From an uncultured Opitutales bacterium (GTDB lineage Bacteria > Verrucomicrobiota > Verrucomicrobiia > Opitutales > Intestinicryptomonadaceae): a stretch of DNA of 64,000 nucleotides. Numbering within the stretch: position 1 is the stretch's first letter; each line of letters opens with the position of its first letter. This document shows positions 1 to 64,000 of the stretch, in pieces. The notes beneath the pieces are model-generated. The model saw only the letters and a program-made list of their open reading frames with translations. It was not told the origin of the DNA and did no database searches. The translations under genes were made by a program, and so were the position numbers. The stretch lies in assembly GCA_944389885.1 (NCBI GenBank), contig CALXNZ010000007.1, positions 1 to 64,000 of the forward strand, read 5' to 3'.

Positions 1-60
1 TTGTAGAATGCGGGGTGAAACTATGAAAGACAAATCTAAAAAATCAACCTATTCCACAAC

Positions 61-171
61 CTTTGGTGTTGACCCAATTATAGATTGAGAATCCTTGTCC
101 AATGCGGCACCTTCCATTAACTCCTACTGACTTTGGTGTTGCCCCGGCGAATCTTGCCTTCCATTTTTAAT
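61..171. repeat. Degenerate two-copy direct repeat
   Basis: Two imperfect units share three blocks in the same order. Unit A has CTTTGGTGTTG (61-71), GAATCCTTG (89-97) and CCTTCCATT (110-118). Unit B has CTTTGGTGTTG (131-141), GAATCTTG (149-156) and CCTTCCATT (157-165). The first blocks lie exactly 70 bases apart, while the interior of unit B is shorter. GTTGCCC in unit B can also pair with GGGCAAC near 172-178. No convincing coding frame runs through the region. It looks like a decayed intergenic repeat; its family is unknown to me. Confidence 0.4.
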
Positions 172-181
172 GGGCAACCCC

Positions 182-224
182 CAAAACAAAAAACCGCAAT
201 CCCTTTATTTGTGAGGAATTGCGG
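182..224 (-). terminator. Rho-independent terminator of tRNA-Ile2
   Basis: Read on the minus strand, CCGCAAT and ATTGCGG (224-218 and 200-194) form a 7-bp stem. It is followed directly by a run of T residues (TTTTTTGTTTT). It lies 13 bases beyond the 3' end of the tRNA on the same strand. Confidence 0.65.
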
Positions 225-236
225 ATTTAAAAAAAG

Positions 237-309
237 TGGGCCGGGAGGGGATTGAACCCCCGACCAAGCGATTATGAGTCGCCTGCTCTAACCCCTGAGC
301 TACCGGCCC
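237..309 (-). tRNA. ileX: tRNA-Ile2 (CAU anticodon, lysidine type)
   Basis: On the minus strand the 73-base sequence folds as a tRNA with a 7-bp acceptor stem (GGGCCGG/CCGGCCC) and discriminator A. The anticodon loop is CTCATAA, giving CAT. The stretch from the D-arm to the variable loop (AGAGCAGGCGACTCATAATC) matches the E. coli minor isoleucine tRNA as I know it, not elongator or initiator Met tRNAs. It should therefore be modified by TilS to read AUA. CCA is not encoded. Heavy AUA use in the surrounding genes makes this tRNA functionally important here. Confidence 0.9.
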
Positions 310-451
310 TTTTAATGAGTCGAGAAAAGTCGCATTTTATATCGAATATGGCAAGTATTTTTTTTAAAATTTTTATTTTATGTTGAAGAAGCGCTCTTTT
401 TTATTTTGATAGGTTGACATAATCCATTCAATATTCAATAAAAGTCGGCCA

Positions 452-2086
452 ATGCAAGACAGATTGTTTGACATGGGCTATGAAGTCTTTGCCCAGCGTA
501 GAGAGCTTCATTATTCTCTCGCCTATGCAATAGCGGACGGATTGTGCCGTTGCGCGCAAAAACGCGTGCTCTGCGACTTCAGCAATAATGTCGCCTGTTA
601 TACGGGCAGCGAATTGCTTTCGGCGTCTATTCTCTTATCAAGAGAGCTAAGGCGCCTTGTGGGCAATTCCGGAAGGGTTGGAGTGGTGATTCCTCCGTCG
701 TATTTGGCGAATGTCTGCAATTATGCTTGTGTCTTTGCCGGATTGACCCCCGTAAATCTAAATTTTACCCTGGGAAAAAGCGCGGCCCAGAGTTGCTTTA
801 AAACGGCGGGTATAAGATATGTGTTGTCGTCTGCGGACATCGCCGCAAAAATATCAAAGGCCAATCCCAATTTCCCATGGGCGGAAAATTTTATAGATGC
901 CGCGCAATTTCTGGCATCCGCGCCGCGTTCGGATTTTGACGCAGTAGCCGATTCGGCATCTCGCGGCTCCGATTTCTTTGTCGAGAAATACGGCATTGAA
1001 AAAACCTCCGATCCTCTCGCGGAAGGCACTCTTATCTTTACCAGCGGAAGCGAGGGCGATCCAAAGGCCGCCGTATTGACGCAGCGCAATATCATAGCAA
1101 ACTGCCTGCAGTCGCATGTGAGCAAGTTGTTTGACGACGAATCCGATATAATGCTTGGGAACCTTCCGGTGTTCCACAGCTTTGGATTGCTCTTTGAGGT
1201 GTGGTATTTGGCGATTTTCGGGCTGGAAATCGTCATGCAAAACAGCCCCCTCGACATAAAAAATAATATACGCGCCATACGCGAGCGCAAGGCTACTGCG
1301 ATAATCGCCACGCCGACCTTCCTTAGAGCCTATATGAAACACGCCAGCGCGGAGGATTTGTCGTCTTTGCGCAAAGTAATTGCCGGCGCCGAAAAAACTC
1401 CGGCCGCGTTTGAAGAACTTTGGAATAAGAAATTCGGGCGCTCGTATTGCGAAGGATATGGGTTGACGGAAGCGTCGCCGATAGTGGGGGTGAATCTACC
1501 TAATGCCGACTACGGATATTTTTCTACGGGAACGCGCAAAGGTTCAATAGGAAAGCTTTATGTGGGAATGCAGGCCCGCATATTGTCCCCGGAAACCCTC
1601 ACTCCCATGCCCTTCGGAGAAAGGGGGCTTTTAGCCTTGCGCGGGCCCAACGTGTTTGCGGGATACCTCAACAATCCCTCCGCTACGGCAAAGGCTCTCC
1701 ACGGAGATTGGCTCGTCACGGGAGATTTGTCCAGAATAGATTCCGAAGGGTTCATATTTATTGAAGGCAGGCTCTCGCGCTTCTCAAAAATAGGCGGCGA
1801 AATGGTCCCGCATACCACTGTGGAGGCCGTTCTAAACGCCGAACTCGGATTCGCCGGCAGCGACGTTCCGAAAATCGCCATATCGTCGAGAATCGATGAG
1901 GGAAAGGGCGAGGCTCTCGTTTTATTGTCAACGGTGGAACTGTCTCTGGCGGCAGCTAAAGACGCCCTCAGGCGCGCCGGAATTAGCAATCTATGGCACC
2001 CAAAATATATGGTGCTTGTGGACGAAATCCCTCATTTGGCAAGCGGCAAACTTGACCTGAAAAAAATGGCGGAACTCGCAAAGTGA
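452..2086 (+). CDS. Acyl-ACP/acyl-CoA synthetase, AMP-binding (Aas C-terminal-like)
   Basis: The 544-residue protein is an adenylate-forming enzyme. It has the P-loop-like motif TSGSEGDPK (about residues 197-205), the YGLTEASP motif (about 336), TGDLSRID (about 422) and the C-terminal lysine region ending SGKLDLKKM. It most resembles the ligase half of 2-acylglycerophosphoethanolamine acyltransferase (Aas), which activates fatty acids on ACP for lysophospholipid re-acylation. No PlsC acyltransferase domain is fused to it. The protein has no signal peptide and should act at the cytoplasmic face. The ATG lacks a clear ribosome site. A TTGACA at 414-419 may belong to its promoter, but the -10 is poor. 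The precise acyl substrate is inferred. Confidence 0.8.
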   Translation: MQDRLFDMGYEVFAQRRELHYSLAYAIADGLCRCAQKRVLCDFSNNVACYTGSELLSASILLSRELRRLVGNSGRVGVVIPPSYLANVCNYACVFAGLTPVNLNFTLGKSAAQSCFKTAGIRYVLSSADIAAKISKANPNFPWAENFIDAAQFLASAPRSDFDAVADSASRGSDFFVEKYGIEKTSDPLAEGTLIFTSGSEGDPKAAVLTQRNIIANCLQSHVSKLFDDESDIMLGNLPVFHSFGLLFEVWYLAIFGLEIVMQNSPLDIKNNIRAIRERKATAIIATPTFLRAYMKHASAEDLSSLRKVIAGAEKTPAAFEELWNKKFGRSYCEGYGLTEASPIVGVNLPNADYGYFSTGTRKGSIGKLYVGMQARILSPETLTPMPFGERGLLALRGPNVFAGYLNNPSATAKALHGDWLVTGDLSRIDSEGFIFIEGRLSRFSKIGGEMVPHTTVEAVLNAELGFAGSDVPKIAISSRIDEGKGEALVLLSTVELSLAAAKDALRRAGISNLWHPKYMVLVDEIPHLASGKLDLKKMAELAK

Positions 2087-2173
2087 CACCATAGAACTCC
2101 TTATAAATCCTCAATCTTCAAAAACTTTGCGTTTTAAGAAGGGAAAACTCTCGCGGAAAATCCTAAAATAAGC

Positions 2174-2878
2174 TCAATTTGCGGTGGGCACTAAAGATTC
2201 TTCGTAGGATTTTTCCTTTTTTTCTTCGGGGCGCTTCGGAAGATTCATCTTCTCCCTTTCCGCTTCCGTAAGAGGCGCAATGGAGTATTCCTTTTGAGTT
2301 CCGGATTTTGGCGCGGGATCGAAGGGGAGGTCTATCTTTGAGGCCATTGCTATTACTTCTTCGCCGTTTTTCCCATCGAGCTTTTTGCGCAATACGGATT
2401 CGTCCTCCTTGTTTTGTTTTGCGTCGAACATCAGCTTTGCAATCGCCTCTGAAAATGCGGGTTGCAAATCCTCCGGAAGAGATATCATCACAAGGCTTAT
2501 GCTTTTGCCGAATTTCTCGGGAGTGCTGCCGTCGAGTATTTTTGAGTGCTGCTTTATATAAGGCGTCATGCGGCGAGCCGTGGCTATAATCTCGTCGGCC
2601 GTCTTTCCGTCGAGTATATCCTTAAGCTTTCCGAATTTCGTCTCGCCGTCCCTCTGCTGCATCATGACTCCTATTATTGCCATTGCCGAGGAAAACTTTT
2701 GTTGATCGGTGTCATCGAGCGCCATCAGCATCTTGAAAAAACTTTGCTGCATCTTTTCTTCGCTTGAAGCGTCAAGGCGCAAAACTTCTTTCTTGGCCGT
2801 TCCTTCAAGAATCGACCCAGCAAATACGGTTGCGGCCGCCAATAATATGCGAAGTATTTTTGCAAAAGATCTTCTCAT
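2174..2878 (-). CDS. Secreted protein with duplicated helical domain (DUF6694-like)
   Basis: This 234-residue protein has an N-terminal signal sequence (hydrophobic residues about 8-25) and two copies of one domain. Copy one runs from LDASSEEKMQQSF to LDGKTADEIIATA; copy two runs from LDGSTPEKFGKSI to LDGKNGEEVIAMA. The recurring LDGK-(T/N)-x-(D/E)-E-(I/V)-I-A-x-A ending reminds me of the small DUF6694 lipoproteins, but there is no lipobox cysteine. The tail is charged and low in complexity. The gene is convergent with the synthetase to its left and divergent from the HAD gene. Function is unknown; a periplasmic location is inferred. Confidence 0.6.
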   Translation of the reverse strand: MRRSFAKILRILLAAATVFAGSILEGTAKKEVLRLDASSEEKMQQSFFKMLMALDDTDQQKFSSAMAIIGVMMQQRDGETKFGKLKDILDGKTADEIIATARRMTPYIKQHSKILDGSTPEKFGKSISLVMISLPEDLQPAFSEAIAKLMFDAKQNKEDESVLRKKLDGKNGEEVIAMASKIDLPFDPAPKSGTQKEYSIAPLTEAEREKMNLPKRPEEKKEKSYEESLVPTAN

Positions 2879-3059
2879 AATGCTATATTTCGACCCATAG
2901 TTTCGGCCGCAATTTTGTCGAGTTTTTTATTTTACAAGGGCTATTCATGCTTTATCATAAAGTCCGACAATGAATCCTCATCACAATTTAAAATTCCGAA
3001 CGGAGAGGAATACTTTGAAAGAACCTAAGAGCGGCGTCCACATGGCGCGCGGAGATTTT

Positions 3060-3887
3060 ATGGCGCGCCTCTCAAAACTTAAACATGTAGCCCTCGATAT
3101 GGACGGCACCATATATAAGGGCGGAACTCTTTTCCCGTACACCATAGATTTCCTAAAAAAATTGCGCAGGCTTGGAGTCCACTACTCATTTTTGACAAAC
3201 AATCCTTCCAAAAGTATCGACGCCTATATAAAAAATCTTGAAAAGCGCGGCATCGAAGCCGAACGCGAAGAGATATATAATTCCACATTGGCAACAATAG
3301 ACTTCTTGAAGGCGAAGCGCCCGGAGATAAAAAAAATATTTCTATTGGGAACTCCGAGCATGATAGAGGAATTTGAACGCGCTGGATACATATCCGCAAA
3401 AGACGATCCCCGCGACGTCCCCGATGCGGTTATTGTCGCGTTCGATATGTCCCTCACATATCCGCGACTTTGCAGGGCCAGCTGGTGGGTGAAAAAAGGA
3501 ATACCGTATTTTGCGACAAATCCCGATAAAATTTGCCCAACAGACCAGGAGCTTATCCTTCCCGATTGCGCTTCAATATGCGCTTGCGTCGAAACCGCGA
3601 CAGGGCGCAAGCCGGATATAGTCTTCGGCAAGCCCGATCCAAGTATGCTCACTGGAATAATAGGACGAAACAATTACACTCCAGAAGAAGTCGCCATGGT
3701 GGGGGACAGAATCTATACCGACCTCATGACAGCCCATAATGCGGGAACTCTCGGAGTTCTCGTCCTCACCGGAGAGGCGACTCTTGCCGACGCGAAGGCG
3801 GCGAATCCCCCTATTGATCTTGTCGTCGACAGCATTGAAGTTCTTGGAAATTTGATAGAGGAAACCCGGATATTTAAAAATGAATAG
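3060..3887 (+). CDS. HAD-IIA family phosphatase (NagD/phosphoglycolate type)
   Basis: HAD motif I is DMDGT (Asp13/Asp15 from this start). FLTNN provides the motif II Thr, FGKPDP the motif III Lys, and MVGDRIYTDL the acidic motif IV. The cap and core arrangement matches class IIA HADs (NagD, PGP, p-nitrophenyl phosphatase), which hydrolyse small phosphomonoesters. I chose the ATG at 3060 because GGAG lies 5-8 bases upstream and only a short lead-in precedes the first strand. An in-frame TTG at 3015 behind GGAGAGG and the ATG at 2970 are alternatives. It overlaps glpD by 8 bases, so the two are probably co-translated, suggesting glycerol phosphate or related C2/C3 phosphates as substrate. Confidence 0.82.
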   Translation: MARLSKLKHVALDMDGTIYKGGTLFPYTIDFLKKLRRLGVHYSFLTNNPSKSIDAYIKNLEKRGIEAEREEIYNSTLATIDFLKAKRPEIKKIFLLGTPSMIEEFERAGYISAKDDPRDVPDAVIVAFDMSLTYPRLCRASWWVKKGIPYFATNPDKICPTDQELILPDCASICACVETATGRKPDIVFGKPDPSMLTGIIGRNNYTPEEVAMVGDRIYTDLMTAHNAGTLGVLVLTGEATLADAKAANPPIDLVVDSIEVLGNLIEETRIFKNE

Positions 3888-5424
3888 AAAAAACCTAATA
3901 GATAAAATCGCTTCAACCCCCCTCTGGGACGTGATTATAATAGGAGGGGGCGCAACCGGACTTGGGGCTGCCGTTGACTCCGCGGCGCGCGGATTTAAAA
4001 CGCTTCTTCTCGAACAAGCCGATTTCGCAAAATCTACGTCGTCCCGCAGCACAAAACTTGTTCATGGAGGTGTGCGCTACCTACAACAGGGCGATGTTGG
4101 CATGGTTGTTGAGGCTCTGCGCGAACGCGGCAGAATGTTGCGCAATTGCCCGCATCTTGTAAAGGATATGCGCTTTATAATAGGAAATTATCGCTGGTGG
4201 GAAATGCCGTTCTATTCCATAGGCCTCACCATGTACGATGTCCTCGCCGGAAAACTCGGATTTGGGCGCAGCCTGCCTATGTCGAAATCCTCCGTGCTCA
4301 AGGAGCTGCCAGGAATAAACCGCGACGGCCTTTACGGAGGGGTAGTATATCATGACGGGCAGTTTGACGATTCCCGCATGGCAGTCACTTTGGCCCTTAC
4401 CGCAGACGATCTTGGCGCGGTATGCCTCAACTATTTTAAAGTTGAATCCCTATTGAAACAAGACGGAAAAATTTGCGGAGTTAGGGCGGCCGATAAGGTC
4501 GGCGGAACGGAATACGAACTAAAGGGAAAAGTGGTTGTGAACTGCACTGGGGTGTTTGTTGACGATATAATGGTTATGGACGCCCCTGAGTCCCGCAAAA
4601 AAGTAAGGCCGAGCCAAGGCGTACACCTTGTCGTAGATTCGTCTTTCCTCGGCGGTGATTCCGCCCTAATGATTCCCAAAACAAAAGACGGGCGCGTGCT
4701 CTTTGGCGTGCCGTGGCATGGGAAAGCCGTTCTCGGAACTACGGACACTCCTCTCGAATCCTCCTCTCTGGAGCCGCGGGCCCTCGACGAGGAAATAGAT
4801 TTTATTCTCGACCAGGCCGGGCAATATTTGGCAAAAAAACCTTCTCGCGCGGACGTGCTCTCCGTCTTTGCCGGCCTTCGCCCTCTCGCAGCCCCGCAAA
4901 ACGAATCGGAAAGCAAAAAGACAAAAGAGATTTCCAGAAGCCATAAGATTTATACTTCCAAATCTGGATTATTGTCAATTACCGGGGGCAAATGGACAAC
5001 TTATCGCGTAATGGCGGAGGAAGTCATAAATGCGGCCATAAAAATTGCCGGCCTTGAATTTCGCCCTTCCATTACGAAGGATATGAAATTGCACGGATAT
5101 AAAAAGGATGTGGATCGCTCGAAATGGAGCTATGTTTACGGTTCCGATGCCGAAGAAATAGAAAAGCTTGGAAATGCGCCTTTGTCTGACGAATATACGT
5201 TTACCGACGGACAGGTAATCTGGGCCGTGCGCAATGAGCAGGCTGTGACGGTGGAAGACGTTTTGGCCCGCAGGGTGAGGGCCTTGTTCCTCGACGCCAG
5301 ATTCGCCATTAAAATTGCCCCGAAAGTCGCCGAAATTATGGCAAAGGAATTAGGCAAAGACGAAGCCTGGCAGAGCCAGCAGGTTGATGCATTCTCACAG
5401 CTTGCGCAAGGCTATATCCTTTAG
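3880..5424 (+). CDS. glpD: FAD-dependent glycerol-3-phosphate dehydrogenase
   Basis: The 514-residue protein has the Rossmann FAD motif GGGATG (residues 22-27), followed by the family signature STSSRSTKLVHGGVRYLQ. Later come the DAO core (GTTDTP, ITGGKWTTYR) and the C-terminal four-helix cap (IWAVRNEQAVTVEDVLARR). It oxidises sn-glycerol 3-phosphate to dihydroxyacetone phosphate and passes electrons to quinones at the inner membrane. Length is normal for the family. The start overlaps the upstream HAD gene, the best evidence that phosphatase and dehydrogenase work on linked substrates. No glpK or glpF is in the window. Confidence 0.92.
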   Translation: MNRKNLIDKIASTPLWDVIIIGGGATGLGAAVDSAARGFKTLLLEQADFAKSTSSRSTKLVHGGVRYLQQGDVGMVVEALRERGRMLRNCPHLVKDMRFIIGNYRWWEMPFYSIGLTMYDVLAGKLGFGRSLPMSKSSVLKELPGINRDGLYGGVVYHDGQFDDSRMAVTLALTADDLGAVCLNYFKVESLLKQDGKICGVRAADKVGGTEYELKGKVVVNCTGVFVDDIMVMDAPESRKKVRPSQGVHLVVDSSFLGGDSALMIPKTKDGRVLFGVPWHGKAVLGTTDTPLESSSLEPRALDEEIDFILDQAGQYLAKKPSRADVLSVFAGLRPLAAPQNESESKKTKEISRSHKIYTSKSGLLSITGGKWTTYRVMAEEVINAAIKIAGLEFRPSITKDMKLHGYKKDVDRSKWSYVYGSDAEEIEKLGNAPLSDEYTFTDGQVIWAVRNEQAVTVEDVLARRVRALFLDARFAIKIAPKVAEIMAKELGKDEAWQSQQVDAFSQLAQGYIL

Positions 5425-5583
5425 CTTTATCATCTATGCCAAGATCTTCACGCGCCTTTTGGATTGAGAGGCGGCATAGGTGTATAGGCGCGCATTTTGA
5501 GCATCTATTCGGCTCGGCGTAAAACTTTTTATCCGCCATGCGGAATCTTGCGCGGGCGAGCGACCGCCCATTATTAGGCCTGC

Positions 5584-6240
5584 TTATTTTGTATTCTTTA
5601 CAGACTCAAGGAGAGATTGGGTATTTCTAAAAAATTCTGTTCCGGCGACGATTGTGTCGGCTCCGGCCCGAATTATCTCTGAAACATTTGCGGCTGTAAT
5701 CCCCCCGTCAACTTCTATGCGGAAATTAAGTTTTGATTCCTCGCGCATTTTTGCGAGAGCGGATATTTTCGATAGGACGGAAGCGTCGAATTTTTGTCCG
5801 CCGAATCCCGGTTGCACCCCCATTATCAGAATTAGGTCGACAAGCGGGAGGTATGGGGCTGCCGCTCCTTCAGGCGTTTTTGGATTTAAAACAACGCCCG
5901 CCTTCTTTCCTAAAAGATGTATTTCCTGAAGAGTGGCTTCGACGGGATAATCGGGTTCCACATGTATTGAAATCAGATTGGCCCCGGATTTTGAAAACGC
6001 GTCTATGTAGAGATGCGGATTGTCCAGCATCAAATGGACGTCGTAGAACATTTCCGGGAATTTTCCGCTGAGAGACTTTACAATGCCGGGCCCGAAAGAG
6101 AGATTGGGCACAAAATGCCCGTCCATAATATCTACATGAACCCAGGACAACCCTGCGGCTTTTATTTTATCAACGGAATCTGCGAGGGCGGAATGGTCCC
6201 CGCCGAGTATAGATGGAGCTATTTCTATAGAATTTACCAT
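5584..6240 (-). CDS. rpe: Ribulose-phosphate 3-epimerase
   Basis: A 218-residue TIM barrel carries the family signatures HVDIMDGHFVPN (residues 35-46, metal ligand His35 and catalytic Asp37), FYDVHLML (metal ligand His) and EVDGGI (second catalytic Asp). It interconverts ribulose 5-phosphate and xylulose 5-phosphate in the pentose phosphate pathway. It is the last gene of the minus-strand envelope operon and overlaps the lptE-like gene by 7 bases. Being carried there may simply reflect translational coupling. About 160 bases without a gene separate it from the convergent glpD; I see only weak GC-rich inverted repeats there. Confidence 0.95.
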   Translation of the reverse strand: MVNSIEIAPSILGGDHSALADSVDKIKAAGLSWVHVDIMDGHFVPNLSFGPGIVKSLSGKFPEMFYDVHLMLDNPHLYIDAFSKSGANLISIHVEPDYPVEATLQEIHLLGKKAGVVLNPKTPEGAAAPYLPLVDLILIMGVQPGFGGQKFDASVLSKISALAKMREESKLNFRIEVDGGITAANVSEIIRAGADTIVAGTEFFRNTQSLLESVKNTK

Positions 6241-6749
6241 ATTCCGATTACGGCGTCTTTGACTCTATCGCCCAATTCCCGCATTATGATGGGCATATTC
6301 TGATATTCGTCGCCTATGAGATTGTTTTGGTCGCCGAGATAAATATCGGTTGAGGCCTTTACTTTTCTGTTCTTAAATATAATTTCGCCGTTTGCCCTCT
6401 TTAGGGTGCACTCGGCTTCGGCCGTGACGCGGTATGCCGCAGCGAGGGCGGTGTCGTTGCGGTTGGAGGCTATCGGCGTTTTTTCATAGTCGACAATCAC
6501 CGTTGATAATGTTGCTTGAGCTTCCGCTTTGTTTGATATGCTAATGCCGGGGCATTGCATCAATGCGTTTGAAATTGCATTGGTCAGCAAAGCGGCCGAC
6601 TGGGGCGCATAGGAATTGTTTCGCACGGGCTCGACATATACGGACGAGAACGGAAGCTTTGTCGGAGTTCCGGCAAGCCTGTAATTTGAGCAACCGCAAG
6701 CCAAAAAGGCCAGCATCGCAAATGGCAGCAGTTTTATGAATTGAATCAT
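6234..6749 (-). CDS. lptE: LptE-like outer-membrane lipoprotein
   Basis: The 171-residue protein starts with a lipoprotein signal peptide ending in LACGC (lipidated Cys20). The mature part, beginning SNYRLAGTPTKLPFSSVYVE, has the pattern of LPS-assembly lipoprotein LptE: an opening beta strand, then pairs of helices and strands, with a conserved-looking RVTAEAECTL strand. LptE plugs and assembles LptD, the LPS translocon. Identification comes from fold-level resemblance and its position directly after a BamD-like gene, not from strong motifs. The ATG is 5 bases downstream of the bamD-like stop. Confidence 0.7.
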   Translation of the reverse strand: MIQFIKLLPFAMLAFLACGCSNYRLAGTPTKLPFSSVYVEPVRNNSYAPQSAALLTNAISNALMQCPGISISNKAEAQATLSTVIVDYEKTPIASNRNDTALAAAYRVTAEAECTLKRANGEIIFKNRKVKASTDIYLGDQNNLIGDEYQNMPIIMRELGDRVKDAVIGIW

Positions 6750-6754
6750 GACTC

Positions 6755-8020
6755 TTATTCCTCAGAATTCACCCATTGGTAGAATCCGTCTTCAAATAGA
6801 TAGTCGTCCAATCCCTCTCCATAGATTGGGGCAAATCCTTCGTACGATTCGACCGAACCGTCGGGCATAATCTTCTCTCCGACAACCGCTCCCGGCGTCT
6901 CCAGGAAAGTATCGACGCTCATTACCTCAAACTCTTCGGAATTTAAGTCTTCAATGCGCGTTTCGTCTTCAAATTGGTCGAGAGTCGGCTTTTCGTATCT
7001 GCCCCAGAACCAATCGTACGGGGTCATGGGGGCCAACTCTCCCCTTGCTATTTTCTTTAATTGGACTTCCGCTTCGGCGGCGGCCGGAGTATCCGGGCCC
7101 AGTGTTATGGTCTCGTTATAAAATATAGATGCGGCGAGGTCGTTATTGCGGTAGTAGTAATAAAAATCTCCCATGACGAGCCTGCTGCGGGCGAGCGTGT
7201 CGCGCATTGATTCCAGCCCCTCTTCGGCGTTGGCAACTTCGGCTTCCTGGGGAAATAGGGTGAGGTAGTCCTGATAAAAGCTTATAGCGTTTCTCGTGGG
7301 CGACTGGTCGTATTCAGGCCCCTCCACAAGATTGCGGTAAATCTTTGCCATTTGCATATAGGCGTCGGGGGCAAACATGCTGTTGGGATACGAATTTATC
7401 AAGCGGTCGAGGGCGTCAAAGGCTACTTCAAATTTGTCCTCCTGCTCTCCTATAAGAGCTATGTTCATTAACGCTATCGGGGCGTAGTCGCTATATGGAG
7501 CGTTCTGAATTACGCTCTCGTAAATCTTTATGGCGTCGTTGTAATCCGAAAACCATGGAAACCAGCCCCAAAGATACGGGGTGGCTCCGCTCTGTATTGT
7601 GGACGCCACATTGTATTCGGCTCCTATCACCGAATCGAAACGAGGATAGTCCGGATAGCGTTTTACTATCTCTTGCAAGGATTCGTACGCGTTCCAGAAC
7701 TGGCCGCGCGACAAATATACTTTTGACAGTTGAAAGTAGGCCTCAGGGGCAAATATTGAATCTGGATAGTCGCGTACAACTGTTTGATAGTATCCCAGCG
7801 CGAGCCAATTGTCACCCTCGTCTTGGGCCTTTTTACCCTCGTTCATCGCCTCAAGGGCGTTTTTGACATTTACGGCTTCGCCGAGTACGTTTGCCAATAC
7901 GCCTCCTTCGACTACCCAACCCCTGTCGGGAGTCCACACCAAATCGGCGCGCGCCGCGCAGCAAAATGCGGCTGCCAATAGCGCAAACGTCAGTGACTTT
8001 ATAAAACCACTAATTCTCAT
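6755..8020 (-). CDS. bamD: BamD-like TPR outer-membrane assembly protein
   Basis: About 421 residues with a signal peptide ending ARADLVW, then tetratricopeptide-like helices. Repeats such as DNWLALGYYQTVVRDYPDS, GQFWNAYESLQEIVKRYPD and FEVAFDALDRLINSYPNS are typical of BamD/YfiO. BamD recruits beta-barrel substrates to BamA. It is longer than E. coli BamD (about 245) because of an acidic C-terminal region with no recognised domain. There is no lipobox, unlike classical BamD, so it may be a soluble periplasmic relative. I start at the ATG at 8020; the frame is open to a TTG 6 bases further upstream. It lies between a TonB-position protein and lptE in one operon. Confidence 0.68.
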   Translation of the reverse strand: MRISGFIKSLTFALLAAAFCCAARADLVWTPDRGWVVEGGVLANVLGEAVNVKNALEAMNEGKKAQDEGDNWLALGYYQTVVRDYPDSIFAPEAYFQLSKVYLSRGQFWNAYESLQEIVKRYPDYPRFDSVIGAEYNVASTIQSGATPYLWGWFPWFSDYNDAIKIYESVIQNAPYSDYAPIALMNIALIGEQEDKFEVAFDALDRLINSYPNSMFAPDAYMQMAKIYRNLVEGPEYDQSPTRNAISFYQDYLTLFPQEAEVANAEEGLESMRDTLARSRLVMGDFYYYYRNNDLAASIFYNETITLGPDTPAAAEAEVQLKKIARGELAPMTPYDWFWGRYEKPTLDQFEDETRIEDLNSEEFEVMSVDTFLETPGAVVGEKIMPDGSVESYEGFAPIYGEGLDDYLFEDGFYQWVNSEE

Positions 8021-8078
8021 GTTCAAAAAGTATTACAATAGAAGCATGGCGTCATTAGCAACCAAAAAACGCACGGAC

Positions 8079-8822
8079 TTATGGCGAAAAAGTTGCCCTA
8101 TACCGGCCCGGCGGTATGTCTTTCAAAATATCGGATTCCCTCAGAGCGCGTGAGAGGGACTCGTCGAGGTTCTCGTCACCGGAGGTATTTTGCAAAAGGG
8201 GCCTCGTGAAAAAATTTCCGAAGGAGTCAACTGAGAATACGGCTATGGCGGCGGCGTTTGCGGCTCCCTTCACTTCCACTTGGTGCTCGGCGACGATTTT
8301 CCCGGTGTTTAAATCCGTGAGAGTGAATAATAGCGCATCTTGGGATTTTGCGGGCGGTCCTTGCCTTGGCGAGTCGCGGCGGCCGAACCCCAGAAATACG
8401 TTGCGCATCGGGGCCCTTCCGGAAAATATGTCTTCAAAGGAACTCACTCCCGCGGGGCGCGCAAAGTTCAATACGGAATTGAGCGAGCCCCCGTATGGAG
8501 AATAGACTTTTTCTTCGTGGGTCCACGTCTTTGGAAGGGGCAGCTCGGATAGGTTCTTGCGGTAATTCCAGCGCGTCGGGATAAAGAGCGGGGAATGGTC
8601 TGAAAATTCTTGTATGCGGATAAAGTCCGAGTCCGACAATTCCGATGAATCCAAGAGCGATATTGCCGTAGATTCGGATATTTTCTTTGGGGTATCCATG
8701 TTTATCTTCGGAAAAAACGCAAAAAACGCGAAGGCCGCGACAGCCGCAATCGGTATTGAAACCGCAATCCTTCGGGGGGCTCCGCCGTCGTGTATGGCTT
8801 GCGACTTGGCTTTAGATGTCAT
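8079..8822 (-). CDS. Unknown single-span membrane protein in TonB position
   Basis: A 247-residue protein has a short basic cytoplasmic N-terminus, one membrane span (about residues 18-38, alanine and phenylalanine rich) and a long periplasmic part. It overlaps exbD by 11 bases, the place where TonB or TolA normally sits. However, it has no proline-rich linker and no recognisable TonB C-terminal signature. The C-terminal third (DALLFTLTDLNTGKIVAEHQ, then a VFSVDSFGNFF strand) looks like a compact beta-rich domain. It may be a lineage-specific energy transducer driven by ExbB/ExbD; that role is inferred from topology and position only. Confidence 0.6.
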   Translation of the reverse strand: MTSKAKSQAIHDGGAPRRIAVSIPIAAVAAFAFFAFFPKINMDTPKKISESTAISLLDSSELSDSDFIRIQEFSDHSPLFIPTRWNYRKNLSELPLPKTWTHEEKVYSPYGGSLNSVLNFARPAGVSSFEDIFSGRAPMRNVFLGFGRRDSPRQGPPAKSQDALLFTLTDLNTGKIVAEHQVEVKGAANAAAIAVFSVDSFGNFFTRPLLQNTSGDENLDESLSRALRESDILKDIPPGRYRATFSP

Positions 8823-9240
8823 TTTTCCGCGTGGCTATTAGGATTTTTGAATATCCGCCCTTTTTTGCGGCTTCGCATATTGAGAGGAGCGTTTGGGAGT
8901 CCACGCGCTTGTCCGTTTTTATGAGCAGGGTTTCGGGGCGCGGTGCAGGGGGCTTGCGATGTCCCATCAGCCTCAGAAAGCTCTCCAGAGTTTGGATTTT
9001 GCCGTCGTAAATTATCATCGTCTGGCTCTTCGCGTTTAAAACGTCTATGCTGGCGTCTACAAGGGCGAAGTCGGGGCCGTCCTGGACGGGCATCGCATCT
9101 ATAGAGATTCCTTCGGCGAGTATATAGTGGGAGGATAGAAGCGATAGCAGCAGGGCTATCAGCAAAATGTCGAACAGCGGTACGGCGTCCGGGGAGGCGT
9201 CGTGTTTGGAAACCCTTTCGGATATTTTTACGAGTTTCAT
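8812..9240 (-). CDS. exbD: ExbD/TolR-family proton-channel component
   Basis: This 142-residue protein has one N-terminal membrane span preceded by charged residues. It contains the family motif VPLFDILLIALLLSLLSS, with the membrane Asp (about residue 24) that carries protons in ExbD/TolR. The periplasmic part ends in a helix-strand fold (ETLLIKTDKRVDSQTLLSIC) typical of the family. Its start overlaps the stop of exbB by 4 bases (ATGA). With ExbB it should form a proton-motive-force motor in the inner membrane that drives a periplasm-spanning partner, probably the protein encoded next. Confidence 0.82.
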   Translation of the reverse strand: MKLVKISERVSKHDASPDAVPLFDILLIALLLSLLSSHYILAEGISIDAMPVQDGPDFALVDASIDVLNAKSQTMIIYDGKIQTLESFLRLMGHRKPPAPRPETLLIKTDKRVDSQTLLSICEAAKKGGYSKILIATRKNDI

Positions 9241-9902
9241 TTATCCCCCACTTTTCCCGCCATATGCAAATTTTCGTCGTCGGGCATTCCGCGCGTAATA
9301 AAAAGCATGGTGTCGTTTGCGGCCCATTCTATGTCGTGAGCCAGAGCCCTCACGCGGCTGTTTAGGAAACTGTATCCTATCCATGCAAAAATGGCGATTA
9401 TAAGGCCGAACGCGCTTGAGAGCAGCGCGCTGTATATTTGTCCGGAAAAATCTGCGGCGGGAATATACACACCTTGGACATTCATCGTGTAAAATGCGTC
9501 GAGCATTGCCAGCACGGTCCCCATAAGCCCCAAGAGGGGGGCAATCTTTGCTATCAGCGCTATGCTCGCGAGTCTGCGCTCGAGGAGGGTAAATTCGTTG
9601 ACGGCAGCGGCCTGGACCGACTGCCACATGATTTCGGGCCCAGATTCGCTTGATAGCAGTGCGCTTTTTACCACGCGCGGTATGGGGCCAAAGCTTTCGT
9701 CGCAAAGGGCCAGCCCTTCCAGCAGCCTTTTATTTTTTAGCGCGGCTTTTATTCCCGCCACAAATTCGGCCGCGCGTATTTGTCCCTTGTGGAGATAGAG
9801 CAGCCTCTCCAAAAATATTACGGCTCCTATAAATCCGGCGGCCGCCAACGGTATCATCATAGGACCGCCCATTTGGAAAATTTTTAATACATTTTCTAAC
9901 AT
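9237..9902 (-). CDS. exbB: ExbB/TolQ/MotA-family motor protein
   Basis: The 221-residue protein has three membrane spans, as in ExbB: about residues 16-32, then two near the C-terminus. The family core IAPLLGLMGTVLAMLDAF precedes span two, and a second conserved stretch (IYSALLSSAFGLIIAI) contains the small and polar residues lining the channel. It forms the pentameric scaffold around ExbD in the inner membrane. It starts 6 bases after the TPR gene and overlaps exbD, so the two motor genes are almost certainly coupled. Confidence 0.88.
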   Translation of the reverse strand: MLENVLKIFQMGGPMMIPLAAAGFIGAVIFLERLLYLHKGQIRAAEFVAGIKAALKNKRLLEGLALCDESFGPIPRVVKSALLSSESGPEIMWQSVQAAAVNEFTLLERRLASIALIAKIAPLLGLMGTVLAMLDAFYTMNVQGVYIPAADFSGQIYSALLSSAFGLIIAIFAWIGYSFLNSRVRALAHDIEWAANDTMLFITRGMPDDENLHMAGKVGDK

Positions 9903-9908
9903 TGCTCT

Positions 9909-12467
9909 TTACTTTTTAAGTTTTAGCGCCGCGGCGTCCGCAGACGGCAGGTTGTGGCGCACTATAAGTTCGTAAACGCTTCTCGCGTCGCGGGCGTCCG
10001 ATGAATGTTCAAGCGAGCGCGCAAGCTCAAAAAGGGACCGGCCCGTCCAATATCGGGACGCCAAGTTCTGTTTCTTGCCCCGCAGCAGTTCCGATGCCGT
10101 CACCCAGCGGACCTCGTCGGCCTCCCGAGACTTTCCAGCCCTTTCGAGGGCGAAGGCCCATTTATACGCGGCTTCCGCGCGCGCTTCCTGCGGCATATCC
10201 GGAAGCGAATACAGCCTCTCAAATATTGCCGCGGCGTCCGCCTCCCTGTTCGGCTGGGCGAGAGTGCTGTCGCCCAGCCCCAGCCAAGCCAGATGCACTT
10301 CCGGATGCGATTGGAAATTTCCGGTTATGTCGTTGTAGAGCGAGCGCGCGTCCGCAAAGGCATTTAACAATCGCAGAATCTCCGCCTGGGAAAGTCTGGC
10401 GTAGAAATTCCGCGGGTTGTCGGGATATTTTTTGCAGAGCTTGTCCAGCATAGTGAGGGCGTCCCGATAATTTGCGTCGGTTCCCAATTGTCTGGCGTAT
10501 TGGGCGGAATCGAATATGGCGTCGTAGGCGTAGCGGCTCTCGGGATATTTCGATACCAATTCGTCGCAGTACTGGCGCGCGGCGTCCAGGCGTCCCGCTG
10601 CCGCGCAGGCCCGGGCTTCGTATAGGTACGACAACTGGGCGGCCTCGCTCTGCGGATATAAGCTTCGCAGATTCTCAAAAATCTTAATTGAGCCGCTTTC
10701 CCCCTCGAACTTGCCAAGGGAATCGAGAGCCCGCGCATGCATGAGCATGGCGTTTGCCCCTATGTCGGATACGGATTTTTTCGCAGCGTCGGAAAGAGAC
10801 GATATTGCGGCGCTTATCTTCCCGCAAATCTCGGCGGTTTTTTCGGCGTCTTTAGATTCGTCAATGGAGCATGCCCGCAGCCACATGACGCGAATCCTGA
10901 AAACTTCGGACGCCGAAGGATCTTTGGATACTGCCTTTTCAAGCCTTACGAGAGCGCTGTCCAGGCGTCCCTCGCGCCTGTACTTGGAAATGAGCTGGGA
11001 GACGGCCTCCCAGAGGTCGTCGTCGTTGACATTTTTTGAACGGTATGCCCTTTCGATAAGTTTTACGGCGCCTTCTTCATCGTTCATTGCGATTCTCGCT
11101 TCGGCGGCTCTATTGAGGATTGTTCCGCGATCTTCGCTCATGGCCTCGAATAGTTCTTCGTATATCTTTGCGGCGTTGGCGTAGTCTTTGTTGAGAAAAT
11201 AACAGTCTGCGGCGAGCATCTTTATTTTTAAGCTTCGCTCAATATTCTTCTCCAGCAGGGCAAGTTCGGCCAGATATGTCGCGGCAAGCCTGTATTCAGG
11301 GGCTTTTTTTGCGTCTGAATAGAACGATGTCCACGACAGTATTCTGAGGGCTTCATATCGGTATCTCGATGCAGGATATTCCTCCATTATGCGCGAGGCA
11401 TATTTTGCGGCGTCGTGGATTTTGCCGTTTTTTAGGGCGGCTTTAGACAATTCTATTAGGAGGGCGTCCCCCACTGTGGGGGCGGCGGTCTGTACAAGCT
11501 CTGAGAGGAATTTCTCAAGATCCTGCGAACTCGCGGAAGTCTTTGTGGCGAGCAGCGATACCGCCGCCTCAGCGATGTCGCTGGATTTAGTGCTGCGCAA
11601 TATGTTTTCGAGAACCGTACGGCGTTTGGAATGGTCTTTTATCATTGCAGCTTCCATCAATCTCAATTCGTCCTTGTCTATCTCTTGAGATATTTCTATC
11701 GAAAGCTGCTCGTTTATCACTTCGAGAGCCCGGTCTATTTCTCCAATCTTAAACAACAGCGCAGCGTATTGCTTCGCAAATTGAAATCCTATGGCCGTAC
11801 CCATGTAAAATCTCACCTTTGAATCGAGATCGGCCCTTATCGACGGAACGTTTGCAATGTCTATATCCTCGGATAATTTGCATATATTCATCGCAATCTC
11901 GGCGTCCGCCGCGGCGAATCCGGAAAGCGACGCGCTCTTTGCCATCTCAAATTGCTTTAGGGCGTTTTGAATGTCGTTGCGGGCGTAATAAATATAACCG
12001 CGGCCCAAATGGTACCATGCCATGTCTTCGGCTGATATATCTTTGGGATTTATTGAATCGGAAAGCCTTGAGGCTTCGTCCGGCCTGTTGAGCCCTACGT
12101 TTATCAAAATTCCCCTTATTTTCGATTCGGTTGAAGCCTCGGAAAGATTTTCCAGACCGAGGTACTTCTGCGCGAGCTCGTATTTTCCCTGCGCTATCAG
12201 GGCGTCCAAGAGGACGCGTGTGAACTCGCCCCTCAAGCGGTCGTCCCCGACTCCAGCCTTGAGCGTGGATTCCGAAATGGATTCCGCAAGAGACGGTAGG
12301 CCGGATTCGAGGGCGTCGCGCGCGGAAAGATATTTCGATTTTTCCAACTCTGCGCTGATTTTTGGTGTCAATGGGGGCATTGCGGCCGTCTCTGCGCAGA
12401 AAATCCGCGCAGGGCAAACCGCCGCCACGGCAATCGCAATGAACGCCAAAATCTTACCAATCCGCAT
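9909..12467 (-). CDS. Large secreted TPR protein of the ExbBD operon
   Basis: The 852-residue protein has a signal peptide (residues 1-24, cleavage near FCAE) and is then almost wholly alpha-helical with many tetratricopeptide repeats. Clear ones include YELAQKYLGLENLSEAS, DYANAAKIYEELFEAMSEDR, GRLDAARQYCDELVSKYPES and FADARSLYNDITGNFQSHPE. C-terminal repeats resemble the TolA-binding YbgF/CpoB type, suggesting a periplasmic scaffold for the motor. It is the first gene of the minus-strand operon. A possible promoter has TTGAAA (12514-12509) and TATCTA (12490-12485), but its -10 would lie very close to the ATG. Confidence 0.75.
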   Translation of the reverse strand: MRIGKILAFIAIAVAAVCPARIFCAETAAMPPLTPKISAELEKSKYLSARDALESGLPSLAESISESTLKAGVGDDRLRGEFTRVLLDALIAQGKYELAQKYLGLENLSEASTESKIRGILINVGLNRPDEASRLSDSINPKDISAEDMAWYHLGRGYIYYARNDIQNALKQFEMAKSASLSGFAAADAEIAMNICKLSEDIDIANVPSIRADLDSKVRFYMGTAIGFQFAKQYAALLFKIGEIDRALEVINEQLSIEISQEIDKDELRLMEAAMIKDHSKRRTVLENILRSTKSSDIAEAAVSLLATKTSASSQDLEKFLSELVQTAAPTVGDALLIELSKAALKNGKIHDAAKYASRIMEEYPASRYRYEALRILSWTSFYSDAKKAPEYRLAATYLAELALLEKNIERSLKIKMLAADCYFLNKDYANAAKIYEELFEAMSEDRGTILNRAAEARIAMNDEEGAVKLIERAYRSKNVNDDDLWEAVSQLISKYRREGRLDSALVRLEKAVSKDPSASEVFRIRVMWLRACSIDESKDAEKTAEICGKISAAISSLSDAAKKSVSDIGANAMLMHARALDSLGKFEGESGSIKIFENLRSLYPQSEAAQLSYLYEARACAAAGRLDAARQYCDELVSKYPESRYAYDAIFDSAQYARQLGTDANYRDALTMLDKLCKKYPDNPRNFYARLSQAEILRLLNAFADARSLYNDITGNFQSHPEVHLAWLGLGDSTLAQPNREADAAAIFERLYSLPDMPQEARAEAAYKWAFALERAGKSREADEVRWVTASELLRGKKQNLASRYWTGRSLFELARSLEHSSDARDARSVYELIVRHNLPSADAAALKLKK

Positions 12468-12555
12468 GTTTTAATAGATATCGTTCTTTCCCCGTTCTTT
12501 TCAAGCTAAAAGACAATCTGAGCATTAGGCGGGTTCCGAACAATGCGCAAAAGTG

Positions 12556-12583
12556 TTGACGGAATATGGGAAAATTTTATCAT
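12556..12583 (+). promoter_or_regulatory. Promoter for the FAD oxidoreductase
   Basis: TTGACG (12556-12561) and TATCAT (12578-12583) are separated by 16 bases, a good sigma-70-type match. It lies 32 bases before the chosen start at 12616 and would overlap the coding region if the upstream start at 12553 were used, which argues against that start. Confidence 0.5.
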
Positions 12584-12615
12584 CTTGCGAAAGTTATACA
12601 AATCGATGGGTATTT

Positions 12616-14577
12616 ATGGATAAAATGGACAGACGCAAATTTTTTGGAGCTTCGGCGCTGGTGGGCTATACCCTTGCCGTAAAGGCTCCGCAAACTCTTG
12701 CCGCCGGGGCGGAAACGGCATCAAAATGCGTTCCATTCGCTGCGGGGCGCGGGCTTGATGGACTGGAAAAGAATTATATGCGAATGGCGAATGAACCTCT
12801 GATGGGGGAAGAGGAGCTCTCATGCGATCTTCTCGTCGCCGGAGGCGGCCTTTCCGGGATAGCCGCGGCCATAAGTGCGGCTCGGCACGGCAAAAAAGTT
12901 ATATTGGTTCAAGACAGATCCAGGCTCGGCGGCAACGCCAGCAGCGAGATAAAAATGCATCCCCTCGGCGTGAATCCCCAGAAGGTTGGCTGGCGGGAAG
13001 GCGGCATTATAGAGGAGCTCAAACTTGAAAACGCCGAGAGGAATCCGCAGCTTTCATGGGAGGTGTGGGATTTTATGCTTTACGACAAGTGCGTTTCCGA
13101 ACCCAATATAAAGCTCTTGCTCGACACGTCAGTTTATGGGGCCCGCACAGGAGGCGGCAAAATAAAATCCGTCTTTGCCAGATCGGAGTCCTCCAGAATG
13201 AACTATAAAATAACCGCCCCCATGTTCATCGACGCAACCGGGGACAGCAGACTCGCTCTGGAGGCTGGGGCGTCCTTTATGACGGGCCGCGAAACTCCGG
13301 AGACTTACGGTGAATCCCTTTCCGGATTCGATCCGCAGGGGACTAGGCAGGGTTCGACTCTCATATTTACATCGCGTCTATACGATAAGCCCATGCCGTT
13401 CAAGGCTCCGAAATGGGCAAAGAAAATATATCCCAAAGACATGAAATTCCGCAATATCACCGGCGACGGATTGTCTTACGGATATTGGTGGGTGGAGCTC
13501 GGCGGAATGTACGACGCCATAAAAGATACGGAACGCCTGCGCTTTGAATTGCTCTCCATTGTAATGGGGGTCTGGGACTACATCAAAAATAGCGGCGAAT
13601 ATCCCGCCGCCGCCAATAGGGCGATAGAAAGCATAGGCATGATTCCCGGCCGCCGCGAGACTTTTAGGATAAGAGGCGACTATGTCATGACCCAAAACGA
13701 CATAGAAGGCGGTTGGCGCCGCTTTGACGACGCCATTGCGGTCGGGGGCTGGTCGATGGACGACCACCCCGCCGAAGGCTTCTATGCCAGCGACAGACCT
13801 CCATGCAGGCAGAAAGGGCATGTCCCGTTCTACAATATTCCATTCTCGGTGTTGCGCTGCAAGGATATCGACAACCTGATGATGGCGGGGCGCAACATAA
13901 GCTGTTCCCATGTGGCGTTTACATCTACCCGCGTAATGTCCACCTGCGCCGCCGTTGGGCAGGCCGCGGGAACCGCCGCTGCGCTTTGTCTGGACTTCGA
14001 CTGCACTCCACGCGAGCTCGCGGCGGATAAATCGAGGCTCAATCTGTTGCAGCAGACGCTCCTAAAAGACGACCAAACCATACTCGGAATCGCCAATTCC
14101 GATCCCGAAGATATTGCCCGCTCGGCAAAAATAAGCTCGTCTCCGTCAATAGACGGCTCCGCTCCGCAGAATGTGATAAGCGGCGTAAATCTCGACAAGC
14201 CCGGAGAGAATAAGAATCGCTGGGTTGCGGACGCGGCTTCAAAGCCGTGGATAAAATTGGAATGGGATTCGCCTCGCACAGTGTCGAAAGTTCAAATCAT
14301 ATTCGAGTCCGGAAATACGAGTCTGGCCCAGACAAATTCCGATTATCTTCTCAAAACAATGGTGAGGGGGCCACAGCCTACCATTGTCAAAGACTTTACT
14401 CTTTCTGCGATGTCTCCGGACGGCTCGCTAAAAGTTATATCAACCGTTAAAGACAATTACCAAAAGCTTGTGCGCCTAAACTTCCCCCCTGAAAAGATAA
14501 AGTCGCTGCGCTTGGATATATCCGCCACAAACGGTTCGCCAAAGGCCATCGTAAAGGAGATAAGGGCTATGGCCTGA
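12616..14577 (+). CDS. Tat-exported FAD-dependent oxidoreductase with C-terminal beta-sandwich
   Basis: From this start the 653-residue protein begins MDKMDRRKFFGASA, a twin-arginine signal, so it is exported folded with its cofactor. The FAD-binding core follows: LLVAGGGLSGIAAAISAARHG, then LGGNASSEIKMH, and later MMAGRNISCSHVAF plus TCAAVGQAAGTAAA, matching the FAD_oxidored family (PF12831). The last 150 residues (from about ISSSPSIDG) look like a galactose-binding-type beta-sandwich, often attached to carbohydrate-active enzymes. Similar exported oxidoreductases are common in polysaccharide-degrading Verrucomicrobiota and Lentisphaerota; the substrate is unknown. Upstream, this strand carries the promoter at 12556-12583. 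Confidence 0.82.
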   Translation: MDKMDRRKFFGASALVGYTLAVKAPQTLAAGAETASKCVPFAAGRGLDGLEKNYMRMANEPLMGEEELSCDLLVAGGGLSGIAAAISAARHGKKVILVQDRSRLGGNASSEIKMHPLGVNPQKVGWREGGIIEELKLENAERNPQLSWEVWDFMLYDKCVSEPNIKLLLDTSVYGARTGGGKIKSVFARSESSRMNYKITAPMFIDATGDSRLALEAGASFMTGRETPETYGESLSGFDPQGTRQGSTLIFTSRLYDKPMPFKAPKWAKKIYPKDMKFRNITGDGLSYGYWWVELGGMYDAIKDTERLRFELLSIVMGVWDYIKNSGEYPAAANRAIESIGMIPGRRETFRIRGDYVMTQNDIEGGWRRFDDAIAVGGWSMDDHPAEGFYASDRPPCRQKGHVPFYNIPFSVLRCKDIDNLMMAGRNISCSHVAFTSTRVMSTCAAVGQAAGTAAALCLDFDCTPRELAADKSRLNLLQQTLLKDDQTILGIANSDPEDIARSAKISSSPSIDGSAPQNVISGVNLDKPGENKNRWVADAASKPWIKLEWDSPRTVSKVQIIFESGNTSLAQTNSDYLLKTMVRGPQPTIVKDFTLSAMSPDGSLKVISTVKDNYQKLVRLNFPPEKIKSLRLDISATNGSPKAIVKEIRAMA

Positions 14578-14687
14578 CCGGCGCACTTTTAGAAACCGGT
14601 TCGGCGGCAACGCGTTTTCGCCGCGCCAATAAAAATGTTGCGCAAGCGGGGGTATCTCGATTAACATCTGGGATAGTTAGGCCGAAT

Positions 14688-15101
14688 ATGCACAAAGAAT
14701 ATGGGGCCGATCTGTCGAATATAGACCAGATCGGAGATGACGTTAAATCGTATTGCAACACAAACGGGATTGACGATGCGTCTGCGTTTGCGGTTTCTTT
14801 GTGTCTTGACGAGTTGTTTACAAATATCGCTACCTATGGGTACGGGGGAGATAGCTCAAAAAAAATATGCTTGGACCTTTCCGTATCGGAAAGCCCGCGT
14901 GTATTGCGCGTGAAGGTGCGCGATTCCGCAAAACCATTTAATCCGCTGACGGACGCAAAAGAGCCTGATCTAACTTCCGGTGTGGAAGGGCGAGAAATCG
15001 GCGGATTGGGAATTTTTCTAATAAAGAAATACATGGACGGTATCGATTATAAATACGAGAACGGACAAAATGTACTCATTATGACAAAACATATCGCCTG
15101 A
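14688..15101 (+). CDS. RsbW-like anti-sigma kinase/ATPase domain protein
   Basis: This 137-residue protein is a lone GHKL ATPase domain of the RsbW/SpoIIAB type. The N box is LCLDELFTNIATYGY (general base Glu and Mg-binding Asn), the G1 region is VRDSAKPFNP, and the G2 box is GGLGIFLIKKYMD. Such proteins phosphorylate an STAS antagonist and sequester a sigma factor, or act in other partner switches. No STAS, PP2C or sigma gene is nearby. It ends 1 base before oppD, so it is probably co-transcribed with the peptide importer; whether it regulates it is unknown. A weak promoter-like TTGCGC/TAACAT pair lies about 30 bases upstream. Confidence 0.8.
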   Translation: MHKEYGADLSNIDQIGDDVKSYCNTNGIDDASAFAVSLCLDELFTNIATYGYGGDSSKKICLDLSVSESPRVLRVKVRDSAKPFNPLTDAKEPDLTSGVEGREIGGLGIFLIKKYMDGIDYKYENGQNVLIMTKHIA

Positions 15102-15102
15102 C

Positions 15103-15942
15103 ATGGAAAATCTTTTGGACATCAGAAATCTCAAAATATCTTTCGATTCCGAGCGTTCGCGAACCGATGCAGTCAAGGGAATTTCCTTTTGCGTGGGAGA
15201 GGACGAAGCCGTAGCGGTAGTGGGCGAGAGCGGTTCGGGGAAATCTGTGACGGCCATGAGCCTCACGCGTTTGCTTCCCCCGCCGCCGCTGTGCAGGGTC
15301 GGGGGAAAAATCATTTATCGCGGAGCTGATGTGGCGGAAATGTCGGAGTCGGAATTGAGGAAAATACGCGGCAGGGAAATAGCTTACATATTTCAGGAGC
15401 CCTCTACGTCCCTCAATCCAGTTTTCACTGTTGGATACCAGATAGCGGAAGCAGTAAAGCTCCATTTCCCGGAAAATAAAAATCCGCGCAAAACCGTGGT
15501 CGAGGCCTTAAAGGAAGTCGGCATAAGAAACGCCGAGGCCAGATACGATTCGTATCCGCACGAGCTATCCGGGGGAATGCAACAGCGCGTCATGATAGCA
15601 ATGGCGCTCGCGTGCAGGCCTCGCCTGCTCATCGCCGACGAGCCTACCACCGCCCTTGACGTCACAATTCAAAAGCAGATTATAGAGCTTCTGCTGCAGA
15701 TACGCAAGAGCCGCAGAATGTCCCTGCTCCTGATAACGCACAATTTCGGAATAATATCCGAGCTGTGCACGCGCGTGATAGTCATGTTTAGGGGTAAAAT
15801 AGTCGAACACGGCCCTGTGGACGAGGTTTTGCACAACCCGCAAAACCCTTACACCAAAGCGTTGATTGCGTGCATACCCAGATTGGGAATGCGGGAAAAA
15901 AAACTTGAACCCATAGACTATTCAAAACTTGGGGAGGTCTAA
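15103..15942 (+). CDS. oppD: Oligopeptide/dipeptide ABC transporter ATPase, OppD type
   Basis: A 279-residue ABC ATPase with Walker A GESGSGKS, Q-loop FQEPSTSLNP, signature LSGGMQQRVMIAMAL, Walker B LLIADEPTTALD and switch His in LLITHNFG. The C-terminal stretch HNPQNPYTKALIACIPRLG is the Opp/Dpp-specific oligopeptide transporter C-terminal region, which in relatives includes an iron-sulphur-binding cysteine. It powers peptide import with OppF. It begins 1 base after the RsbW-like gene and abuts oppF. Confidence 0.92.
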   Translation: MENLLDIRNLKISFDSERSRTDAVKGISFCVGEDEAVAVVGESGSGKSVTAMSLTRLLPPPPLCRVGGKIIYRGADVAEMSESELRKIRGREIAYIFQEPSTSLNPVFTVGYQIAEAVKLHFPENKNPRKTVVEALKEVGIRNAEARYDSYPHELSGGMQQRVMIAMALACRPRLLIADEPTTALDVTIQKQIIELLLQIRKSRRMSLLLITHNFGIISELCTRVIVMFRGKIVEHGPVDEVLHNPQNPYTKALIACIPRLGMREKKLEPIDYSKLGEV

Positions 15943-15943
15943 T

Positions 15944-16756
15944 ATGCAGGGCAGGGAAGAAATCAAAACCGACCCGCTTTTGAAAGTGGAAAATTTAAAA
16001 GTAAGCTACGGCCTCGGCGGAGGAATATTCGGAAGGGGAGGGCGGATTTTTAACGCGGTTGACGGCGTAAGCTTTAGCGTGCGCAAGGGAGAAATAGTAG
16101 GGTTGGTCGGAGAGAGCGGCTCCGGAAAAACAACCACGGGGCGCGCCATAATAAGACTCGCTCCCGTGTCTGCAGGAAATATATTCTATGGGGGAAAAGA
16201 AATTTCCGGGTTGTCTGATAGGGATTTTATGCCTTACCGCAAGCGGATACAGATGATATTTCAGGACCCTTTCAATTCTCTCAATCCGCGAATGAATATT
16301 TTTCAGATAGTTTCCGAGCCTCTCGATATCCACTTTAAGGAAATGAGCAGGGAGCAAAAAGTGGACAGGGTAAAAGAACTAATGCTCACAGTGGGGCTCG
16401 AACCATCTCATCTGAAACGCTATCCGCACGAATTTTCCGGCGGGCAGCGCCAGCGCATAGGCATAGCCCGCGCTTTGGCTTCCGAACCTGAATTCGTAAT
16501 ATGCGACGAACCCGTGAGCGCCCTCGACGTATCTGTCCAGGCGCAGATTGTCAATCTTCTCCAGGATTTGCGCCGCAGGCTGAACCTAACTCTCTTGTTC
16601 ATAGCCCACGATATTGCGGTGGTCGAATATTTGTGCGATAGGATAATGGTCATGACTGAAGGGAAAATAGTCGAGCAGGGAGAATCCGAGGAACTTTGCC
16701 GCCGCCCCCAGAATCCCTATACCCAAAAGCTTATTGCCGCAGTGCCGAGGTTTTGA
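15944..16756 (+). CDS. oppF: Oligopeptide/dipeptide ABC transporter ATPase, OppF type
   Basis: The second importer ATPase is 270 residues long. It has Walker A GESGSGKTTTGR, Q-loop FQDPFNSLNPRM, signature FSGGQRQRIGIARAL, Walker B FVICDEPVSALD and switch His in LFIAHDIAVVEYL. It ends in the Opp/Dpp tail RRPQNPYTQKLIAAVP. The ATG at 15944 is preceded by GGGGAGG at 15931-15937 and starts 1 base after the oppD stop; an in-frame TTG at 15929 would overlap oppD and lacks support. Together with OppD it forms the heterodimeric motor under the OppB/OppC pore. Confidence 0.93.
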   Translation: MQGREEIKTDPLLKVENLKVSYGLGGGIFGRGGRIFNAVDGVSFSVRKGEIVGLVGESGSGKTTTGRAIIRLAPVSAGNIFYGGKEISGLSDRDFMPYRKRIQMIFQDPFNSLNPRMNIFQIVSEPLDIHFKEMSREQKVDRVKELMLTVGLEPSHLKRYPHEFSGGQRQRIGIARALASEPEFVICDEPVSALDVSVQAQIVNLLQDLRRRLNLTLLFIAHDIAVVEYLCDRIMVMTEGKIVEQGESEELCRRPQNPYTQKLIAAVPRF

Positions 16757-16757
16757 G

Positions 16758-18404
16758 ATGCGCTGGCGAATCGCGACATTCGTATTGACTGTGGCTGCGG
16801 CCGTTTTTTGCATGCTGCTTGCATCGTGCGGAAATGCGGAACCGCAAGTGTTGAAAGCGGCCAAACAAAAAATATTGCTCGTCGGAAATTCCGCCGATCC
16901 TTCCACCCTCGACCCCACTCTTTCAACGGGGCTTGGGGAATTTAAAATCCTTAGCGGGCTTTTTGAAGGGCTCGTTCGCGCCGACGAAGATACTCTGCGA
17001 GTCGAACCCGCCGCGGCGGAATCGTGGGAGGTGTCAGAAGGCGGGAAGGTCTATACCTTCAGGTTGAGAGACGGCTTGAGATGGTCCGACGGGGAGCCGC
17101 TCAAAGCGTCCGATTTCGTGTTTGCGTGGAGAAGGGCTCTCAACCCCTCCATAGGGGCGGAGTACGCGTCGCTTATGTACTGCATAAAAAATGCGGAGGC
17201 TATAAATTCCGGAAGGGAGAAGAATTTATCGGCTTTGGGCGCGCGGGCATTAGATTCGAGAACCTTGCGGATAGAGCTTGAGGCTCCGACTCCATACTTT
17301 TTAAACATGCTTTATCTAAATATATTTTTCCCTCTGCCCGAGCATGTTCTTAAGAAGTTTGGAGCTGCGGAATCTCGCAACAGCTTTTGGACCCGAGCGG
17401 GAAATATGGTTTCAAACGGGGCGTTTATCCTATCCGCTTGGAGGATAAACGACAAAGTGTCAATTCGCAGAAATCCCCTATATTGGGATACAAAGTCGAT
17501 AAAGATAAACGGCGTGGACTTTTTCCCAATAGGGAACGCCAATACCGAAGACAGAGCCTTTAGAGCCGGACAGCTGCATATAACGGATTCGGTTCCAATA
17601 TCGCGCATGGATTCAATACGCGCCAAGCTTTCGGATTGTCTGCGTTCCGAAGATTGGCTGGGAACATACTATTACATATTCAACACCCGACGTCCGCCGT
17701 TCGACGATTCTCGCGTGAGAAGGGCTCTTTCAATGTCCATAAACAGGGGACAAATAATAGAGGCTTTCTTAAAGGCTGGACAAAAGCCGGCATTTGCATT
17801 GGTGCCGCCGAACTGCTCCAACTCATGGCGCGCGGGAGAGGCTCCGCATTTTTTTGAAAATATTGCGGAGGCTCGTCGCCTTCTTTCGGAGGCGGGATAT
17901 CCTGAAGGGAAAGGTTTCCCAAAATTTAAGCTTGTTTACAACACTTCAGAAATTCATAAACCGATTGCCGAGGCCATTCAACAAATGTGGCGCGAAAATC
18001 TTGGGATAGAGGCGGAACTGTACAATTTGTCTTGGCCGGCATATTTGGCGGCGCGCCGCGCGGGGGACTTCGACGTTGCGCGCTCAAATTGGGTGGGCGA
18101 TTTTGACGCTCCGGAAACTTTTCTGGGGCTTTTTGAATCGTCTTCTGGCCTCAGCCACACAGGATACGGCAATCCGCTATTCGATGCGGCGATGGCGAAG
18201 GCCAGAAGCTCCGCCGATAATGCCGAGCGCATAGAAGCCTTGAAATCCGCGGAAAATATATTGATGCGCGACATGCCGATCATGCCTATATATTTTTATT
18301 CACGGGTGTGCCTTGTGTCTCCCATATTGAAGAACTGGAAGTCCAATATACTCGACTACCACAATTATAGAAATGTTGATTTTTATATTTCCGAACCATT
18401 ATGA
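16758..18404 (+). CDS. oppA: Peptide-binding lipoprotein, SBP family 5
   Basis: A 548-residue extracytoplasmic solute-binding protein. A signal peptide ends in a lipobox (LLASC, then GNAEPQ), giving a lipid-anchored protein. The mature part has the family 5 hallmarks: DPSTLDPTLS near the N-terminus, FEGLVRADEDTLRVEPAAAESWEVS, the signature region KVYTFRLRDGLRWSDGEPLKAS and later DNAERIEALKSAENILM. It captures peptides for the OppBCDF importer. The ATG at 16758 lies directly after the oppF stop, and the oppB start overlaps its own stop by 4 bases. Confidence 0.92.
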   Translation: MRWRIATFVLTVAAAVFCMLLASCGNAEPQVLKAAKQKILLVGNSADPSTLDPTLSTGLGEFKILSGLFEGLVRADEDTLRVEPAAAESWEVSEGGKVYTFRLRDGLRWSDGEPLKASDFVFAWRRALNPSIGAEYASLMYCIKNAEAINSGREKNLSALGARALDSRTLRIELEAPTPYFLNMLYLNIFFPLPEHVLKKFGAAESRNSFWTRAGNMVSNGAFILSAWRINDKVSIRRNPLYWDTKSIKINGVDFFPIGNANTEDRAFRAGQLHITDSVPISRMDSIRAKLSDCLRSEDWLGTYYYIFNTRRPPFDDSRVRRALSMSINRGQIIEAFLKAGQKPAFALVPPNCSNSWRAGEAPHFFENIAEARRLLSEAGYPEGKGFPKFKLVYNTSEIHKPIAEAIQQMWRENLGIEAELYNLSWPAYLAARRAGDFDVARSNWVGDFDAPETFLGLFESSSGLSHTGYGNPLFDAAMAKARSSADNAERIEALKSAENILMRDMPIMPIYFYSRVCLVSPILKNWKSNILDYHNYRNVDFYISEPL

Positions 18405-19321
18405 TAAAATACATCATAAAGAGAATCCTCGAGGCGATTCCGGTAATGTTTGTAATCATTACCGCGGTGTTCTTCATGGTGCGTTTTGTCCCGGGTGGGC
18501 CCTTCGACAGGGAGCGGAGCGCGTCCGCCGAGACGATAGCCGCCCTAAACGCCTACTACGGTCTTGATAAGCCATTATTCGAGCAGTATTTGGGATTCCT
18601 CAAAAATCTTTCCCGCGGAGAGCTTGGGCCCTCGTACAAGTACGAAGGTTGGACTGTAAACGAGATTCTTGCGGAAAAGGCTGCGGTCTCTCTGGAGCTT
18701 GGCTGCGCGGCGCTTGTTGCTGCGGCGCTTATGGGGGTTCTCTTGGGATTGGCTGCGGCGGCGTTTGGCAGGAGCGCTTGGGGGGCGATCCTCTCCGGCT
18801 TGTCTCTTTTAGGAATATGTCTGCCGTCGTTTGTATTGGGCCCTCTGTTGATTCTACTGCTGGCTATAAAGTTCAGATGCTTCAACGCAGTGGGTTGGGA
18901 TTCCGCGTCGGATATTGTTCTGCCTGCGCTTACGCTCGCGCTGTTTTATGCGGCTTGGATTGCCCGCCTTATGCGCAGAGCCGTATCCGACGAGCTGTCG
19001 CGGGGATATGTCCGCACGGCTCGCGCAAAGGGACTTCCTCCCGGAAAAGTATATTTTGTCCACATATTCAAGAATGCCGTGCAGCCGGTTGTATCTTATC
19101 TCGGCCCTGCGGCGGCGGGTTTGCTTACAGGTTCTTTTGTGGTGGAAACCATATTTCAAATTCCCGGTTTGGGCAGATTCTTTGTGTCGAGCGCCCTCGA
19201 CAATGACTATACGATGATTATGGGTTGCGTAATATTGTACGCGGCTTTCATAATATTTTTCAATCTTCTCGCCGACATAGCCTTGGCGGCTTTAAATCCG
19301 AAAGTGGCAAAACAACTATGA
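18401..19321 (+). CDS. oppB: Peptide ABC transporter permease, OppB/DppB type
   Basis: This 306-residue inner-membrane protein has six predicted spans. The first (IPVMFVIITAVFFMV) is followed by the family's PGGPFD motif and a long periplasmic loop. The EAA-type cytoplasmic loop SRGYVRTARAKGLPPGKVYF contacts the ATPases. Its ATG overlaps the oppA stop and its stop overlaps the oppC ATG (ATGA), so translation is coupled across the operon. Confidence 0.93.
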   Translation: MIKYIIKRILEAIPVMFVIITAVFFMVRFVPGGPFDRERSASAETIAALNAYYGLDKPLFEQYLGFLKNLSRGELGPSYKYEGWTVNEILAEKAAVSLELGCAALVAAALMGVLLGLAAAAFGRSAWGAILSGLSLLGICLPSFVLGPLLILLLAIKFRCFNAVGWDSASDIVLPALTLALFYAAWIARLMRRAVSDELSRGYVRTARAKGLPPGKVYFVHIFKNAVQPVVSYLGPAAAGLLTGSFVVETIFQIPGLGRFFVSSALDNDYTMIMGCVILYAAFIIFFNLLADIALAALNPKVAKQL

Positions 19322-20157
19322 ATATTGATTCGCGGGAAAGTTTTGCTCCGGCCTCCGCATGGAGAAAAATTTGCTCCGACAGAGTCGCGTTCTTTGCGCT
19401 TTGTTTTGTCGCCGTATGTGCAGTTCTTTGCGCTTTAGCGGACTTTGTCGCCCCGTTTCATTACGCGGCTCAAGACCTAAAACTGGGGGCGGTTCCGCCT
19501 TGCGGAGAACACCTCTTGGGCACGGATACCCTCGGAAGGGATTTATTGAGCCGCCTGCTCTACGGTGGCAGAATATCCTATGCGGTCGGACTCTTGGCGA
19601 CGGCGGTCGCGGTTCTAATAGGGGTGTCGTACGGATTGTTGTCGGGAATGTGCGGAGGGAAAATCGACGCGTTTATGATGAGGGTTGTAGATATAGCGTA
19701 TTCGCTGCCTTTCACTATTTTTGTTATCCTTCTGATGCTTGTATTCGGGCGCTCGGTATGGCTCGTGTTTATAGCCATAGGGGCGGTGGAATGGCTGACG
19801 ATGGCCCGCATAGTCAGGGGAATGACGCTCGACATAAAGGGCAGGCAATTTGTGGAGGCCGCGGAGGCTTTGGGGGAATCAAAGCTTGGAATAATGCTCA
19901 GGCATATACTGCCCAATCTTGCCGGAGTGATTTTCGTGTGCGCGGCTCTGACGGTTCCCAGCGTAATGCTTTTGGAGGCGTTTCTTAGCTTTCTTGGGCT
20001 CGGGGTTCAGGCGCCATTGCCGTCTCTTGGAAGCCTTGTAAAAGACGGAGCGGAGGCTATGGAGGACGCTCCCTGGCTACTCGTGTTTCCGGCGGTATTT
20101 TTTAGCGCGACGCTCTTTGCGCTCAACCGCATAGGGGAGGCTTTGTCGGAAAAATGA
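19318..20157 (+). CDS. oppC: Peptide ABC transporter permease, OppC/DppC type
   Basis: From the ATG that overlaps oppB the protein is 279 residues. It has the OppC N-terminal cytoplasmic stretch, a first span (VAFFALCFVAVCAVLCALAD), the conserved loop HLLGTDTLGRDLLSRLLYG and an EAA loop (FVEAAEALGESKLGIMLRHI). A longer open frame starting at 19225 lies inside oppB and is not used. Together with OppB it forms the translocation pore. The next gene overlaps its stop by 4 bases. Confidence 0.93.
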   Translation: MNIDSRESFAPASAWRKICSDRVAFFALCFVAVCAVLCALADFVAPFHYAAQDLKLGAVPPCGEHLLGTDTLGRDLLSRLLYGGRISYAVGLLATAVAVLIGVSYGLLSGMCGGKIDAFMMRVVDIAYSLPFTIFVILLMLVFGRSVWLVFIAIGAVEWLTMARIVRGMTLDIKGRQFVEAAEALGESKLGIMLRHILPNLAGVIFVCAALTVPSVMLLEAFLSFLGLGVQAPLPSLGSLVKDGAEAMEDAPWLLVFPAVFFSATLFALNRIGEALSEK

Positions 20158-21392
20158 GAACGCTTGCAGTCATAGGCGGAGGCGCTGCGGGAGTGTTTTG
20201 CGCGGCGGCTCTCGACGGAAAAAACATTCGCTCCGAAATTTTCGACGCGGCGGAGTTCCCCCTGCAAAAAGTTCGCCAAACAGGGGGAGGGCGGTGTAAT
20301 TTCACCAATTCCCGCATAGTTTCATCGGCGAATTTTGGGGAATTCTACCCGCGCGGGGCAAATAACATGCGCAAACTTGTGTCCAAATTCGACGTAGATG
20401 CTTGTAGAAAGGCTTTTGAACGGTTTGGGGTCAGGTCGAAAGTCGAGCCTGACGGCAGGGTTTTTCCCGAGAGCGATTCTGCAGACTTTCTTGCCGACAA
20501 GCTCATAAATGCCGCATGCCAGAGCGGAGCCCGATTTCATCAGAAGGCGAGGGCTGTTTCCTTGAAAAAGCATTTTGATGGCTTTGTGGTTGCTTTTGCG
20601 GACGGTTCCGAATTCTTTGCCGATTGCGTTTTGGTAGCCTGTGGAGGAGTTTGGAATCCGCAACTTAAAATGTCGCTGGAAAATCTGGGGCACGGATTCG
20701 CCCCGTTTGCGCCCTCGCTCTTTGCGATGTCTCTGGCCGAGGCAGGCTCTCCCGCATGGGCGGAGTTGTCCGGGCTTTCAATGCCCAATGTGCAAATAGG
20801 CGTGAAAATAGGTAAGAAAAATTTTTCTGCCAGAGGCGATATTCTCTTTGCGCATTTCGGAATAAGCGGCCCGGCGACGCTTGCGCTGTCGGCCTTTGCG
20901 GCTTTGGAACTTTTAGAGGCAAAATATTCGGCTGATCTTTTTCTCAGGCTTTTTCCCGACATGCCGGAAGGCCGCATTTCTAAAGAGGTAGAAGCTCTCC
21001 GCAATAAAAGGGGAGCCTCAAAAATAAAAAATGTCTCCGTTTTGGGAATACCGTCCGCCGCATGGCTCTATCTTTTGAAAAGAGCCGGTATAAATCCCGA
21101 TTCCCTGTGCTCGGAAATTCCCGGCGACGCTGCAAAGTCTCTGCGCCGGCTTTTGTCGGAGATTTCCTTGCGCATAACGGGCAAACCTCCACACAAAGGG
21201 GAGTTTGTCACCTGCGGAGGAATAGAGCGAAAATCCATCGACTTTTCCACTATGGAAAGCAGGCTGGTGAAAAATCTGTATTTCGCCGGCGAATGTATCG
21301 ATATAGACGGAATTACAGGTGGTTTTAATCTCCACGCGGCATGGGCTACTGGCGCGGCGGCAGGGGGGAGCCTAATCGAGCAATTTCTTTAG
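20154..21392 (+). CDS. YhiN/HI0933-family FAD flavoprotein
   Basis: A 412-residue flavoprotein has FAD motif GGGAAGVFCAAAL at the N-terminus, the family-specific QTGGGRCNFTNS (about residues 41-52) and the C-terminal signature GECIDIDGITGGFNLHAAWATG. This family (NAD(P)/FAD-dependent oxidoreductase, sometimes called aminoacetone oxidase family) has no firmly established reaction. It overlaps oppC by 4 bases, so it is transcribed with the peptide importer; the link may be incidental. Confidence 0.88.
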   Translation: MRTLAVIGGGAAGVFCAAALDGKNIRSEIFDAAEFPLQKVRQTGGGRCNFTNSRIVSSANFGEFYPRGANNMRKLVSKFDVDACRKAFERFGVRSKVEPDGRVFPESDSADFLADKLINAACQSGARFHQKARAVSLKKHFDGFVVAFADGSEFFADCVLVACGGVWNPQLKMSLENLGHGFAPFAPSLFAMSLAEAGSPAWAELSGLSMPNVQIGVKIGKKNFSARGDILFAHFGISGPATLALSAFAALELLEAKYSADLFLRLFPDMPEGRISKEVEALRNKRGASKIKNVSVLGIPSAAWLYLLKRAGINPDSLCSEIPGDAAKSLRRLLSEISLRITGKPPHKGEFVTCGGIERKSIDFSTMESRLVKNLYFAGECIDIDGITGGFNLHAAWATGAAAGGSLIEQFL

Positions 21393-21448
21393 AAGTTGGT
21401 GCCGAACAAAAAACTTGAGCTTGCGCCAGCTCTTTATATTAAAGAACT

Positions 21449-22990
21449 ATGAAAAAGGTATTTTTTCTTGCATGCGTTGGCATGGCATTTGTTTGCTGTT
21501 CATTTGGCGGGGAAAATTTTTCCAATTTGCGGGATTTTATAAACGGTGAAATCGCCGCTGGAAAAAAAATAATAAAAGTGCCGGAAGGCCGATATGAACT
21601 TGAACCGTCAAAAGGCTCCCACCTCTTGTTTGATGGATTGTCGGATATAAGCATAGACGCTCGCGGGGTGGAGTTGGTGTGCAAGCAAACGGTGAACGCA
21701 ATTTTGGTGCGGAATTGTAAAAACTTCAAAATAGAGGGGTTGTCGATAGACTACGATCCCTTGCCTTATACCCAGGGTAAAATCGTGGCGATGTCGGAGG
21801 ACAAGCAGATTCATGAAATCGAGCTGTTCGGCGGATATCGCGGGCTCGATATGATAGGCGAGGCCAACAGGTACGAAATATTCGACAAACAAAAGCGAAT
21901 ATTGAAAACCATTACTTACGAAATAAAATCTTACGAGAAACTTTCCGACAGAAAGCTTCGAGTCACAAAGCGGGATTACCTGAAGAACCATCCTTTTAAG
22001 AACGAGGAGATAGGCGATATTGTCGTGTTCTCGATGCCGTCGCGCAAAGGGGCGGGCGGACATGCAGTCATGGCGTTAAACAGCGTGGGCGTCACTTTTA
22101 AAGATATAACGCTCTACACTTCTCCTGCATTCGGTTTTTACGACGGCGAATGCGATAAGGTTCTATACGACAGCGTCCGCATTGCCCGCCGCGATAAAAA
22201 TGATTATGCCGTGCGCGAAGTTCCCAGAGTGCGGAGCCTCAACGCCGACGGCTTCCATTCCGGATCGGCAGCCTGCGGCCCCACATACTTGAATTGCGAA
22301 TGTTCATGGAACGGCGACGATTCCATAGCCGTGCATGGATCGTACTATCTGGTGTGGAGCGATTGCCGCGGTGATTCTTTGAGGGTGTCGTCGAGATCCG
22401 GGAAATTTCCGTTTAAGGCCGGAGATAAAATAGAGATATTCAAGACAGACGCGTCAGTGGAGTATGCAAAGATAGAGGAAATATCGAGGGGGTCCGCGCC
22501 GACTAAGGAGGAAATCGTCTGGTTTGAGACGCTCCCGATTTATCCCGTGTTTAAAACTACGAAGTCTTTTTACGGGGATATATACACAATAAGGCTTGAC
22601 CGCCCTGTGGAAGTCGCGCGCAGGAGCATGATTATGAACACAGCCCAGATGGGAAACGGCTTTAAAATAAAGGGTGGAAAATTCGGCAACAACCGCTCCC
22701 GCGGAATAATATTGAAGGCCGGAGGAATTGTTGACGGCGCCGAAATAAGCGGCTCGTGGATGGAATCTATAAAGGTGGCGCCCGAATGGTATTGGTTTGA
22801 GGGAGGGCACTCCGACAGCCTGATTATAAAAAATTGTACGATTCGCTGCGGTTCGGGGCCCGCCATATCTATAAATTCCCCCACGCTCGATGAAAAGGCC
22901 TTTTCTCCAGCGGGGGCCGACGGAAAAGTTTCTATAAAAAACAATACTTTCCGCTATGCGTTTAATCCCTGCATATTTGAACTTCCATAG
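21449..22990 (+). CDS. Secreted right-handed beta-helix protein, GH110-like, truncated by frameshift
   Basis: The 513-residue protein has a signal peptide (MKKVFFLACVGMAFVCC) and then a pectate-lyase-type opening (GENFSNLRDFINGEIAAGKK, KVPEGRYEL). Parallel beta-helix coils follow, such as AILVRNCKNFKIEGLSIDYD and FKDITLYTSPAFGFYDGECD. The stretch LNADGFHSG to NGDDSIAVHG resembles the active-site region of GH110 alpha-1,3-galactosidases and other beta-helix glycosidases, so a glycan-cleaving role is plausible. The frame stops in the middle of a helix coil (NPCIFELP). The next frame continues it without a break (see 22987-23121), implying a 1-base frameshift. Confidence 0.72.
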   Translation: MKKVFFLACVGMAFVCCSFGGENFSNLRDFINGEIAAGKKIIKVPEGRYELEPSKGSHLLFDGLSDISIDARGVELVCKQTVNAILVRNCKNFKIEGLSIDYDPLPYTQGKIVAMSEDKQIHEIELFGGYRGLDMIGEANRYEIFDKQKRILKTITYEIKSYEKLSDRKLRVTKRDYLKNHPFKNEEIGDIVVFSMPSRKGAGGHAVMALNSVGVTFKDITLYTSPAFGFYDGECDKVLYDSVRIARRDKNDYAVREVPRVRSLNADGFHSGSAACGPTYLNCECSWNGDDSIAVHGSYYLVWSDCRGDSLRVSSRSGKFPFKAGDKIEIFKTDASVEYAKIEEISRGSAPTKEEIVWFETLPIYPVFKTTKSFYGDIYTIRLDRPVEVARRSMIMNTAQMGNGFKIKGGKFGNNRSRGIILKAGGIVDGAEISGSWMESIKVAPEWYWFEGGHSDSLIIKNCTIRCGSGPAISINSPTLDEKAFSPAGADGKVSIKNNTFRYAFNPCIFELP

Positions 22991-23121
22991 GAGAGCTGAA
23001 AATGTCGGGGAACAAGCTCGTATTAGAGGAAGAGCCAATTTACAATTACAAGTATAGGGCCCACATGAGAGTTGTTTGCGATGAGCCCGTGGTCCTCATA
23101 AATTGCAAAAATGCGGAATAG
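22987..23121 (+). pseudogene. Out-of-frame C-terminal continuation of the beta-helix protein
   Basis: Directly at the stop of the preceding gene, the -1 frame reads IGELKMSGNKLVLEEEP, then IYNYKYRAHMRVVCDEP and VVLINCKNAE before a stop at 23119-23121. The KMSGNKLVLEE and VLINCKN pieces have the strand and asparagine pattern of a further beta-helix coil, so they belong to the same protein. One extra base in the CTTCC tract near 22982-22986 would join the frames and give about 557 residues. Alternatively an ATG at 23002 would give a 39-residue peptide, which I consider unlikely. Confidence 0.55.
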
Positions 23122-23151
23122 TTTTTATAAAATATAAAGAAAGGATTATTC

Positions 23152-24084
23152 ATGAGAAATATATGCGCGTTATTGTCACTGGCGTTTGCTATGGCGGCTC
23201 TCTGCGGTTGCCAGAGCAATAAATCTGCGGAAATCACCGCTGCTTCTTACAATATACATCTTGCTCCGACTCCAGAGTCTAACGCGTGGAATGTGCGCAA
23301 AGATAAAATAGCGGCTCTGGCATGCTTCCACGATTTCGACGTATTTGGGACCCAGGAGGGATATTTTCACCAGCTCGATTCCATAGTGTCGGGATCCGGC
23401 GGGGCTTATGCCTATGTTGCCCACGGTAGGGACGACGGCCAAAAAGGCGGTGAAACTTCCGCAATATTGTATAAACCCGAAAAATTTGAACTTTTGGATT
23501 CTGGTTGCTTTTGGTTTGCGGAAGATTCCTCGAAACCCGTATTGGGGTGGGACGCCCAGTGTAAGAGGATATGCTCTTGGGCGAGATTAAAAGACAAGAA
23601 AAGCGGAAAGGATTTCTATTTCTTCTGCCTGCATTTCGACCATATAGGAAAAGTCGCTCGCCAGAAATCCGCAGAGATGATATTGAAGAATGTCGGCGAG
23701 ATTGCGGGCGAAAAACCGTTTATAGTGGTTGGCGATTTTAATCTGCCGCCGTCTTCCGAACCGATGAAGACAATAATGAACAACGGCCTCTTTGTGGATA
23801 GTATGTCGGCCTCAAAAACGGTGCCCTATATAGGTTCCACCGGGACCTACCACGGGTATTTGGGCTATTCCCCCAAAAATAATTCCGAACGCATAGATTA
23901 TGTATTTGTGTCCAAAGGAATAGAGGTGGAAAAATACGGTGTGCTCACTGACAGAATAATTCCCGACCCTAATGCCAAAGGTAAAGTTCCATCGATAAAT
24001 GAGGACGGGTCGAGAAATACTACCGCCGATAAAATATCCTATCCGTCGGATCATTTTCCCGTAATGGTTAAACTTAAGTTCTAA
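23152..24084 (+). CDS. Endonuclease/exonuclease/phosphatase-family lipoprotein
   Basis: A 310-residue protein with a lipobox (AALCGCQSN, lipid Cys about 20) and the complete EEP fold motifs: SYNIH (strand 1), TQEGYF (metal-binding Glu), LHFDHIG (His), GDFNLPPS (Asp/Asn), DYVFVS and the catalytic SDHFPV. Family members hydrolyse phosphodiesters or phosphomonoesters (DNase I, sphingomyelinase, inositol phosphatases); exported ones in polysaccharide degraders are often of unknown substrate. The start is supported by AAAGG 7 bases upstream. It follows the frameshifted beta-helix gene by 30 bases and is probably in the same transcript. Confidence 0.87.
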   Translation: MRNICALLSLAFAMAALCGCQSNKSAEITAASYNIHLAPTPESNAWNVRKDKIAALACFHDFDVFGTQEGYFHQLDSIVSGSGGAYAYVAHGRDDGQKGGETSAILYKPEKFELLDSGCFWFAEDSSKPVLGWDAQCKRICSWARLKDKKSGKDFYFFCLHFDHIGKVARQKSAEMILKNVGEIAGEKPFIVVGDFNLPPSSEPMKTIMNNGLFVDSMSASKTVPYIGSTGTYHGYLGYSPKNNSERIDYVFVSKGIEVEKYGVLTDRIIPDPNAKGKVPSINEDGSRNTTADKISYPSDHFPVMVKLKF

Positions 24085-24157
24085 ATGGCCGCCGCCGGCG
24101 TAAAGAAAAGGCGGAGCGCGGACGTCAACAAAAAAAATAAAAAATTGAAAAAAATGG

Positions 24158-24186
24158 TTGACTGGCCGCGCGGAAATATGCACATT
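24158..24186 (+). promoter_or_regulatory. Putative promoter of tRNA-Thr and tuf
   Basis: TTGACT (24158-24163) is followed after exactly 17 bases by CACATT (24181-24186). The -35 is good and the -10 weak. It precedes the tRNA-Thr gene by 50 bases, and an A-rich stretch upstream (24129-24154) could act as an UP element, as expected for a strong stable-RNA promoter. Confidence 0.4.
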
Positions 24187-24236
24187 TTGTCCCTTTCAAT
24201 TAAAAACGCCAGACAACTGGCGGCTTTTAGGGTGTC

Positions 24237-24309
24237 GCCCCGGTAGCTCAGCCGGTAGAGCACGTCCTTGGTAAGGACGGGGTCGGCGGTTCAAATCCGC
24301 TCTGGGGCT
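24237..24309 (+). tRNA. thrT: tRNA-Thr (GGU anticodon)
   Basis: The sequence folds into a full cloverleaf. The acceptor stem is GCCCCGG/CTGGGGC, the D-arm GCTC/GAGC, the anticodon stem CGTCC/GGACG with loop TTGGTAA (anticodon GGT), and the T-arm has GGTTCAAATCC. The discriminator is U and CCA is not encoded. It lies 52 bases upstream of tuf, a widely conserved arrangement (thrT-tufB in E. coli). Confidence 0.95.
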
Positions 24310-24361
24310 CGCTTTGAAAAGTCATCAACATAACCTAAATAATTAACAAACCGAAAGAACC

Positions 24362-25552
24362 ATGTCGAAAGAAACATTCGTCAGAACAAAGCCGCACGTT
24401 AATGTCGGTACAATTGGTCACATCGACCACGGTAAAACCACACTCACGACCGCAATCTTGAAGGTTCAGTCGGACAAGGGCCTGGCTCAATTTAAGTCCT
24501 ATCAGGACATCGCCAAGGGCGGCACTGTTCGCGACGCCACCAAGACTGTGACAATCGCTGTCGCCCACGTGGAATATGAAACGGATAAGCGCCACTATGC
24601 CCATGTGGACTGCCCCGGACACGCGGACTTCGTCAAGAACATGATTACGGGAGCCGCGCAAATGGACGGCGCAATCCTCGTAGTTTCCGCAGCTGACGGC
24701 CCGATGCCTCAGACTCGCGAACACATCCTTTTGGCCCGCCAAGTAGGCGTGCCCCAAATCGTAGTATTCCTCAACAAATGCGACCTTCTTGAAGATCCGG
24801 AACTCCTCGAACTCGTCGAAATGGAAGTCCGCGACCTCCTCAAGAAATACCAGTACGACGGAGACAATATCAAAATCATACGCGGTTCCGCATCGCAGGC
24901 TCTCGAAGGCAAAGAGTTCGGCGTAAACTCCATCAACCAGTTGATGGACGCTATCGACGCTGAAATTCCGGAACCGGAACGCCCGATAGACAAGCCCTTC
25001 ATGATGAGCGTCGAAGACGTGTTCTCCATCACCGGCCGCGGTACAGTGGCTACAGGCCGTATCGAACGCGGCGTTGTAAAGGTCGGCGACGAAGTTGAAA
25101 TCGTAGGCATGGGTGAAACCAAGAAAACTACCGTGACCGGCGTGGAAATGTTCCGCAAGAACCTCGAACAAGGCCAGGCTGGCGACAATGTGGGTCTGCT
25201 CCTCCGCGGTATAGAAAAAGACCAGATACAGCGCGGCCAAGTTTTGGCCAAGCCCGGTTCGATTACTCCCCACACCAAGGCTAAGGCTGAAATTTACGTT
25301 CTCACCAAGGACGAAGGCGGCCGTCACACTCCGTTCTTCACCAATTATCGTCCCCAGTTCTTCTTCGGAACTGCCGACGTCACCGGCGTTTGCAAACTGC
25401 CGGAAGGTGTCGAAATGGTTATGCCTGGCGACAATGTTTCCATCGAGATTGAGCTCCAGAAGCCCATCGCTATGGAAAAAGGTCAGCGCTTTGCTATCCG
25501 CGAAGGCGGCCGCACAATAGGTGCCGGACGCGTCTCGGACATCGAAGGATAA
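24362..25552 (+). CDS. tuf: Elongation factor Tu
   Basis: The 396-residue GTPase has G1 GHIDHGKT, G2 region [18 protein letters not shown]3 [13 protein letters not shown]4 NKCD and G5 GSAS, followed by beta-barrel domains II and III ([27 protein letters not shown]). It delivers aminoacyl-tRNA to the ribosome. Codon use is visibly different from its neighbours: only 5 of 29 isoleucine codons are AUA, while neighbouring ribosomal genes use mostly AUA, consistent with very high expression or a separate history. It is the only tuf here; none follows fusA. Confidence 0.98.
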
Positions 25553-25572
25553 TCGATTGTTTTTTAAGCGGT

Positions 25573-25596
25573 CGGAAGGGTTTTTTCACCCTTCCG
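25573..25596 (+). terminator. Hairpin after tuf
   Basis: CGGAAGGG (25573-25580) and CCCTTCCG (25589-25596) form a perfect 8-bp stem with the loop TTTTTTCA. No immediate U-run follows, though TAAATTTTTAG lies about 15 bases on. It may be a terminator or a processing signal between tuf and the tRNA-Trp transcript. Confidence 0.5.
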
Positions 25597-25679
25597 GCTT
25601 TGCCGTCTAAATTTTTAGGGTAGTCAATTTAAGTTTTTGAAAAACAAAGAGTTGCACTAAAAATGGGCGGAAGTCACAT

Positions 25680-25752
25680 AGGGAAGTAGTTCAATTGGTA
25701 GAGCAGCGGTCTCCAAAACCGCGTGTTGGGGGTTCGAGTCCCTCCTTCCCTG
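25680..25752 (+). tRNA. trpT: tRNA-Trp (CCA anticodon)
   Basis: It folds as a cloverleaf: acceptor stem AGGGAAG/CTTCCCT, anticodon stem GCGGT/ACCGC with loop CTCCAAA (anticodon CCA), T-arm GGGGGTTCGAGTCCCTC, discriminator G. Position between tuf and secE is conserved in many bacteria, including Chlamydiae. Confidence 0.95.
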
Positions 25753-25782
25753 GTGGTTCTTTACAATAAATATAGGGTAGGT

Positions 25783-25908
25783 AGTTCAAAGCGCCCTGGG
25801 ATCGCCGCGCTTGGCGGAGGTTTTGGGGAATCCGCTGTGAAGAAATGAATTGAGGCACGGCAAATGGCATTTCCCGAAAATTGGGAATGGTCGGGGACGT
25901 TTTGAACT
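25783..25908 (+). promoter_or_regulatory. Possible structured leader between tRNA-Trp and secE
   Basis: AGTTCAAA (25783-25790) and TTTGAACT (25901-25908) can close a 126-base region. Inside it lie small hairpins: CGCC/GGCG with loop GCGCTT (about 25803-25816), and TTCCC/GGGAA with loop GAAAATT (about 25871-25887). I do not recognise it as a known riboswitch, SRP, 6S or tmRNA sequence. An 8-bp match at this distance can arise by chance, so confidence is low. Confidence 0.3.
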
Positions 25909-25957
25909 GTCAATCTTTAATAAACAAGCCGCGGGAGATATTCCCGGAAAAGACAAA

Positions 25958-26170
25958 ATGACAAACCCGTTTAGCAAAATAAGAAAGTTCCTGCTTGAGA
26001 CGCAAGTGGAACTCAAGAGATTGTCGCTTCCGACCAAGCGCGAATTGCGCAGTTCGGTGATAGTGGTGTTTGTGGCGATTGTGTTGCTTGGATTCTTTGT
26101 GAGTCTGGTGGACTTTGCCGTTTACAACGTGGTGGACCTGCTGACATGGCTCGTGAAAGGGGCTAAATAA
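25958..26170 (+). CDS. secE: Preprotein translocase subunit SecE
   Basis: A 70-residue protein with an amphipathic N-terminal helix (ETQVELKRLSLPTKRELRSS, matching the SecE consensus around the KxxxP/E-L segment) and a single membrane span (VIVVFVAIVLLGFFVSLVDF). It clamps SecY in the Sec translocon. The ATG at 25958 is chosen because the SecE helix starts right after it; the frame is open upstream for 36 more codons without family resemblance. NusG follows after 5 bases. Confidence 0.93.
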   Translation: MTNPFSKIRKFLLETQVELKRLSLPTKRELRSSVIVVFVAIVLLGFFVSLVDFAVYNVVDLLTWLVKGAK

Positions 26171-26175
26171 CGGCA

Positions 26176-26760
26176 ATGGAAGGGCAGAAACAGGATTTGC
26201 GCAGATGGTACGCGGTGCAGACGCGCTCAAATATGGAGCAAAAAGCCGTTGAGACGCTCAAGCGCATGATTGATGTGGAAGATATGGGCGACTATATCTC
26301 CAAGGACGATATCCTAATGCCTACGGAACTCGTTTCCGAAGTCAAAAACAACAAAAAGACAAAACAGCGCAGAAAGCTCTATCCCGGGTACATATTCATA
26401 AAAATAAAGCTTTACGATTCCGAGGAGAATTTTTTGGAGAAGCCGTGGTACTTTATACGCGGCATAAACGGCGTAATAAACTTTATGGGCGGCGAGAGGC
26501 CGCTCCCGCTCAGGCAGTCTGAAATAGACACTATTTTTGAGCATATGAAGCAGGCTGAAGGTACTGAAAAACCAAAAGTAAACTTCAGCGTCGGCGAAGA
26601 AGTCAAGATAAACGACGGCCCGTTCCTGAGCCTTACCGGCAGAATAGACGAGGTCGATCCCGAAAGGGGAAAGCTCAAGGTGAGCGTTTCCATATTCGGC
26701 AGATTCACCCCCGTGGAGCTGGAATATTGGCAGGTAAACAGGGTGGAAGATTCGCAGTAG
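26176..26760 (+). CDS. nusG: Transcription termination/antitermination factor NusG
   Basis: The 194-residue protein has the NGN domain (RRWYAVQTRSNMEQKAVETL at the start; PGYIFIKI) and a C-terminal KOW domain (GEEVKINDGPFLSLTGRIDE). It binds RNA polymerase and links it to Rho or ribosomal S10. It has a 20-residue-longer linker in the NGN domain than E. coli NusG (181 aa), between METVEDMGDY-like and TELVSEVKN regions, which is common in other phyla. Confidence 0.96.
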   Translation: MEGQKQDLRRWYAVQTRSNMEQKAVETLKRMIDVEDMGDYISKDDILMPTELVSEVKNNKKTKQRRKLYPGYIFIKIKLYDSEENFLEKPWYFIRGINGVINFMGGERPLPLRQSEIDTIFEHMKQAEGTEKPKVNFSVGEEVKINDGPFLSLTGRIDEVDPERGKLKVSVSIFGRFTPVELEYWQVNRVEDSQ

Positions 26761-26838
26761 GATTTATTTCACCCGCAAATTCACATATAATTTAATTACG
26801 CACAGCCTCGCAAAGAAAACGATTAAGAGAGAATCAAA

Positions 26839-27264
26839 ATGGCAAAGAAATTAGTAAAACAGATAAAGTTGCAGCTTCCCGCCGGCGCGGCGAATCCCGC
26901 TCCTCCGGTAGGTCCCGCCTTAGGCGCTGCGGGCGTAAACATAATGGGGTTCTGCAAAGAGTTCAACGCGCGCACAAAGGATCAGGCGGGTATGATTCTG
27001 CCTGTGGTGATTTCCGTCTATCAAGACAAATCATTTTCTTTCATTCTCAAGTCCCCGCCGGCTGCTGTGCTCTTGAAGAAGGCCGCAAAAATAGCCTCCG
27101 GCAGCGGCAAGCCGAACGTGGATAAAGTGGGAAAGGTCACAAAGGCCCAGATTAAGGAAATAGCCAAGATAAAAGCCGCCGACCTCAACGCCGTAAAGCC
27201 CGAAGCCGTATGCCGCATAATAGAAGGCACCGCGCGCTCAATGGGCATAGACGTGGTCGATTAA
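26839..27264 (+). CDS. rplK: 50S ribosomal protein L11
   Basis: A 141-residue L11 with the N-terminal methylation and thiostrepton region ([20 protein letters not shown]) and the C-terminal rRNA-binding helices ([20 protein letters not shown]). It is part of the GTPase-associated centre. A near-perfect -10 (TATAAT, 26786-26791) lies about 50 bases upstream with only a poor -35, so an additional promoter for the L11 operon is possible. Confidence 0.97.
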
Positions 27265-27273
27265 GCTTTGGGG

Positions 27274-27335
27274 CGTGGCAAAACCTTTACCACGTTGAAT
27301 GAATTTAATTGGTTCGCTCCAAGAATAGGCGAATC
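27274..27335 (+). promoter_or_regulatory. Hairpins in the rplK-rplA gap
   Basis: Two stem-loops occupy the 140-base gap: CGTGG (27274-27278) with CCACG (27290-27294), and GGTTCGC (27311-27317) with GCGAATC (27329-27335). A third weak one (TTCG/CGAA) lies just upstream of the rplA ribosome site. In E. coli, L1 represses its own operon by binding an mRNA mimic of its 23S site; these are candidates for such a site, without direct sequence proof. Confidence 0.3.
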
Positions 27336-27404
27336 GAAAAGTAAAAAATAACCGCACCGCATTTTCGTCGCAAGGCGAAGTCAGCGGGAGACAAATAAAA
27401 AGTC

Positions 27405-28094
27405 ATGGTAAAAAGAAGCAAGAGATATAAGGCGTCGGCTGAAAAGCTTTCTCAGAAGGCTCTAACGCTGTCCGACGCGGTTGACGCGTTGCAGGGTCTG
27501 CCCAAGGCGCGTTTCGACGAAACTGTGGAATTGGCGTTTAATCTGAACGTCGACCCGAAACAGAGCACCCAAATGGTGCGCGGAACTGTCCGCCTCCCCA
27601 ACGGAAGCGGCAAAAAAGTGAGAGTCGTGGTATTTACGGAAAATCCCGACGCCGCAATCAAAGCCGGAGCCGATAAGGCGGGTCTTGGAGACCTCATAAA
27701 GGAAATCGAGGGCGGCTGGATGGATTTCGACGTTGCGGTGTCAACGACCTCCGCGATGAAAGAAGTGCGCAAAGTCGCCCGCGTATTGGGTCCGAGGGGG
27801 CTTATGCCAAATCCCAAGAGCGGAACCGTCACAGACGATATTGAATCCGCCATAAAGGAAGTAAAGGGCGGGCGCGTTGAATTCAAGATGGACAAGACCG
27901 CAAATATGAGCGTGGTTGTGGGTAAGCGCAGCTTTGCCAACGACAAGCTCCTCGAAAACGCAAAGGCGGCTTTGGCTGCGGTTGCGGCGGCTCGTCCGGA
28001 GGTTGTCAAGGGCAAGTTTATCAACTCTATAACACTAAATTCCACGATGAGTCCGGGCGTTAAAGTGGCGCTTTCGGAAATTGTGTCGGAATAA
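27405..28094 (+). CDS. rplA: 50S ribosomal protein L1
   Basis: The 229-residue protein matches L1 throughout: FDETVELAFNLNVDPKQSTQ, RGTVRLPNGSGK, LGPRGLMPNPKSGT and GRVEFKMDKTANMSVVVGK. It forms the L1 stalk that moves E-site tRNA and is a translational repressor of its own operon in many bacteria. Spacing to rplJ is 19 bases. Confidence 0.97.
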   Translation: MVKRSKRYKASAEKLSQKALTLSDAVDALQGLPKARFDETVELAFNLNVDPKQSTQMVRGTVRLPNGSGKKVRVVVFTENPDAAIKAGADKAGLGDLIKEIEGGWMDFDVAVSTTSAMKEVRKVARVLGPRGLMPNPKSGTVTDDIESAIKEVKGGRVEFKMDKTANMSVVVGKRSFANDKLLENAKAALAAVAAARPEVVKGKFINSITLNSTMSPGVKVALSEIVSE

Positions 28095-28113
28095 CGGAGA
28101 AGGGAACTTTACA

Positions 28114-28626
28114 ATGAGACCTGAAAAGCAATTTTTAGTCGACGAAACCCGCGCCCGCATTGGATTGGCCAAGCATCTGTTCCTCGTGGATTTTTCCGGA
28201 GTGAAAGTTTCCGATGTCGCGGAATTGCGCAAAGAGCTTGCGGCAGTCGGGGCCGAATACCATGTGGCGAAAAATTCGATAATTCAAATAGTAGCCAAAG
28301 AGCTTGGATTGCCGGATATAAGTTCGGTGTTGTCGGGGCAGACTGGCTTCATCTGCGGCGGGGAAGATCCTGCGGCCGTTGCGAAGGCGGTGGTCAACTT
28401 CTTTAAGGATAGAACCGGCAGCGACATCAAATTGGGAGTCTTGGGCGACAAGCTCATGAAAAAAGAGGACGTGGAATACCTTGGAAGTCTTCCGTCTCTT
28501 CCGGAAATTCGCGCCAAGTTCCTTTCGCTGCTCAACACTCCCGCAAGCCAGATGGTTCGCGTGGTGTTTATGCGCGTGGAGAAGATGGGCGGAGCCGAAG
28601 GCGCCCCAGCGGAAGCCGGAGCATAA
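28114..28626 (+). CDS. rplJ: 50S ribosomal protein L10
   Basis: A 170-residue L10 starting MRPEKQFLVDETRARI. It has the rRNA-binding domain (LRKELAAVGAEYHVAKNS, TGFICGGEDPAAVAKAVVNF) and a C-terminal helix that binds L7/L12 dimers (LLNTPASQMVRVVFM). The ATG at 28114 has GGAGAAGGGAA upstream; an in-frame TTG at 28081 would overlap rplA and is not supported. The C-terminus is short (ends AEGAPAEAGA). Confidence 0.95.
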   Translation: MRPEKQFLVDETRARIGLAKHLFLVDFSGVKVSDVAELRKELAAVGAEYHVAKNSIIQIVAKELGLPDISSVLSGQTGFICGGEDPAAVAKAVVNFFKDRTGSDIKLGVLGDKLMKKEDVEYLGSLPSLPEIRAKFLSLLNTPASQMVRVVFMRVEKMGGAEGAPAEAGA

Positions 28627-28735
28627 ATTTTATTCAGTCGTCCCGTTTTGCGCGCTTAGCGGGGGGGGCGGCTTTTCAAAGAAAAATTTTCGGGGGATAT
28701 CGGAGTAATTGCGAGATTTCCCGACAAAGTCTGGA

Positions 28736-28761
28736 GCGGCGGATTTTGCCTAATCCGCCGC
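28736..28761 (+). promoter_or_regulatory. Strong hairpin in the rplJ-rplL gap
   Basis: GCGGCGGATT (28736-28745) and AATCCGCCGC (28752-28761) form a perfect 10-bp stem with loop TTGCCT. No U-run follows, so it is not a classic terminator. It sits in a 228-base gap between L10 and L7/L12, two proteins needed in a ratio of about 1:4 to 1:6. It may stabilise or process the rplL mRNA. Confidence 0.55.
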
Positions 28762-28854
28762 CGGAAACGACAAACAACTAAAGAACCAACTTAGGGGAGT
28801 AGAATCCCTTAAATATTCCGCAAGGAATGCTAAGAGTTCAAAGGAGAAAAGAAA

Positions 28855-29232
28855 ATGGCAGATATAACAAAAGATCAGGTAATAGAATGGTTGAGCGGTC
28901 TCTCCGTTATGGAAGCTGCTTCGCTGGTAAAAGAGCTCGAGGAGAAGTGGGGCGTCAGCGCTGCGGCTCCTGTGGCAGTGGCGGCAGCAGGCGCTGCGGC
29001 TCCCGCAGCTGAAGAAAAGACCGAATTCGACGTCATTCTCAAGAGCATAGATCCTTCTAAGAAGGTTCCCGTAATTAAGGAAGTCCGCGCCGTCACAGGT
29101 TTGGGCCTCGCCGATGCCAAGGCTATGGTGGAAGGCGCCCCCAAGACTATAAAGGAAGGCGTGTCGAAGGCCGAGGCGGAAGAAATCGCCAAGAAATTCA
29201 AGGACGCCGGAGCCGAAATCGAAATCAAGTAA
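28855..29232 (+). CDS. rplL: 50S ribosomal protein L7/L12
   Basis: A 125-residue protein with the N-terminal dimerisation helices ([22 protein letters not shown]), an alanine-rich hinge (about residues 37-53) and the globular C-terminal domain ([20 protein letters not shown], then [17 protein letters not shown]). It recruits translation factors to the ribosome. AAAGGAGAAAAGAAA gives a strong ribosome site. The hinge is built almost only from Ala, Val, Gly and Pro. Confidence 0.97.
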
Positions 29233-29263
29233 TTGCACTTGGTCCGATACAGTCCGATTTTTT

Positions 29264-29317
29264 AGCGGAAAGACCGCGGCGGCGCCAAGTATGGCGAAGC
29301 CGCGGCCGTCCGCTTTT
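29264..29317 (+). terminator. Attenuator/terminator between rplL and rpoB
   Basis: AGCGGA plus CCGCGGC (29264-29280) pairs with GCCGCGG plus TCCGCT (29299-29313), separated by small internal loops, and is followed by TTTTTCC. It is a strong intrinsic terminator shape. By analogy to the partial terminator between rplL and rpoB in E. coli, it should let only a fraction of RNA polymerase continue into rpoBC. Confidence 0.7.
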
Positions 29318-29397
29318 TCCGCCTATGGAATCCCGGGCGTAAAAAGGGGTTCGCAACGGCGTTCTTTAAAAATTTTTTCAATTTTTCAATCGTACAT

Positions 29398-29444
29398 GCG
29401 AAATCGCTTTCAGGAGCAGATTTCGCGCGGATTATTTCGCGCGG
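29398..29444 (+). promoter_or_regulatory. Alternative-pairing element in the rpoB leader
   Basis: GCGAAATC (29398-29405) can pair with GATTTCGC (29419-29426). An 11-base direct repeat, ATTTCGCGCGG, occurs at 29420-29430 and 29434-29444. The second copy offers the same bases an alternative partner, and GCGCG/CGCGC (29425-29429 and 29438-29442) forms a competing hairpin. This lies in the 347-base rplL-rpoB gap. Mutually exclusive folds suggest a switch, but this is inference. Confidence 0.4.
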
Positions 29445-29496
29445 CAGTTTGCCCTGTTTTGAAATGTGCGCCGGTTTTTTGGGAATTGTCTTCCAA

Positions 29497-29530
29497 TGTA
29501 TAAAAATCGCGTTGTCGCTTTGCGGCGATT
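29497..29530 (+). promoter_or_regulatory. Extended -10 promoter and hairpin before rpoB
   Basis: TGTATAAA (29497-29504) is a good extended -10 element (TG directly before TATAAA); no clear -35 is visible. Just downstream AATCGC (29505-29510) and GCGATT (29525-29530) pair, placing a hairpin at the 5' end of the predicted transcript. This would give rpoBC its own start, about 70 bases before the gene. Confidence 0.4.
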
Positions 29531-29579
29531 GAAAAACGGAGAAAATTTTAGCAACCCTAAAATAAACTATCTCAAATAT

Positions 29580-32500
29580 ATGTCTGAGCGCAAAAGTTTT
29601 GGTAAACTAAAGGAAGTAATACCGCTTCCGAACCTCATAGAAAATCAGCTCAAAAGCTATGAAGATTTTCTTCAGAAGGACGTTCCCCCGAGCAAGAGGG
29701 CGATGGTGGGGCTGCACGCCGTATTTAACGAAATCTTCCCCATAGAAAGCTACGACGGAAAACATAAGCTCGAATATGTGTCCTACGACTTAGTAGGTCC
29801 CAAGATGAGCGAAGTCGAATGCATAAAGGAAGGCGCCACTTATTCCGTCGCCTTGCACGTCACCTTCCGCCTCCGCAGCGAAGACCAGGTTAAGGAAGAA
29901 CGTATATTTATGGGCGACATCAATATGATGACCAAGAGCGGCAGCTTTATCGTAAACGGCGCCGAGCGTGTTGTCGTAAGCCAGCTGCATAGGAGCCCCG
30001 GGATATGCTTTGAAGAAACCGTACACAGTTCCGATAAGGTTCTCTACTCCTTTAGAATGATACCCGACCGCGGCACTTGGGTCGAAGTGCAATTCGACCA
30101 AAACGACCTTCTATACGTTTATATAGACCGCCGCCGCAGAAGAAGAAAGTTCTTGATAACCACTTTGTTGCGCGCTCTTGGTCACAGCTCCGATGCTGAG
30201 ATAGTGAACCTGTTCTACAAGGTCGAAAGCCTGTCGGTTGCCAAGGCCCTCAAAATGGATAATATCTCGCATTACGTCTTGGCCGAATCGGTGACGGATC
30301 CGGCGAGGGGCGTAGTATTGCTGAAAGAGTATGAAACTCTTACTACGATAGCCGTTCAAAAGTTTAAGGCCGCGAATATTCAAGATTTCAAAGTAATAGA
30401 CACTACGGTCGATGACGGCGCGATAGTGCGCGCAATAAAGAAAGATAAGACTACAAACGAGGAAAAAGCCCTAAAATACATTTATACGCAACTGAGGCCC
30501 GGGGAGCCCGTCACGCTCGAGAACGCCCGCGCCCTAATGCGCAGGACCCTCAAAGACCCAAAGCGTTATGACCTTGGGAGGGTGGGGCGTTTCAAGATAA
30601 ACCAGAAGCTTGGTCTCAATACGCCGCTCGATGTCAGAATTCTCACCAGCGAGGATATTGTGGAAGGCACGAAATACCTCTGCAAACTTCGCAAAGGCGA
30701 AGGCGTAATAGACGATATCGACAATTTGGGAAGCCGCAGAATCCGCACCGCAGGCGAACTCTTGGCAAACCAGTGCCGCATAGGGCTCGCCCGTACAGAG
30801 AAACTCATAAGGGAGAGAATGAATGCTTCCGACCAAAGCGCGGATATGTTGTCTCCCAGCCGTCTCGTAAACACTAAGGCTATGACGACGGTAATACGCG
30901 ATTTCTTTGCGCGCAATCAGCTTTCACAGTTCATGGACCAGATAAATCCGCTGTCGGAACTTACGCACAAGCGCAGGCTTTCGGCATTGGGGCAGGGCGG
31001 TCTGAGCCGCGAGCGCGCGGGATTTGAAGTGCGAGACGTTCATCCGTCGCACTACGGCAGAATATGCCCGATTGAAACCCCTGAAGGCCCAAATATCGGT
31101 CTCATAAATTCGCTTTCCTGCTACGCCCGCATAAACGAATTCGGATTTATCGAGACTCCATACAGAAAAGTCGAGAACGGAAAAGTCCTGAATAAAATAG
31201 ACTACCTTTCCGCCGACGACGAAGAAGGTCTTATCATAGCCCAGGCCAATTCTGAAATAAAAGACGGAAAGTTGGTAGGGCGAGTGACCGCAAGAAAATT
31301 TGACGAAGTTTCAGAAGTTGATCCCTCGGAGGTTGACTATATGGACGTCAGCCCCAAGCAGCTTGTTTCGGTTGCCGCAGGCTTAATCCCCTTCCTTGAG
31401 CACGACGACGCAAACCGCGCCTTGATGGGTTCAAACATGCAACGCCAGGGAGTTCCGCTTTTGCAGACGCAGGCCCCCATGGTGGGAACCGGCATCGAAG
31501 ACAGAGTCGCAAAAGATTCCCGGACAGTGGTGTTGTCGGAGTCCGACGGAAAGGTCGCGAGTGTGGACGCCAAGAGAATTATAATCACACCCGACGGTGA
31601 ACTGCCAAAGAAATCCGGAGGCGCTTTCAAATCGGATTCCGCAAAGGGAGTGTTCGTGTACGAGCTGCGCAAGTTTATGCGCTCGAACGCCTGCACATGC
31701 TTTAATCAAAAGCCCGTGGTAAAGAAGGGGCAGTCTGTGAAGAAAGGGACTGTTTTAGCCGACGGCGCCGCCACCGACGGCGGGGAATTGGCTCTCGGTA
31801 AAAACGTTTTGGTGGCGTTCATGCCGTGGAACGGATATAACTTTGAAGACGCGATATTGCTGTCGGAAAAGCTCATTAAAAACGACGTGTTCACCTCGAT
31901 ACACATTGAGGAGTACGATGTCACCGCCCGCGACACCAAGCTTGGGCCCGAAGAAATCACGCGCGATATTCCGAACGTGGGCGACGAAGCCTTAAAAAAT
32001 CTCGACCGCAACGGCGTAATAAGAGTTGGAGCCGAAGTGAAACCCGGCGACATACTCGTTGGCAAGATTACTCCCAAAAGCGAAACTGAACTGGCTCCGG
32101 AAGAAAAGCTCTTGCGCGCGATATTCGGAGAGAAGGCTGCCGACGTAAAAGATACCTCCCTGATAGTTCCGTCCGGAGTCAAGGGGATTGTGATGGACGT
32201 AAAAGTTTCGACAAAGTCGGAGCACGAGAACGAAAAGGTGAATCTCAGCGATTTGCGCCGCCGCACGCGCAAGATAAACGAAGAGCATCGCGCCCAGTCG
32301 GACAAGTTGCGCGACGAGCTTACGGAATCGTTGTCGAACGTTCTCCTCGGCGAGAAGATTCCCCTTGATGTCCGCAACAGCGAGACCGGGGAAGTGATAA
32401 TTCCCGCCAACAGGAAAATCACCAAGACACTCTTGAGAAGGATAGCGGCGATATCAAAGAATATCGACATAGATCCTTCGCCTGTGCGCATAAAGATAAT

Positions 32501-33344
32501 GGATATCATCGAGGGCTACCAGCGCAAGTTCGACGAGATTGAAAATGAGCGCGCCCGCAAGGTGGACTCCATAGAGAGCGGCGAGGGTTCCGACCAGAAT
32601 GTAATAAAGAGCGTGAAGGTTTACATAGCCACCAAGCGCAAGATACAGGTTGGAGACAAAATGGCAGGCCGCCACGGAAACAAAGGCGTGGTTGCGCGCA
32701 TAGTTCCCGAGGAAGATATGCCTTATCTGCCCGACGGCACTCCCGTCGAGATATGTCTGAATCCTATGGGCGTTCCCAGCCGAATGAACGTTGGGCAGGT
32801 TTTGGAAACCCACTTGGGTTGGGCTTGCAAAAAGCTCGGCTTGAAAGTGGCGACGCCAATTTTTGACGGAATAAGCGAAAAAGATATTCGCAGCTATCTC
32901 AAAAACTCCGGAATGCCGGAAAGCGGAAAAATACGCTTGCTCGACGGTTTGACCGGAGAGTATTTCGACCAGGAGGTCGTGGTGGGCTACATATATATGA
33001 TGAAGCTCAACCACCTTGTCGCCGACAAGATACACGCCCGAGCGGTTGGGCCTTACAGCCTTATTACGCAGCAACCTTTGGGCGGCAAGGCCCAGTACGG
33101 CGGCCAAAGGTTCGGGGAAATGGAAGTTTGGGCTTTGGAAGCGTATGGAGCAGCCTATGTATTGCAAGAGCTGCTTACGGTCAAGAGCGACGACGTCCAG
33201 GGAAGAACCCGAATATACGAGCAGCTGGTAAAAGGCGACAGCTCCTTGCAGGCGGGTACGCCGCAGTCGTTCAACGTTCTGATGAAGGAAATGCAAGGGC
33301 TCTGCCTCGACATAAAACCGGAAGTCACCGACGTCCAGCTGTAA
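29580..33344 (+). CDS. rpoB: RNA polymerase beta subunit
   Basis: About 1254 residues. From the chosen ATG it begins MSERKSFGKLKEVIPLPNLI, matching the family N-terminus. An earlier in-frame ATG (29496) lies in a -10-like element and adds no conserved sequence. Conserved parts include the rifampicin region (QLSQFMDQINPLSELTHKRR), CPIETPEGPNIGLINSL, the GDKMAGRHGNKGVV motif and the C-terminal YGGQRFGEMEVWALEAYGAA. The usual rif-contact residues are wild type, although N518 (E. coli numbering) is Ile and P535 is Gln. No Shine-Dalgarno is evident at the start. Confidence 0.96.
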   Translation: MSERKSFGKLKEVIPLPNLIENQLKSYEDFLQKDVPPSKRAMVGLHAVFNEIFPIESYDGKHKLEYVSYDLVGPKMSEVECIKEGATYSVALHVTFRLRSEDQVKEERIFMGDINMMTKSGSFIVNGAERVVVSQLHRSPGICFEETVHSSDKVLYSFRMIPDRGTWVEVQFDQNDLLYVYIDRRRRRRKFLITTLLRALGHSSDAEIVNLFYKVESLSVAKALKMDNISHYVLAESVTDPARGVVLLKEYETLTTIAVQKFKAANIQDFKVIDTTVDDGAIVRAIKKDKTTNEEKALKYIYTQLRPGEPVTLENARALMRRTLKDPKRYDLGRVGRFKINQKLGLNTPLDVRILTSEDIVEGTKYLCKLRKGEGVIDDIDNLGSRRIRTAGELLANQCRIGLARTEKLIRERMNASDQSADMLSPSRLVNTKAMTTVIRDFFARNQLSQFMDQINPLSELTHKRRLSALGQGGLSRERAGFEVRDVHPSHYGRICPIETPEGPNIGLINSLSCYARINEFGFIETPYRKVENGKVLNKIDYLSADDEEGLIIAQANSEIKDGKLVGRVTARKFDEVSEVDPSEVDYMDVSPKQLVSVAAGLIPFLEHDDANRALMGSNMQRQGVPLLQTQAPMVGTGIEDRVAKDSRTVVLSESDGKVASVDAKRIIITPDGELPKKSGGAFKSDSAKGVFVYELRKFMRSNACTCFNQKPVVKKGQSVKKGTVLADGAATDGGELALGKNVLVAFMPWNGYNFEDAILLSEKLIKNDVFTSIHIEEYDVTARDTKLGPEEITRDIPNVGDEALKNLDRNGVIRVGAEVKPGDILVGKITPKSETELAPEEKLLRAIFGEKAADVKDTSLIVPSGVKGIVMDVKVSTKSEHENEKVNLSDLRRRTRKINEEHRAQSDKLRDELTESLSNVLLGEKIPLDVRNSETGEVIIPANRKITKTLLRRIAAISKNIDIDPSPVRIKIMDIIEGYQRKFDEIENERARKVDSIESGEGSDQNVIKSVKVYIATKRKIQVGDKMAGRHGNKGVVARIVPEEDMPYLPDGTPVEICLNPMGVPSRMNVGQVLETHLGWACKKLGLKVATPIFDGISEKDIRSYLKNSGMPESGKIRLLDGLTGEYFDQEVVVGYIYMMKLNHLVADKIHARAVGPYSLITQQPLGGKAQYGGQRFGEMEVWALEAYGAAYVLQELLTVKSDDVQGRTRIYEQLVKGDSSLQAGTPQSFNVLMKEMQGLCLDIKPEVTDVQL

Positions 33345-33365
33345 TTCAATAGGAAGGTATTTTTT

Positions 33366-36300
33366 ATGGAAGAAAGCAATGCCAACACAAATCAGGCGCG
33401 CGATATACTCGGTTTCGACAACGAAGCCGGATTCGATTGCGTCTCCATTGGAATAGCGTCTCCCGATACTATTCGCGCGTGGTCGCACGGCGAAGTCAAA
33501 AACCCAGAGACAATAAATTATCGCACGTTTAAGCCCGAACCGGGAGGACTTTTCTGCCAGAGAATATTCGGCCCTATACGCGACTACGAGTGCGCATGCG
33601 GAAAGTATAAGCGCATACGCTTTAAGGATCAAGTTTGCGATCGCTGCGGAGTGGAGGTGACAACTTCCCGCGTCCGCCGCGAACGCATGGGGCACATAGA
33701 GCTCGCCGTTCCGGTTTCGCATATTTGGTTCCTGAAGAGCATGCCAAGCCGTCTCGGGCTCATGCTCGACATGACTGCAAAGGCCCTTGAAAGCGTCATC
33801 TATTATGAACGCTATGTGGTGATCGACCCTATGAACACGTCGTTCACCTATATGCAGTTTCTGACAGACGCGGAATATCAGGCCGCCATTGACGCCGGCG
33901 ACGAATTTGTGGCAAAGATGGGGGCTGAAGCTGTCCGCGATTTGCTGGCGAAAATCGACCTGCAAAAAATGGAGGCCGAGCTTGAGGAACAGATGCAGGC
34001 TACCCGCTCCAAACAGATAAAGAAAAAGCTCTCAAAACGCTTAAAGCTGGTGCAGGGCTTTATCTCAAGCGGAGCCCGCCCCGAATGGATGATATTGGAA
34101 GTGCTTCCGGTTATTCCGCCGGATTTGCGTCCGCTTGTGCCCCTTGAGGGCGGCAGGTTCGCCACCAGCGACCTCAACGACCTCTATCGCAGGGTGATAA
34201 ACCGCAACAACCGTTTGCGGGCCCTCATGCAAATGAAGACTCCCGACGTCATTATCCACAATGAAAAGCGCATGCTGCAGGAGTCTATCGACGCGTTGTT
34301 CGACAACGGCCGCCACGGGCGCCCGGTCACCGGCGCTGGGAATAGGGCGCTCAAGAGCATTTCCGATATGCTCAAAGGCAAACAGGGACGTTTCCGCCAG
34401 AATCTACTCGGAAAGCGTGTGGACTATTCTGGGCGTTCCGTGATTGTCATAGGTCCGGATTTGAAATTGCATCAGTGCGGGCTTCCGAAGAAAATGGCTC
34501 TTGTGCTTTTCGAGCCCTTTATAATACGCCGCCTGAAGGAACTTGGCTTCGTCCATACAGTGCGCAGCGCGCGCAAGATGATAGAGAAGAAGTCGCCGGA
34601 AGTCTGGGATATTCTCGAGGAGGTGACCGAAGGGCACCCCGTCATGCTAAACAGGGCGCCGACTCTGCACAGGCTCTCAATCCAGGCATTTGAACCCGTG
34701 CTGATAGAGGGCGACGCAATACGTCTGCATCCCCTGGTTTGCGCCGCTTACAATGCGGACTTCGACGGCGACCAGATGGCGGTTCATGTCCCGCTTTCTC
34801 TCGAGGCGATAATGGAGGCAAAATTGTTGATGTTGGCAAGCAACAACATATTTTCGCCATCTTCCGGCAAGCCGATTTTGACGCCTTCGCAAGACATCGT
34901 ATTGGGCGTTTACTATCTTACTTACGAGCCGAGCCTTAAGAAAGAAAAAGGAGATAGAGTTCCGATTTTAACTTCTGTAAAAGAGGTGGAGGCCGCGCAG
35001 GCGGAGGGAATGCTGCATTGGCACGATTGGATTGACTTTGTAAATCCGGATTTCGGCAAGGAAACCATTTACGGCGACCCCAAGAAAAGGCTTATCCGCA
35101 CGACTGTCGGCCGCGTCATATTCAACACTATCTGGCCCGACAAGATGGGATTCGTCAACTTCAGTGTTCCCAAAGGCAAGCTTGGCGACTTGATTCTCAA
35201 TACGTTTAAGATTTGCGGACGTTCCGATAGCGCGCCCGTACTGGATAAGATGAAGGCTCTCGGATTCAGGACCGCGACTCTCGCAGGTATTTCGATAGGG
35301 ATAGGCGACATGAATATTCCCCAAGAGAAGTACGGCATAATATCCGAGGCTCGCGCTAAAATTAAGACCGTAGAGAGCGAGTACAGAAAGGGTACCATAA
35401 CTAAGGGCGAACGCTCCAACAAAGTTATAGACATTTGGAATGTCGCAACTGAGGAAATCGCAAAGAAAGCATTTGAAAATCTTGCGAGAGTTCCGGAAAA
35501 GACATACGGGCGCCAGCACATCAATCCTGTATATGTATTGATGGACTCCGGAGCCAGAGGAAACAAGGCGCAGGTGAGGCAGCTCTGCGGAGCCCGCGGC
35601 CTCATGGCAAAGCCGAACGGAGAAATTATCGAACGTCCGATATTGTCGTCATTCCGCGAAGGATTGAGCGTGCACGAGTATTTCATATCCACGCACGGGG
35701 CGCGTAAAGGTTTGGCCGATACCGCCTTGAAAACCGCGGACGCTGGCTACATGACGAGAAAGCTTTGCGACGTTGCCATGGACGTCATAATAACCGAGGA
35801 GGACGACGGCAACCGCAACGGCATCTGGAAAGAGGCCATATACGATGGCGACGATGAAATCGTATCGCTTTTCGACCGCATAGTGGGGCGCTGCTCCAGC
35901 GACGACGTCCGCAATCCCGCAAATCCCGACGAGATAGTAATACATTCCGGAGAGCTGATAACCGAAGCTATGGCAAAACGCGTTAACGCATTGGGCATAG
36001 AGAGGGTAAAAGTAATGAGCCCGCTCACCCACTTGAAGCGCAACGCCATTCCGGCTAAGGCTTACGGCATAGACCCGTCAACGCAAAAGCTTGTTGAACG
36101 TGGCACGGCAGTCGGCATAATAGCCGCGCAGTCAATCGGAGAGCCGGGCACGCAGCTGACCATGAGAACCTTCCACGTAGGCGGTGTAGCGCAGTCCGTA
36201 AAGGCTCCTGAAATAAGGGTGAGGAATGCCGGCACCATAAGGTTTGACGACCTCCGCACGGTGGCCATAGGCGAAAAAGCTCATGTAGTGCTGAATAAAA

Positions 36301-37517
36301 CCGGCCATATACAGATACTCGACGAGGAGGGAAAACCAATAGAAGATTACGCGATAGTAGCGGGCTCCCTCATATCCGCCGACGACGGCGAGGCTGTTAA
36401 AAAAGGACAGCTTCTCGCCCAGTGGGACCCCCACAATATTCCGATTTTGGCCGATAAAGAAGGCGTGGTGGAATTCCGCGACATGATAGACGGCCTGACT
36501 TATCGCAGCGAATTGGATCCGTCAACCGGCAGGCACACGATTACCATAGCCGACCACAAGGAAGACTTGAATCCGACAGTTGCGATAGTAGATCCGAAGA
36601 CGAAGAAGGAAATTTCACTTCAAGCCATACCTACTGGAGCGCAGGTTGTCGTGGCGAACGGGGACAAGATAAAGCCCGGCACTATGATAGCAAAAACTCC
36701 GCGCTCTGCGGCGAAGACGCAGGATATTACCGGTGGTTTGCCGCGCGTAGCCGATCTGTTTGAGGCCCGCAGGCCCAAGGAAGTTGCGGAAATGGCCCGC
36801 AGCGACGGAATAGTCAAGATGGCGGGAACGCGCCGCAAGAAGAAGCTGCTCAAGATAGTGCCTAAGGGGGCGGCAAATGACGAAGGAGCCGAAGAGCATC
36901 TCATTTCCTCGAACAAGCGCATAACCGTTCAGGACGGCGACGAAGTAAAGAAAGGCCAACTCTTGACCGAAGGCGGGGCCGATCCGAGCGAGATTCTCGA
37001 AGTAATGGGAATAAACGCCGTTCAGGAATACATACTGAGAGAGATACAAAAAGTGTATCGCTCGCAAGGTGTCACCATTAACGACAAACACATAGAAGTA
37101 ATAGCTTCGAGAATGTTGCGCAAAGTTCGCGTGGTCGAACCTGGCGACTCAGATTTCTTCTGGGGCCAGCAGGTTGACAGGTACGAATTCATGGAGACTA
37201 ACGACAGTATTGTCGAAGCCGGCGGAAAGCCCGCAACCGGAGAGCCCATACTCTTGGGTATAACCAAGGCGAGCTTGGAGACGGAAAGCTTCATAAGCGC
37301 CGCGTCCTTCCAAGAGACGACAAGGGTCTTGACAGAGGCTGCGACCCTCGGCAAGAAAGACGATTTGTCGGGATTCAAGGAAAATGTCATAATGGGAAAT
37401 CTCATTCCCGCCGGCACAGGCCTTGCAGCGTACCGCAAGCTAAAGGTGAATGCCGTGGCTCCGGAATTGGATATAACCCAACCCGCGCCGGAATCGGAGG
37501 AGGCTCCCAACGCTTAA
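33366..37517 (+). CDS. rpoC: RNA polymerase beta' subunit lacking the second zinc site
   Basis: A 1383-residue beta' subunit. The N-terminal zinc ribbon is intact (Cys76, Cys78, Cys91, Cys94 in ECACGKYKR and VCDRCGVEV), as are the active-site [12 protein letters not shown], the bridge-helix/trigger-loop region ([12 protein letters not shown]) and [16 protein letters not shown]. The second zinc site is missing. Where E. coli has Cys814 in TEDDCGT, this has TEEDDGN. Where E. coli has SCDTDFGVCAHCYG, this has [17 protein letters not shown], so all four ligand cysteines are replaced. The gene is 21 bases after rpoB. Confidence 0.96.
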
Positions 37518-37526
37518 TGGCGCGTC

Positions 37527-37562
37527 AACGCTTTCGCCCCGCAAAGCGGGCGAAAGTGTTTT
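37527..37562 (+). terminator. Terminator of the rif cluster
   Basis: AACGCTTTCGCCC (37527-37539) pairs with GGGCGAAAGTGTT (37548-37560), including one G-U pair. The loop is CGCAAAGC, and the stem is followed by TT(G). It stands 10 bases after the rpoC stop. Confidence 0.75.
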
Positions 37563-37674
37563 GAGCTTTAGTAAAGCCGCTTTTTCAAAAAATAAAAAAA
37601 ACAAAATAAAAAACTTGCCAAAGATGAACGGAAAGCTACTTTCCTACATCTTTCCCTTTAAATAGACACAAAAT

Positions 37675-38058
37675 ATGCCAACGATTAATCAGTTAGTTCG
37701 CAAGCCGCGCCGTCTTGTAAAGACTAAGACGAAGGCCCCTGCGTTAAAGTCAAATCCGTTTCGCCGCGGAGTTTGCGTGCAGGTTATGACCCGTACGCCT
37801 AAGAAGCCCAATTCGGCCATAAGAAAGGTTGCGAAAGTTCGCCTGACCTCGGGCTACGAAGTTATAGCATACATTCCCGACGAAGGCCATTCTCTGCAGG
37901 AACACAGTGTAGTTCTCGTGCGCGGCGGCCGTGTCAAGGACCTTCCTGGCGTTCGCTATCACATAGTTCGCGGCCCCTTGGATTGCATGGGCGTGGAAAA
38001 ACGTCGCCGCAGCCGTTCCAAATACGGGGTAAAGCGTCCAAAACAGGCCAAGAAATAA
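37675..38058 (+). CDS. rpsL: 30S ribosomal protein S12
   Basis: A 127-residue S12 with the decoding-centre loops [17 protein letters not shown] (streptomycin-sensitive Lys) and [17 protein letters not shown] (site of the conserved Asp methylthiolation). Length is normal. It is first of the str genes, 157 bases after rpoC and behind a terminator, so it should have its own promoter. I see an A/T-rich tract and a weak TTGCCA/TACTTT pair (about 37616-37643), not a convincing one. Confidence 0.97.
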
Positions 38059-38078
38059 ATTGAACAAAGGCAGATAAC

Positions 38079-38552
38079 ATGTCACGCAGACACAGAGCTG
38101 AAAAAAGAGAACGCGCGGCAGACTCGCGCTACAAGAGCCCATTGGTGAGCCACCTTATAAATATGGTGATGAAGCGCGGAAAAAAGACCGTTGCAGAACG
38201 CATAGTTTATTCGGCGATAGAGCGCGTTAGCGAAAAACTTGAAAAGGGAGATCCGATAGACCTGCTCCTCGGGGCGCTCGAAAATATCAGGCCCAAGCTT
38301 GAGGTCAAAAGCCGCAGGGTCGGTGGAGCTACCTATCAGGTTCCGGTAGAGGTATCCTTTGACAGACAGCAGACGCTGGCTTATCGTTGGTTGATAGAGG
38401 CGGCCGGGAACAGAAAAGGTATGCCGATGTCGGAAGCTCTGGCTGCCGAATTGGTCGACGCCTATAACAATACGGGCGCTGTTGTGAAGAAACGCGAAGA
38501 CGTGCATAAGATGGCGCAGGCAAACAGGGCCTTTGCCCATCTGCGTTGGTAA
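38079..38552 (+). CDS. rpsG: 30S ribosomal protein S7
   Basis: A 157-residue S7: MSRRHRAEKRERAADSRYKS at the start, then LINMVMKRGKKTVAERIVY, the conserved RRVGGATYQVPVEV and the C-terminal KREDVHKMAQANRAFAHLRW. It organises the 30S head and contacts E-site tRNA. It lies 20 bases after rpsL and 24 before fusA, the usual str operon order. Confidence 0.97.
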   Translation: MSRRHRAEKRERAADSRYKSPLVSHLINMVMKRGKKTVAERIVYSAIERVSEKLEKGDPIDLLLGALENIRPKLEVKSRRVGGATYQVPVEVSFDRQQTLAYRWLIEAAGNRKGMPMSEALAAELVDAYNNTGAVVKKREDVHKMAQANRAFAHLRW

Positions 38553-38576
38553 ACTCAGGATATCGGGCTACACACC

Positions 38577-40733
38577 ATGGAATTATCTCCTAAAAATTCT
38601 CCGAACAGACCAAAGCCGCTCGAATATACGAGAAATATCGGTATTTCCGCCCATATAGACGCCGGCAAGACAACCTGTTCAGAACGCATACTGTTTTATA
38701 GCGGCGTCGTCCACAAGATAGGCGAAGTCCACGAAGGCAGCGCCACTACCGACTGGATGGAGCAGGAACGCGAGCGAGGAATAACCATAACTTCTTCCGC
38801 AATCAGCTGCCATTGGACCACAAAGAAAGGGCCGTTTGCGAACATAGAGCATCAGATAAATCTCATAGACACTCCCGGACACGTTGACTTTACCGCGGAA
38901 GTGGAGCGTTCCCTGAGGGTGCTCGACGGAGCCGTTGCGGTATTTTGCGCGGTGGCGGGAGTTCAGCCGCAGTCGGAGACTGTTTGGAGGCAAATGAACA
39001 AATACCACGTTCCCCGCATAGCCTTCATAAACAAAATGGATAGAACCGGCGCCGACTTTTATGGAGCGGTTGAAGATATAAAGACAAAGCTTGAGGGAAA
39101 TCCCCATCCGTTATATCTGCCCATAGGCGCCGAAGACAAATTTAAGGGCCTTATAGACCTCGTTTCAATGAAGGCCTATATCTACGACGAGAACGACCCT
39201 ATGGGGGTTAAGTTCGATACCGTAGAGATTCCCGCCGAATACAAAGAGAAAGCCGAACAATACAGGGCCGAATTGATAGAGGCGGTGGCAGATTTTGACG
39301 ACGCAATAATGGAGCGTTTCCTCGAAGGTGAAACAAACTTTACGGAGGACGAAATTCGCATAGGAATCCGCAAGGCCACGATGTCGCTGAAATTTGTGGG
39401 AGTCATACCCGGGTCGGCGTTTAAGAATAAGGGCGTGCAAATGTTGATGGATTCCGTTGTGGATTATCTACCGAGCCCTCTCGACGTTCCTCCGATAAGG
39501 GCCTATGGTGAGAATGACGAAGACACGCCGTCGCTGGAAATAGTTTCCGACGACTTTGCCCCGACAACCGCTTTGGCCTTTAAACTCTGGAGCGATCCGT
39601 TTATAGGCAAACTCGTGTTCATACGCGTATATAGCGGATGCGTCAAGAAGGGCATGCAGATTTACAATCCGCGCAGCCGCAAGCTCGAGCGCATATCGAG
39701 GCTGGTGATAATGAAGGCCGACAAGCGCGACGATATAGAGGAGGCATACTCCGGTTCCATCTGCGCGATAATAGGGGCTAAAGATATAGTGACGGGCGAT
39801 ACCTTGTGCGAAAAAGACCACGAAGTTCGCCTCGAGCCCCCGACTTTCCCGGAACCGGTTATATCCATGAGCATAGAGCCCAAGAGCAAGGCGGACCAGG
39901 AGAAGCTTTCAATAGGCCTGCAGCGCCTCGCCGAAGAGGATCCGACATTTGTTGTGACGACTGATCAGGATACCGGCCAAACCCTCATTTCCGGTATGGG
40001 CGAACTGCATCTCGACATCATTCGCGACAGGCTTTTCCGCGAATTCAAGGTGGAAGCCGACGCAGGAAAGCCGCAGATAGCATACCGCGAGACGATAACA
40101 GCCCCCGCCGACGGAGTTGGGAAATTCGTCAGGCAGTCCGGAGGAAGAGGCCAATACGGGCATGCGGAGATCAAAATCGAGCCGTTGGAAAAAGGCAAGC
40201 ACTACGAATTTGTCAACGAGATTGTCGGCGGCGTAATCCCGAAGGAATACATAAAGCCTACGGAAGAGGGTATAAAAGAAGCTATGCTGAACGGCGTAGT
40301 GGCGGGCTATCCGGTTGTCGATGTGAAAGTGCGGTTGGTATTTGGCTCCTTCCACGAGGTTGACTCTTCTGAAATGGCATTCAAAATGGCGGGAATTTTC
40401 GCGTTCAAAGACGCGATGAAGAACGCATCGCCAATATTGTTGGAGCCGATAATGAAGGTTGAAGTGACCACGCCCGACGAGTATCAAGGCGACATAATGG
40501 GCGATATAAATCGCCGCCGCGGCCAGATACAGGGCATGGAGAGCAAGGGGAATGTCACCACGATAAAGGCGACGATACCGTTGGAGACCATGTTTGGATA
40601 CGCAACGGACATTCGCTCGCTGTCGAGCGGAAGGGCTTCGTATTCGATGGAGCCGAGCCACTTTGAGCAGGTTCCGAATGCCGTGTTAAAGCAGGTTCAA
40701 GAAGGCGTTGCCAAGAAGGCAGCAAGAAGATAA
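38577..40733 (+). CDS. fusA: Elongation factor G
   Basis: A 718-residue translocase GTPase. G1 is [10 protein letters not shown]2 [20 protein letters not shown]3 [20 protein letters not shown] and G4 NKMDR. Domain IV has the conserved tip region ([18 protein letters not shown]), and the C-terminus ends [17 protein letters not shown]. Both the length and the domain arrangement are those of canonical EF-G. No tuf follows; rpsJ starts after 17 bases. Confidence 0.98.
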
Positions 40734-40750
40734 TTTAAAAGAGCACAAAA

Positions 40751-41059
40751 ATGGCTACTCAGAGAATAAGAATAAAACTCAAGGGCTACGATTTCCGCAC
40801 GATAGACCAGAGCGCAAGCGATATAGTAGAAACGGCAAAGCGCACGGGAGCGAGAGTTTCGGGGCCCGTACCTATGCCGACCAAAATCGAGAAGTTTTCG
40901 GTCAATCGTTCGGTGCATGTGAACAAGAAGAGCATGGAACAGTTTGAGCTTCGCACCCACAAGCGCTTGATAGATATAATAGACCCGACGGTGAACACCG
41001 TCGACGAGCTCAAGAAGCTCAATCTGCCGTCCGGCGTTGACATTTCAATCAACGTCTAA
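40751..41059 (+). CDS. rpsJ: 30S ribosomal protein S10
   Basis: A 102-residue S10 ([59 protein letters not shown]). It is a head protein of the 30S subunit and the NusG/NusB partner in antitermination. Seven of its ten isoleucine codons are AUA. It is separated from rplC by 284 bases with a promoter, so here it belongs transcriptionally with fusA rather than with the rest of the S10 cluster. Confidence 0.97.
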
Positions 41060-41196
41060 GGGCGTTTTTAACAGAAAATCATTTACCGCAAATAGCGCGA
41101 GCGTCTCGAAGTTGCGGTGCTTTAAAATAATTGGCACCACGAACCGAGACACTTGCGCAGTATTTGTTAAAAAATTTTTTAATACAAAAAAATTTG

Positions 41197-41226
41197 TTGA
41201 CAGGGCAGTAAATTAAACCACTATAC
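41197..41226 (+). promoter_or_regulatory. Promoter for rplC and downstream genes
   Basis: TTGACA (41197-41202) is followed after 18 bases by CTATAC (41221-41226; TATACG one base on). An A/T-rich tract precedes it (41168-41196), like an UP element. It lies in the long rpsJ-rplC gap and would start a transcript near 41233 with a leader of about 110 bases. Confidence 0.55.
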
Positions 41227-41273
41227 GACTCTTTCTACGAATTTTTAATTCACAGCAAAATAACACAACTAAC

Positions 41274-41334
41274 GCAGGTTTCAACGGAGGCCTCCAAGAA
41301 GGGAAAATAACCCCCAATTGCGGAATCCACCTGC
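41274..41334 (+). promoter_or_regulatory. Candidate autoregulatory leader before rplC
   Basis: GCAGGT (41274-41279) pairs with ACCTGC (41329-41334), enclosing the self-complementary GGAGGCCTCC (41286-41295) and an A-rich segment. This occupies most of the leader expected from the promoter at 41197, and its 3' arm ends 9 bases before the rplC ATG. It may be a site for r-protein feedback, as L4 acts on the E. coli S10 leader; no sequence match to that element is claimed. Confidence 0.35.
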
Positions 41335-41343
41335 CTCTTAGCT

Positions 41344-41985
41344 ATGAGCCAAATACTAATAGGAAAAAAACTGGGCATGACCCAGATTTTCGACGGGGGC
41401 AACAACCTTGTCGCGGTGACCGTGGTAGAAGCGGGTCCGTGCCCCGTCACGCAAGTAAAAACAGCTCAGAGCGACGGTTATGAAGCCGTGCAAATCGGCT
41501 TCGGGGCGCAAAAAGAACAGCGCATGACAAAACCTGAACTCGGGCACCTAAAAAAAGCGGGAGTGAGCCCCGTGACGGAATTGATGGAATTTCGCGTTGA
41601 GAATGCGTCCGAGTACAAGCCCGGCGATGTTCTCACGGTGGAAAAATTTTCCGAAGGCCAGATGGTCGATATCATAGGGACCACAAAAGGGCGCGGATTT
41701 GCCGGAGTAATGAAGCGTTATAACTTCGCCGGCCAGCCCCAAACTCACGGCCACATGATGCATCGCCGTCCCGGATCGGTGGGCTGCCGCCAGACCCCCG
41801 GACACGTTTACAAGGGAAGGAAAATGCCGGGCCATATGGGCCAAGTGCGCTGCACTACCCAGAACCACCCAATAGTGAAGATTCTCGGCGATAAAAATAT
41901 CCTTCTGATAAAGGGAAGCCTGCCCGGAGCCAAAGGCGACATAGTAGTAGTGCGTCCCGCAAAGAAAGCCAAACAAGCTAAATAA
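41344..41985 (+). CDS. rplC: 50S ribosomal protein L3
   Basis: A 213-residue L3: ILIGKKLGMTQIFDGGNN at the start, then GTTKGRGFAGVMKRYNFAGQ, the loop GSVGCRQTPGHVYKGRKMPG that reaches toward the peptidyl-transferase centre, and NHPIVKILGDKNILLIKGSL. Length is normal. No Shine-Dalgarno is visible before the ATG, which follows a hairpin arm; folding may control access. Confidence 0.96.
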   Translation: MSQILIGKKLGMTQIFDGGNNLVAVTVVEAGPCPVTQVKTAQSDGYEAVQIGFGAQKEQRMTKPELGHLKKAGVSPVTELMEFRVENASEYKPGDVLTVEKFSEGQMVDIIGTTKGRGFAGVMKRYNFAGQPQTHGHMMHRRPGSVGCRQTPGHVYKGRKMPGHMGQVRCTTQNHPIVKILGDKNILLIKGSLPGAKGDIVVVRPAKKAKQAK

Positions 41986-41999
41986 GGAATCGCGACATC

Positions 42000-42629
42000 A
42001 TGAAACTAAAAGTTTACACGAAAGACGGTTCGAGCTTTACAGAGGAAGAATTTGAAAATATTCCCCAGTTTGAAGGCGAAAAAGGGCTCGTCGCGCTAAA
42101 AGAAACGCTTGTGGCTTATCAGGCGAACGCGAGGCAGGGCAACGCTTCCACGCTCGACTATGGACACGTCAGCGGCACATGCCGCAAGCCCTTTAAACAA
42201 AAGGGAGGCGGCCGCTCGAGGCACGGCACGACAAAGAGTCCGATACATCGCGGCGGAGCCGTGGTGTTCGGGCCAAAACCGCGCGATTGGTCAAAGAAAA
42301 TCAACCGCAGAGTAAAAGCTTTGGCTTTCTCGCGGGCGCTCTTTGACAGATGCGCGGACAATTCGATTTGCGTAATCGAACAGTTTGAGGCGTCGGAACC
42401 TAAGACGAAGATTGTATCGTCAATGCTCGGAAAGATAAAGCCCGAGGGAAAAGTGCTTTTGATAGACGACGTTTTTGAGGATAAATTTGTTTTGGCGGGA
42501 CGCAACATAGCCCGCGTAAACTTCTGCGAAACAAATTCGCTGAGTGCAATGGAGCTTGTGCGCTTTGACAATATTATCGTAAGCCGCAAGGGATTGGATA
42601 CCGTAATAGCCCGCGCAAACAAGGATTAA
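42000..42629 (+). CDS. rplD: 50S ribosomal protein L4
   Basis: A 209-residue L4 with the extended exit-tunnel loop (GTCRKPFKQKGGGRSRHGTT, HRGGAVVFGPKPRDWSKKIN) and the globular part (KVLLIDDVFEDKFVLAGRNI). In E. coli L4 represses the S10 operon; a candidate leader lies upstream of rplC. The tunnel loop reads RKPFKQKGGGRSRHG rather than the more common RPWRQKGTGRARAG. Confidence 0.96.
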   Translation: MKLKVYTKDGSSFTEEEFENIPQFEGEKGLVALKETLVAYQANARQGNASTLDYGHVSGTCRKPFKQKGGGRSRHGTTKSPIHRGGAVVFGPKPRDWSKKINRRVKALAFSRALFDRCADNSICVIEQFEASEPKTKIVSSMLGKIKPEGKVLLIDDVFEDKFVLAGRNIARVNFCETNSLSAMELVRFDNIIVSRKGLDTVIARANKD

Positions 42630-42631
42630 CA

Positions 42632-42919
42632 ATGATAAATTCGGAAAAAATTCTCAAGGGCTTTAGAGTCACCGAAAAGGCGACAAACCTTCAAGTAGGC
42701 AACCAATACACCTTTGAAGTGGCCGAAGACGCGGACGCCGTTTCCATCGGAAGGGCTGTAGCCAAGACATTTGGAGTCAAGGTTCAGCGCGTGAATGTCA
42801 TGAACGTGAAGGGCAAAGTTAAAGTGTCCCGCATGAGCAAGGGCAACCCCGGCGTCAAAGGCAAAATGAAAAAAGCGATAGTGACCCTCAAGAAGGGCGA
42901 AACTATCCAACTGGCGTAG
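42632..42919 (+). CDS. rplW: 50S ribosomal protein L23
   Basis: A 95-residue L23 (ILKGFRVTEKATNLQVGNQY, TFEVAEDADAVSIGRAVAKT, FGVKVQRVNVMNVKGK). It lines the exit-tunnel opening and binds trigger factor and SRP. It starts 2 bases after rplD, so it is translationally coupled. Confidence 0.95.
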   Translation: MINSEKILKGFRVTEKATNLQVGNQYTFEVAEDADAVSIGRAVAKTFGVKVQRVNVMNVKGKVKVSRMSKGNPGVKGKMKKAIVTLKKGETIQLA

Positions 42920-42933
42920 TAAAGGAGACTGCA

Positions 42934-43776
42934 ATGGTTATTATTAAGAGAAGACCTTTGACTCCCGCCCAGAGATTTCTGGAATTGGGGCGCAACGAAG
43001 TCGATAACAAACGCCCCGAACGCTCGCTCACTGAAAGCAGGCACAGGGCGAGAGGGCGCAACTGCTATGGGCGCATAACCTCGCGCCGCCGCGGAGGCGG
43101 GCATAAGAAGCTTTATCGCATAATAGACTTTAAGCGCGACATAATAGACGTTCCCGCGACGGTTGCGGCGATAGAATACGATCCTTATCGCACGGCCTAC
43201 ATAGCGCTTCTAAACTATGAGAACGGTCAAAAGCGCTATATAATAGCGCCCGACGGGCTCAAAAAAGGCGATAAGATTGTCAACACAAACAGCAAGCAGG
43301 AGGAATTTCCCGTTGGAATGTGCCTGCCGTTGTCGCTGATACCTCCGGCGATGAAAATACACGCGATAGAGCTCGAACCCGGCAAAGGCGCTAAAGTTGC
43401 GCGCGGAGCCGGCATAGGAGCCCAAGTTGTGGCGGTTGAAGGCGATATGGCAACCGTTAAGATGCCGAGCGGAGAGGTTCGCATGTTCAACGCCCGCTGC
43501 AGGGCCGTCATAGGCGTAGTGGGGAACAGCGAGCATCGCAACCAGAGTCTTGGCAAGGCCGGCAGGAGCCGCTGGATGGGAAGGCGTCCGCGCGTTCGCG
43601 GCGTGGCGATGAACCCGGTAGACCACCCGATGGGCGGCGGTGAAGGAAAGACCTCCGGAGGCGGCCAGCCCGTGTCGCCATGGGGACAACTCGCAAAGGG
43701 TTATCCGACCAGAATCAAGAGCAAGACTTCCAATTCAAAGATAGTTCTGCGCCGCAACGGCAAGAAAGTAAAATAA
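42934..43776 (+). CDS. rplB: 50S ribosomal protein L2
   Basis: A 280-residue L2. RGRNCYGRITSRRRGGGHKK lies in the RNA-binding domain, and the conserved NPVDHPMGGGEGKTSGGGQP (with the peptidyl-transferase-proximal His) lies at the C-terminus. AAAGGAG upstream is a strong ribosome site. Length and motifs are normal. Confidence 0.97.
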   Translation: MVIIKRRPLTPAQRFLELGRNEVDNKRPERSLTESRHRARGRNCYGRITSRRRGGGHKKLYRIIDFKRDIIDVPATVAAIEYDPYRTAYIALLNYENGQKRYIIAPDGLKKGDKIVNTNSKQEEFPVGMCLPLSLIPPAMKIHAIELEPGKGAKVARGAGIGAQVVAVEGDMATVKMPSGEVRMFNARCRAVIGVVGNSEHRNQSLGKAGRSRWMGRRPRVRGVAMNPVDHPMGGGEGKTSGGGQPVSPWGQLAKGYPTRIKSKTSNSKIVLRRNGKKVK

Positions 43777-43790
43777 AGGAGAACTAACAA

Positions 43791-44069
43791 ATGGCACGTT
43801 CAATAAAAAAAGGTCCTTTTGTCGATCTGGGTCTCCAGAAGAAAATAGACGAAGCGCAGAAGACCAATTCACGCAAGCCGATTCAAACATGGTCGAGGCG
43901 TTCGATGATAACGCCCGATTTCATCGGATTGAACTTCAACGTACACAACGGCAAGAAATTCGTGGCCGTGTATGTGACAGAAAACATGGTGGGACACCGT
44001 CTTGGCGAATTTGCGCCTACGCGCTATTTCAAGGGACACAATCCCCACACTAAAAAGGCTGCGATGTAA
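43791..44069 (+). CDS. rpsS: 30S ribosomal protein S19
   Basis: A 92-residue S19 ([56 protein letters not shown]). It sits in the 30S head. An AAGGAG ribosome site precedes it. Unusually, the next gene is not rplV but a small exported protein 5 bases on. Confidence 0.97.
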
Positions 44070-44074
44070 TTGAG

Positions 44075-44416
44075 ATGGTCGGATTTGGCAAAATAGCGCT
44101 GTTGACGTTAGTGCTGGTTTTCGGCCTAAGCGGGTTCTGTTTTGCCGATTCTCCCAGTTGGATTCTGAAGTCGGAGGCGTCAATGTCGGCAAGAGTGGCG
44201 CGCGTGGACGCGAACACCTCGGCCTACATAGTAGTTCTCGACTCCGGGACGCGCAACAAGCTCGTGCCGGGTATGGTCTGCGACGTATATAGGGAGAAAG
44301 CCCGCGTGGCAAAAGTAGTATTGGTGGAATCCCTGAGCGACAGGTCTGCTGGCCTTATAATATCGGGGGACGACGTCAAAGCAGGCGACATTGCCATTGC
44401 GGTACCGACGCTTTAA
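44075..44416 (+). CDS. Small exported protein inserted in the S10 cluster
   Basis: This 113-residue protein lies between rpsS and rplV, adjacent in nearly all bacteria. It begins with a signal peptide (hydrophobic residues about 8-22, GFCFADS cleavage region), so it should leave the cytoplasm. The mature 85 residues form one beta-rich domain: ARVARVDANTSAYIVVLDSG, NKLVPGMVCDVYREKARVAK and AGLIISGDDVKAGDIAI. The pattern (no paired cysteines, a strand, glycine turn, GM-V-DVYR, then GD near the end) resembles C-terminal barrel domains of the FlgT type and the C-terminal domain of the coiled-coil protein at 61656. It starts 5 bases after rpsS with no good ribosome site, so translation is probably coupled. 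Function is unknown. Confidence 0.75.
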   Translation: MVGFGKIALLTLVLVFGLSGFCFADSPSWILKSEASMSARVARVDANTSAYIVVLDSGTRNKLVPGMVCDVYREKARVAKVVLVESLSDRSAGLIISGDDVKAGDIAIAVPTL

Positions 44417-44441
44417 ACATTTAAAAATATAAGGAAATACA

Positions 44442-44777
44442 ATGGAAGTTAAGGCTTTAACAAAGTTTGCGCGCATGTCCGACAAGAAGGTGCGCGAAGT
44501 GGCCCGCCAGATACAGGGACGCAATGCGGCCGAGGCATTGGAGGTTCTCAAGTTCGTGCCTCGCAAGAGCGCGCGTTTGATAGCCAAGACATTGGCGAGC
44601 GCAATCGCCAACGCCGAGAACAACAACGGCCTGTCGGCGGCTAATCTGAAAATAAAGAGCGCAATAGTGAACCAGGGCATAGCGTTTAGGCGTTTTCGTC
44701 CGGTTGCTCGCGGTTCCGCGCATCCAATAAGAAAGAGGACGAGCCACATTTCGATAGTCCTTAGTGACGAGAAATAA
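44442..44777 (+). CDS. rplV: 50S ribosomal protein L22
   Basis: A 111-residue L22 (KFARMSDKKVREVARQIQGR, then ANAENNNGLSAANLKIKSAI, the tunnel hairpin RRFRPVARGSAHPIRKRTSH). Normal length. An ATAAGGAAA site precedes it, 25 bases after the inserted exported gene, which shows ribosomes can start here independently. Confidence 0.96.
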   Translation: MEVKALTKFARMSDKKVREVARQIQGRNAAEALEVLKFVPRKSARLIAKTLASAIANAENNNGLSAANLKIKSAIVNQGIAFRRFRPVARGSAHPIRKRTSHISIVLSDEK

Positions 44778-44794
44778 TAATTGAGAGGCAAAAT

Positions 44795-45427
44795 ATGGGT
44801 CAAAAAGTAAATCCTAAAGGTTTCCGTCTCGCGGTTCGTCGCGATTGGGAGTCGCGTTGGTATGCGAACAAGGCGGATTATGCCAAGTCGGTCAATGAGG
44901 ACTACCGCATACGCGAATTTCTCAGCGAAAAGCTTAAAGCGGCTGCAGTGCCCCGCATATTCATAGAGAGGGCTGGATCTCGCGTTCGCGTGAAGATATA
45001 CACGGCGCGTCCGGGAGTGGTAATAGGCCAAAAAGGGGCTTCGCTGGAGGCTCTCAAGGCTGAGTTGAGCAAAAAGTTTGGCAAGGAGATACTCCTTGAC
45101 ATACAGGAAGTGAAGAAGCCCGACTTGGTGGCATATCTGGTGGCCGAGAGCATAGCATTGCAGCTTGAAAGGCGCATATCTTTCCGCAGGGCGATAAAGA
45201 AGGCTATAAAGAGCTCTATGGACATGGGAGCCGACGGAATAAAAATCCAATGTTCCGGACGCTTGGGCGGAGCCGAAATAGCGCGCACTGAATGGCAGAG
45301 AAAAGGGCGCATACCCTTGCATACGCTGCGTGAGAATATCGACTACGGCTTTGCCGAGGCGCATACTCTTTACGGGAAAATCGGCGTAAAGTGCTGGTTG
45401 TGCCTGAAACCCGAAGACAACATCTAA
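44795..45427 (+). CDS. rpsC: 30S ribosomal protein S3
   Basis: A 210-residue S3: GQKVNPKGFRLAVRRDWESR, a KH domain (VKIYTARPGVVIGQKGASLE) and the C-terminal ADGIKIQCSGRLGGAEIART with GKIGVKCWL. It helps form the mRNA entry channel. Length and motifs are normal. Confidence 0.97.
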   Translation: MGQKVNPKGFRLAVRRDWESRWYANKADYAKSVNEDYRIREFLSEKLKAAAVPRIFIERAGSRVRVKIYTARPGVVIGQKGASLEALKAELSKKFGKEILLDIQEVKKPDLVAYLVAESIALQLERRISFRRAIKKAIKSSMDMGADGIKIQCSGRLGGAEIARTEWQRKGRIPLHTLRENIDYGFAEAHTLYGKIGVKCWLCLKPEDNI

Positions 45428-45442
45428 ATTTAAGGAACGCAG

Positions 45443-45871
45443 ATGGCAAATATACTTCCCGCAAAGACCAAGTACCGCAAGGTGCAAAAGGGCCGCAATC
45501 GCGGCATGGCAAAAGGCGGCGACACGATAGCTTTTGGCGACTACGCAATGCAGGCTTTGGAAAGAGGCAAATGCTCGTCCTCGCAGCTTGAGGCTGCTCG
45601 TGTGGCCATAAACAGGTATTTCAAGCGCCGCGGCAAAGTTTGGATGCGCGTGTTCCCGCAGAAGAGCGTCACCAAGAAGCCCGCCGAAACCAGAATGGGA
45701 AAAGGCAAGGGAGCTGTCGAATATTGGTGCGCAATAATCAAGCCGGGCACGATACTCTTTGAGGCATCGGGCATTCCGGCCAGCATGGCCAGGGAAGCCA
45801 TGAGGCTCGCCGACGGCAAATTGCCCTTCAGGTGCAGGTTCGTGGTGAGAGAAGGCGTTGAAATCCTCTAA
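45443..45871 (+). CDS. rplP: 50S ribosomal protein L16
   Basis: A 142-residue L16 (PAKTKYRKVQKGRNRGMAKG, then FGDYAMQALERGKCSSSQLE, MGKGKGAVEYWCAIIKPGTI). It sits near the A-site tRNA elbow. A TAAGGAACGC site lies upstream. Normal length. Confidence 0.96.
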   Translation: MANILPAKTKYRKVQKGRNRGMAKGGDTIAFGDYAMQALERGKCSSSQLEAARVAINRYFKRRGKVWMRVFPQKSVTKKPAETRMGKGKGAVEYWCAIIKPGTILFEASGIPASMAREAMRLADGKLPFRCRFVVREGVEIL

Positions 45872-45889
45872 TAATAGGGAGAACGGCAA

Positions 45890-46078
45890 ATGAAGGCAAA
45901 AGAAATAAGAGAACTTTCGGCGGAGGAAATCGGCAAGAAGCTGAGGGATATGCGCGAAGAATTGCTTAATCTCAATATCCGCAAGGCTACGGGCAACGTT
46001 GAAAATCCGGCTCGCATACGTCAATTGCGCCGCGACATCGCCCGCTTGGAAACCGTGAAAGCCCAAAAGAAAGCGTAG
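45890..46078 (+). CDS. rpmC: 50S ribosomal protein L29
   Basis: A 62-residue two-helix protein (EIRELSAEEIGKKLRDMREE, LNIRKATGNVENPARIRQLR, RDIARLETVKAQKK). It lies by the exit tunnel next to L23. The order rplP-rpmC-rpsQ is standard. Confidence 0.95.
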   Translation: MKAKEIRELSAEEIGKKLRDMREELLNLNIRKATGNVENPARIRQLRRDIARLETVKAQKKA

Positions 46079-46087
46079 GATAGCAAG

Positions 46088-46372
46088 ATGGCAGAAGAAA
46101 AGAGAAAAACACGCAGAAGTCTCGTGGGCGTAGTGACGTCGCGCTCGGGAGATAAGAGTATAAAGATTACCTATTTTTATAAGGTTCCGCACGCGTTGTA
46201 TCGCAAGGAGATCCGCCGCAAGACAGTGCTTCACGTTCACGACGAGAAGAACGAATGCGGAATAGGCGACAAGGTAGAAGTGACAGAGACGCGCCCCTTG
46301 AGCAAGATGAAGAGGTTCCGCGTTGTGCGCATAATAGAGAAGGCGCCGGAAACTGCGGCGTCCGCAGAATAA
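46088..46372 (+). CDS. rpsQ: 30S ribosomal protein S17
   Basis: A 94-residue OB-fold protein (RRSLVGVVTSRSGDKSIKIT, HVHDEKNECGIGDKVEVTET, RPLSKMKRFRVVRIIEKAPE). It is slightly longer than E. coli S17 (84) because of a short charged N-terminus and an alanine-rich end. It is 9 bases after rpmC. Confidence 0.95.
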   Translation: MAEEKRKTRRSLVGVVTSRSGDKSIKITYFYKVPHALYRKEIRRKTVLHVHDEKNECGIGDKVEVTETRPLSKMKRFRVVRIIEKAPETAASAE

Positions 46373-46387
46373 GAGGAGGGCATTGCA

Positions 46388-46753
46388 ATGATACAAATGC
46401 AGACAAAACTCGTGGTGGCGGACAACACCGGCGCAAAGGAAGTGACAATGATCCGCAGGCTTGGGCAGTTGAGCCGCACGGCGCATGTTGGCGACGTGAT
46501 AGTAGTGGCGGTAAAATCCTCCTCGCCCGAAGCCGCTGTGAAAAAGGGTTCCGTGGCGAAGGCGGTAATCGTTAGGACAAAGGCGCCGATACGCCGTCCG
46601 GACGGGTCGTACCTTCGTTTCGATTCGAATGCCTGTGTGATATTGGACGGCACCGGCAATCCCAAAGGCACGCGCATATTTGGCCCCGTGGCCAGGGAAT
46701 TGCGCGCAAAGAACTTTATGAAGATAATTTCACTTGCACCGGAGGTTCTCTAA
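46388..46753 (+). CDS. rplN: 50S ribosomal protein L14
   Basis: A 121-residue L14 ([74 protein letters not shown]). It is at the subunit interface. Six of its nine isoleucine codons are AUA, the clearest case of the window's unusual codon use. Confidence 0.97.
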
Positions 46754-46754
46754 T

Positions 46755-47012
46755 ATGAAAGCATCAGTAAAAAAAGGCGACGAAGTCGTGGTGATAGCAG
46801 GATCCGCCAAAGGTGCGCGCGGCAAGGTTTTAGCGGTATTTCCGCGCAAGGAGCGCGTAATAGTGGAAGGCGTAAACGTGCGCAAGCACCACGAGCGCAA
46901 GAGCCAGAAGAATCCCGAGGGTTCGATAGCCGAGCGCGAGCATTCAATACATATTTCAAACGTAATGTCAGCCGGGCGTTTTGACGCGAAGAAAAGCGCG
47001 AAAAAAGCGTAA
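46755..47012 (+). CDS. rplX: 50S ribosomal protein L24
   Basis: An 85-residue KOW-domain protein (VKKGDEVVVIAGSAKGARGK, VNVRKHHERKSQKNPEGSIA). The ATG at 46755 begins 1 base after the rplN stop with GGAGG inside the end of rplN; an in-frame TTG at 46734 is not supported. It starts assembly of the large subunit. The C-terminal domain is shorter than in E. coli L24 (104). Confidence 0.94.
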   Translation: MKASVKKGDEVVVIAGSAKGARGKVLAVFPRKERVIVEGVNVRKHHERKSQKNPEGSIAEREHSIHISNVMSAGRFDAKKSAKKA

Positions 47013-47036
47013 GCGGAGACGAGAAAGCGAGAAAAA

Positions 47037-47606
47037 ATGACAACACCGGTATTAAAGAAGATATACGCGGAAAAAGTGGCGCCCGAATTAAAGAAGATTT
47101 TGGGTGTTGAGAATCCGCATTTGGTGCCCACATTGGAGAAGATAGTAATCAGCTCCGGCATACGCAGCGAAGCTCCCAAAGATTGGGTGGCCGAAGTTGT
47201 GAAGGAAATCGCCAAGATAAGCGGGCAGCAGCCCGTAGTCACAAAAGCCCGCAAGAGCATAGCGAATTTCAAATTGCGCGAGGGGCAGCCCAACGGCGTA
47301 AAAGTGACGCTTCGCGGGGCGCGCATGTGGGAGTTTTTGTACAAGTTTATAGCGGTGGTTTTGCCGTCCATAAGAGACTTCCGCGGAGTGGGAGGCAAGC
47401 TTGACGGCGCCGGGAACTACAACTACGGCATAGCAGACCATACGATATTTCCGGAAGTGACAGTGGATCCGGGCCGCAAGAATATAGGCATGGACATCAC
47501 CATAGTCACAACCGCTTCCGACGATAACGGCGGCAGAGAGCTTCTCAGGCTTTTGGGAATGCCTTTCCGCAAACCCGCCAAGACAACCGCAACCGTGCAG
47601 AAATAA
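47037..47606 (+). CDS. rplE: 50S ribosomal protein L5
   Basis: A 189-residue L5 ([72 protein letters not shown]). It binds 5S rRNA and forms a bridge to S13. Normal length with a few extra residues at each end. Confidence 0.96.
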
Positions 47607-47611
47607 AAATC

Positions 47612-47917
47612 ATGGCAAAGAAATCATCGATAGAACGCAATTTGAAGCGTCAAAGGTTGACGGCGAAATACGCCGCCAAGAAAGCGGAGCTGAAGAAGAT
47701 TTTGGCAGATCCCAAAACGAGCGACGAAGACTTTTTCGCCGCGCAGCGCAAGTTGGCGAAAATTCCCCGCAACGCTTCCAAGATCAGGATACGCAATCGC
47801 TGTTCCATAACGGGGCGTCCGCGCGGATACATTCGTAAATTCGGGTTGTCGCGCATAACGTTTCGCGAGTTGGCGTCGGACGGCAAGCTGCCTGGCGTGA
47901 CAAAATCATCGTGGTAA
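47612..47917 (+). CDS. rpsN: 30S ribosomal protein S14, zinc-free type
   Basis: A 101-residue S14 of the long C-minus type ([20 protein letters not shown], then [40 protein letters not shown]). It has one cysteine rather than the CxxC...CxxC of short zinc-binding S14. It begins 5 bases after rplE. Confidence 0.95.
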
Positions 47918-47935
47918 AGCGAAAGGAAAAATAAG

Positions 47936-48331
47936 ATGGCTACACACGACAGTATAGGCGACTTTTTAACCATAATCCGCAATGCGAGCTCTGCGGGCAA
48001 GGAAACTCTCACCACCCAGTGGTCGAAGATGCGCGAGGGCATAGCCAAGATACTGAAGGAGGAGGGATATATATCCTCTTACGAGGTTGGCGGCGATGCA
48101 GGGAAAAAAGTAATAAGCATAAACATGAAATATGTGGGCGGAGTTCCTGCGATTGTGGGTATAACCCGCGTCAGCAAGCCCGGTTGCCGCATTTATTTTG
48201 AATATAGAAGCATACCCAGGGTATTGAACGGCATGGGAATCTCCATTCTTACGACGTCGCAGGGCGTGCTTAAGGACTCCGATTGCCGCGCGAAGAAAGT
48301 GGGCGGCGAAATAATCTGCAAGGTTTGGTAA
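47936..48331 (+). CDS. rpsH: 30S ribosomal protein S8
   Basis: A 131-residue S8 (HDSIGDFLTIIRNASSAGKE, EEGYISSYEV, RVSKPGCRIYFEYRSIPRVL, GMGISILTTSQGVLKDSDCR). It binds the central domain of 16S rRNA and in E. coli represses the spc operon. A GAAAGGAAAA ribosome site precedes it. Confidence 0.96.
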   Translation: MATHDSIGDFLTIIRNASSAGKETLTTQWSKMREGIAKILKEEGYISSYEVGGDAGKKVISINMKYVGGVPAIVGITRVSKPGCRIYFEYRSIPRVLNGMGISILTTSQGVLKDSDCRAKKVGGEIICKVW

Positions 48332-48341
48332 GGATTGCGCT

Positions 48342-48890
48342 ATGAGTAGAATAGGTAAACATCCAGTAGCGATACCGGCCGGCGTAAAGGCCGCCGTGGA
48401 AGGCAATACGGTAAAAGTGGAAGGACCAAAAGGAAAGCTCAGCCAGTCCTTTGACGGAGCGGTGAAAATATCGTTTGCCGACGGCCACATATCCGTCGAG
48501 CCCGCGAGCGCGTCGCGTTTTTCCAATGCAATGCACGGAACTGCCCGAAGCATAATAGCATCAATGGTAAAAGGCGTTTCGGAAGGCTATAAGAAGGTTT
48601 TGGAAATAAAGGGCGTAGGATTTAAAGCCGAGCTCAAAGGCAAGCGCTTGACGCTTTCTTTGGGTTATGCCCATCCCTGCGACTACGATATTCCCGAAGG
48701 TATAAATGTTACGGTCGGCGAAGCCGCAGATAAGAGCCCGGTGGTTACGGTCGAAGGTGCAAGCAAGCACATGGTCGGCCAGGTGGCGTCGGATCTCAAG
48801 CATTTCTATCCTGTCGAGCCCTATAAGGGCAAGGGTGTTAGAATTCAAGGAGAATACGTCCGCCGCAAGGAAGGCAAAAAGACAGCATAG
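48342..48890 (+). CDS. rplF: 50S ribosomal protein L6
   Basis: A 182-residue L6 with its two homologous domains (MSRIGKHPVAIPAGVKAAVE, VEGPKGKLSQSF; and LEIKGVGFKAELKGKRLTLS, GYAHPCDYDIPEGINV, ending VRIQGEYVRRKEGKKT). It lies near the sarcin-ricin loop. Normal length. Confidence 0.97.
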   Translation: MSRIGKHPVAIPAGVKAAVEGNTVKVEGPKGKLSQSFDGAVKISFADGHISVEPASASRFSNAMHGTARSIIASMVKGVSEGYKKVLEIKGVGFKAELKGKRLTLSLGYAHPCDYDIPEGINVTVGEAADKSPVVTVEGASKHMVGQVASDLKHFYPVEPYKGKGVRIQGEYVRRKEGKKTA

Positions 48891-48916
48891 CTTTGCGGAG
48901 CTGAAAGGAAAAATAT

Positions 48917-49279
48917 ATGAAATTTCTCAAGAAACAACTATTGGAACAAAAACGTCGTTGGCGCGTGCGCAGGCGCGTGTCCGGAACGCCGGAACGCCCG
49001 AGGCTCTCGGTCTGCTTTTCAAACAAACATATATATGCCCAATGCATAGACGACACCGTCGGCAAGACTCTCGCTGCCGCCTGCACGACTTCAAAGGAAT
49101 TGAAGGGGGAAAAGCTGCTGCCAAATGTGGCCGGGGCGAAAGTTCTCGGGGAGAAATTCGGAGCCAAGCTGAACGCGATAGGAGTAAAATCGGTAGTTTT
49201 CGACAGGGGAGCTCGCCGTTATCATGGTTGCGTGAAAAGTTTTGCGGACGCAGTTCGCTCCACCGGCATCAACTTCTAA
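48917..49279 (+). CDS. rplR: 50S ribosomal protein L18
   Basis: A 120-residue L18 (KRRWRVRRRVSGTPERPRLS, CFSNKHIYAQCIDDTVGKTL, VVFDRGARRYHGCVKSFADA). It binds 5S rRNA with L5. AAAGGAAAAA precedes the ATG. Confidence 0.96.
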   Translation: MKFLKKQLLEQKRRWRVRRRVSGTPERPRLSVCFSNKHIYAQCIDDTVGKTLAAACTTSKELKGEKLLPNVAGAKVLGEKFGAKLNAIGVKSVVFDRGARRYHGCVKSFADAVRSTGINF

Positions 49280-49294
49280 TCGGAATCGCATAAA

Positions 49295-49798
49295 ATGAGA
49301 AAAGAATTCAAGAACAAACACGCGGCGGTGGAAGAGGCCGCTCCGGAATTCATAGAGAAGGTTGTGCATATAAACCGTTGCGCCAAAGTGGTAAAAGGCG
49401 GTCGGCGTTTCACATTTTCGGCGCTTGTCGTCATAGGGGACGGCAAGGGCAACATAGGGCTCGGTTGCGGAAAGTCGAAGGAGGTTCCCGACGCAATAAA
49501 GAAAGCGACGGACAAGGCCAAGAAACTTATGAGGGCAGTGAGCCTTAAAGATAATACCATACCCCACGAAGTTGTCGGTGAATCTGACGGCGGCATAGTA
49601 ATGTTGAAACCCGCCTCTCCCGGTACCGGCGTTATAGCCGGAGGCGGAGTGAGGGCGGTTCTCGAAGCGGCCGGCGTCAAAGATGTGCTCAGCAAGTCTT
49701 TGGGGTCCAACAACAACATGGCCATGGTGAACGCGACTTTTGCCGCTCTTTCTAAATTGCGCACAGCCGAAGCCATAAGCGCCATCAGAAGCATATAG
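49295..49798 (+). CDS. rpsE: 30S ribosomal protein S5
   Basis: A 167-residue S5: double-stranded RNA-binding-like N-terminal domain ([40 protein letters not shown]) and C-terminal domain ([20 protein letters not shown]). rplO follows after 11 bases, with no room for rpmD (L30), which occupies this slot in E. coli. Confidence 0.96.
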
Positions 49799-49809
49799 GA
49801 ATTACGATT

Positions 49810-50283
49810 ATGAAGTTGCACACTCTTTCCAATCCAAAAGGGGCTAAACATTCACGCAAGCGTTTGGGCTGCGGCGTAGGCAGCGGACACGGCAAGACTT
49901 CCGGACGCGGCCATAAAGGAGCAAAAGCCCGCAGCGGCGGGCATGTGCGCGCCGGTTTTGAAGGCGGCCAAATGCCGCTCTACCGCAAACTGCCGCATCG
50001 CGGATTCAACAACAAGAACTGGGCCGTGGAATATGCAGTTGTAAATGTGGGCGATCTCGAAAATCTCGGACTTGACGAAATCAGCAGGGAAGATTTGGTT
50101 GTTGCCGGTTTGGTAAGGGCTTCGTCGGATCTCGTAAAAATTCTCGGGAACGGAGATTTGTCGAAGAAGATAGTTGTGAAAGCCGACAAGTTTTCCGCAA
50201 GCGCCGTAAAGAAAATTGAGGCCGCAGGCGGAAAAGCCGTGTTGAACGAAGCCGCGAAACCTGCGGAAAAATCCGAAAAATAA
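49810..50283 (+). CDS. rplO: 50S ribosomal protein L15
   Basis: A 157-residue L15 (LHTLSNPKGAKHSRKRLGCG, GKTSGRGHKGAKARSGGHVR, GGQMPLYRKLPHRGFNN; C-terminal part KADKFSASAVKKIEAAGGKA). It joins the domains of 23S rRNA. It precedes secY by 24 bases, as in the canonical spc cluster. Confidence 0.96.
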   Translation: MKLHTLSNPKGAKHSRKRLGCGVGSGHGKTSGRGHKGAKARSGGHVRAGFEGGQMPLYRKLPHRGFNNKNWAVEYAVVNVGDLENLGLDEISREDLVVAGLVRASSDLVKILGNGDLSKKIVVKADKFSASAVKKIEAAGGKAVLNEAAKPAEKSEK

Positions 50284-50307
50284 CCTTCCTTACGAATTTG
50301 CCAAGAT

Positions 50308-51762
50308 ATGCTAAGCGCATTTACAAATTGCTTTAAAATTCCCGAATTGCGCCAGAGAATATTTTTGACGCTCGGGCTCATTTTTATCGCGCGAGTGGGC
50401 GCAGGCATACCTTTGCCAGGAGTCGATCCCGCGCCCCTTCAGGCCTATTACGCGTCTGCGTCGAGCGCGGGGGGCGGTCTGGCGGGCCTATATAACATGT
50501 TCACCGGCGGAGCTATGATGAACGGGGCTATATTTGCGCTCGGAATTATGCCCTACATAAGCGCGTCGATTATCCTGCAGCTCATGGGAGCAGTCATGCC
50601 GAGTCTGGCAAAACTGATGCAGGAAGGCGATACCGGCAGGCAAAAAATAGCCCAATATACCCGCTATCTTACAATAGTTATAGCGGCAATTCAGGGCTCT
50701 ATGCTGACATACGCTCTAATATATAGCCCGGAAACCATATTTACCGATTTCGACCAGAGACAGTACGGTTCTCTGATAGTTGCGGGAAGTATTCCCATTT
50801 TCTTTATGACCAGCGTGATTTATATGACTGCCGGTTGTATGATACTGACCTGGTTGGGGGAACAAATAACCCAGCGCGGGGTCGGCAACGGCGTGTCGAT
50901 AATAATAACGGTGGGCATTATAGACACCTTGCCCGGGGCGTTTTCACAGGCATACCAGCTTGTGTTCAACCGTGCGGTGGGCGCAGAAAGCGCTGGAATA
51001 GGGACTCCGCAGGCGGTCGCAATGCTCGTGCTGTTAGTTGCGGTGACTGCGGGCATAATAGTTTTATTACAGGCGGTTCGCAAAGTTCCGGTACAGTACG
51101 CAAAGAGAGTTGTGGGGCGCAAAATTATGGGGGGACAGAGTTCCTTCATTCCCTTGAAACTCAATTATGCGGGCGTCATGCCGATTATATTTGCAAGCGC
51201 GCTCTTGCTGTTTCCGCAACAGATTTTTGGGCAGTTCAGGATTTCGACTTATACGCTAATCTACGGCGCCTTGGTCTTTGCTTTCACCTATTTCTGGGTT
51301 TCAATAATGTTTAAACCCCTGCAAATTTCCGACGAGCTGAAGCGCAATGGAGGCTATATTCCCGGCGTTCGCCCTGGAGAAGCTACCGCAAAATTTCTCG
51401 ATTATACTATGACCCGATTGACCTTCGCGGGAGCGGCGTTCTTAGTGATAATAGCTGTGTTGCCAAGCATATTGATGTCGCATTGGGGGATTCCTCCGAA
51501 GATAGCAAACTTTTTCGGCGGCACAGGAGCTCTTATAGCAGTGGGTGTTTCCTTGGACACTATGCGCCAAGTTGAAACCTATCTCTTGCAACGCCATTAC
51601 GACGGTTTCCTAAAAGGAGGCCGAATCAGGGGCAGAAGCGTTGGGCAAACCAGACAAATGCTCGACACCCGCGAAATAAAAAACCTTTGGGCCTTGTGGA
51701 CCCCCTTAATCATAATATTTATAGTGGGGCTTTCCGCTTGGATCATACGCAAATGCGCCTAA
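50308..51762 (+). CDS. secY: Preprotein translocase subunit SecY
   Basis: A 484-residue inner-membrane protein with ten spans. It begins with an amphipathic helix (ELRQRIFLTLGLIFIARVGA) followed by the plug and span-two region (GGAMMNGAIFALGIMPYISA, the conserved P-Y-I-S-A). Later come the cytoplasmic loops RKVPVQYAKRVVGRK and the long C5 region (LLQRHYDGFLKGGRIRGRSV). It is somewhat longer than E. coli SecY (443). With SecE (25958) it makes the translocation channel that would export the protein inserted at 44075. Confidence 0.96.
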   Translation: MLSAFTNCFKIPELRQRIFLTLGLIFIARVGAGIPLPGVDPAPLQAYYASASSAGGGLAGLYNMFTGGAMMNGAIFALGIMPYISASIILQLMGAVMPSLAKLMQEGDTGRQKIAQYTRYLTIVIAAIQGSMLTYALIYSPETIFTDFDQRQYGSLIVAGSIPIFFMTSVIYMTAGCMILTWLGEQITQRGVGNGVSIIITVGIIDTLPGAFSQAYQLVFNRAVGAESAGIGTPQAVAMLVLLVAVTAGIIVLLQAVRKVPVQYAKRVVGRKIMGGQSSFIPLKLNYAGVMPIIFASALLLFPQQIFGQFRISTYTLIYGALVFAFTYFWVSIMFKPLQISDELKRNGGYIPGVRPGEATAKFLDYTMTRLTFAGAAFLVIIAVLPSILMSHWGIPPKIANFFGGTGALIAVGVSLDTMRQVETYLLQRHYDGFLKGGRIRGRSVGQTRQMLDTREIKNLWALWTPLIIIFIVGLSAWIIRKCA

Positions 51763-51836
51763 TCGCTGTGGATTGGGACGTAGTTGTATCTTGTTCTTTT
51801 AAAATTTAAAAATATGTTTCAGCAAAGGGGCAACTC

Positions 51837-52607
51837 GTGATACCGATAAAATCCGAACACGATTTGAGAATTATGAGGCAGTCCTGCGCCGTCGCGGCGG
51901 CCGTGCTCGATAAGATGTGCCGCTTCGCAAAAGAGGGGGTCTCAACCTACGATCTCGATATGTGCGCGAAATCGGCCATGGACGAGCTGGGTTGTCGGAG
52001 TGCGTGTTATCGCTATAAGGGCGACAGCTCAAGGTATCCCGGCTACGCGTGCATATCCGTGAACGACGAAGTCATACACGGGATAGGGCGCAAGGACAGG
52101 ATTCTAAAATCCGGGGATATAGTGAGCATGGACGTGAGCGTCTTTTACAAGGGTTTTGTGGGGGACAATACGCGGACAGTCATGATAGGCGAATGCTCCC
52201 CGGAGGTAAAAAAGCTCGTTGAGGCCACCGGAATGGCTTTGGAATTGGGAATATCCGCGGCGGTTGCGGGCAATCGCGTAGGGGATATATCCGCGGCCAT
52301 ACAAGGGTATATAGACGCTTGCGGCTACGGCATAGTGAGAGATTTTACCGGGCACGGGGTAGGGCGCAATATGCACGAAGATCCCGCAATTCCGAATTAC
52401 GGCAGAGCGGGGACGGGGCCTTTGTTGAGGGCGGGAATGACGCTGGCGATAGAGCCTATGATAACAATGTCCCGTTCGGCAGACATATTTATAGACGAAG
52501 ACGGTTGGACGGTTCGCACGTCCGACGGTTCACCGAGCTGCCATATTGAACATACGGTGCTCGTCACAGATGATAAACCCGAAATATTGACGGTGCTTGC
52601 CAAGTGA
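51837..52607 (+). CDS. map: Methionine aminopeptidase, type I
   Basis: A 256-residue enzyme with all five metal ligands in place: Asp and Asp in SMDVSVFYKGFVGDNTRT, His in FTGHGVGRNMHEDP, Glu in LAIEPMITM and Glu in CHIEHTVLV. It removes the initiator methionine from nascent proteins. The start codon is GTG at 51837 with AAAGGGG 7 bases upstream. It sits directly between secY and rpsM: adk, infA and rpmJ, often found here, are absent. A short GTTTC/GAAAC hairpin followed by T residues lies just past the stop (about 52609-52637). Confidence 0.96.
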   Translation: MIPIKSEHDLRIMRQSCAVAAAVLDKMCRFAKEGVSTYDLDMCAKSAMDELGCRSACYRYKGDSSRYPGYACISVNDEVIHGIGRKDRILKSGDIVSMDVSVFYKGFVGDNTRTVMIGECSPEVKKLVEATGMALELGISAAVAGNRVGDISAAIQGYIDACGYGIVRDFTGHGVGRNMHEDPAIPNYGRAGTGPLLRAGMTLAIEPMITMSRSADIFIDEDGWTVRTSDGSPSCHIEHTVLVTDDKPEILTVLAK

Positions 52608-52728
52608 GGTTTCACCGGGCGGGGCGGAAACGTTTTTCTTAAGATGCGGGAGGCGTATTCGCAAAAAAAAGACTTTCCAAAACGAAAAAAACAGTCAAAC
52701 TAACAACCTTTTTTAACAAGAAAACAAT

Positions 52729-53103
52729 ATGCCAAGATTACTCGGAGTAGACATTCCAAACAACAAGCGTGTCGAGTTCGCGTTGAGATACATTTACGGT
52801 ATCGGTCCGGCCCGCGCGAAGACAATCTGCAGAGAGTGCGGATTTCCCGAAGAAATGCGCGCGAGCGAATTGAACGAGGAGCACATCAACAAGATAATGA
52901 ACGCAGTGTCCAAACACCAGTATAAGCTGGAGGGGGATTTGCGTCGCGAAGTCGTAGGAAACCTCAAGAGACTTACCGCAATCAAATGCTATCGCGGGAT
53001 ACGCCATGTAAGGGGCCTCCCCGTGAGGGGACAGCGCACGAGCACTAATGCCCGTACCCGCAAGGGTGTCCGCAAGACCGTGGGCGTTGTGACTAAGAAA
53101 TAA
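52729..53103 (+). CDS. rpsM: 30S ribosomal protein S13
   Basis: A 124-residue S13 ([71 protein letters not shown]). It bridges to L5 in the 50S subunit. It is first of the alpha cluster, with a 121-base A-rich gap upstream holding no open frame long enough for rpmJ. Confidence 0.97.
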
Positions 53104-53121
53104 TCTCAAGGATTTATTCAG

Positions 53122-53625
53122 ATGAGCGAAGAAGAAAATAACAAGCAAGAAGCGGCGGTAGAATCCGTCGAAACTACGGCAGCCCCGGAAGCCGCTAAGC
53201 CCGCCCAGCCCTCCGCAAGCGATCTGCTTTCTGCGGAAGTCGGCGAAATTAAGGTGCGCAAGGCAAAAGGCAGCAAGAATGTACATTCCGGAGTTTGCCA
53301 TATAAACGCAACTTTTAATAACACTAAGGTGTCGTTTACCGATCCCCAAGGCAATGTTATCAGCTGGTCGAGCGCCGGCAAGATGAATTTCCGCGGTTCC
53401 CGCAAAAGCACGGCGTACGCCGCGCAGGTCGTCACGCAGGACGCCGGGAAAGTGGCGATGAGCCATGGAATGAAAGAGGTTTCCGTAAACGTAAAAGGGC
53501 CCGGTATGGGAAGGGATTCGGCAATCCGCTCACTGCAGGCTTTGGGATTTATCGTGACGTCAATTTCCGACGTCACTCCCGTACCCCATAACGGCTGCCG
53601 CGCGCCTAAGCGCCGCCGCGTATAA
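53122..53625 (+). CDS. rpsK: 30S ribosomal protein S11 with acidic N-terminal extension
   Basis: A 167-residue S11; E. coli S11 has 129. The conserved part starts around residue 50 ([20 protein letters not shown]) and includes [33 protein letters not shown] and [16 protein letters not shown]. The first 40 or so residues ([20 protein letters not shown], then [15 protein letters not shown]) are an acidic Ala/Glu/Pro-rich segment without known counterpart. The start is 18 bases after rpsM with AAGGA upstream, and no later ATG precedes the core, so the extension is probably translated. Confidence 0.93.
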
Positions 53626-53650
53626 AAAATAAGGAAGGAGAATTTCTAAA

Positions 53651-54259
53651 ATGTCTCGTTATACAGGACCTACAACCAGGTTGAACCGCCGCTTTGGCCA
53701 GGCTCTTTTCCCTGAAAAGAAGGCGATGCAAAACAAGCCCTATATTCCCGGGCAGCACGGCCCGCATTTGCGCCGCCGCGTTTCCGACTATTCCATGGGG
53801 CTCAATGAAAAGCAGAAACTGCGCTTCATGTTCGGCTTGAGCGAAAAACAATTTAAGCTCACCTTTGAGCGCGCCAAGAAACAGCGCGGCATCACCGGCG
53901 AAATCTTCATGCAGCTGCTTGAACTCAGGCTCGATAATATCATATATCAGCTTGGCTTCGCCCGCACCCGCAAAGCCGCCAGACAGTTTGTCACCCACGG
54001 GCACGTCCAAGTGAACGGCAAGAAAGTGGACATTCCAAGTTATACTTGCAAGGCAGGAGATGTCGTGGAAGTCCGCGACCGCACTTCCGCCAGACAGTTG
54101 GCCCAGCGCTCGCTCGACGAATCGCAGCTGCGCACGCCGCCCGCCTGGCTCGAGCGCGACGACGCAGCTTATCGCGGTACCGTGAGCAGGCTCCCGATAC
54201 GCGACGAAATGGACAAGTCGATAAACGACCAGATAATAGTCGAATTCTATTCGCGTTAG
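53651..54259 (+). CDS. rpsD: 30S ribosomal protein S4, zinc-free type
   Basis: A 202-residue S4 (MSRYTGPTTRLNRRFGQALF, PGQHGPHLRRRVSDYSMGLN, then the S4 RNA-binding domain LELRLDNIIYQLGFARTRKA and HGHVQVNGKKVDIPSY). The N-terminal CxxC zinc knuckle of many S4 proteins is absent. It nucleates 30S assembly and in E. coli represses the alpha operon. AAGGAAGGAG upstream is a very strong ribosome site. Confidence 0.96.
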   Translation: MSRYTGPTTRLNRRFGQALFPEKKAMQNKPYIPGQHGPHLRRRVSDYSMGLNEKQKLRFMFGLSEKQFKLTFERAKKQRGITGEIFMQLLELRLDNIIYQLGFARTRKAARQFVTHGHVQVNGKKVDIPSYTCKAGDVVEVRDRTSARQLAQRSLDESQLRTPPAWLERDDAAYRGTVSRLPIRDEMDKSINDQIIVEFYSR

Positions 54260-54287
54260 ACTTAACCTTTTAGAAACGGAGAATGAC

Positions 54288-55292
54288 ATGGCCAAACGCC
54301 TCGGAAAATTTGAACTTCCAAAGCGCCTCGTAAAGGACGAAGCGTCAGCCACCCCCACATACTCCAAGTATGTAGCGGAGCCTTTTGAAACGGGATTCGG
54401 TTATACGATAGGCAACTCTCTGAGGAGAGTCCTACTCAGCTCCATAGAAGGGGCGGCGATAAGCTCGATACGCATCGACGGAGTTGATCACGAATTCCAA
54501 AGCGTTGACGGCATAGTAGAAGACGTCACCGACATCGTTCTCAACTTAAAGAAGATAAAAATAAAGAACGCCAAGCGCGAGAATAAGAGATTGATGATAG
54601 ACGTCGAAAAAGAAGGTACCGTGACAGCCGCGGATATCCAGCAGGACGCCGACATCGAAATCGTAAATCCCGATCAGGTCATATGCACGCTCGACGGCAA
54701 GCGCAGGTTTGTCGCGGAAGTGGAAGTGTCCTGCGGGCGCGGTTGGAGGCCAGCCGACGAGAATAAATATGAGGACCAGCCGATAGGCGTGATAGCCGTG
54801 GATACCCTGTTTAGTCCCGTGGAATTGGTAAAATATTCGGTGGACGCCACGCGCGTCGGGCAGATGACGGATTTCGACAAGCTTACTCTTGAAATATGGA
54901 CCGACGGGCGCATCACTCCCGACGAAGCCCTGAAAGAGGCCGCTGTAATATTGAAACACCATATAGACGTGTTCGACAAGGTAAACGAAGAGGAGATAGA
55001 ATTCGAGACCGTCGGCAAAGAGGTAAGCGAGGAGCAAAACAGGTTGAGAAAACTGCTCAATATGAGCGTTAACGAGATAGAATTGTCGGTTCGCGCCGCA
55101 AACTGCCTCAATAATGCCAATATTACGACAGTCGGCGAATTGGCGATGAAGTCTGAACAGGAGATGCTCAAATACCGCAATTTCGGAAAGAAATCGCTGA
55201 ACGAGATAAAGAGCAAACTCGAACAGCTCGGATTGTCGCTCGGAATGAAGATAGACGAGCGCCTAATAGACTCATCAACATCATCACTATAA
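54288..55292 (+). CDS. rpoA: RNA polymerase alpha subunit
   Basis: A 334-residue alpha subunit. The N-terminal assembly domain has EPFETGFGYTIGNSLRRVLL and SIEGAAISSIRIDGVDHEFQ. The C-terminal domain LSVRAANCLNNANITTVGEL ends with YRNFGKKSLNEIKSKLEQLG and can bind UP elements and activators. This matters because A/T-rich tracts precede the promoters at 24158 and 41197. Normal length; 28 bases after rpsD. Confidence 0.97.
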   Translation: MAKRLGKFELPKRLVKDEASATPTYSKYVAEPFETGFGYTIGNSLRRVLLSSIEGAAISSIRIDGVDHEFQSVDGIVEDVTDIVLNLKKIKIKNAKRENKRLMIDVEKEGTVTAADIQQDADIEIVNPDQVICTLDGKRRFVAEVEVSCGRGWRPADENKYEDQPIGVIAVDTLFSPVELVKYSVDATRVGQMTDFDKLTLEIWTDGRITPDEALKEAAVILKHHIDVFDKVNEEEIEFETVGKEVSEEQNRLRKLLNMSVNEIELSVRAANCLNNANITTVGELAMKSEQEMLKYRNFGKKSLNEIKSKLEQLGLSLGMKIDERLIDSSTSSL

Positions 55293-55312
55293 AAATTTAG
55301 AAAAAATCAGCA

Positions 55313-55948
55313 ATGCGTCACAATAAACACAGACATCAGCTGGGCGTGACAAAAGAGCATAGAGCCGCCATAATGGCGTCGCTTGGGAGCGCCCTCTTCC
55401 GTCACGACAGAATCGAAACTACGCTCGCAAACGCAAAAGCCTTAAAGCCGTTTGCCGAGAAATTGATTACCTTGGCAAAGAAAGCCGCCGCAGAAAAGGA
55501 CGCCGCAAAGAAACTGCATTTCCGCAAATTGGCCATAGCGCGTTTGCGCGATTCCAGCGCGGTGCATTTTCTTTTCGTGGACAAGGTCGGCAAGTTTGTA
55601 GATCGCAAAGGCGGATATACCCGTATCTATAAGCTTATTCCGCGCATGAGCGATGCCGCGGATATGGCTATAATAGAGCTTGTGGAAGCGGGAGATCCTT
55701 CCAATAAGGAAGCCAGCAAGGCAGCAGGCGGAAAGAAGCCGGCGAAAAAATCGGCGGCCAAGAAGGTCGAGACGGCTTCCAATGAGTCGGCTCCAGCCGC
55801 CGAGGAAGAGTCCAAGGGCGCCGAGGAAACCGTCGCGGACGATTCTGCCAAAAAGGCAAAGAAACCTGCGGCAAAGAAAACCGCGGCAAAAAAGGCTGCC
55901 CCTAAAAAGGCTGCCGAAAAGAGCGCGGATAAATCGGAAGATAAATAG
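55313..55948 (+). CDS. rplQ: 50S ribosomal protein L17 with lysine/alanine-rich tail
   Basis: A 211-residue L17; E. coli L17 has 127. The first 120 residues are ordinary (MRHNKHRHQLGVTKEHRAAI, HDRIETTLANAKALKPFAEK, GGYTRIYKLIPRMSDAADMA). The remaining 90 are low complexity: a KKPAKKSAAKK stretch, a central acidic part (APAAEEESKGAEETVADD) and a final KKPAAKKTAAKKAAPKK repeat like histone H1 or HMG tails. It would be disordered and strongly basic, reaching from the tunnel exit area where L17 sits. Confidence 0.93.
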   Translation: MRHNKHRHQLGVTKEHRAAIMASLGSALFRHDRIETTLANAKALKPFAEKLITLAKKAAAEKDAAKKLHFRKLAIARLRDSSAVHFLFVDKVGKFVDRKGGYTRIYKLIPRMSDAADMAIIELVEAGDPSNKEASKAAGGKKPAKKSAAKKVETASNESAPAAEEESKGAEETVADDSAKKAKKPAAKKTAAKKAAPKKAAEKSADKSEDK

Positions 55949-55978
55949 TTCTTTTGTCGAATAATTTTATCGCGGCAG

Positions 55979-56011
55979 ACGCGCTCGGATTTAGAGCGCG
56001 TTTGCGTTTTT
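55979..56011 (+). terminator. Terminator of the ribosomal super-cluster
   Basis: ACGCGCTC (55979-55986) and GAGCGCGT (55994-56001) form a perfect 8-bp stem with loop GGATTTA, followed by TTGCGTTTTT. It ends the alpha cluster 30 bases after rplQ. Confidence 0.75.
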
Positions 56012-56021
56012 AAAGGATTAG

Positions 56022-56246
56022 ATGGACTTTAGCTTGTTTTTTGCGTGCGTGATATCCGTGGGGCTGTTTATAGTGGCCGCGGTATCTTGGATTTTGTCGC
56101 GCAAAGGCAAGCACGCCTACGAAGAGCTGGCGCGGTCGGCGACCTTCCACTGCCTGCGCTGCGATTCAATCTATACCGCTCCCGCCGCGGCAAAAACGGC
56201 TTCGTGCCCGAAGTGCGGCTATAAAAACTCAAAGCTAAAATTCTGA
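56022..56246 (+). CDS. Membrane-anchored zinc-ribbon mini-protein
   Basis: A 74-residue protein has one N-terminal membrane span (about residues 3-26) and a short basic link. A C-terminal zinc ribbon has ligands in HCLRCDSIY and SCPKCGYKN (CxxC, 18 residues, CxxC). It follows the rplQ terminator by 10 bases and precedes guaA by 12, so it may be read with guaA. AAAGGATTAG gives a plausible ribosome site. I do not recognise a family with a known role; a small membrane adaptor or RNA-binding protein is possible but unproven. Confidence 0.7.
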   Translation: MDFSLFFACVISVGLFIVAAVSWILSRKGKHAYEELARSATFHCLRCDSIYTAPAAAKTASCPKCGYKNSKLKF

Positions 56247-56258
56247 AACCAAAATACG

Positions 56259-57797
56259 ATGATCCAAAAAATAGCAGTTCTTGATTTCGGTTCGCAATAC
56301 ACGCAAGTCATAGCGCGTCGCATACGCGAATGTTGCGTGTATTCCGAGATTATGCCGTATGGCACAAAAGCTTCTGAGCTAAAGAAACAAGGAGTTGTCG
56401 GAATCATTCTTTCCGGCGGTCCGGCGAGCGTTCTCGCAAGAAACTCTCCGCGCCCCGATCCCAAAATTTTTGACATGGGCGTCCCGGTGCTTGGGATTTG
56501 CTACGGGCTGCAGCTTATGGGCAAAATGCTCGGAGGGGAAATCGTATCCAGTAAACAGAGGGAATACGGATTCGGGCGGCTGTCGTTCAAAGCCGGAAGT
56601 CTGCTGTTAAAGGGGATAGATTCGCCGGCGCAGGTGTGGAACTCCCACGGCGACAGAATTGAAAAATTGCCGGCGGGATTTAAGGCGGTCGGCGTGACGG
56701 AAAATTCCGCTTATGCCCTTATAGAGGATTCCAAGCGCCGTTTTTACGGAATGCAGTTCCATCCGGAAGTGGTGCATACTCCATGCGGCATGGATATAAT
56801 CAGAAATTTCCTATTTGGGATTTGCGGCTGCAAAGCCGATTGGAAGATGTCGGACTATGTGGAGCGTTCCGTGGCCGCCATACGCGAGAAAGTCGGCGAC
56901 AAGAAAGTTATATTGGGCTTGAGCGGCGGCGTTGACAGCTCCGTTGCGGCTGCCCTAATCCACAAGGCGATAGGCAACCAGCTCACCTGCGTATTTGTCG
57001 ATAACGGCCTGTTGCGCAAGGACGAGCGCGTCAAGGTTGAAAGGCTTTTCAGGGACAACTTTAAAATTCGCATGAAAACAGTCCGGGCCGAAAGACTTTT
57101 CCTGTCAAAGCTCAAAGGCGTCAAAGATCCCGAGCGCAAGCGCAAAATCATAGGCAAAACTTTTATTCAGGTGTTTGACAAAGCCGTAAAAAGCATAGGA
57201 AAGGTTGATTTCCTTGCCCAGGGCACGCTTTATCCCGATGTGATAGAAAGCGTTTCCATCGCGGGAAATCCCGCGTCCTTGATAAAGAGCCACCACAATG
57301 TGGGCGGCCTTCCAAAGAAAATGAAACTAAAGCTATTGGAGCCCCTCCGCGAGCTGTTTAAAGATGAGGTTAGGGCGCTTGGGGCCGAACTCGGACTCTC
57401 TAAAGAAGTTTTGTGGCGCCATCCTTTCCCCGGCCCGGGATTGGGAGTAAGGGTTGTGGGAGAGATAAAGAAATCGTATTTGGACATATTGCGCGAGGCG
57501 GACGCAATACTCATGGAAGAAATGTATTCGAGCGGCCTGTATTATAACTTATGGCAGGCATTCGGCGTATTTTTGCCCGTGAAAACCGTTGGAGTAATGG
57601 GAGACGAGCGCACTTATGATAACGTCATAGCCCTGCGCGTCGTGGAGAGCCAGGACGCAATGACGGCGGATTGGGCCCATGTTCCGCACGAGCTCTTGGC
57701 AAAAATTTCCAATAGAATTATAAACGAGGTCAAAGGGGTAAACCGCGTAGTTCTCGACATTTCCTCCAAACCTCCAGCAACGATAGAGTGGGAATAA
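56259..57797 (+). CDS. guaA: GMP synthase, glutamine-hydrolysing
   Basis: A 512-residue two-domain enzyme. The class I amidotransferase half has [10 protein letters not shown] (nucleophile Cys) and [11 protein letters not shown] (His/Glu). The ATP pyrophosphatase half has the P-loop [35 protein letters not shown] and the C-terminal dimer domain ending [10 protein letters not shown]. It makes GMP from XMP, ATP and glutamine. A strong terminator follows. Confidence 0.98.
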
Positions 57798-57811
57798 GCA
57801 TTTGCCAAGCG

Positions 57812-57846
57812 GCCGCCTTCAACTTTGGAAGGCGGCTCTTTTTTTG
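57812..57846 (+). terminator. Terminator of guaA
   Basis: GCCGCCTTC (57812-57820) pairs with GAAGGCGGC (57828-57836) over a 7-base loop, followed by TCTTTTTTT. It lies 14 bases past the guaA stop and directly faces the convergent methyltransferase gene. Confidence 0.9.
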
Positions 57847-57879
57847 CGGTCAAGAAGCTGGACGCCGCTTTAAAGGCTC

Positions 57880-59115
57880 TCATGAAAGCCGCTCGAGGAC
57901 AGCTACATTTTCGACATGGCGCGTCTGGGGGAACAAATCGAAAGGTTGGAGGCTCGCCAACTTATAACCGTTGGCAACGAGAAATGCCAAGTCGCGGGCT
58001 TGGGTATCCGGACCGCAGGATACATATATTATTTTGCGGGGGGCAAAAGAGCAAAGCTGTTGGAGAAATTCTGAGTCGCAACCGGATCTTGGAGGGTCTA
58101 TTATTGCAGAGCAATCGCCGCCGTCAAAAATTTTGGAGACGCCTTCAAATATGGTTTCGGCTTTTCCAGCGAAAAATTCGCAGTTTGATACGCCGTTTAA
58201 GGCGGCGTTCGATTTTGCGCATGCTATGGCTTTCTCGCTTATTTCAATTCCAGCAATCTTCTCAAAGTCTTTAGAAGCGGCGAGGGCAAATACTCCCACT
58301 CCGCAGTATGCGTCAACGAGAAATCTCGGGCCTTTTGCCATATTTATGGCGTATCTTACGAGAGCCGGCAGTATATGCGGATTGTTTTGAAAAAACTCTC
58401 CGGCATAAAATTCATATGTGAGGCCGGAAATTTTCTCCCTCGCCACAGCCCTGTTATCCGTGCATATTCCGTCCAAAGTGTCCCTCAAGAGCAGAGTGCC
58501 CCCGCGTTTGAGGGAAGGGGCGATTTTCTTAATGCGTTCTCGCTCGAGAGGCAGCGCGGCATTTATTGCGTCGGAGGCTATGGGGCATTGCGGTACGTCG
58601 ATTATCTTATTGCGGCGCTCCGCCATAAAAAATCCAACCGGCATTTCTCCGTTCCGCGGCCTTTCGTAATGCGGCGTTAGTTTGGAGCGGTATCCCGACT
58701 GCTTCGGAGATGGAATTGTGGGTTCCACGGGAAATTCTATGCCGCCTATGCGCTTCATCAGCTGGACTATCTGCCTGCGCTTCCACTCAAGTTGGGCGCT
58801 GTAATCAAGGTGTTGGTATTGGCAGCCTCCGCATTTTCCGTACAATGGACAAAAAGGTTCGCGCCTCGATGGAGACGGAGATATTACCCTTATGAGGTCG
58901 GCTTCGGAATAGTTTTTATGGTTCTTGTAAACGGAGGCCAATACAGTCTCGCCGGTTATGGCAAATGGCACGGTGACAACCCAGCCATCTATTCTTCCGA
59001 CGCCAAGCCCAAAATTATTGATGTCGTCTATGTGCAACTCTATTTGCTGTCTATAAGAGAATGGAGTTGGCACAAAATTCTTCGGCGTTTTTACTGTATT
59101 ATTATTTTCTGACAT
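57880..59115 (-). CDS. rlmD: RlmD/TrmA-type uracil-5 RNA methyltransferase
   Basis: A 411-residue class I SAM methyltransferase. An N-terminal TRAM-like domain (LHIDDINNFGLGVGRIDGWV) is followed by iron-sulphur ligands in FCPLYGKCGGCQY and a fourth Cys in VPQCPIA. The SAM fold has DAYCGVGVFAL, and the catalytic centre has DPPRSGCDSEF and IIYVSCGPDTQARD (nucleophilic Cys). It should make 5-methyluridine in 23S rRNA; TrmA- versus RlmC/RlmD-type specificity cannot be told from sequence alone. It converges on guaA. Confidence 0.88.
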   Translation of the reverse strand: MSENNNTVKTPKNFVPTPFSYRQQIELHIDDINNFGLGVGRIDGWVVTVPFAITGETVLASVYKNHKNYSEADLIRVISPSPSRREPFCPLYGKCGGCQYQHLDYSAQLEWKRRQIVQLMKRIGGIEFPVEPTIPSPKQSGYRSKLTPHYERPRNGEMPVGFFMAERRNKIIDVPQCPIASDAINAALPLERERIKKIAPSLKRGGTLLLRDTLDGICTDNRAVAREKISGLTYEFYAGEFFQNNPHILPALVRYAINMAKGPRFLVDAYCGVGVFALAASKDFEKIAGIEISEKAIACAKSNAALNGVSNCEFFAGKAETIFEGVSKIFDGGDCSAIIDPPRSGCDSEFLQQLCSFAPRKIIYVSCGPDTQARDLAFLVANGYKLASLQPFDLFPQTRHVENVAVLERLS

Positions 59116-59138
59116 TTACTATCCCAAATTATCCTAAA

Positions 59139-59990
59139 TTATCTTAAATTTTGCGCGGAGCTTTCTGTAAATGCCCGCTTTTGCCGCATGGCCTCGTATA
59201 GAAAAATAGCCGCGGCAATCCCGACATTCATGCTGTCGGATACGCCTGACATGGGAATTTTCACGATGCGGCCAAGTCGGGAACTCCAATCGCCGCCGAG
59301 TCCGGAGCTCTCGCAGCCCACGACTATCGCGGAGGATTTTGTAAAGTCCGCGTTCCAGATGAAATCCTTGGCGCCGAGGTGCGCCCCTATACTCTCAATG
59401 CCTTTTTCTGAAAGCCATTCGGCGGTTTCCTCCGGCGTTGATATTGCCACGGGTATCGAGAATAACGCCCCCTGCGACGCCCTTACGACGGCCGGATTAA
59501 AAATGTCGCATACCGGATTTGTCAGTATTACGGCGTCGGCGCCCGACGAATCCGCGCTCCGCAGAATGGCGCCGAGATTTCCCGGTTTTTCTATGGCGTC
59601 GGCAACGAGGATAGTGGAGGGTTTTCCCGAGGGAAGTGGCAAGTCTGCCAATCCGCATTCCCACTGCCTTGATATTCCTATCAGTCCGTCGCTGCCGTCG
59701 CGGTTTGAAACCTTTTCAAAGGCGCTTTCCGACAGCCTGCATAGGGAAATTGATTTTTTATTGCGCAAGGCTGATATAAAATCGGAATGTTCCGGGCTTT
59801 TGAAGAGCTCAGGACAAAAATATATTTCCTCAACTCCGCGAAGCTCCACGCAACGGGACAATTCGCGCAGGCCCTCGACCGCGAAAAGTCCAAGCTTGCG
59901 CCTGGCCGACTTCTCCCTGAGGCTTGCGAGCATCTTGACGCGCGGATTCTGTCTGCTCTGTATGAATTCTTCCGACATTTCTCGAGGCAT
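59139..59990 (-). CDS. TrmH/SpoU-family RNA 2'-O-methyltransferase
   Basis: From the ATG at 59990 the protein is 283 residues. It has the substrate-binding N-terminal domain (FIQSRQNPRVKMLASLREKS, LFAVEGLRELSRCV) and the SPOUT trefoil-knot domain (VADAIEKPGNLGAILRSADS, VVGCESSGLGGDWSSRLGRI, IPMSGVSDSMNVGIAAAIFL), the three family motifs. It methylates a ribose 2'-OH in rRNA or tRNA, target unknown. An AAAGG precedes this ATG; the frame is open to a TTG at 60062 without support. It is divergent from pgi. Confidence 0.88.
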   Translation of the reverse strand: MPREMSEEFIQSRQNPRVKMLASLREKSARRKLGLFAVEGLRELSRCVELRGVEEIYFCPELFKSPEHSDFISALRNKKSISLCRLSESAFEKVSNRDGSDGLIGISRQWECGLADLPLPSGKPSTILVADAIEKPGNLGAILRSADSSGADAVILTNPVCDIFNPAVVRASQGALFSIPVAISTPEETAEWLSEKGIESIGAHLGAKDFIWNADFTKSSAIVVGCESSGLGGDWSSRLGRIVKIPMSGVSDSMNVGIAAAIFLYEAMRQKRAFTESSAQNLR

Positions 59991-60069
59991 AATGCCTTTA
60001 GCGGTATGGGATTCAAACTTTTTTTTTAATTTGACACGGCGAATCTCCCGTCTAAGTTTCAACAGAATT

Positions 60070-61641
60070 ATGTCTTGGGAAAGATTTAAAAAATATTATC
60101 TCAATCGCAAAGATTTGGGATTTGCCCTCGATATCAGCAGAGTCGATTTCGACGACGCCTATATAGCATCAATGGAGGGCCGCATGAAAGAGGCCTTTGC
60201 GGCCATGGACGCCCTCGAGGCCGGGGCTATAGCGAATCCGGACGAGAATCGCATGGTGGGGCATTACTGGTTGCGCAATCCTGACTTGGCGCCGACAAAA
60301 GAAATACGCGAGGATATACTCGCCGACATTGCAAAAATAAAAGATTTTGCAAAGAAAATTCATTCGGGAGAAATCCGCGGAGCGGATGGAAAGTTTGAAA
60401 ACATACTTTGCATAGGCATAGGCGGATCGGCGCTTGGACCGCAGTTCGTGAGCGAGGCGCTCGGGTCGCCGAAATCGGATAAAATGCGCGTGTACTTTCT
60501 CGACAATACCGATCCCGACGGCTACGACATAGTATTCCAGCGCCTTGAAGGGAAGCTTGGCAAGACCCTTGCGGTTGTCGCGTCAAAATCTGGCGGGACA
60601 CCGGAACCGCGGAATGGTATGATGGAGGCCATTGAAGCTTGGAGAAAGGCCGGATTGGAATTTTCAAAACATGCGGTTGTGACAACCGGGCATGGAAGCA
60701 AATTGTATAATTTCGCAAAAGAGAACGGTTGGCTCGAAACATTCCCAATGTGGGACTGGGTGGGGGGCCGCACGAGCGAATTTGCCGCCGTGGGACTTCT
60801 CCCGGCGGCCTTGCAGGGAATAGACATAGACGCCATGTTGGCTGGCGCAGCCGCAATGGATTCTGCTACCCGCTCTAAAAACATATTGGACAATCCGGCC
60901 GCAATGCTTTCGCTGATGTGGTATAAATGCACAGGCGGCAAAGGCCTGAAAGATATGGTCGTGCTGCCTTACAAAGACAGGTTATTGTTGCTTTCGCGCT
61001 ACCTCCAGCAGCTGATAATGGAATCCCTCGGCAAAGAGTTCGACCTTAAAGGCAATAAGGTGAATCAGGGAATAAGCGTTTACGGAAACAAAGGCTCAAC
61101 AGACCAACATGCTTATGTGCAACAGCTGCGGGAAGGTCTCGACAATTTCTTTGTGACATTCATAGAAGTTCTCGAGGATCGCTGCGGATCGAGTGTGGAG
61201 GTTGCGCCTGGAGAGACGGCCGGAGATTATTTGCAGGCCTTCCTGCTTGGGACAAGAGAGGCTCTTTCGGAAAAAGGCAGGGATAATATAACAATAACTG
61301 TATCCGACTGCTCGCCGAAATCTGTCGCCATGTTGATAGCCCTATATGACAGGGCCGTAGGATTTTATGCAAATTTAATAGGCATAAACGCCTACCACCA
61401 GCCCGGAGTCGAAGCCGGGAAAAAGGCTGCGGGTTCCATTCTTGCGGTCAAATCTCAAATATTTAAGGCGCTTTCCGATGGCGCCCCAAAAAATATTGAT
61501 GAAATTGTAGATGAAATAAAGCTTGAAAATGGACACGAAGTAGTGTTTAAGTTGCTTTCACATCTGGCGTCTAATCCTGAGCGCGGCATTAAGATTGCTT
61601 CGGGCAGCGGCTTTGACGCGAAATATGCCAAGGTTATCTAA
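60070..61641 (+). CDS. pgi: Glucose-6-phosphate isomerase
   Basis: The chosen ATG gives 523 residues, starting MSWERFKKYYLNRKDLGFAL. Conserved parts are CIGIGGSALGPQFVSEAL, VVASKSGGTPEPRNGM, GGRTSEFAAVGLLPAALQGI and the substrate loop KVNQGISVYGNKGSTDQHAY. It interconverts glucose 6-phosphate and fructose 6-phosphate. The open frame extends upstream to 59188, but that part is the antisense of the TrmH gene and has no isomerase resemblance. The protein belongs to the GPI family of the 450-550-residue type. Confidence 0.95.
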   Translation: MSWERFKKYYLNRKDLGFALDISRVDFDDAYIASMEGRMKEAFAAMDALEAGAIANPDENRMVGHYWLRNPDLAPTKEIREDILADIAKIKDFAKKIHSGEIRGADGKFENILCIGIGGSALGPQFVSEALGSPKSDKMRVYFLDNTDPDGYDIVFQRLEGKLGKTLAVVASKSGGTPEPRNGMMEAIEAWRKAGLEFSKHAVVTTGHGSKLYNFAKENGWLETFPMWDWVGGRTSEFAAVGLLPAALQGIDIDAMLAGAAAMDSATRSKNILDNPAAMLSLMWYKCTGGKGLKDMVVLPYKDRLLLLSRYLQQLIMESLGKEFDLKGNKVNQGISVYGNKGSTDQHAYVQQLREGLDNFFVTFIEVLEDRCGSSVEVAPGETAGDYLQAFLLGTREALSEKGRDNITITVSDCSPKSVAMLIALYDRAVGFYANLIGINAYHQPGVEAGKKAAGSILAVKSQIFKALSDGAPKNIDEIVDEIKLENGHEVVFKLLSHLASNPERGIKIASGSGFDAKYAKVI

Positions 61642-61655
61642 AGAGTTTTACCCTT

Positions 61656-62666
61656 ATGAAAATAGCTTCAATCGTATTGAAAATAGTAGCGGTTCTCGGC
61701 GCGGCGTTCTGCGTCTATGCGTGGCTCGATACGCGCGGAAAAATCAGCACAGCAGAAACACACATGAAAGATGTTCAGGGAACTGATGTGGTCTCTAAGG
61801 CCGCAAATGTTCCGGGCATTCTCAAAAATTTAGCCGCGGAAAAACAGAAGGTCGCCGGTTTGCAGAAGACCGTCGTCAATATGCAGTCCGAGGCCGATAA
61901 AATCAATTCCGAGCTTGAGTCGGAACGCGCCAAGAACGTAAAAGCAAGCGCGGAAATCTCCAAAAAAGATTCCGAATTGCGCACAGTTAAGGCTAATTTA
62001 GAGTCCGAAAAGAAAGTCGTTGCGGAAAAAGACGTTCTCATAGAAAACCTTAAAAAGGAAATCGTGGCGTCTAAGCAGATGTTGACACAGAATAACGAAG
62101 TCGAGCCCCTCAAGGAAAAAATCGCAACCCTTGAATCGCAGCTTGCCGCAAGCCAAAAGGAACTTGAAGAAGCGAGCAAAAAGGCAAAGCTTCTCGAACT
62201 GTCTGAAGTGGTTGAAGTCATAGAGACAGACGCCGAAGGCAGGAAAATAAAGAGAAAAATCGTAAAAACTCCGTACATTCCCACGGGCGATATCGCAACC
62301 GTTATCTCGATGGATCAAACCTCGAAGATAATAGCTATAAATAAGGGCACCGCCGCCAACGTCAAAAAAGACCAGAAAATTCTCCTCAAGCGCGACGGCA
62401 AGGATATTTCCGAAATAATGATAACAGAATCTTATCCGGAGTATTCTGTGGCAATGGTTAATCGCGAGTTCGGTTTCCCAGAGACCATAGAAGCCAACGA
62501 TATGCTCGAGATGTGCTCTCCCGTAAAGACTGCTGCAATGCCGACGACTGTCGTGCCTCCAGCGTCGGGAAATAATTCCGCCGCTCCTGCCGCCGAAAAA
62601 GATGCCGAAGCTCCAGCGGAAAATGCGCCGGAACAGCCGGCGGCTGATGCCGACGGCAACGCATAA
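61656..62666 (+). CDS. Coiled-coil inner-membrane protein with C-terminal barrel-like domain
   Basis: A 336-residue protein. An N-terminal signal anchor (about residues 4-24) leads into a long coiled coil (about residues 55-185; heptads such as LQKTVVNMQSEADKINSELE and PLKEKIATLESQLAASQKEL). A folded domain follows (IATVISMDQTSKIIAINKGT, NVKKDQKILLKRDGKDISEI, MITESYPEYSVAMVN), and then an Ala/Pro/Glu-rich tail. The folded domain aligns over about 75 residues with the exported protein at 44075, sharing strand spacing and a VY/LKR-x-x-x-x-I core. It lies 14 bases after pgi. It may be a cell-envelope spacer or scaffold; the function is unknown. Confidence 0.72.
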   Translation: MKIASIVLKIVAVLGAAFCVYAWLDTRGKISTAETHMKDVQGTDVVSKAANVPGILKNLAAEKQKVAGLQKTVVNMQSEADKINSELESERAKNVKASAEISKKDSELRTVKANLESEKKVVAEKDVLIENLKKEIVASKQMLTQNNEVEPLKEKIATLESQLAASQKELEEASKKAKLLELSEVVEVIETDAEGRKIKRKIVKTPYIPTGDIATVISMDQTSKIIAINKGTAANVKKDQKILLKRDGKDISEIMITESYPEYSVAMVNREFGFPETIEANDMLEMCSPVKTAAMPTTVVPPASGNNSAAPAAEKDAEAPAENAPEQPAADADGNA

Positions 62667-62699
62667 CCCTGCCGCCAAACTTGAATGCGAGGTAAATAA

Positions 62700-62891
62700 A
62701 TGAGATTGTTTTTTATATGCCTCTTTGCTGCGTCGGCCATGATGTTTTCGGGCTGTTCAGTAAATGAAGACACTACGCCGAAAAATCTGCCAACCCGACA
62801 GACGAAGGGCGATTTGCCATGGGGCAAACCCGCGTCTTGGGAAGGCGGACTTCCGGGAATGGGAGGCATAGGCAATCCCACGCGTTATTGA
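62700..62891 (+). CDS. Tiny lipoprotein
   Basis: A 63-residue protein begins with a lipoprotein signal peptide (MRLFFICLFAASAMMFSGC, lipid Cys about 19). The mature part is 45 residues, glycine- and proline-rich, with two tryptophans (DLPWGKPASWEGGLPGMGGI). GAGG 9 bases upstream supports the start. It follows the coiled-coil gene by 33 bases. The mature sequence is too short for a fold and looks like a surface tail; no family recognised. Confidence 0.65.
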   Translation: MRLFFICLFAASAMMFSGCSVNEDTTPKNLPTRQTKGDLPWGKPASWEGGLPGMGGIGNPTRY

Positions 62892-63038
62892 TTTATCATT
62901 CCGGTGGGCGTTTCCTTCGGACTTTTGGAAGTTCGTCAGGCTTCAGTACAAGTCCTAAAAGTGGTTGACAAAATATTTTCATAGGCAAAACTTGTAGGGC
63001 ATTGAGCCATTTGGCTTGATGCTTACGCTTGAAAAAAT

Positions 63039-64000
63039 ATGAAATTGCGCGCTCTATCAGTATTATGCTTTTTCCTCGCGGCTCAAGCTTCTTGGGGGGC
63101 GGAAAGCTCTCCTGTGGGAGCTTGCCAAATTCAATTAAATCCAAAAGTAGATACCTATGTGAGCGTCAATTTTACGCGCACTCCGGAGTATCAAGGCGCC
63201 GTGGCGTCTTTAAACGCGGATTCGGGAATCGTGCAGCTTGGCAATAATCCTGCATGGGCGTCTAATTGCTTCGCTTACGACGAAGTTTCGCAACCCAAGC
63301 GCTACTATGCGAAATTTATGGACGGAGCCCTTGAAGGCGAGTGGTTTGACATACGGGCAAATACCGGAGATACCTTGACATTGCTCATAAGCGCCGAAGA
63401 TCTGGCAAAGGTGGGAGTGGGAGATAATTTGCAAATTATCCCCTATTGGACTTTGGATACCCTTTTCCCGGAAGGCGGAGTCCTCGATAAAGTCACAAGC
63501 GGCATAGCTTACGACGGCGGCACGATAGTGTTCAAATACACTAATTTTAACGACGGTGTTGTGGAACATCCTAAGGGGGTAAACATTCCGGCGTCCAAGA
63601 GCTTTTATTATTTTGCCAAGAGCAATTGTTGGAAGTCCGGCGTCGAGAATGCGGGAAGTGAGATAATAGAGCCTAATGCAGTATTGAAATTCCGCCAACA
63701 AAAGAATTATTCAATAAACGTTCCTTTTGTGGGAGCCGTGCCTATGTCGGCGACTGTCTTCAATATAAAGACGGAAACAGACCACCAGGATTATCGCCTT
63801 GCTGTCCCAACTACGACAAAAGTCAAATTGTCCGATTTGACCCCCATGCTCATATCCACCGGTATCATCGAGCCTTCTACTTCGCGCGATATGAGGGATA
63901 TTTTATTCTTATACGACAACTCAAAGCAAACGCTCAATCCTTCTGCGACGGATTGGTTCTTCTTTTTGGAGAGTACTTCCAAGTGGTACAACTCAAAACA
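63039..64000 (+). CDS. TIGR02597-like secreted protein (runs off window end)
   Basis: The frame opens with a signal peptide (MKLRALSVLCFFLAAQASWG) and stays open to the end of the window: at least 320 residues, stop not seen. The sequence PVGACQIQLNPKVDTYVSVN, then PEYQGAVASL and NPAWASNCFAYDEVSQPKRY, follows the layout I recall for TIGR02597. So do GDNLQIIPYWTLDTLFP and NAVLKFRQQKNYS, with VGAVPMSATVF. TIGR02597 proteins are secreted proteins typical of Verrucomicrobiota. No ribosome site is obvious, and the gap upstream (62892-63038) has a TTGACA at 62965-62970 but a poor -10. Function is unknown. Confidence 0.7.
   Translation, partial: MKLRALSVLCFFLAAQASWGAESSPVGACQIQLNPKVDTYVSVNFTRTPEYQGAVASLNADSGIVQLGNNPAWASNCFAYDEVSQPKRYYAKFMDGALEGEWFDIRANTGDTLTLLISAEDLAKVGVGDNLQIIPYWTLDTLFPEGGVLDKVTSGIAYDGGTIVFKYTNFNDGVVEHPKGVNIPASKSFYYFAKSNCWKSGVENAGSEIIEPNAVLKFRQQKNYSINVPFVGAVPMSATVFNIKTETDHQDYRLAVPTTTKVKLSDLTPMLISTGIIEPSTSRDMRDILFLYDNSKQTLNPSATDWFFFLESTSKWYNSK

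Follow-up and report, generated by a model that had tools for sequence, protein, structure and literature searches.

The window, a stretch of 64,000 nucleotides of DNA from an uncultured bacterium of the Verrucomicrobiota, carries the S10 cluster of ribosomal protein genes, whose gene order textbooks cite as frozen, in the local arrangement rplC-rplD-rplW-rplB-rpsS-X-rplV-rpsC-rplP. The gene that we call X (44,075 to 44,416, forward strand) opens with an ATG and encodes 113 amino acids; its ORF, structural model, and homologs mark it as a predicted exported protein with a barrel like that of the FlgT C-terminal domain. It starts 5 nt past the stop codon (44,067 to 44,069) of its upstream neighbor rpsS, encoding S19 (43,791 to 44,069, forward strand), and ends 25 nt before the ATG at 44,442 of its downstream neighbor rplV, encoding uL22 (44,442 to 44,777, forward strand), the gene to which X keeps where the operon is split. 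The next gene of the S10 operon is rpsC (44,795 to 45,427, forward strand). An earlier note, made from the letters of this DNA, had placed an ORF between rpsS and rplV, 5 nt after the former; the coordinates confirm it, and homologs in the same slot of relatives, the substitution bias with its dN/dS values, and a confidently modeled fold together establish that X is real, beyond chance. An ORF of 768 amino acids on the opposite strand (44,180 to 46,486) was rejected as spurious; it opposes several ribosomal protein genes and has low codon adaptation.

Residues 1 to 24 of X (MVGFGKIALLTLVLVFGLSGFCFA; 44,075 to 44,146, forward strand) look like a Sec-type signal: a Lys is followed by a strongly hydrophobic stretch at residues 7 to 20 (11-residue Kyte-Doolittle mean 2.87) and then by CFA and D, on either side of the predicted cleavage point, and the structural model has a helix at residues 5 to 17. 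The signal peptide that the earlier note had read here is thereby retained as a predicted N-terminal export signal, on the hydrophobicity scan and on the relatives, 142 of 145 of which have a strongly hydrophobic N-terminus, nearly all with small residues where cleavage would be plausible. Its description of the mature part as a single beta domain also agrees with the AlphaFold2 model, built with 65 homologs, in which residues 38 to 110 (44,186 to 44,404, forward strand) form one six-stranded beta barrel at a pLDDT of about 97. The model of a long-form member likewise has one barrel. Outside the window's order, X occupies the same slot but usually has 240 to 290 residues, made up of the signal, a predicted coiled coil of about 130 residues, and the barrel; members from the order itself lack the coiled coil and keep signal and barrel. 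Two members from this order (L017 and L025) have 50 to 70 extra residues after the signal and ahead of the barrel, which may be what is left of the coiled coil. Residue 69 of X (44,279 to 44,281) is a Cys, as found in 38 of about 42 short forms from the order, and the mature part usually contains no other cysteine or just one more; in the long forms with a coiled coil, this barrel site is mostly Phe, Tyr, or Leu. Perhaps Cys69 supports a disulfide-linked dimer in place of coiled-coil pairing, or perhaps it merely packs the core.

Pfam and NCBIfam yielded nothing above noise for the X protein of the window. In Foldseek, the window model matched FlgT first (3w1e, E 2e-3), and the long-form model matched 8z5n (E 4.4e-5) and FlgT 3w1e (3e-4); in VIA, the best match of the window barrel was the FlgT ring 8z5n (Z 11.4, rmsd 1.4 over 72 aa), with 3w1e at Z 10.8. 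The X model thus has the fold of the FlgT C-terminal barrel, and unrelated F1-ATPase N-terminal barrels are nearly as similar (VIA Z about 11), so that the fold alone is not specific. At the level of sequence profiles, the X barrel matched TsaP best among PDB sequences (E 1.2e-5), and the Pfam FlgT_C family was found weakly in 17 of 27 X barrels (best E 2.2e-5). An example from the class scored 20.6 bits (E 6e-4) against a gathering cut-off of 27 bits, and the window protein had no match to FlgT_C (PF16538) at E values up to 10.

Of 88 genomes from the order of the window, 45 were matched in a search with the single sequence, at 23 to 41 percent identity, and at all 30 order loci that were fetched, the match was flanked by rpsS and rplV. 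A 20-member profile detected the barrel in 196 of 236 genomes of the class, a count that includes other proteins sharing the domain; in one genome of this set, X lies at 357,230 to 357,940 on the reverse strand with rpsS and rplV on either side. When the flanks of the slot were located with a fused rpsS and rplV query, the distance between the two genes proved to be bimodal over 186 distinct loci, with 41 at 12 to 131 nt, 145 at 351 to 1,122 nt, and none between. All 145 distinct readable gaps above 200 nt, drawn from the genus of the window and from more distant relatives as far as other classes of the phylum, contain an X family member and no other gene (worst E 2e-10), and a gap above 200 nt lacking X was not encountered in any genome with a readable junction. 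The earlier note had allowed for the ORF being absent from all relatives; this search of rpsS-rplV neighborhoods in the Verrucomicrobiota found the reverse, and the note's finding understated how widely in the phylum this slot is occupied.

Readable junctions held X in 10 of 10 genomes of the genus and in 3 of 3 from other genera of the family; for the remainder of the order, X was present in 30 and absent in 23, for the remainder of the class present in 33 and absent in 26, and for the remainder of the phylum present in 8 and absent in 11, per-genome counts that are not prevalences, X-less cases having been deliberately sought. Beyond the class, X was found at 7 fetched loci from six families. 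When named genomes were scanned with an Akkermansia-type query, 80 loci came back, 79 of them between rpsS and rplV and one on a contig that ends early; its carriers include Akkermansia muciniphila CSUN-56, Haloferula rosea, Luteolibacter, and Roseibacillus. The genomes include many metagenome assemblies, and start codons were picked by rule. Two genomes of the window's genus (G007 and G010), one of them a single contig, gave no match to rpsS or rplV, which we put down to an assembly gap or masking rather than biology. A full-text literature search retrieved no published account of X, an otherwise undescribed family that is part of the S10 operon over much of the phylum.

In several families from other classes of the phylum, a break exactly at the rpsS/rplV junction divides the S10 operon in 13 of 14 genomes checked (G384, G334, G307, G356, G358, G322, G312, G328, G316, G340, G381, G319, and G344; loci L336 to L363), and the two halves, when a single contig carries them both, stand 37 kb to more than 1 Mb apart. 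An X homolog is found directly upstream of rplV, 1 to 117 nt away, in 11 of these 13 genomes; no X was found in the other two (G334 and G319), and in none of the 13 does X follow rpsS. Ten of the split-operon proteins aligned with the class profile at an hhalign probability of 99.1 (E 4.6e-19) over 210 columns that include the helical part, and with the window-type profile at 97.8. Because X stands next to rplV and never after rpsS once the operon is split, the conserved unit is X-rplV and not rpsS-X, and this retention is the strongest evidence against a gene that is purely trapped inside an essential operon. As expected of an S10 gene, X has a fixed place in the phylum, between rpsS and rplV or immediately before rplV if the two are apart.

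Mapped onto a tree of five ribosomal proteins with 123 rows, the presence of X changes 9 times, 7 of these changes being forced by well-supported branches, as against 34 changes expected with shuffled labels on the same tree. The tree has no outgroup, and gain and loss are not separable from it alone; the pattern fits an early presence followed by clean loss several times over, with ordinary short rpsS-rplV junctions in the lineages that lack X. Since it has been lost in several lineages, X is not generally essential. Pairwise dN/dS values of 0.07 to 0.28 with an excess of third-position changes, taken from close pairs, both of Akkermansia and of several groups within the order of the window, indicate that X is under purifying selection despite a fast divergence that leaves 23 to 39 percent identity even inside the genus. 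A second family, which joins an uncleaved-looking membrane-anchoring helix and a coiled coil to a barrel of the kind found in X, is widespread at other sites in the genomes of the class, in some cases as tandem copies, and its neighbors vary by lineage; at one locus (L293), it lies immediately before mreBCD and a gene for a penicillin-binding protein. Relocation of X after its loss from the slot was considered and rejected, as genomes with a closed gap keep mainly this different, membrane-anchored paralog elsewhere, beside neighbors that differ by lineage.

The earlier note had also held that X has no ribosome-binding site of its own and is therefore probably made in step with ribosomes. The first part stands as an observation, in that no Shine-Dalgarno match was found upstream of X in the window sequence, whereas rplV has a Shine-Dalgarno-like AAGGA (44,431 to 44,435, forward strand); it loses its force across the genomes compared, where such matches are uncommon ahead of X and of rplV alike, and because most relatives also have none before rplV, the missing site is not distinctive. 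The second part may hold for transcription only. The intergenic gap in the window is too short for a terminator, which makes co-transcription of X probable, and the linkage to rplV is conserved; against this, the codon adaptation of X (0.65) is that of other long ORFs of the window (0.64) rather than of the ribosomal genes (0.72), so that translation equal to that of ribosomal proteins is not to be assumed and X may not be abundant. RNA-seq of A. muciniphila has the ribosomal protein cluster Amuc_0294-0308 changing together (PMC11480725). This cluster comprises 16 genes against 15 tags. Counted from ftsH (Amuc_0348), X would fall near Amuc_0300, a suggestive placement from an approximate count of 39 to 51 ORFs depending on the cut-off, and by its position it should lie inside the co-moving cluster, which again is suggestive only.

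These observations can be brought together in a model to which we give about an even chance, namely, that X is an envelope scaffold or anchor coexpressed with the S10 operon, the supply of which tracks growth. X would be an envelope family that became part of the operon early in the phylum's history, transcribed on the mRNA of rplV and rpsC and exported to the periplasm by its N-terminal signal. With X and the ribosomal genes on what is probably one mRNA, the supply of X would follow ribosome synthesis and growth, and would thus be proportional to the growth rate, a linkage that may carry an advantage of its own. In the periplasm, it might serve as scaffold or anchor for a complex of the outer membrane or cell wall, a role that this type of barrel has in FlgT and TsaP; this is our best inference from the fold and from remote similarity, and we draw it because both fold and profile match these two proteins, which surround outer-membrane rings. 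In the window's order, the coiled coil would have gone, leaving mainly the barrel. Counting against a scaffold, the presence of X follows neither secretin nor MreC genes.

Direction is the point on which we depart furthest from the earlier note, which had proposed that envelope or secretion status controls ribosome synthesis. No sensor or feedback element was seen in the sequence; the conserved part of X is its folded mature barrel rather than any leader or arrest sequence, and losses of the gene have occurred several times. The simpler direction is that ribosome synthesis sets the supply of an envelope protein. A mechanism for the opposite direction would be a secretion-responsive leader of the SecM, VemP, or MifM kind, in which export of nascent X tunes translation of rplV and rpsC. 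Its position immediately upstream of rplV with an export signal, the gaps of 1 to 25 nt between X and rplV in many genomes, the weak or absent ribosome site, and the place of X as first gene of the detached rplV operon all speak in its favor, but conservation resides in the folded mature barrel, the C-termini vary with no shared arrest-like peptide visible by eye, and lineages without X make do with ordinary short rpsS-rplV junctions, so we regard such a leader as improbable. The same low weight attaches to a wider, phylum-specific growth-envelope circuit in which X, tied genetically to rplV through much of the past of the phylum, would be the physical link, its export or abundance feeding back on rplV-rpsC translation and matching ribosomes to envelope capacity. 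Least probable of all, and scarcely credible to us, is that co-translational export of X serves chiefly to hold the rplV-rpsC transcript at the membrane (transertion), the protein itself being secondary: the signal and the adjacency to rplV in intact and split operons would suit such a tether, yet the purifying selection and conserved fold of the mature part imply that the protein matters.

More serious, though we still think it doubtful, is the view that X is a functional exported protein whose place means nothing, inserted once by rplV and kept there by the risk of removal and a strong promoter. The repeated clean losses (at least 7 changes are forced on the tree), the quick divergence within a genus, and the average codon adaptation are all compatible with such a passenger; it accounts poorly for the retention of X as upstream neighbor of rplV in 11 of 13 split genomes, at an edge where loss should be easy, and for the gap never having been found to hold any other gene. 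A role as a soluble MreC relative in the elongation machinery that shapes the cell is unlikely. MreC structures are among the Foldseek matches of X, the plan of coiled coil plus barrel is shared, mreBCD follows directly on one membrane-anchored paralog, and weak matches to the MreC Pfam family, at E values up to 0.1 (best 2.4e-4), were seen for 3 of 27 class barrels; against these stand the single barrel of X, its apparent cleavage in place of an anchor, and the presence of a regular MreC in 77 of 80 genomes. Two searched Akkermansia genomes (G238 and G120) have X and no MreC family match, nearly all others tested having MreC, and as a general rule, MreC was rejected both as a partner of X and as something for which X substitutes.

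That an exported family should be stable in the S10 operon across much of a phylum and keep to rplV after the operon has split is hard to attribute to chance, and the linkage suggests an envelope part produced in step with ribosomes. If X is indeed made in proportion to ribosomes, it would represent a testable case of growth-rate-coupled envelope supply, for which A. muciniphila, a culturable gut bacterium of the phylum, is available. X also provides a handle on the unannotated envelope biology of the phylum and a clear evolutionary marker.

Among known systems, MreC (PF04085) resembles X in its coiled coil followed by a barrel and in structure, and differs in being anchored with a double barrel where X looks exported and cleaved with one; X lacks the combination of membrane anchor, coiled coil, and double barrel, and the window protein has no match to the MreC model (cut-off 28 bits). 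Secretion monitors such as SecM, VemP, and MifM are exported products encoded directly before the gene that they regulate. X resembles them by its position and predicted signal only; it has a conserved folded mature domain, and the alignments show by eye no arrest-like motif shared past the last barrel strand. The stlA gene of an Akkermansia-like metagenomic clone was rejected as a version of X, having been reported to lack homologs and to encode four transmembrane segments (PMC3861447).

The nearest likenesses are to accessory proteins of envelope rings. The C-terminal domain of FlgT from the Vibrio flagellar H ring (PF16538; 3w1e, 8z5n) is a six-stranded periplasmic barrel, as in X, but X is a single barrel without the other FlgT domains and is encoded among ribosomal genes. 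Akkermansia is non-motile, and its carriage of X speaks against membership in a flagellar H ring. TsaP, associated with the type IV pilus secretin (3jc8), is the best sequence-profile match to X among solved structures and a periplasmic accessory of an outer-membrane ring, to which X may be likened in its barrel profile. TsaP is listed in the PDB as a LysM domain protein, whereas no LysM is visible in the window's X or in the 25 Pfam families matched most often by 32 long members. FlgT encircles the Vibrio motor as a ring, and TsaP lies at the type IV pilus secretin (PMC7693769, PMC4471445). A secretin as the partner of X was rejected for want of correlation: most genomes with and without X have one, and it is missing in one X-less family and in one 80-percent-complete genome with X. 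As regards gene order, the insertions discussed in the part of a survey of Gammaproteobacteria and Bacilli available to us sit between operons or in rpoBC (PMC8046335). In its situation, X is comparable to non-ribosomal genes held in the S10-spc-alpha region. Such residents of ribosomal operons comprise secY, itself a secretion gene, adk, map, infA, and rpoA; X stands apart from them as a predicted exported protein encoded in the middle of S10 and known from this phylum, the one searched.
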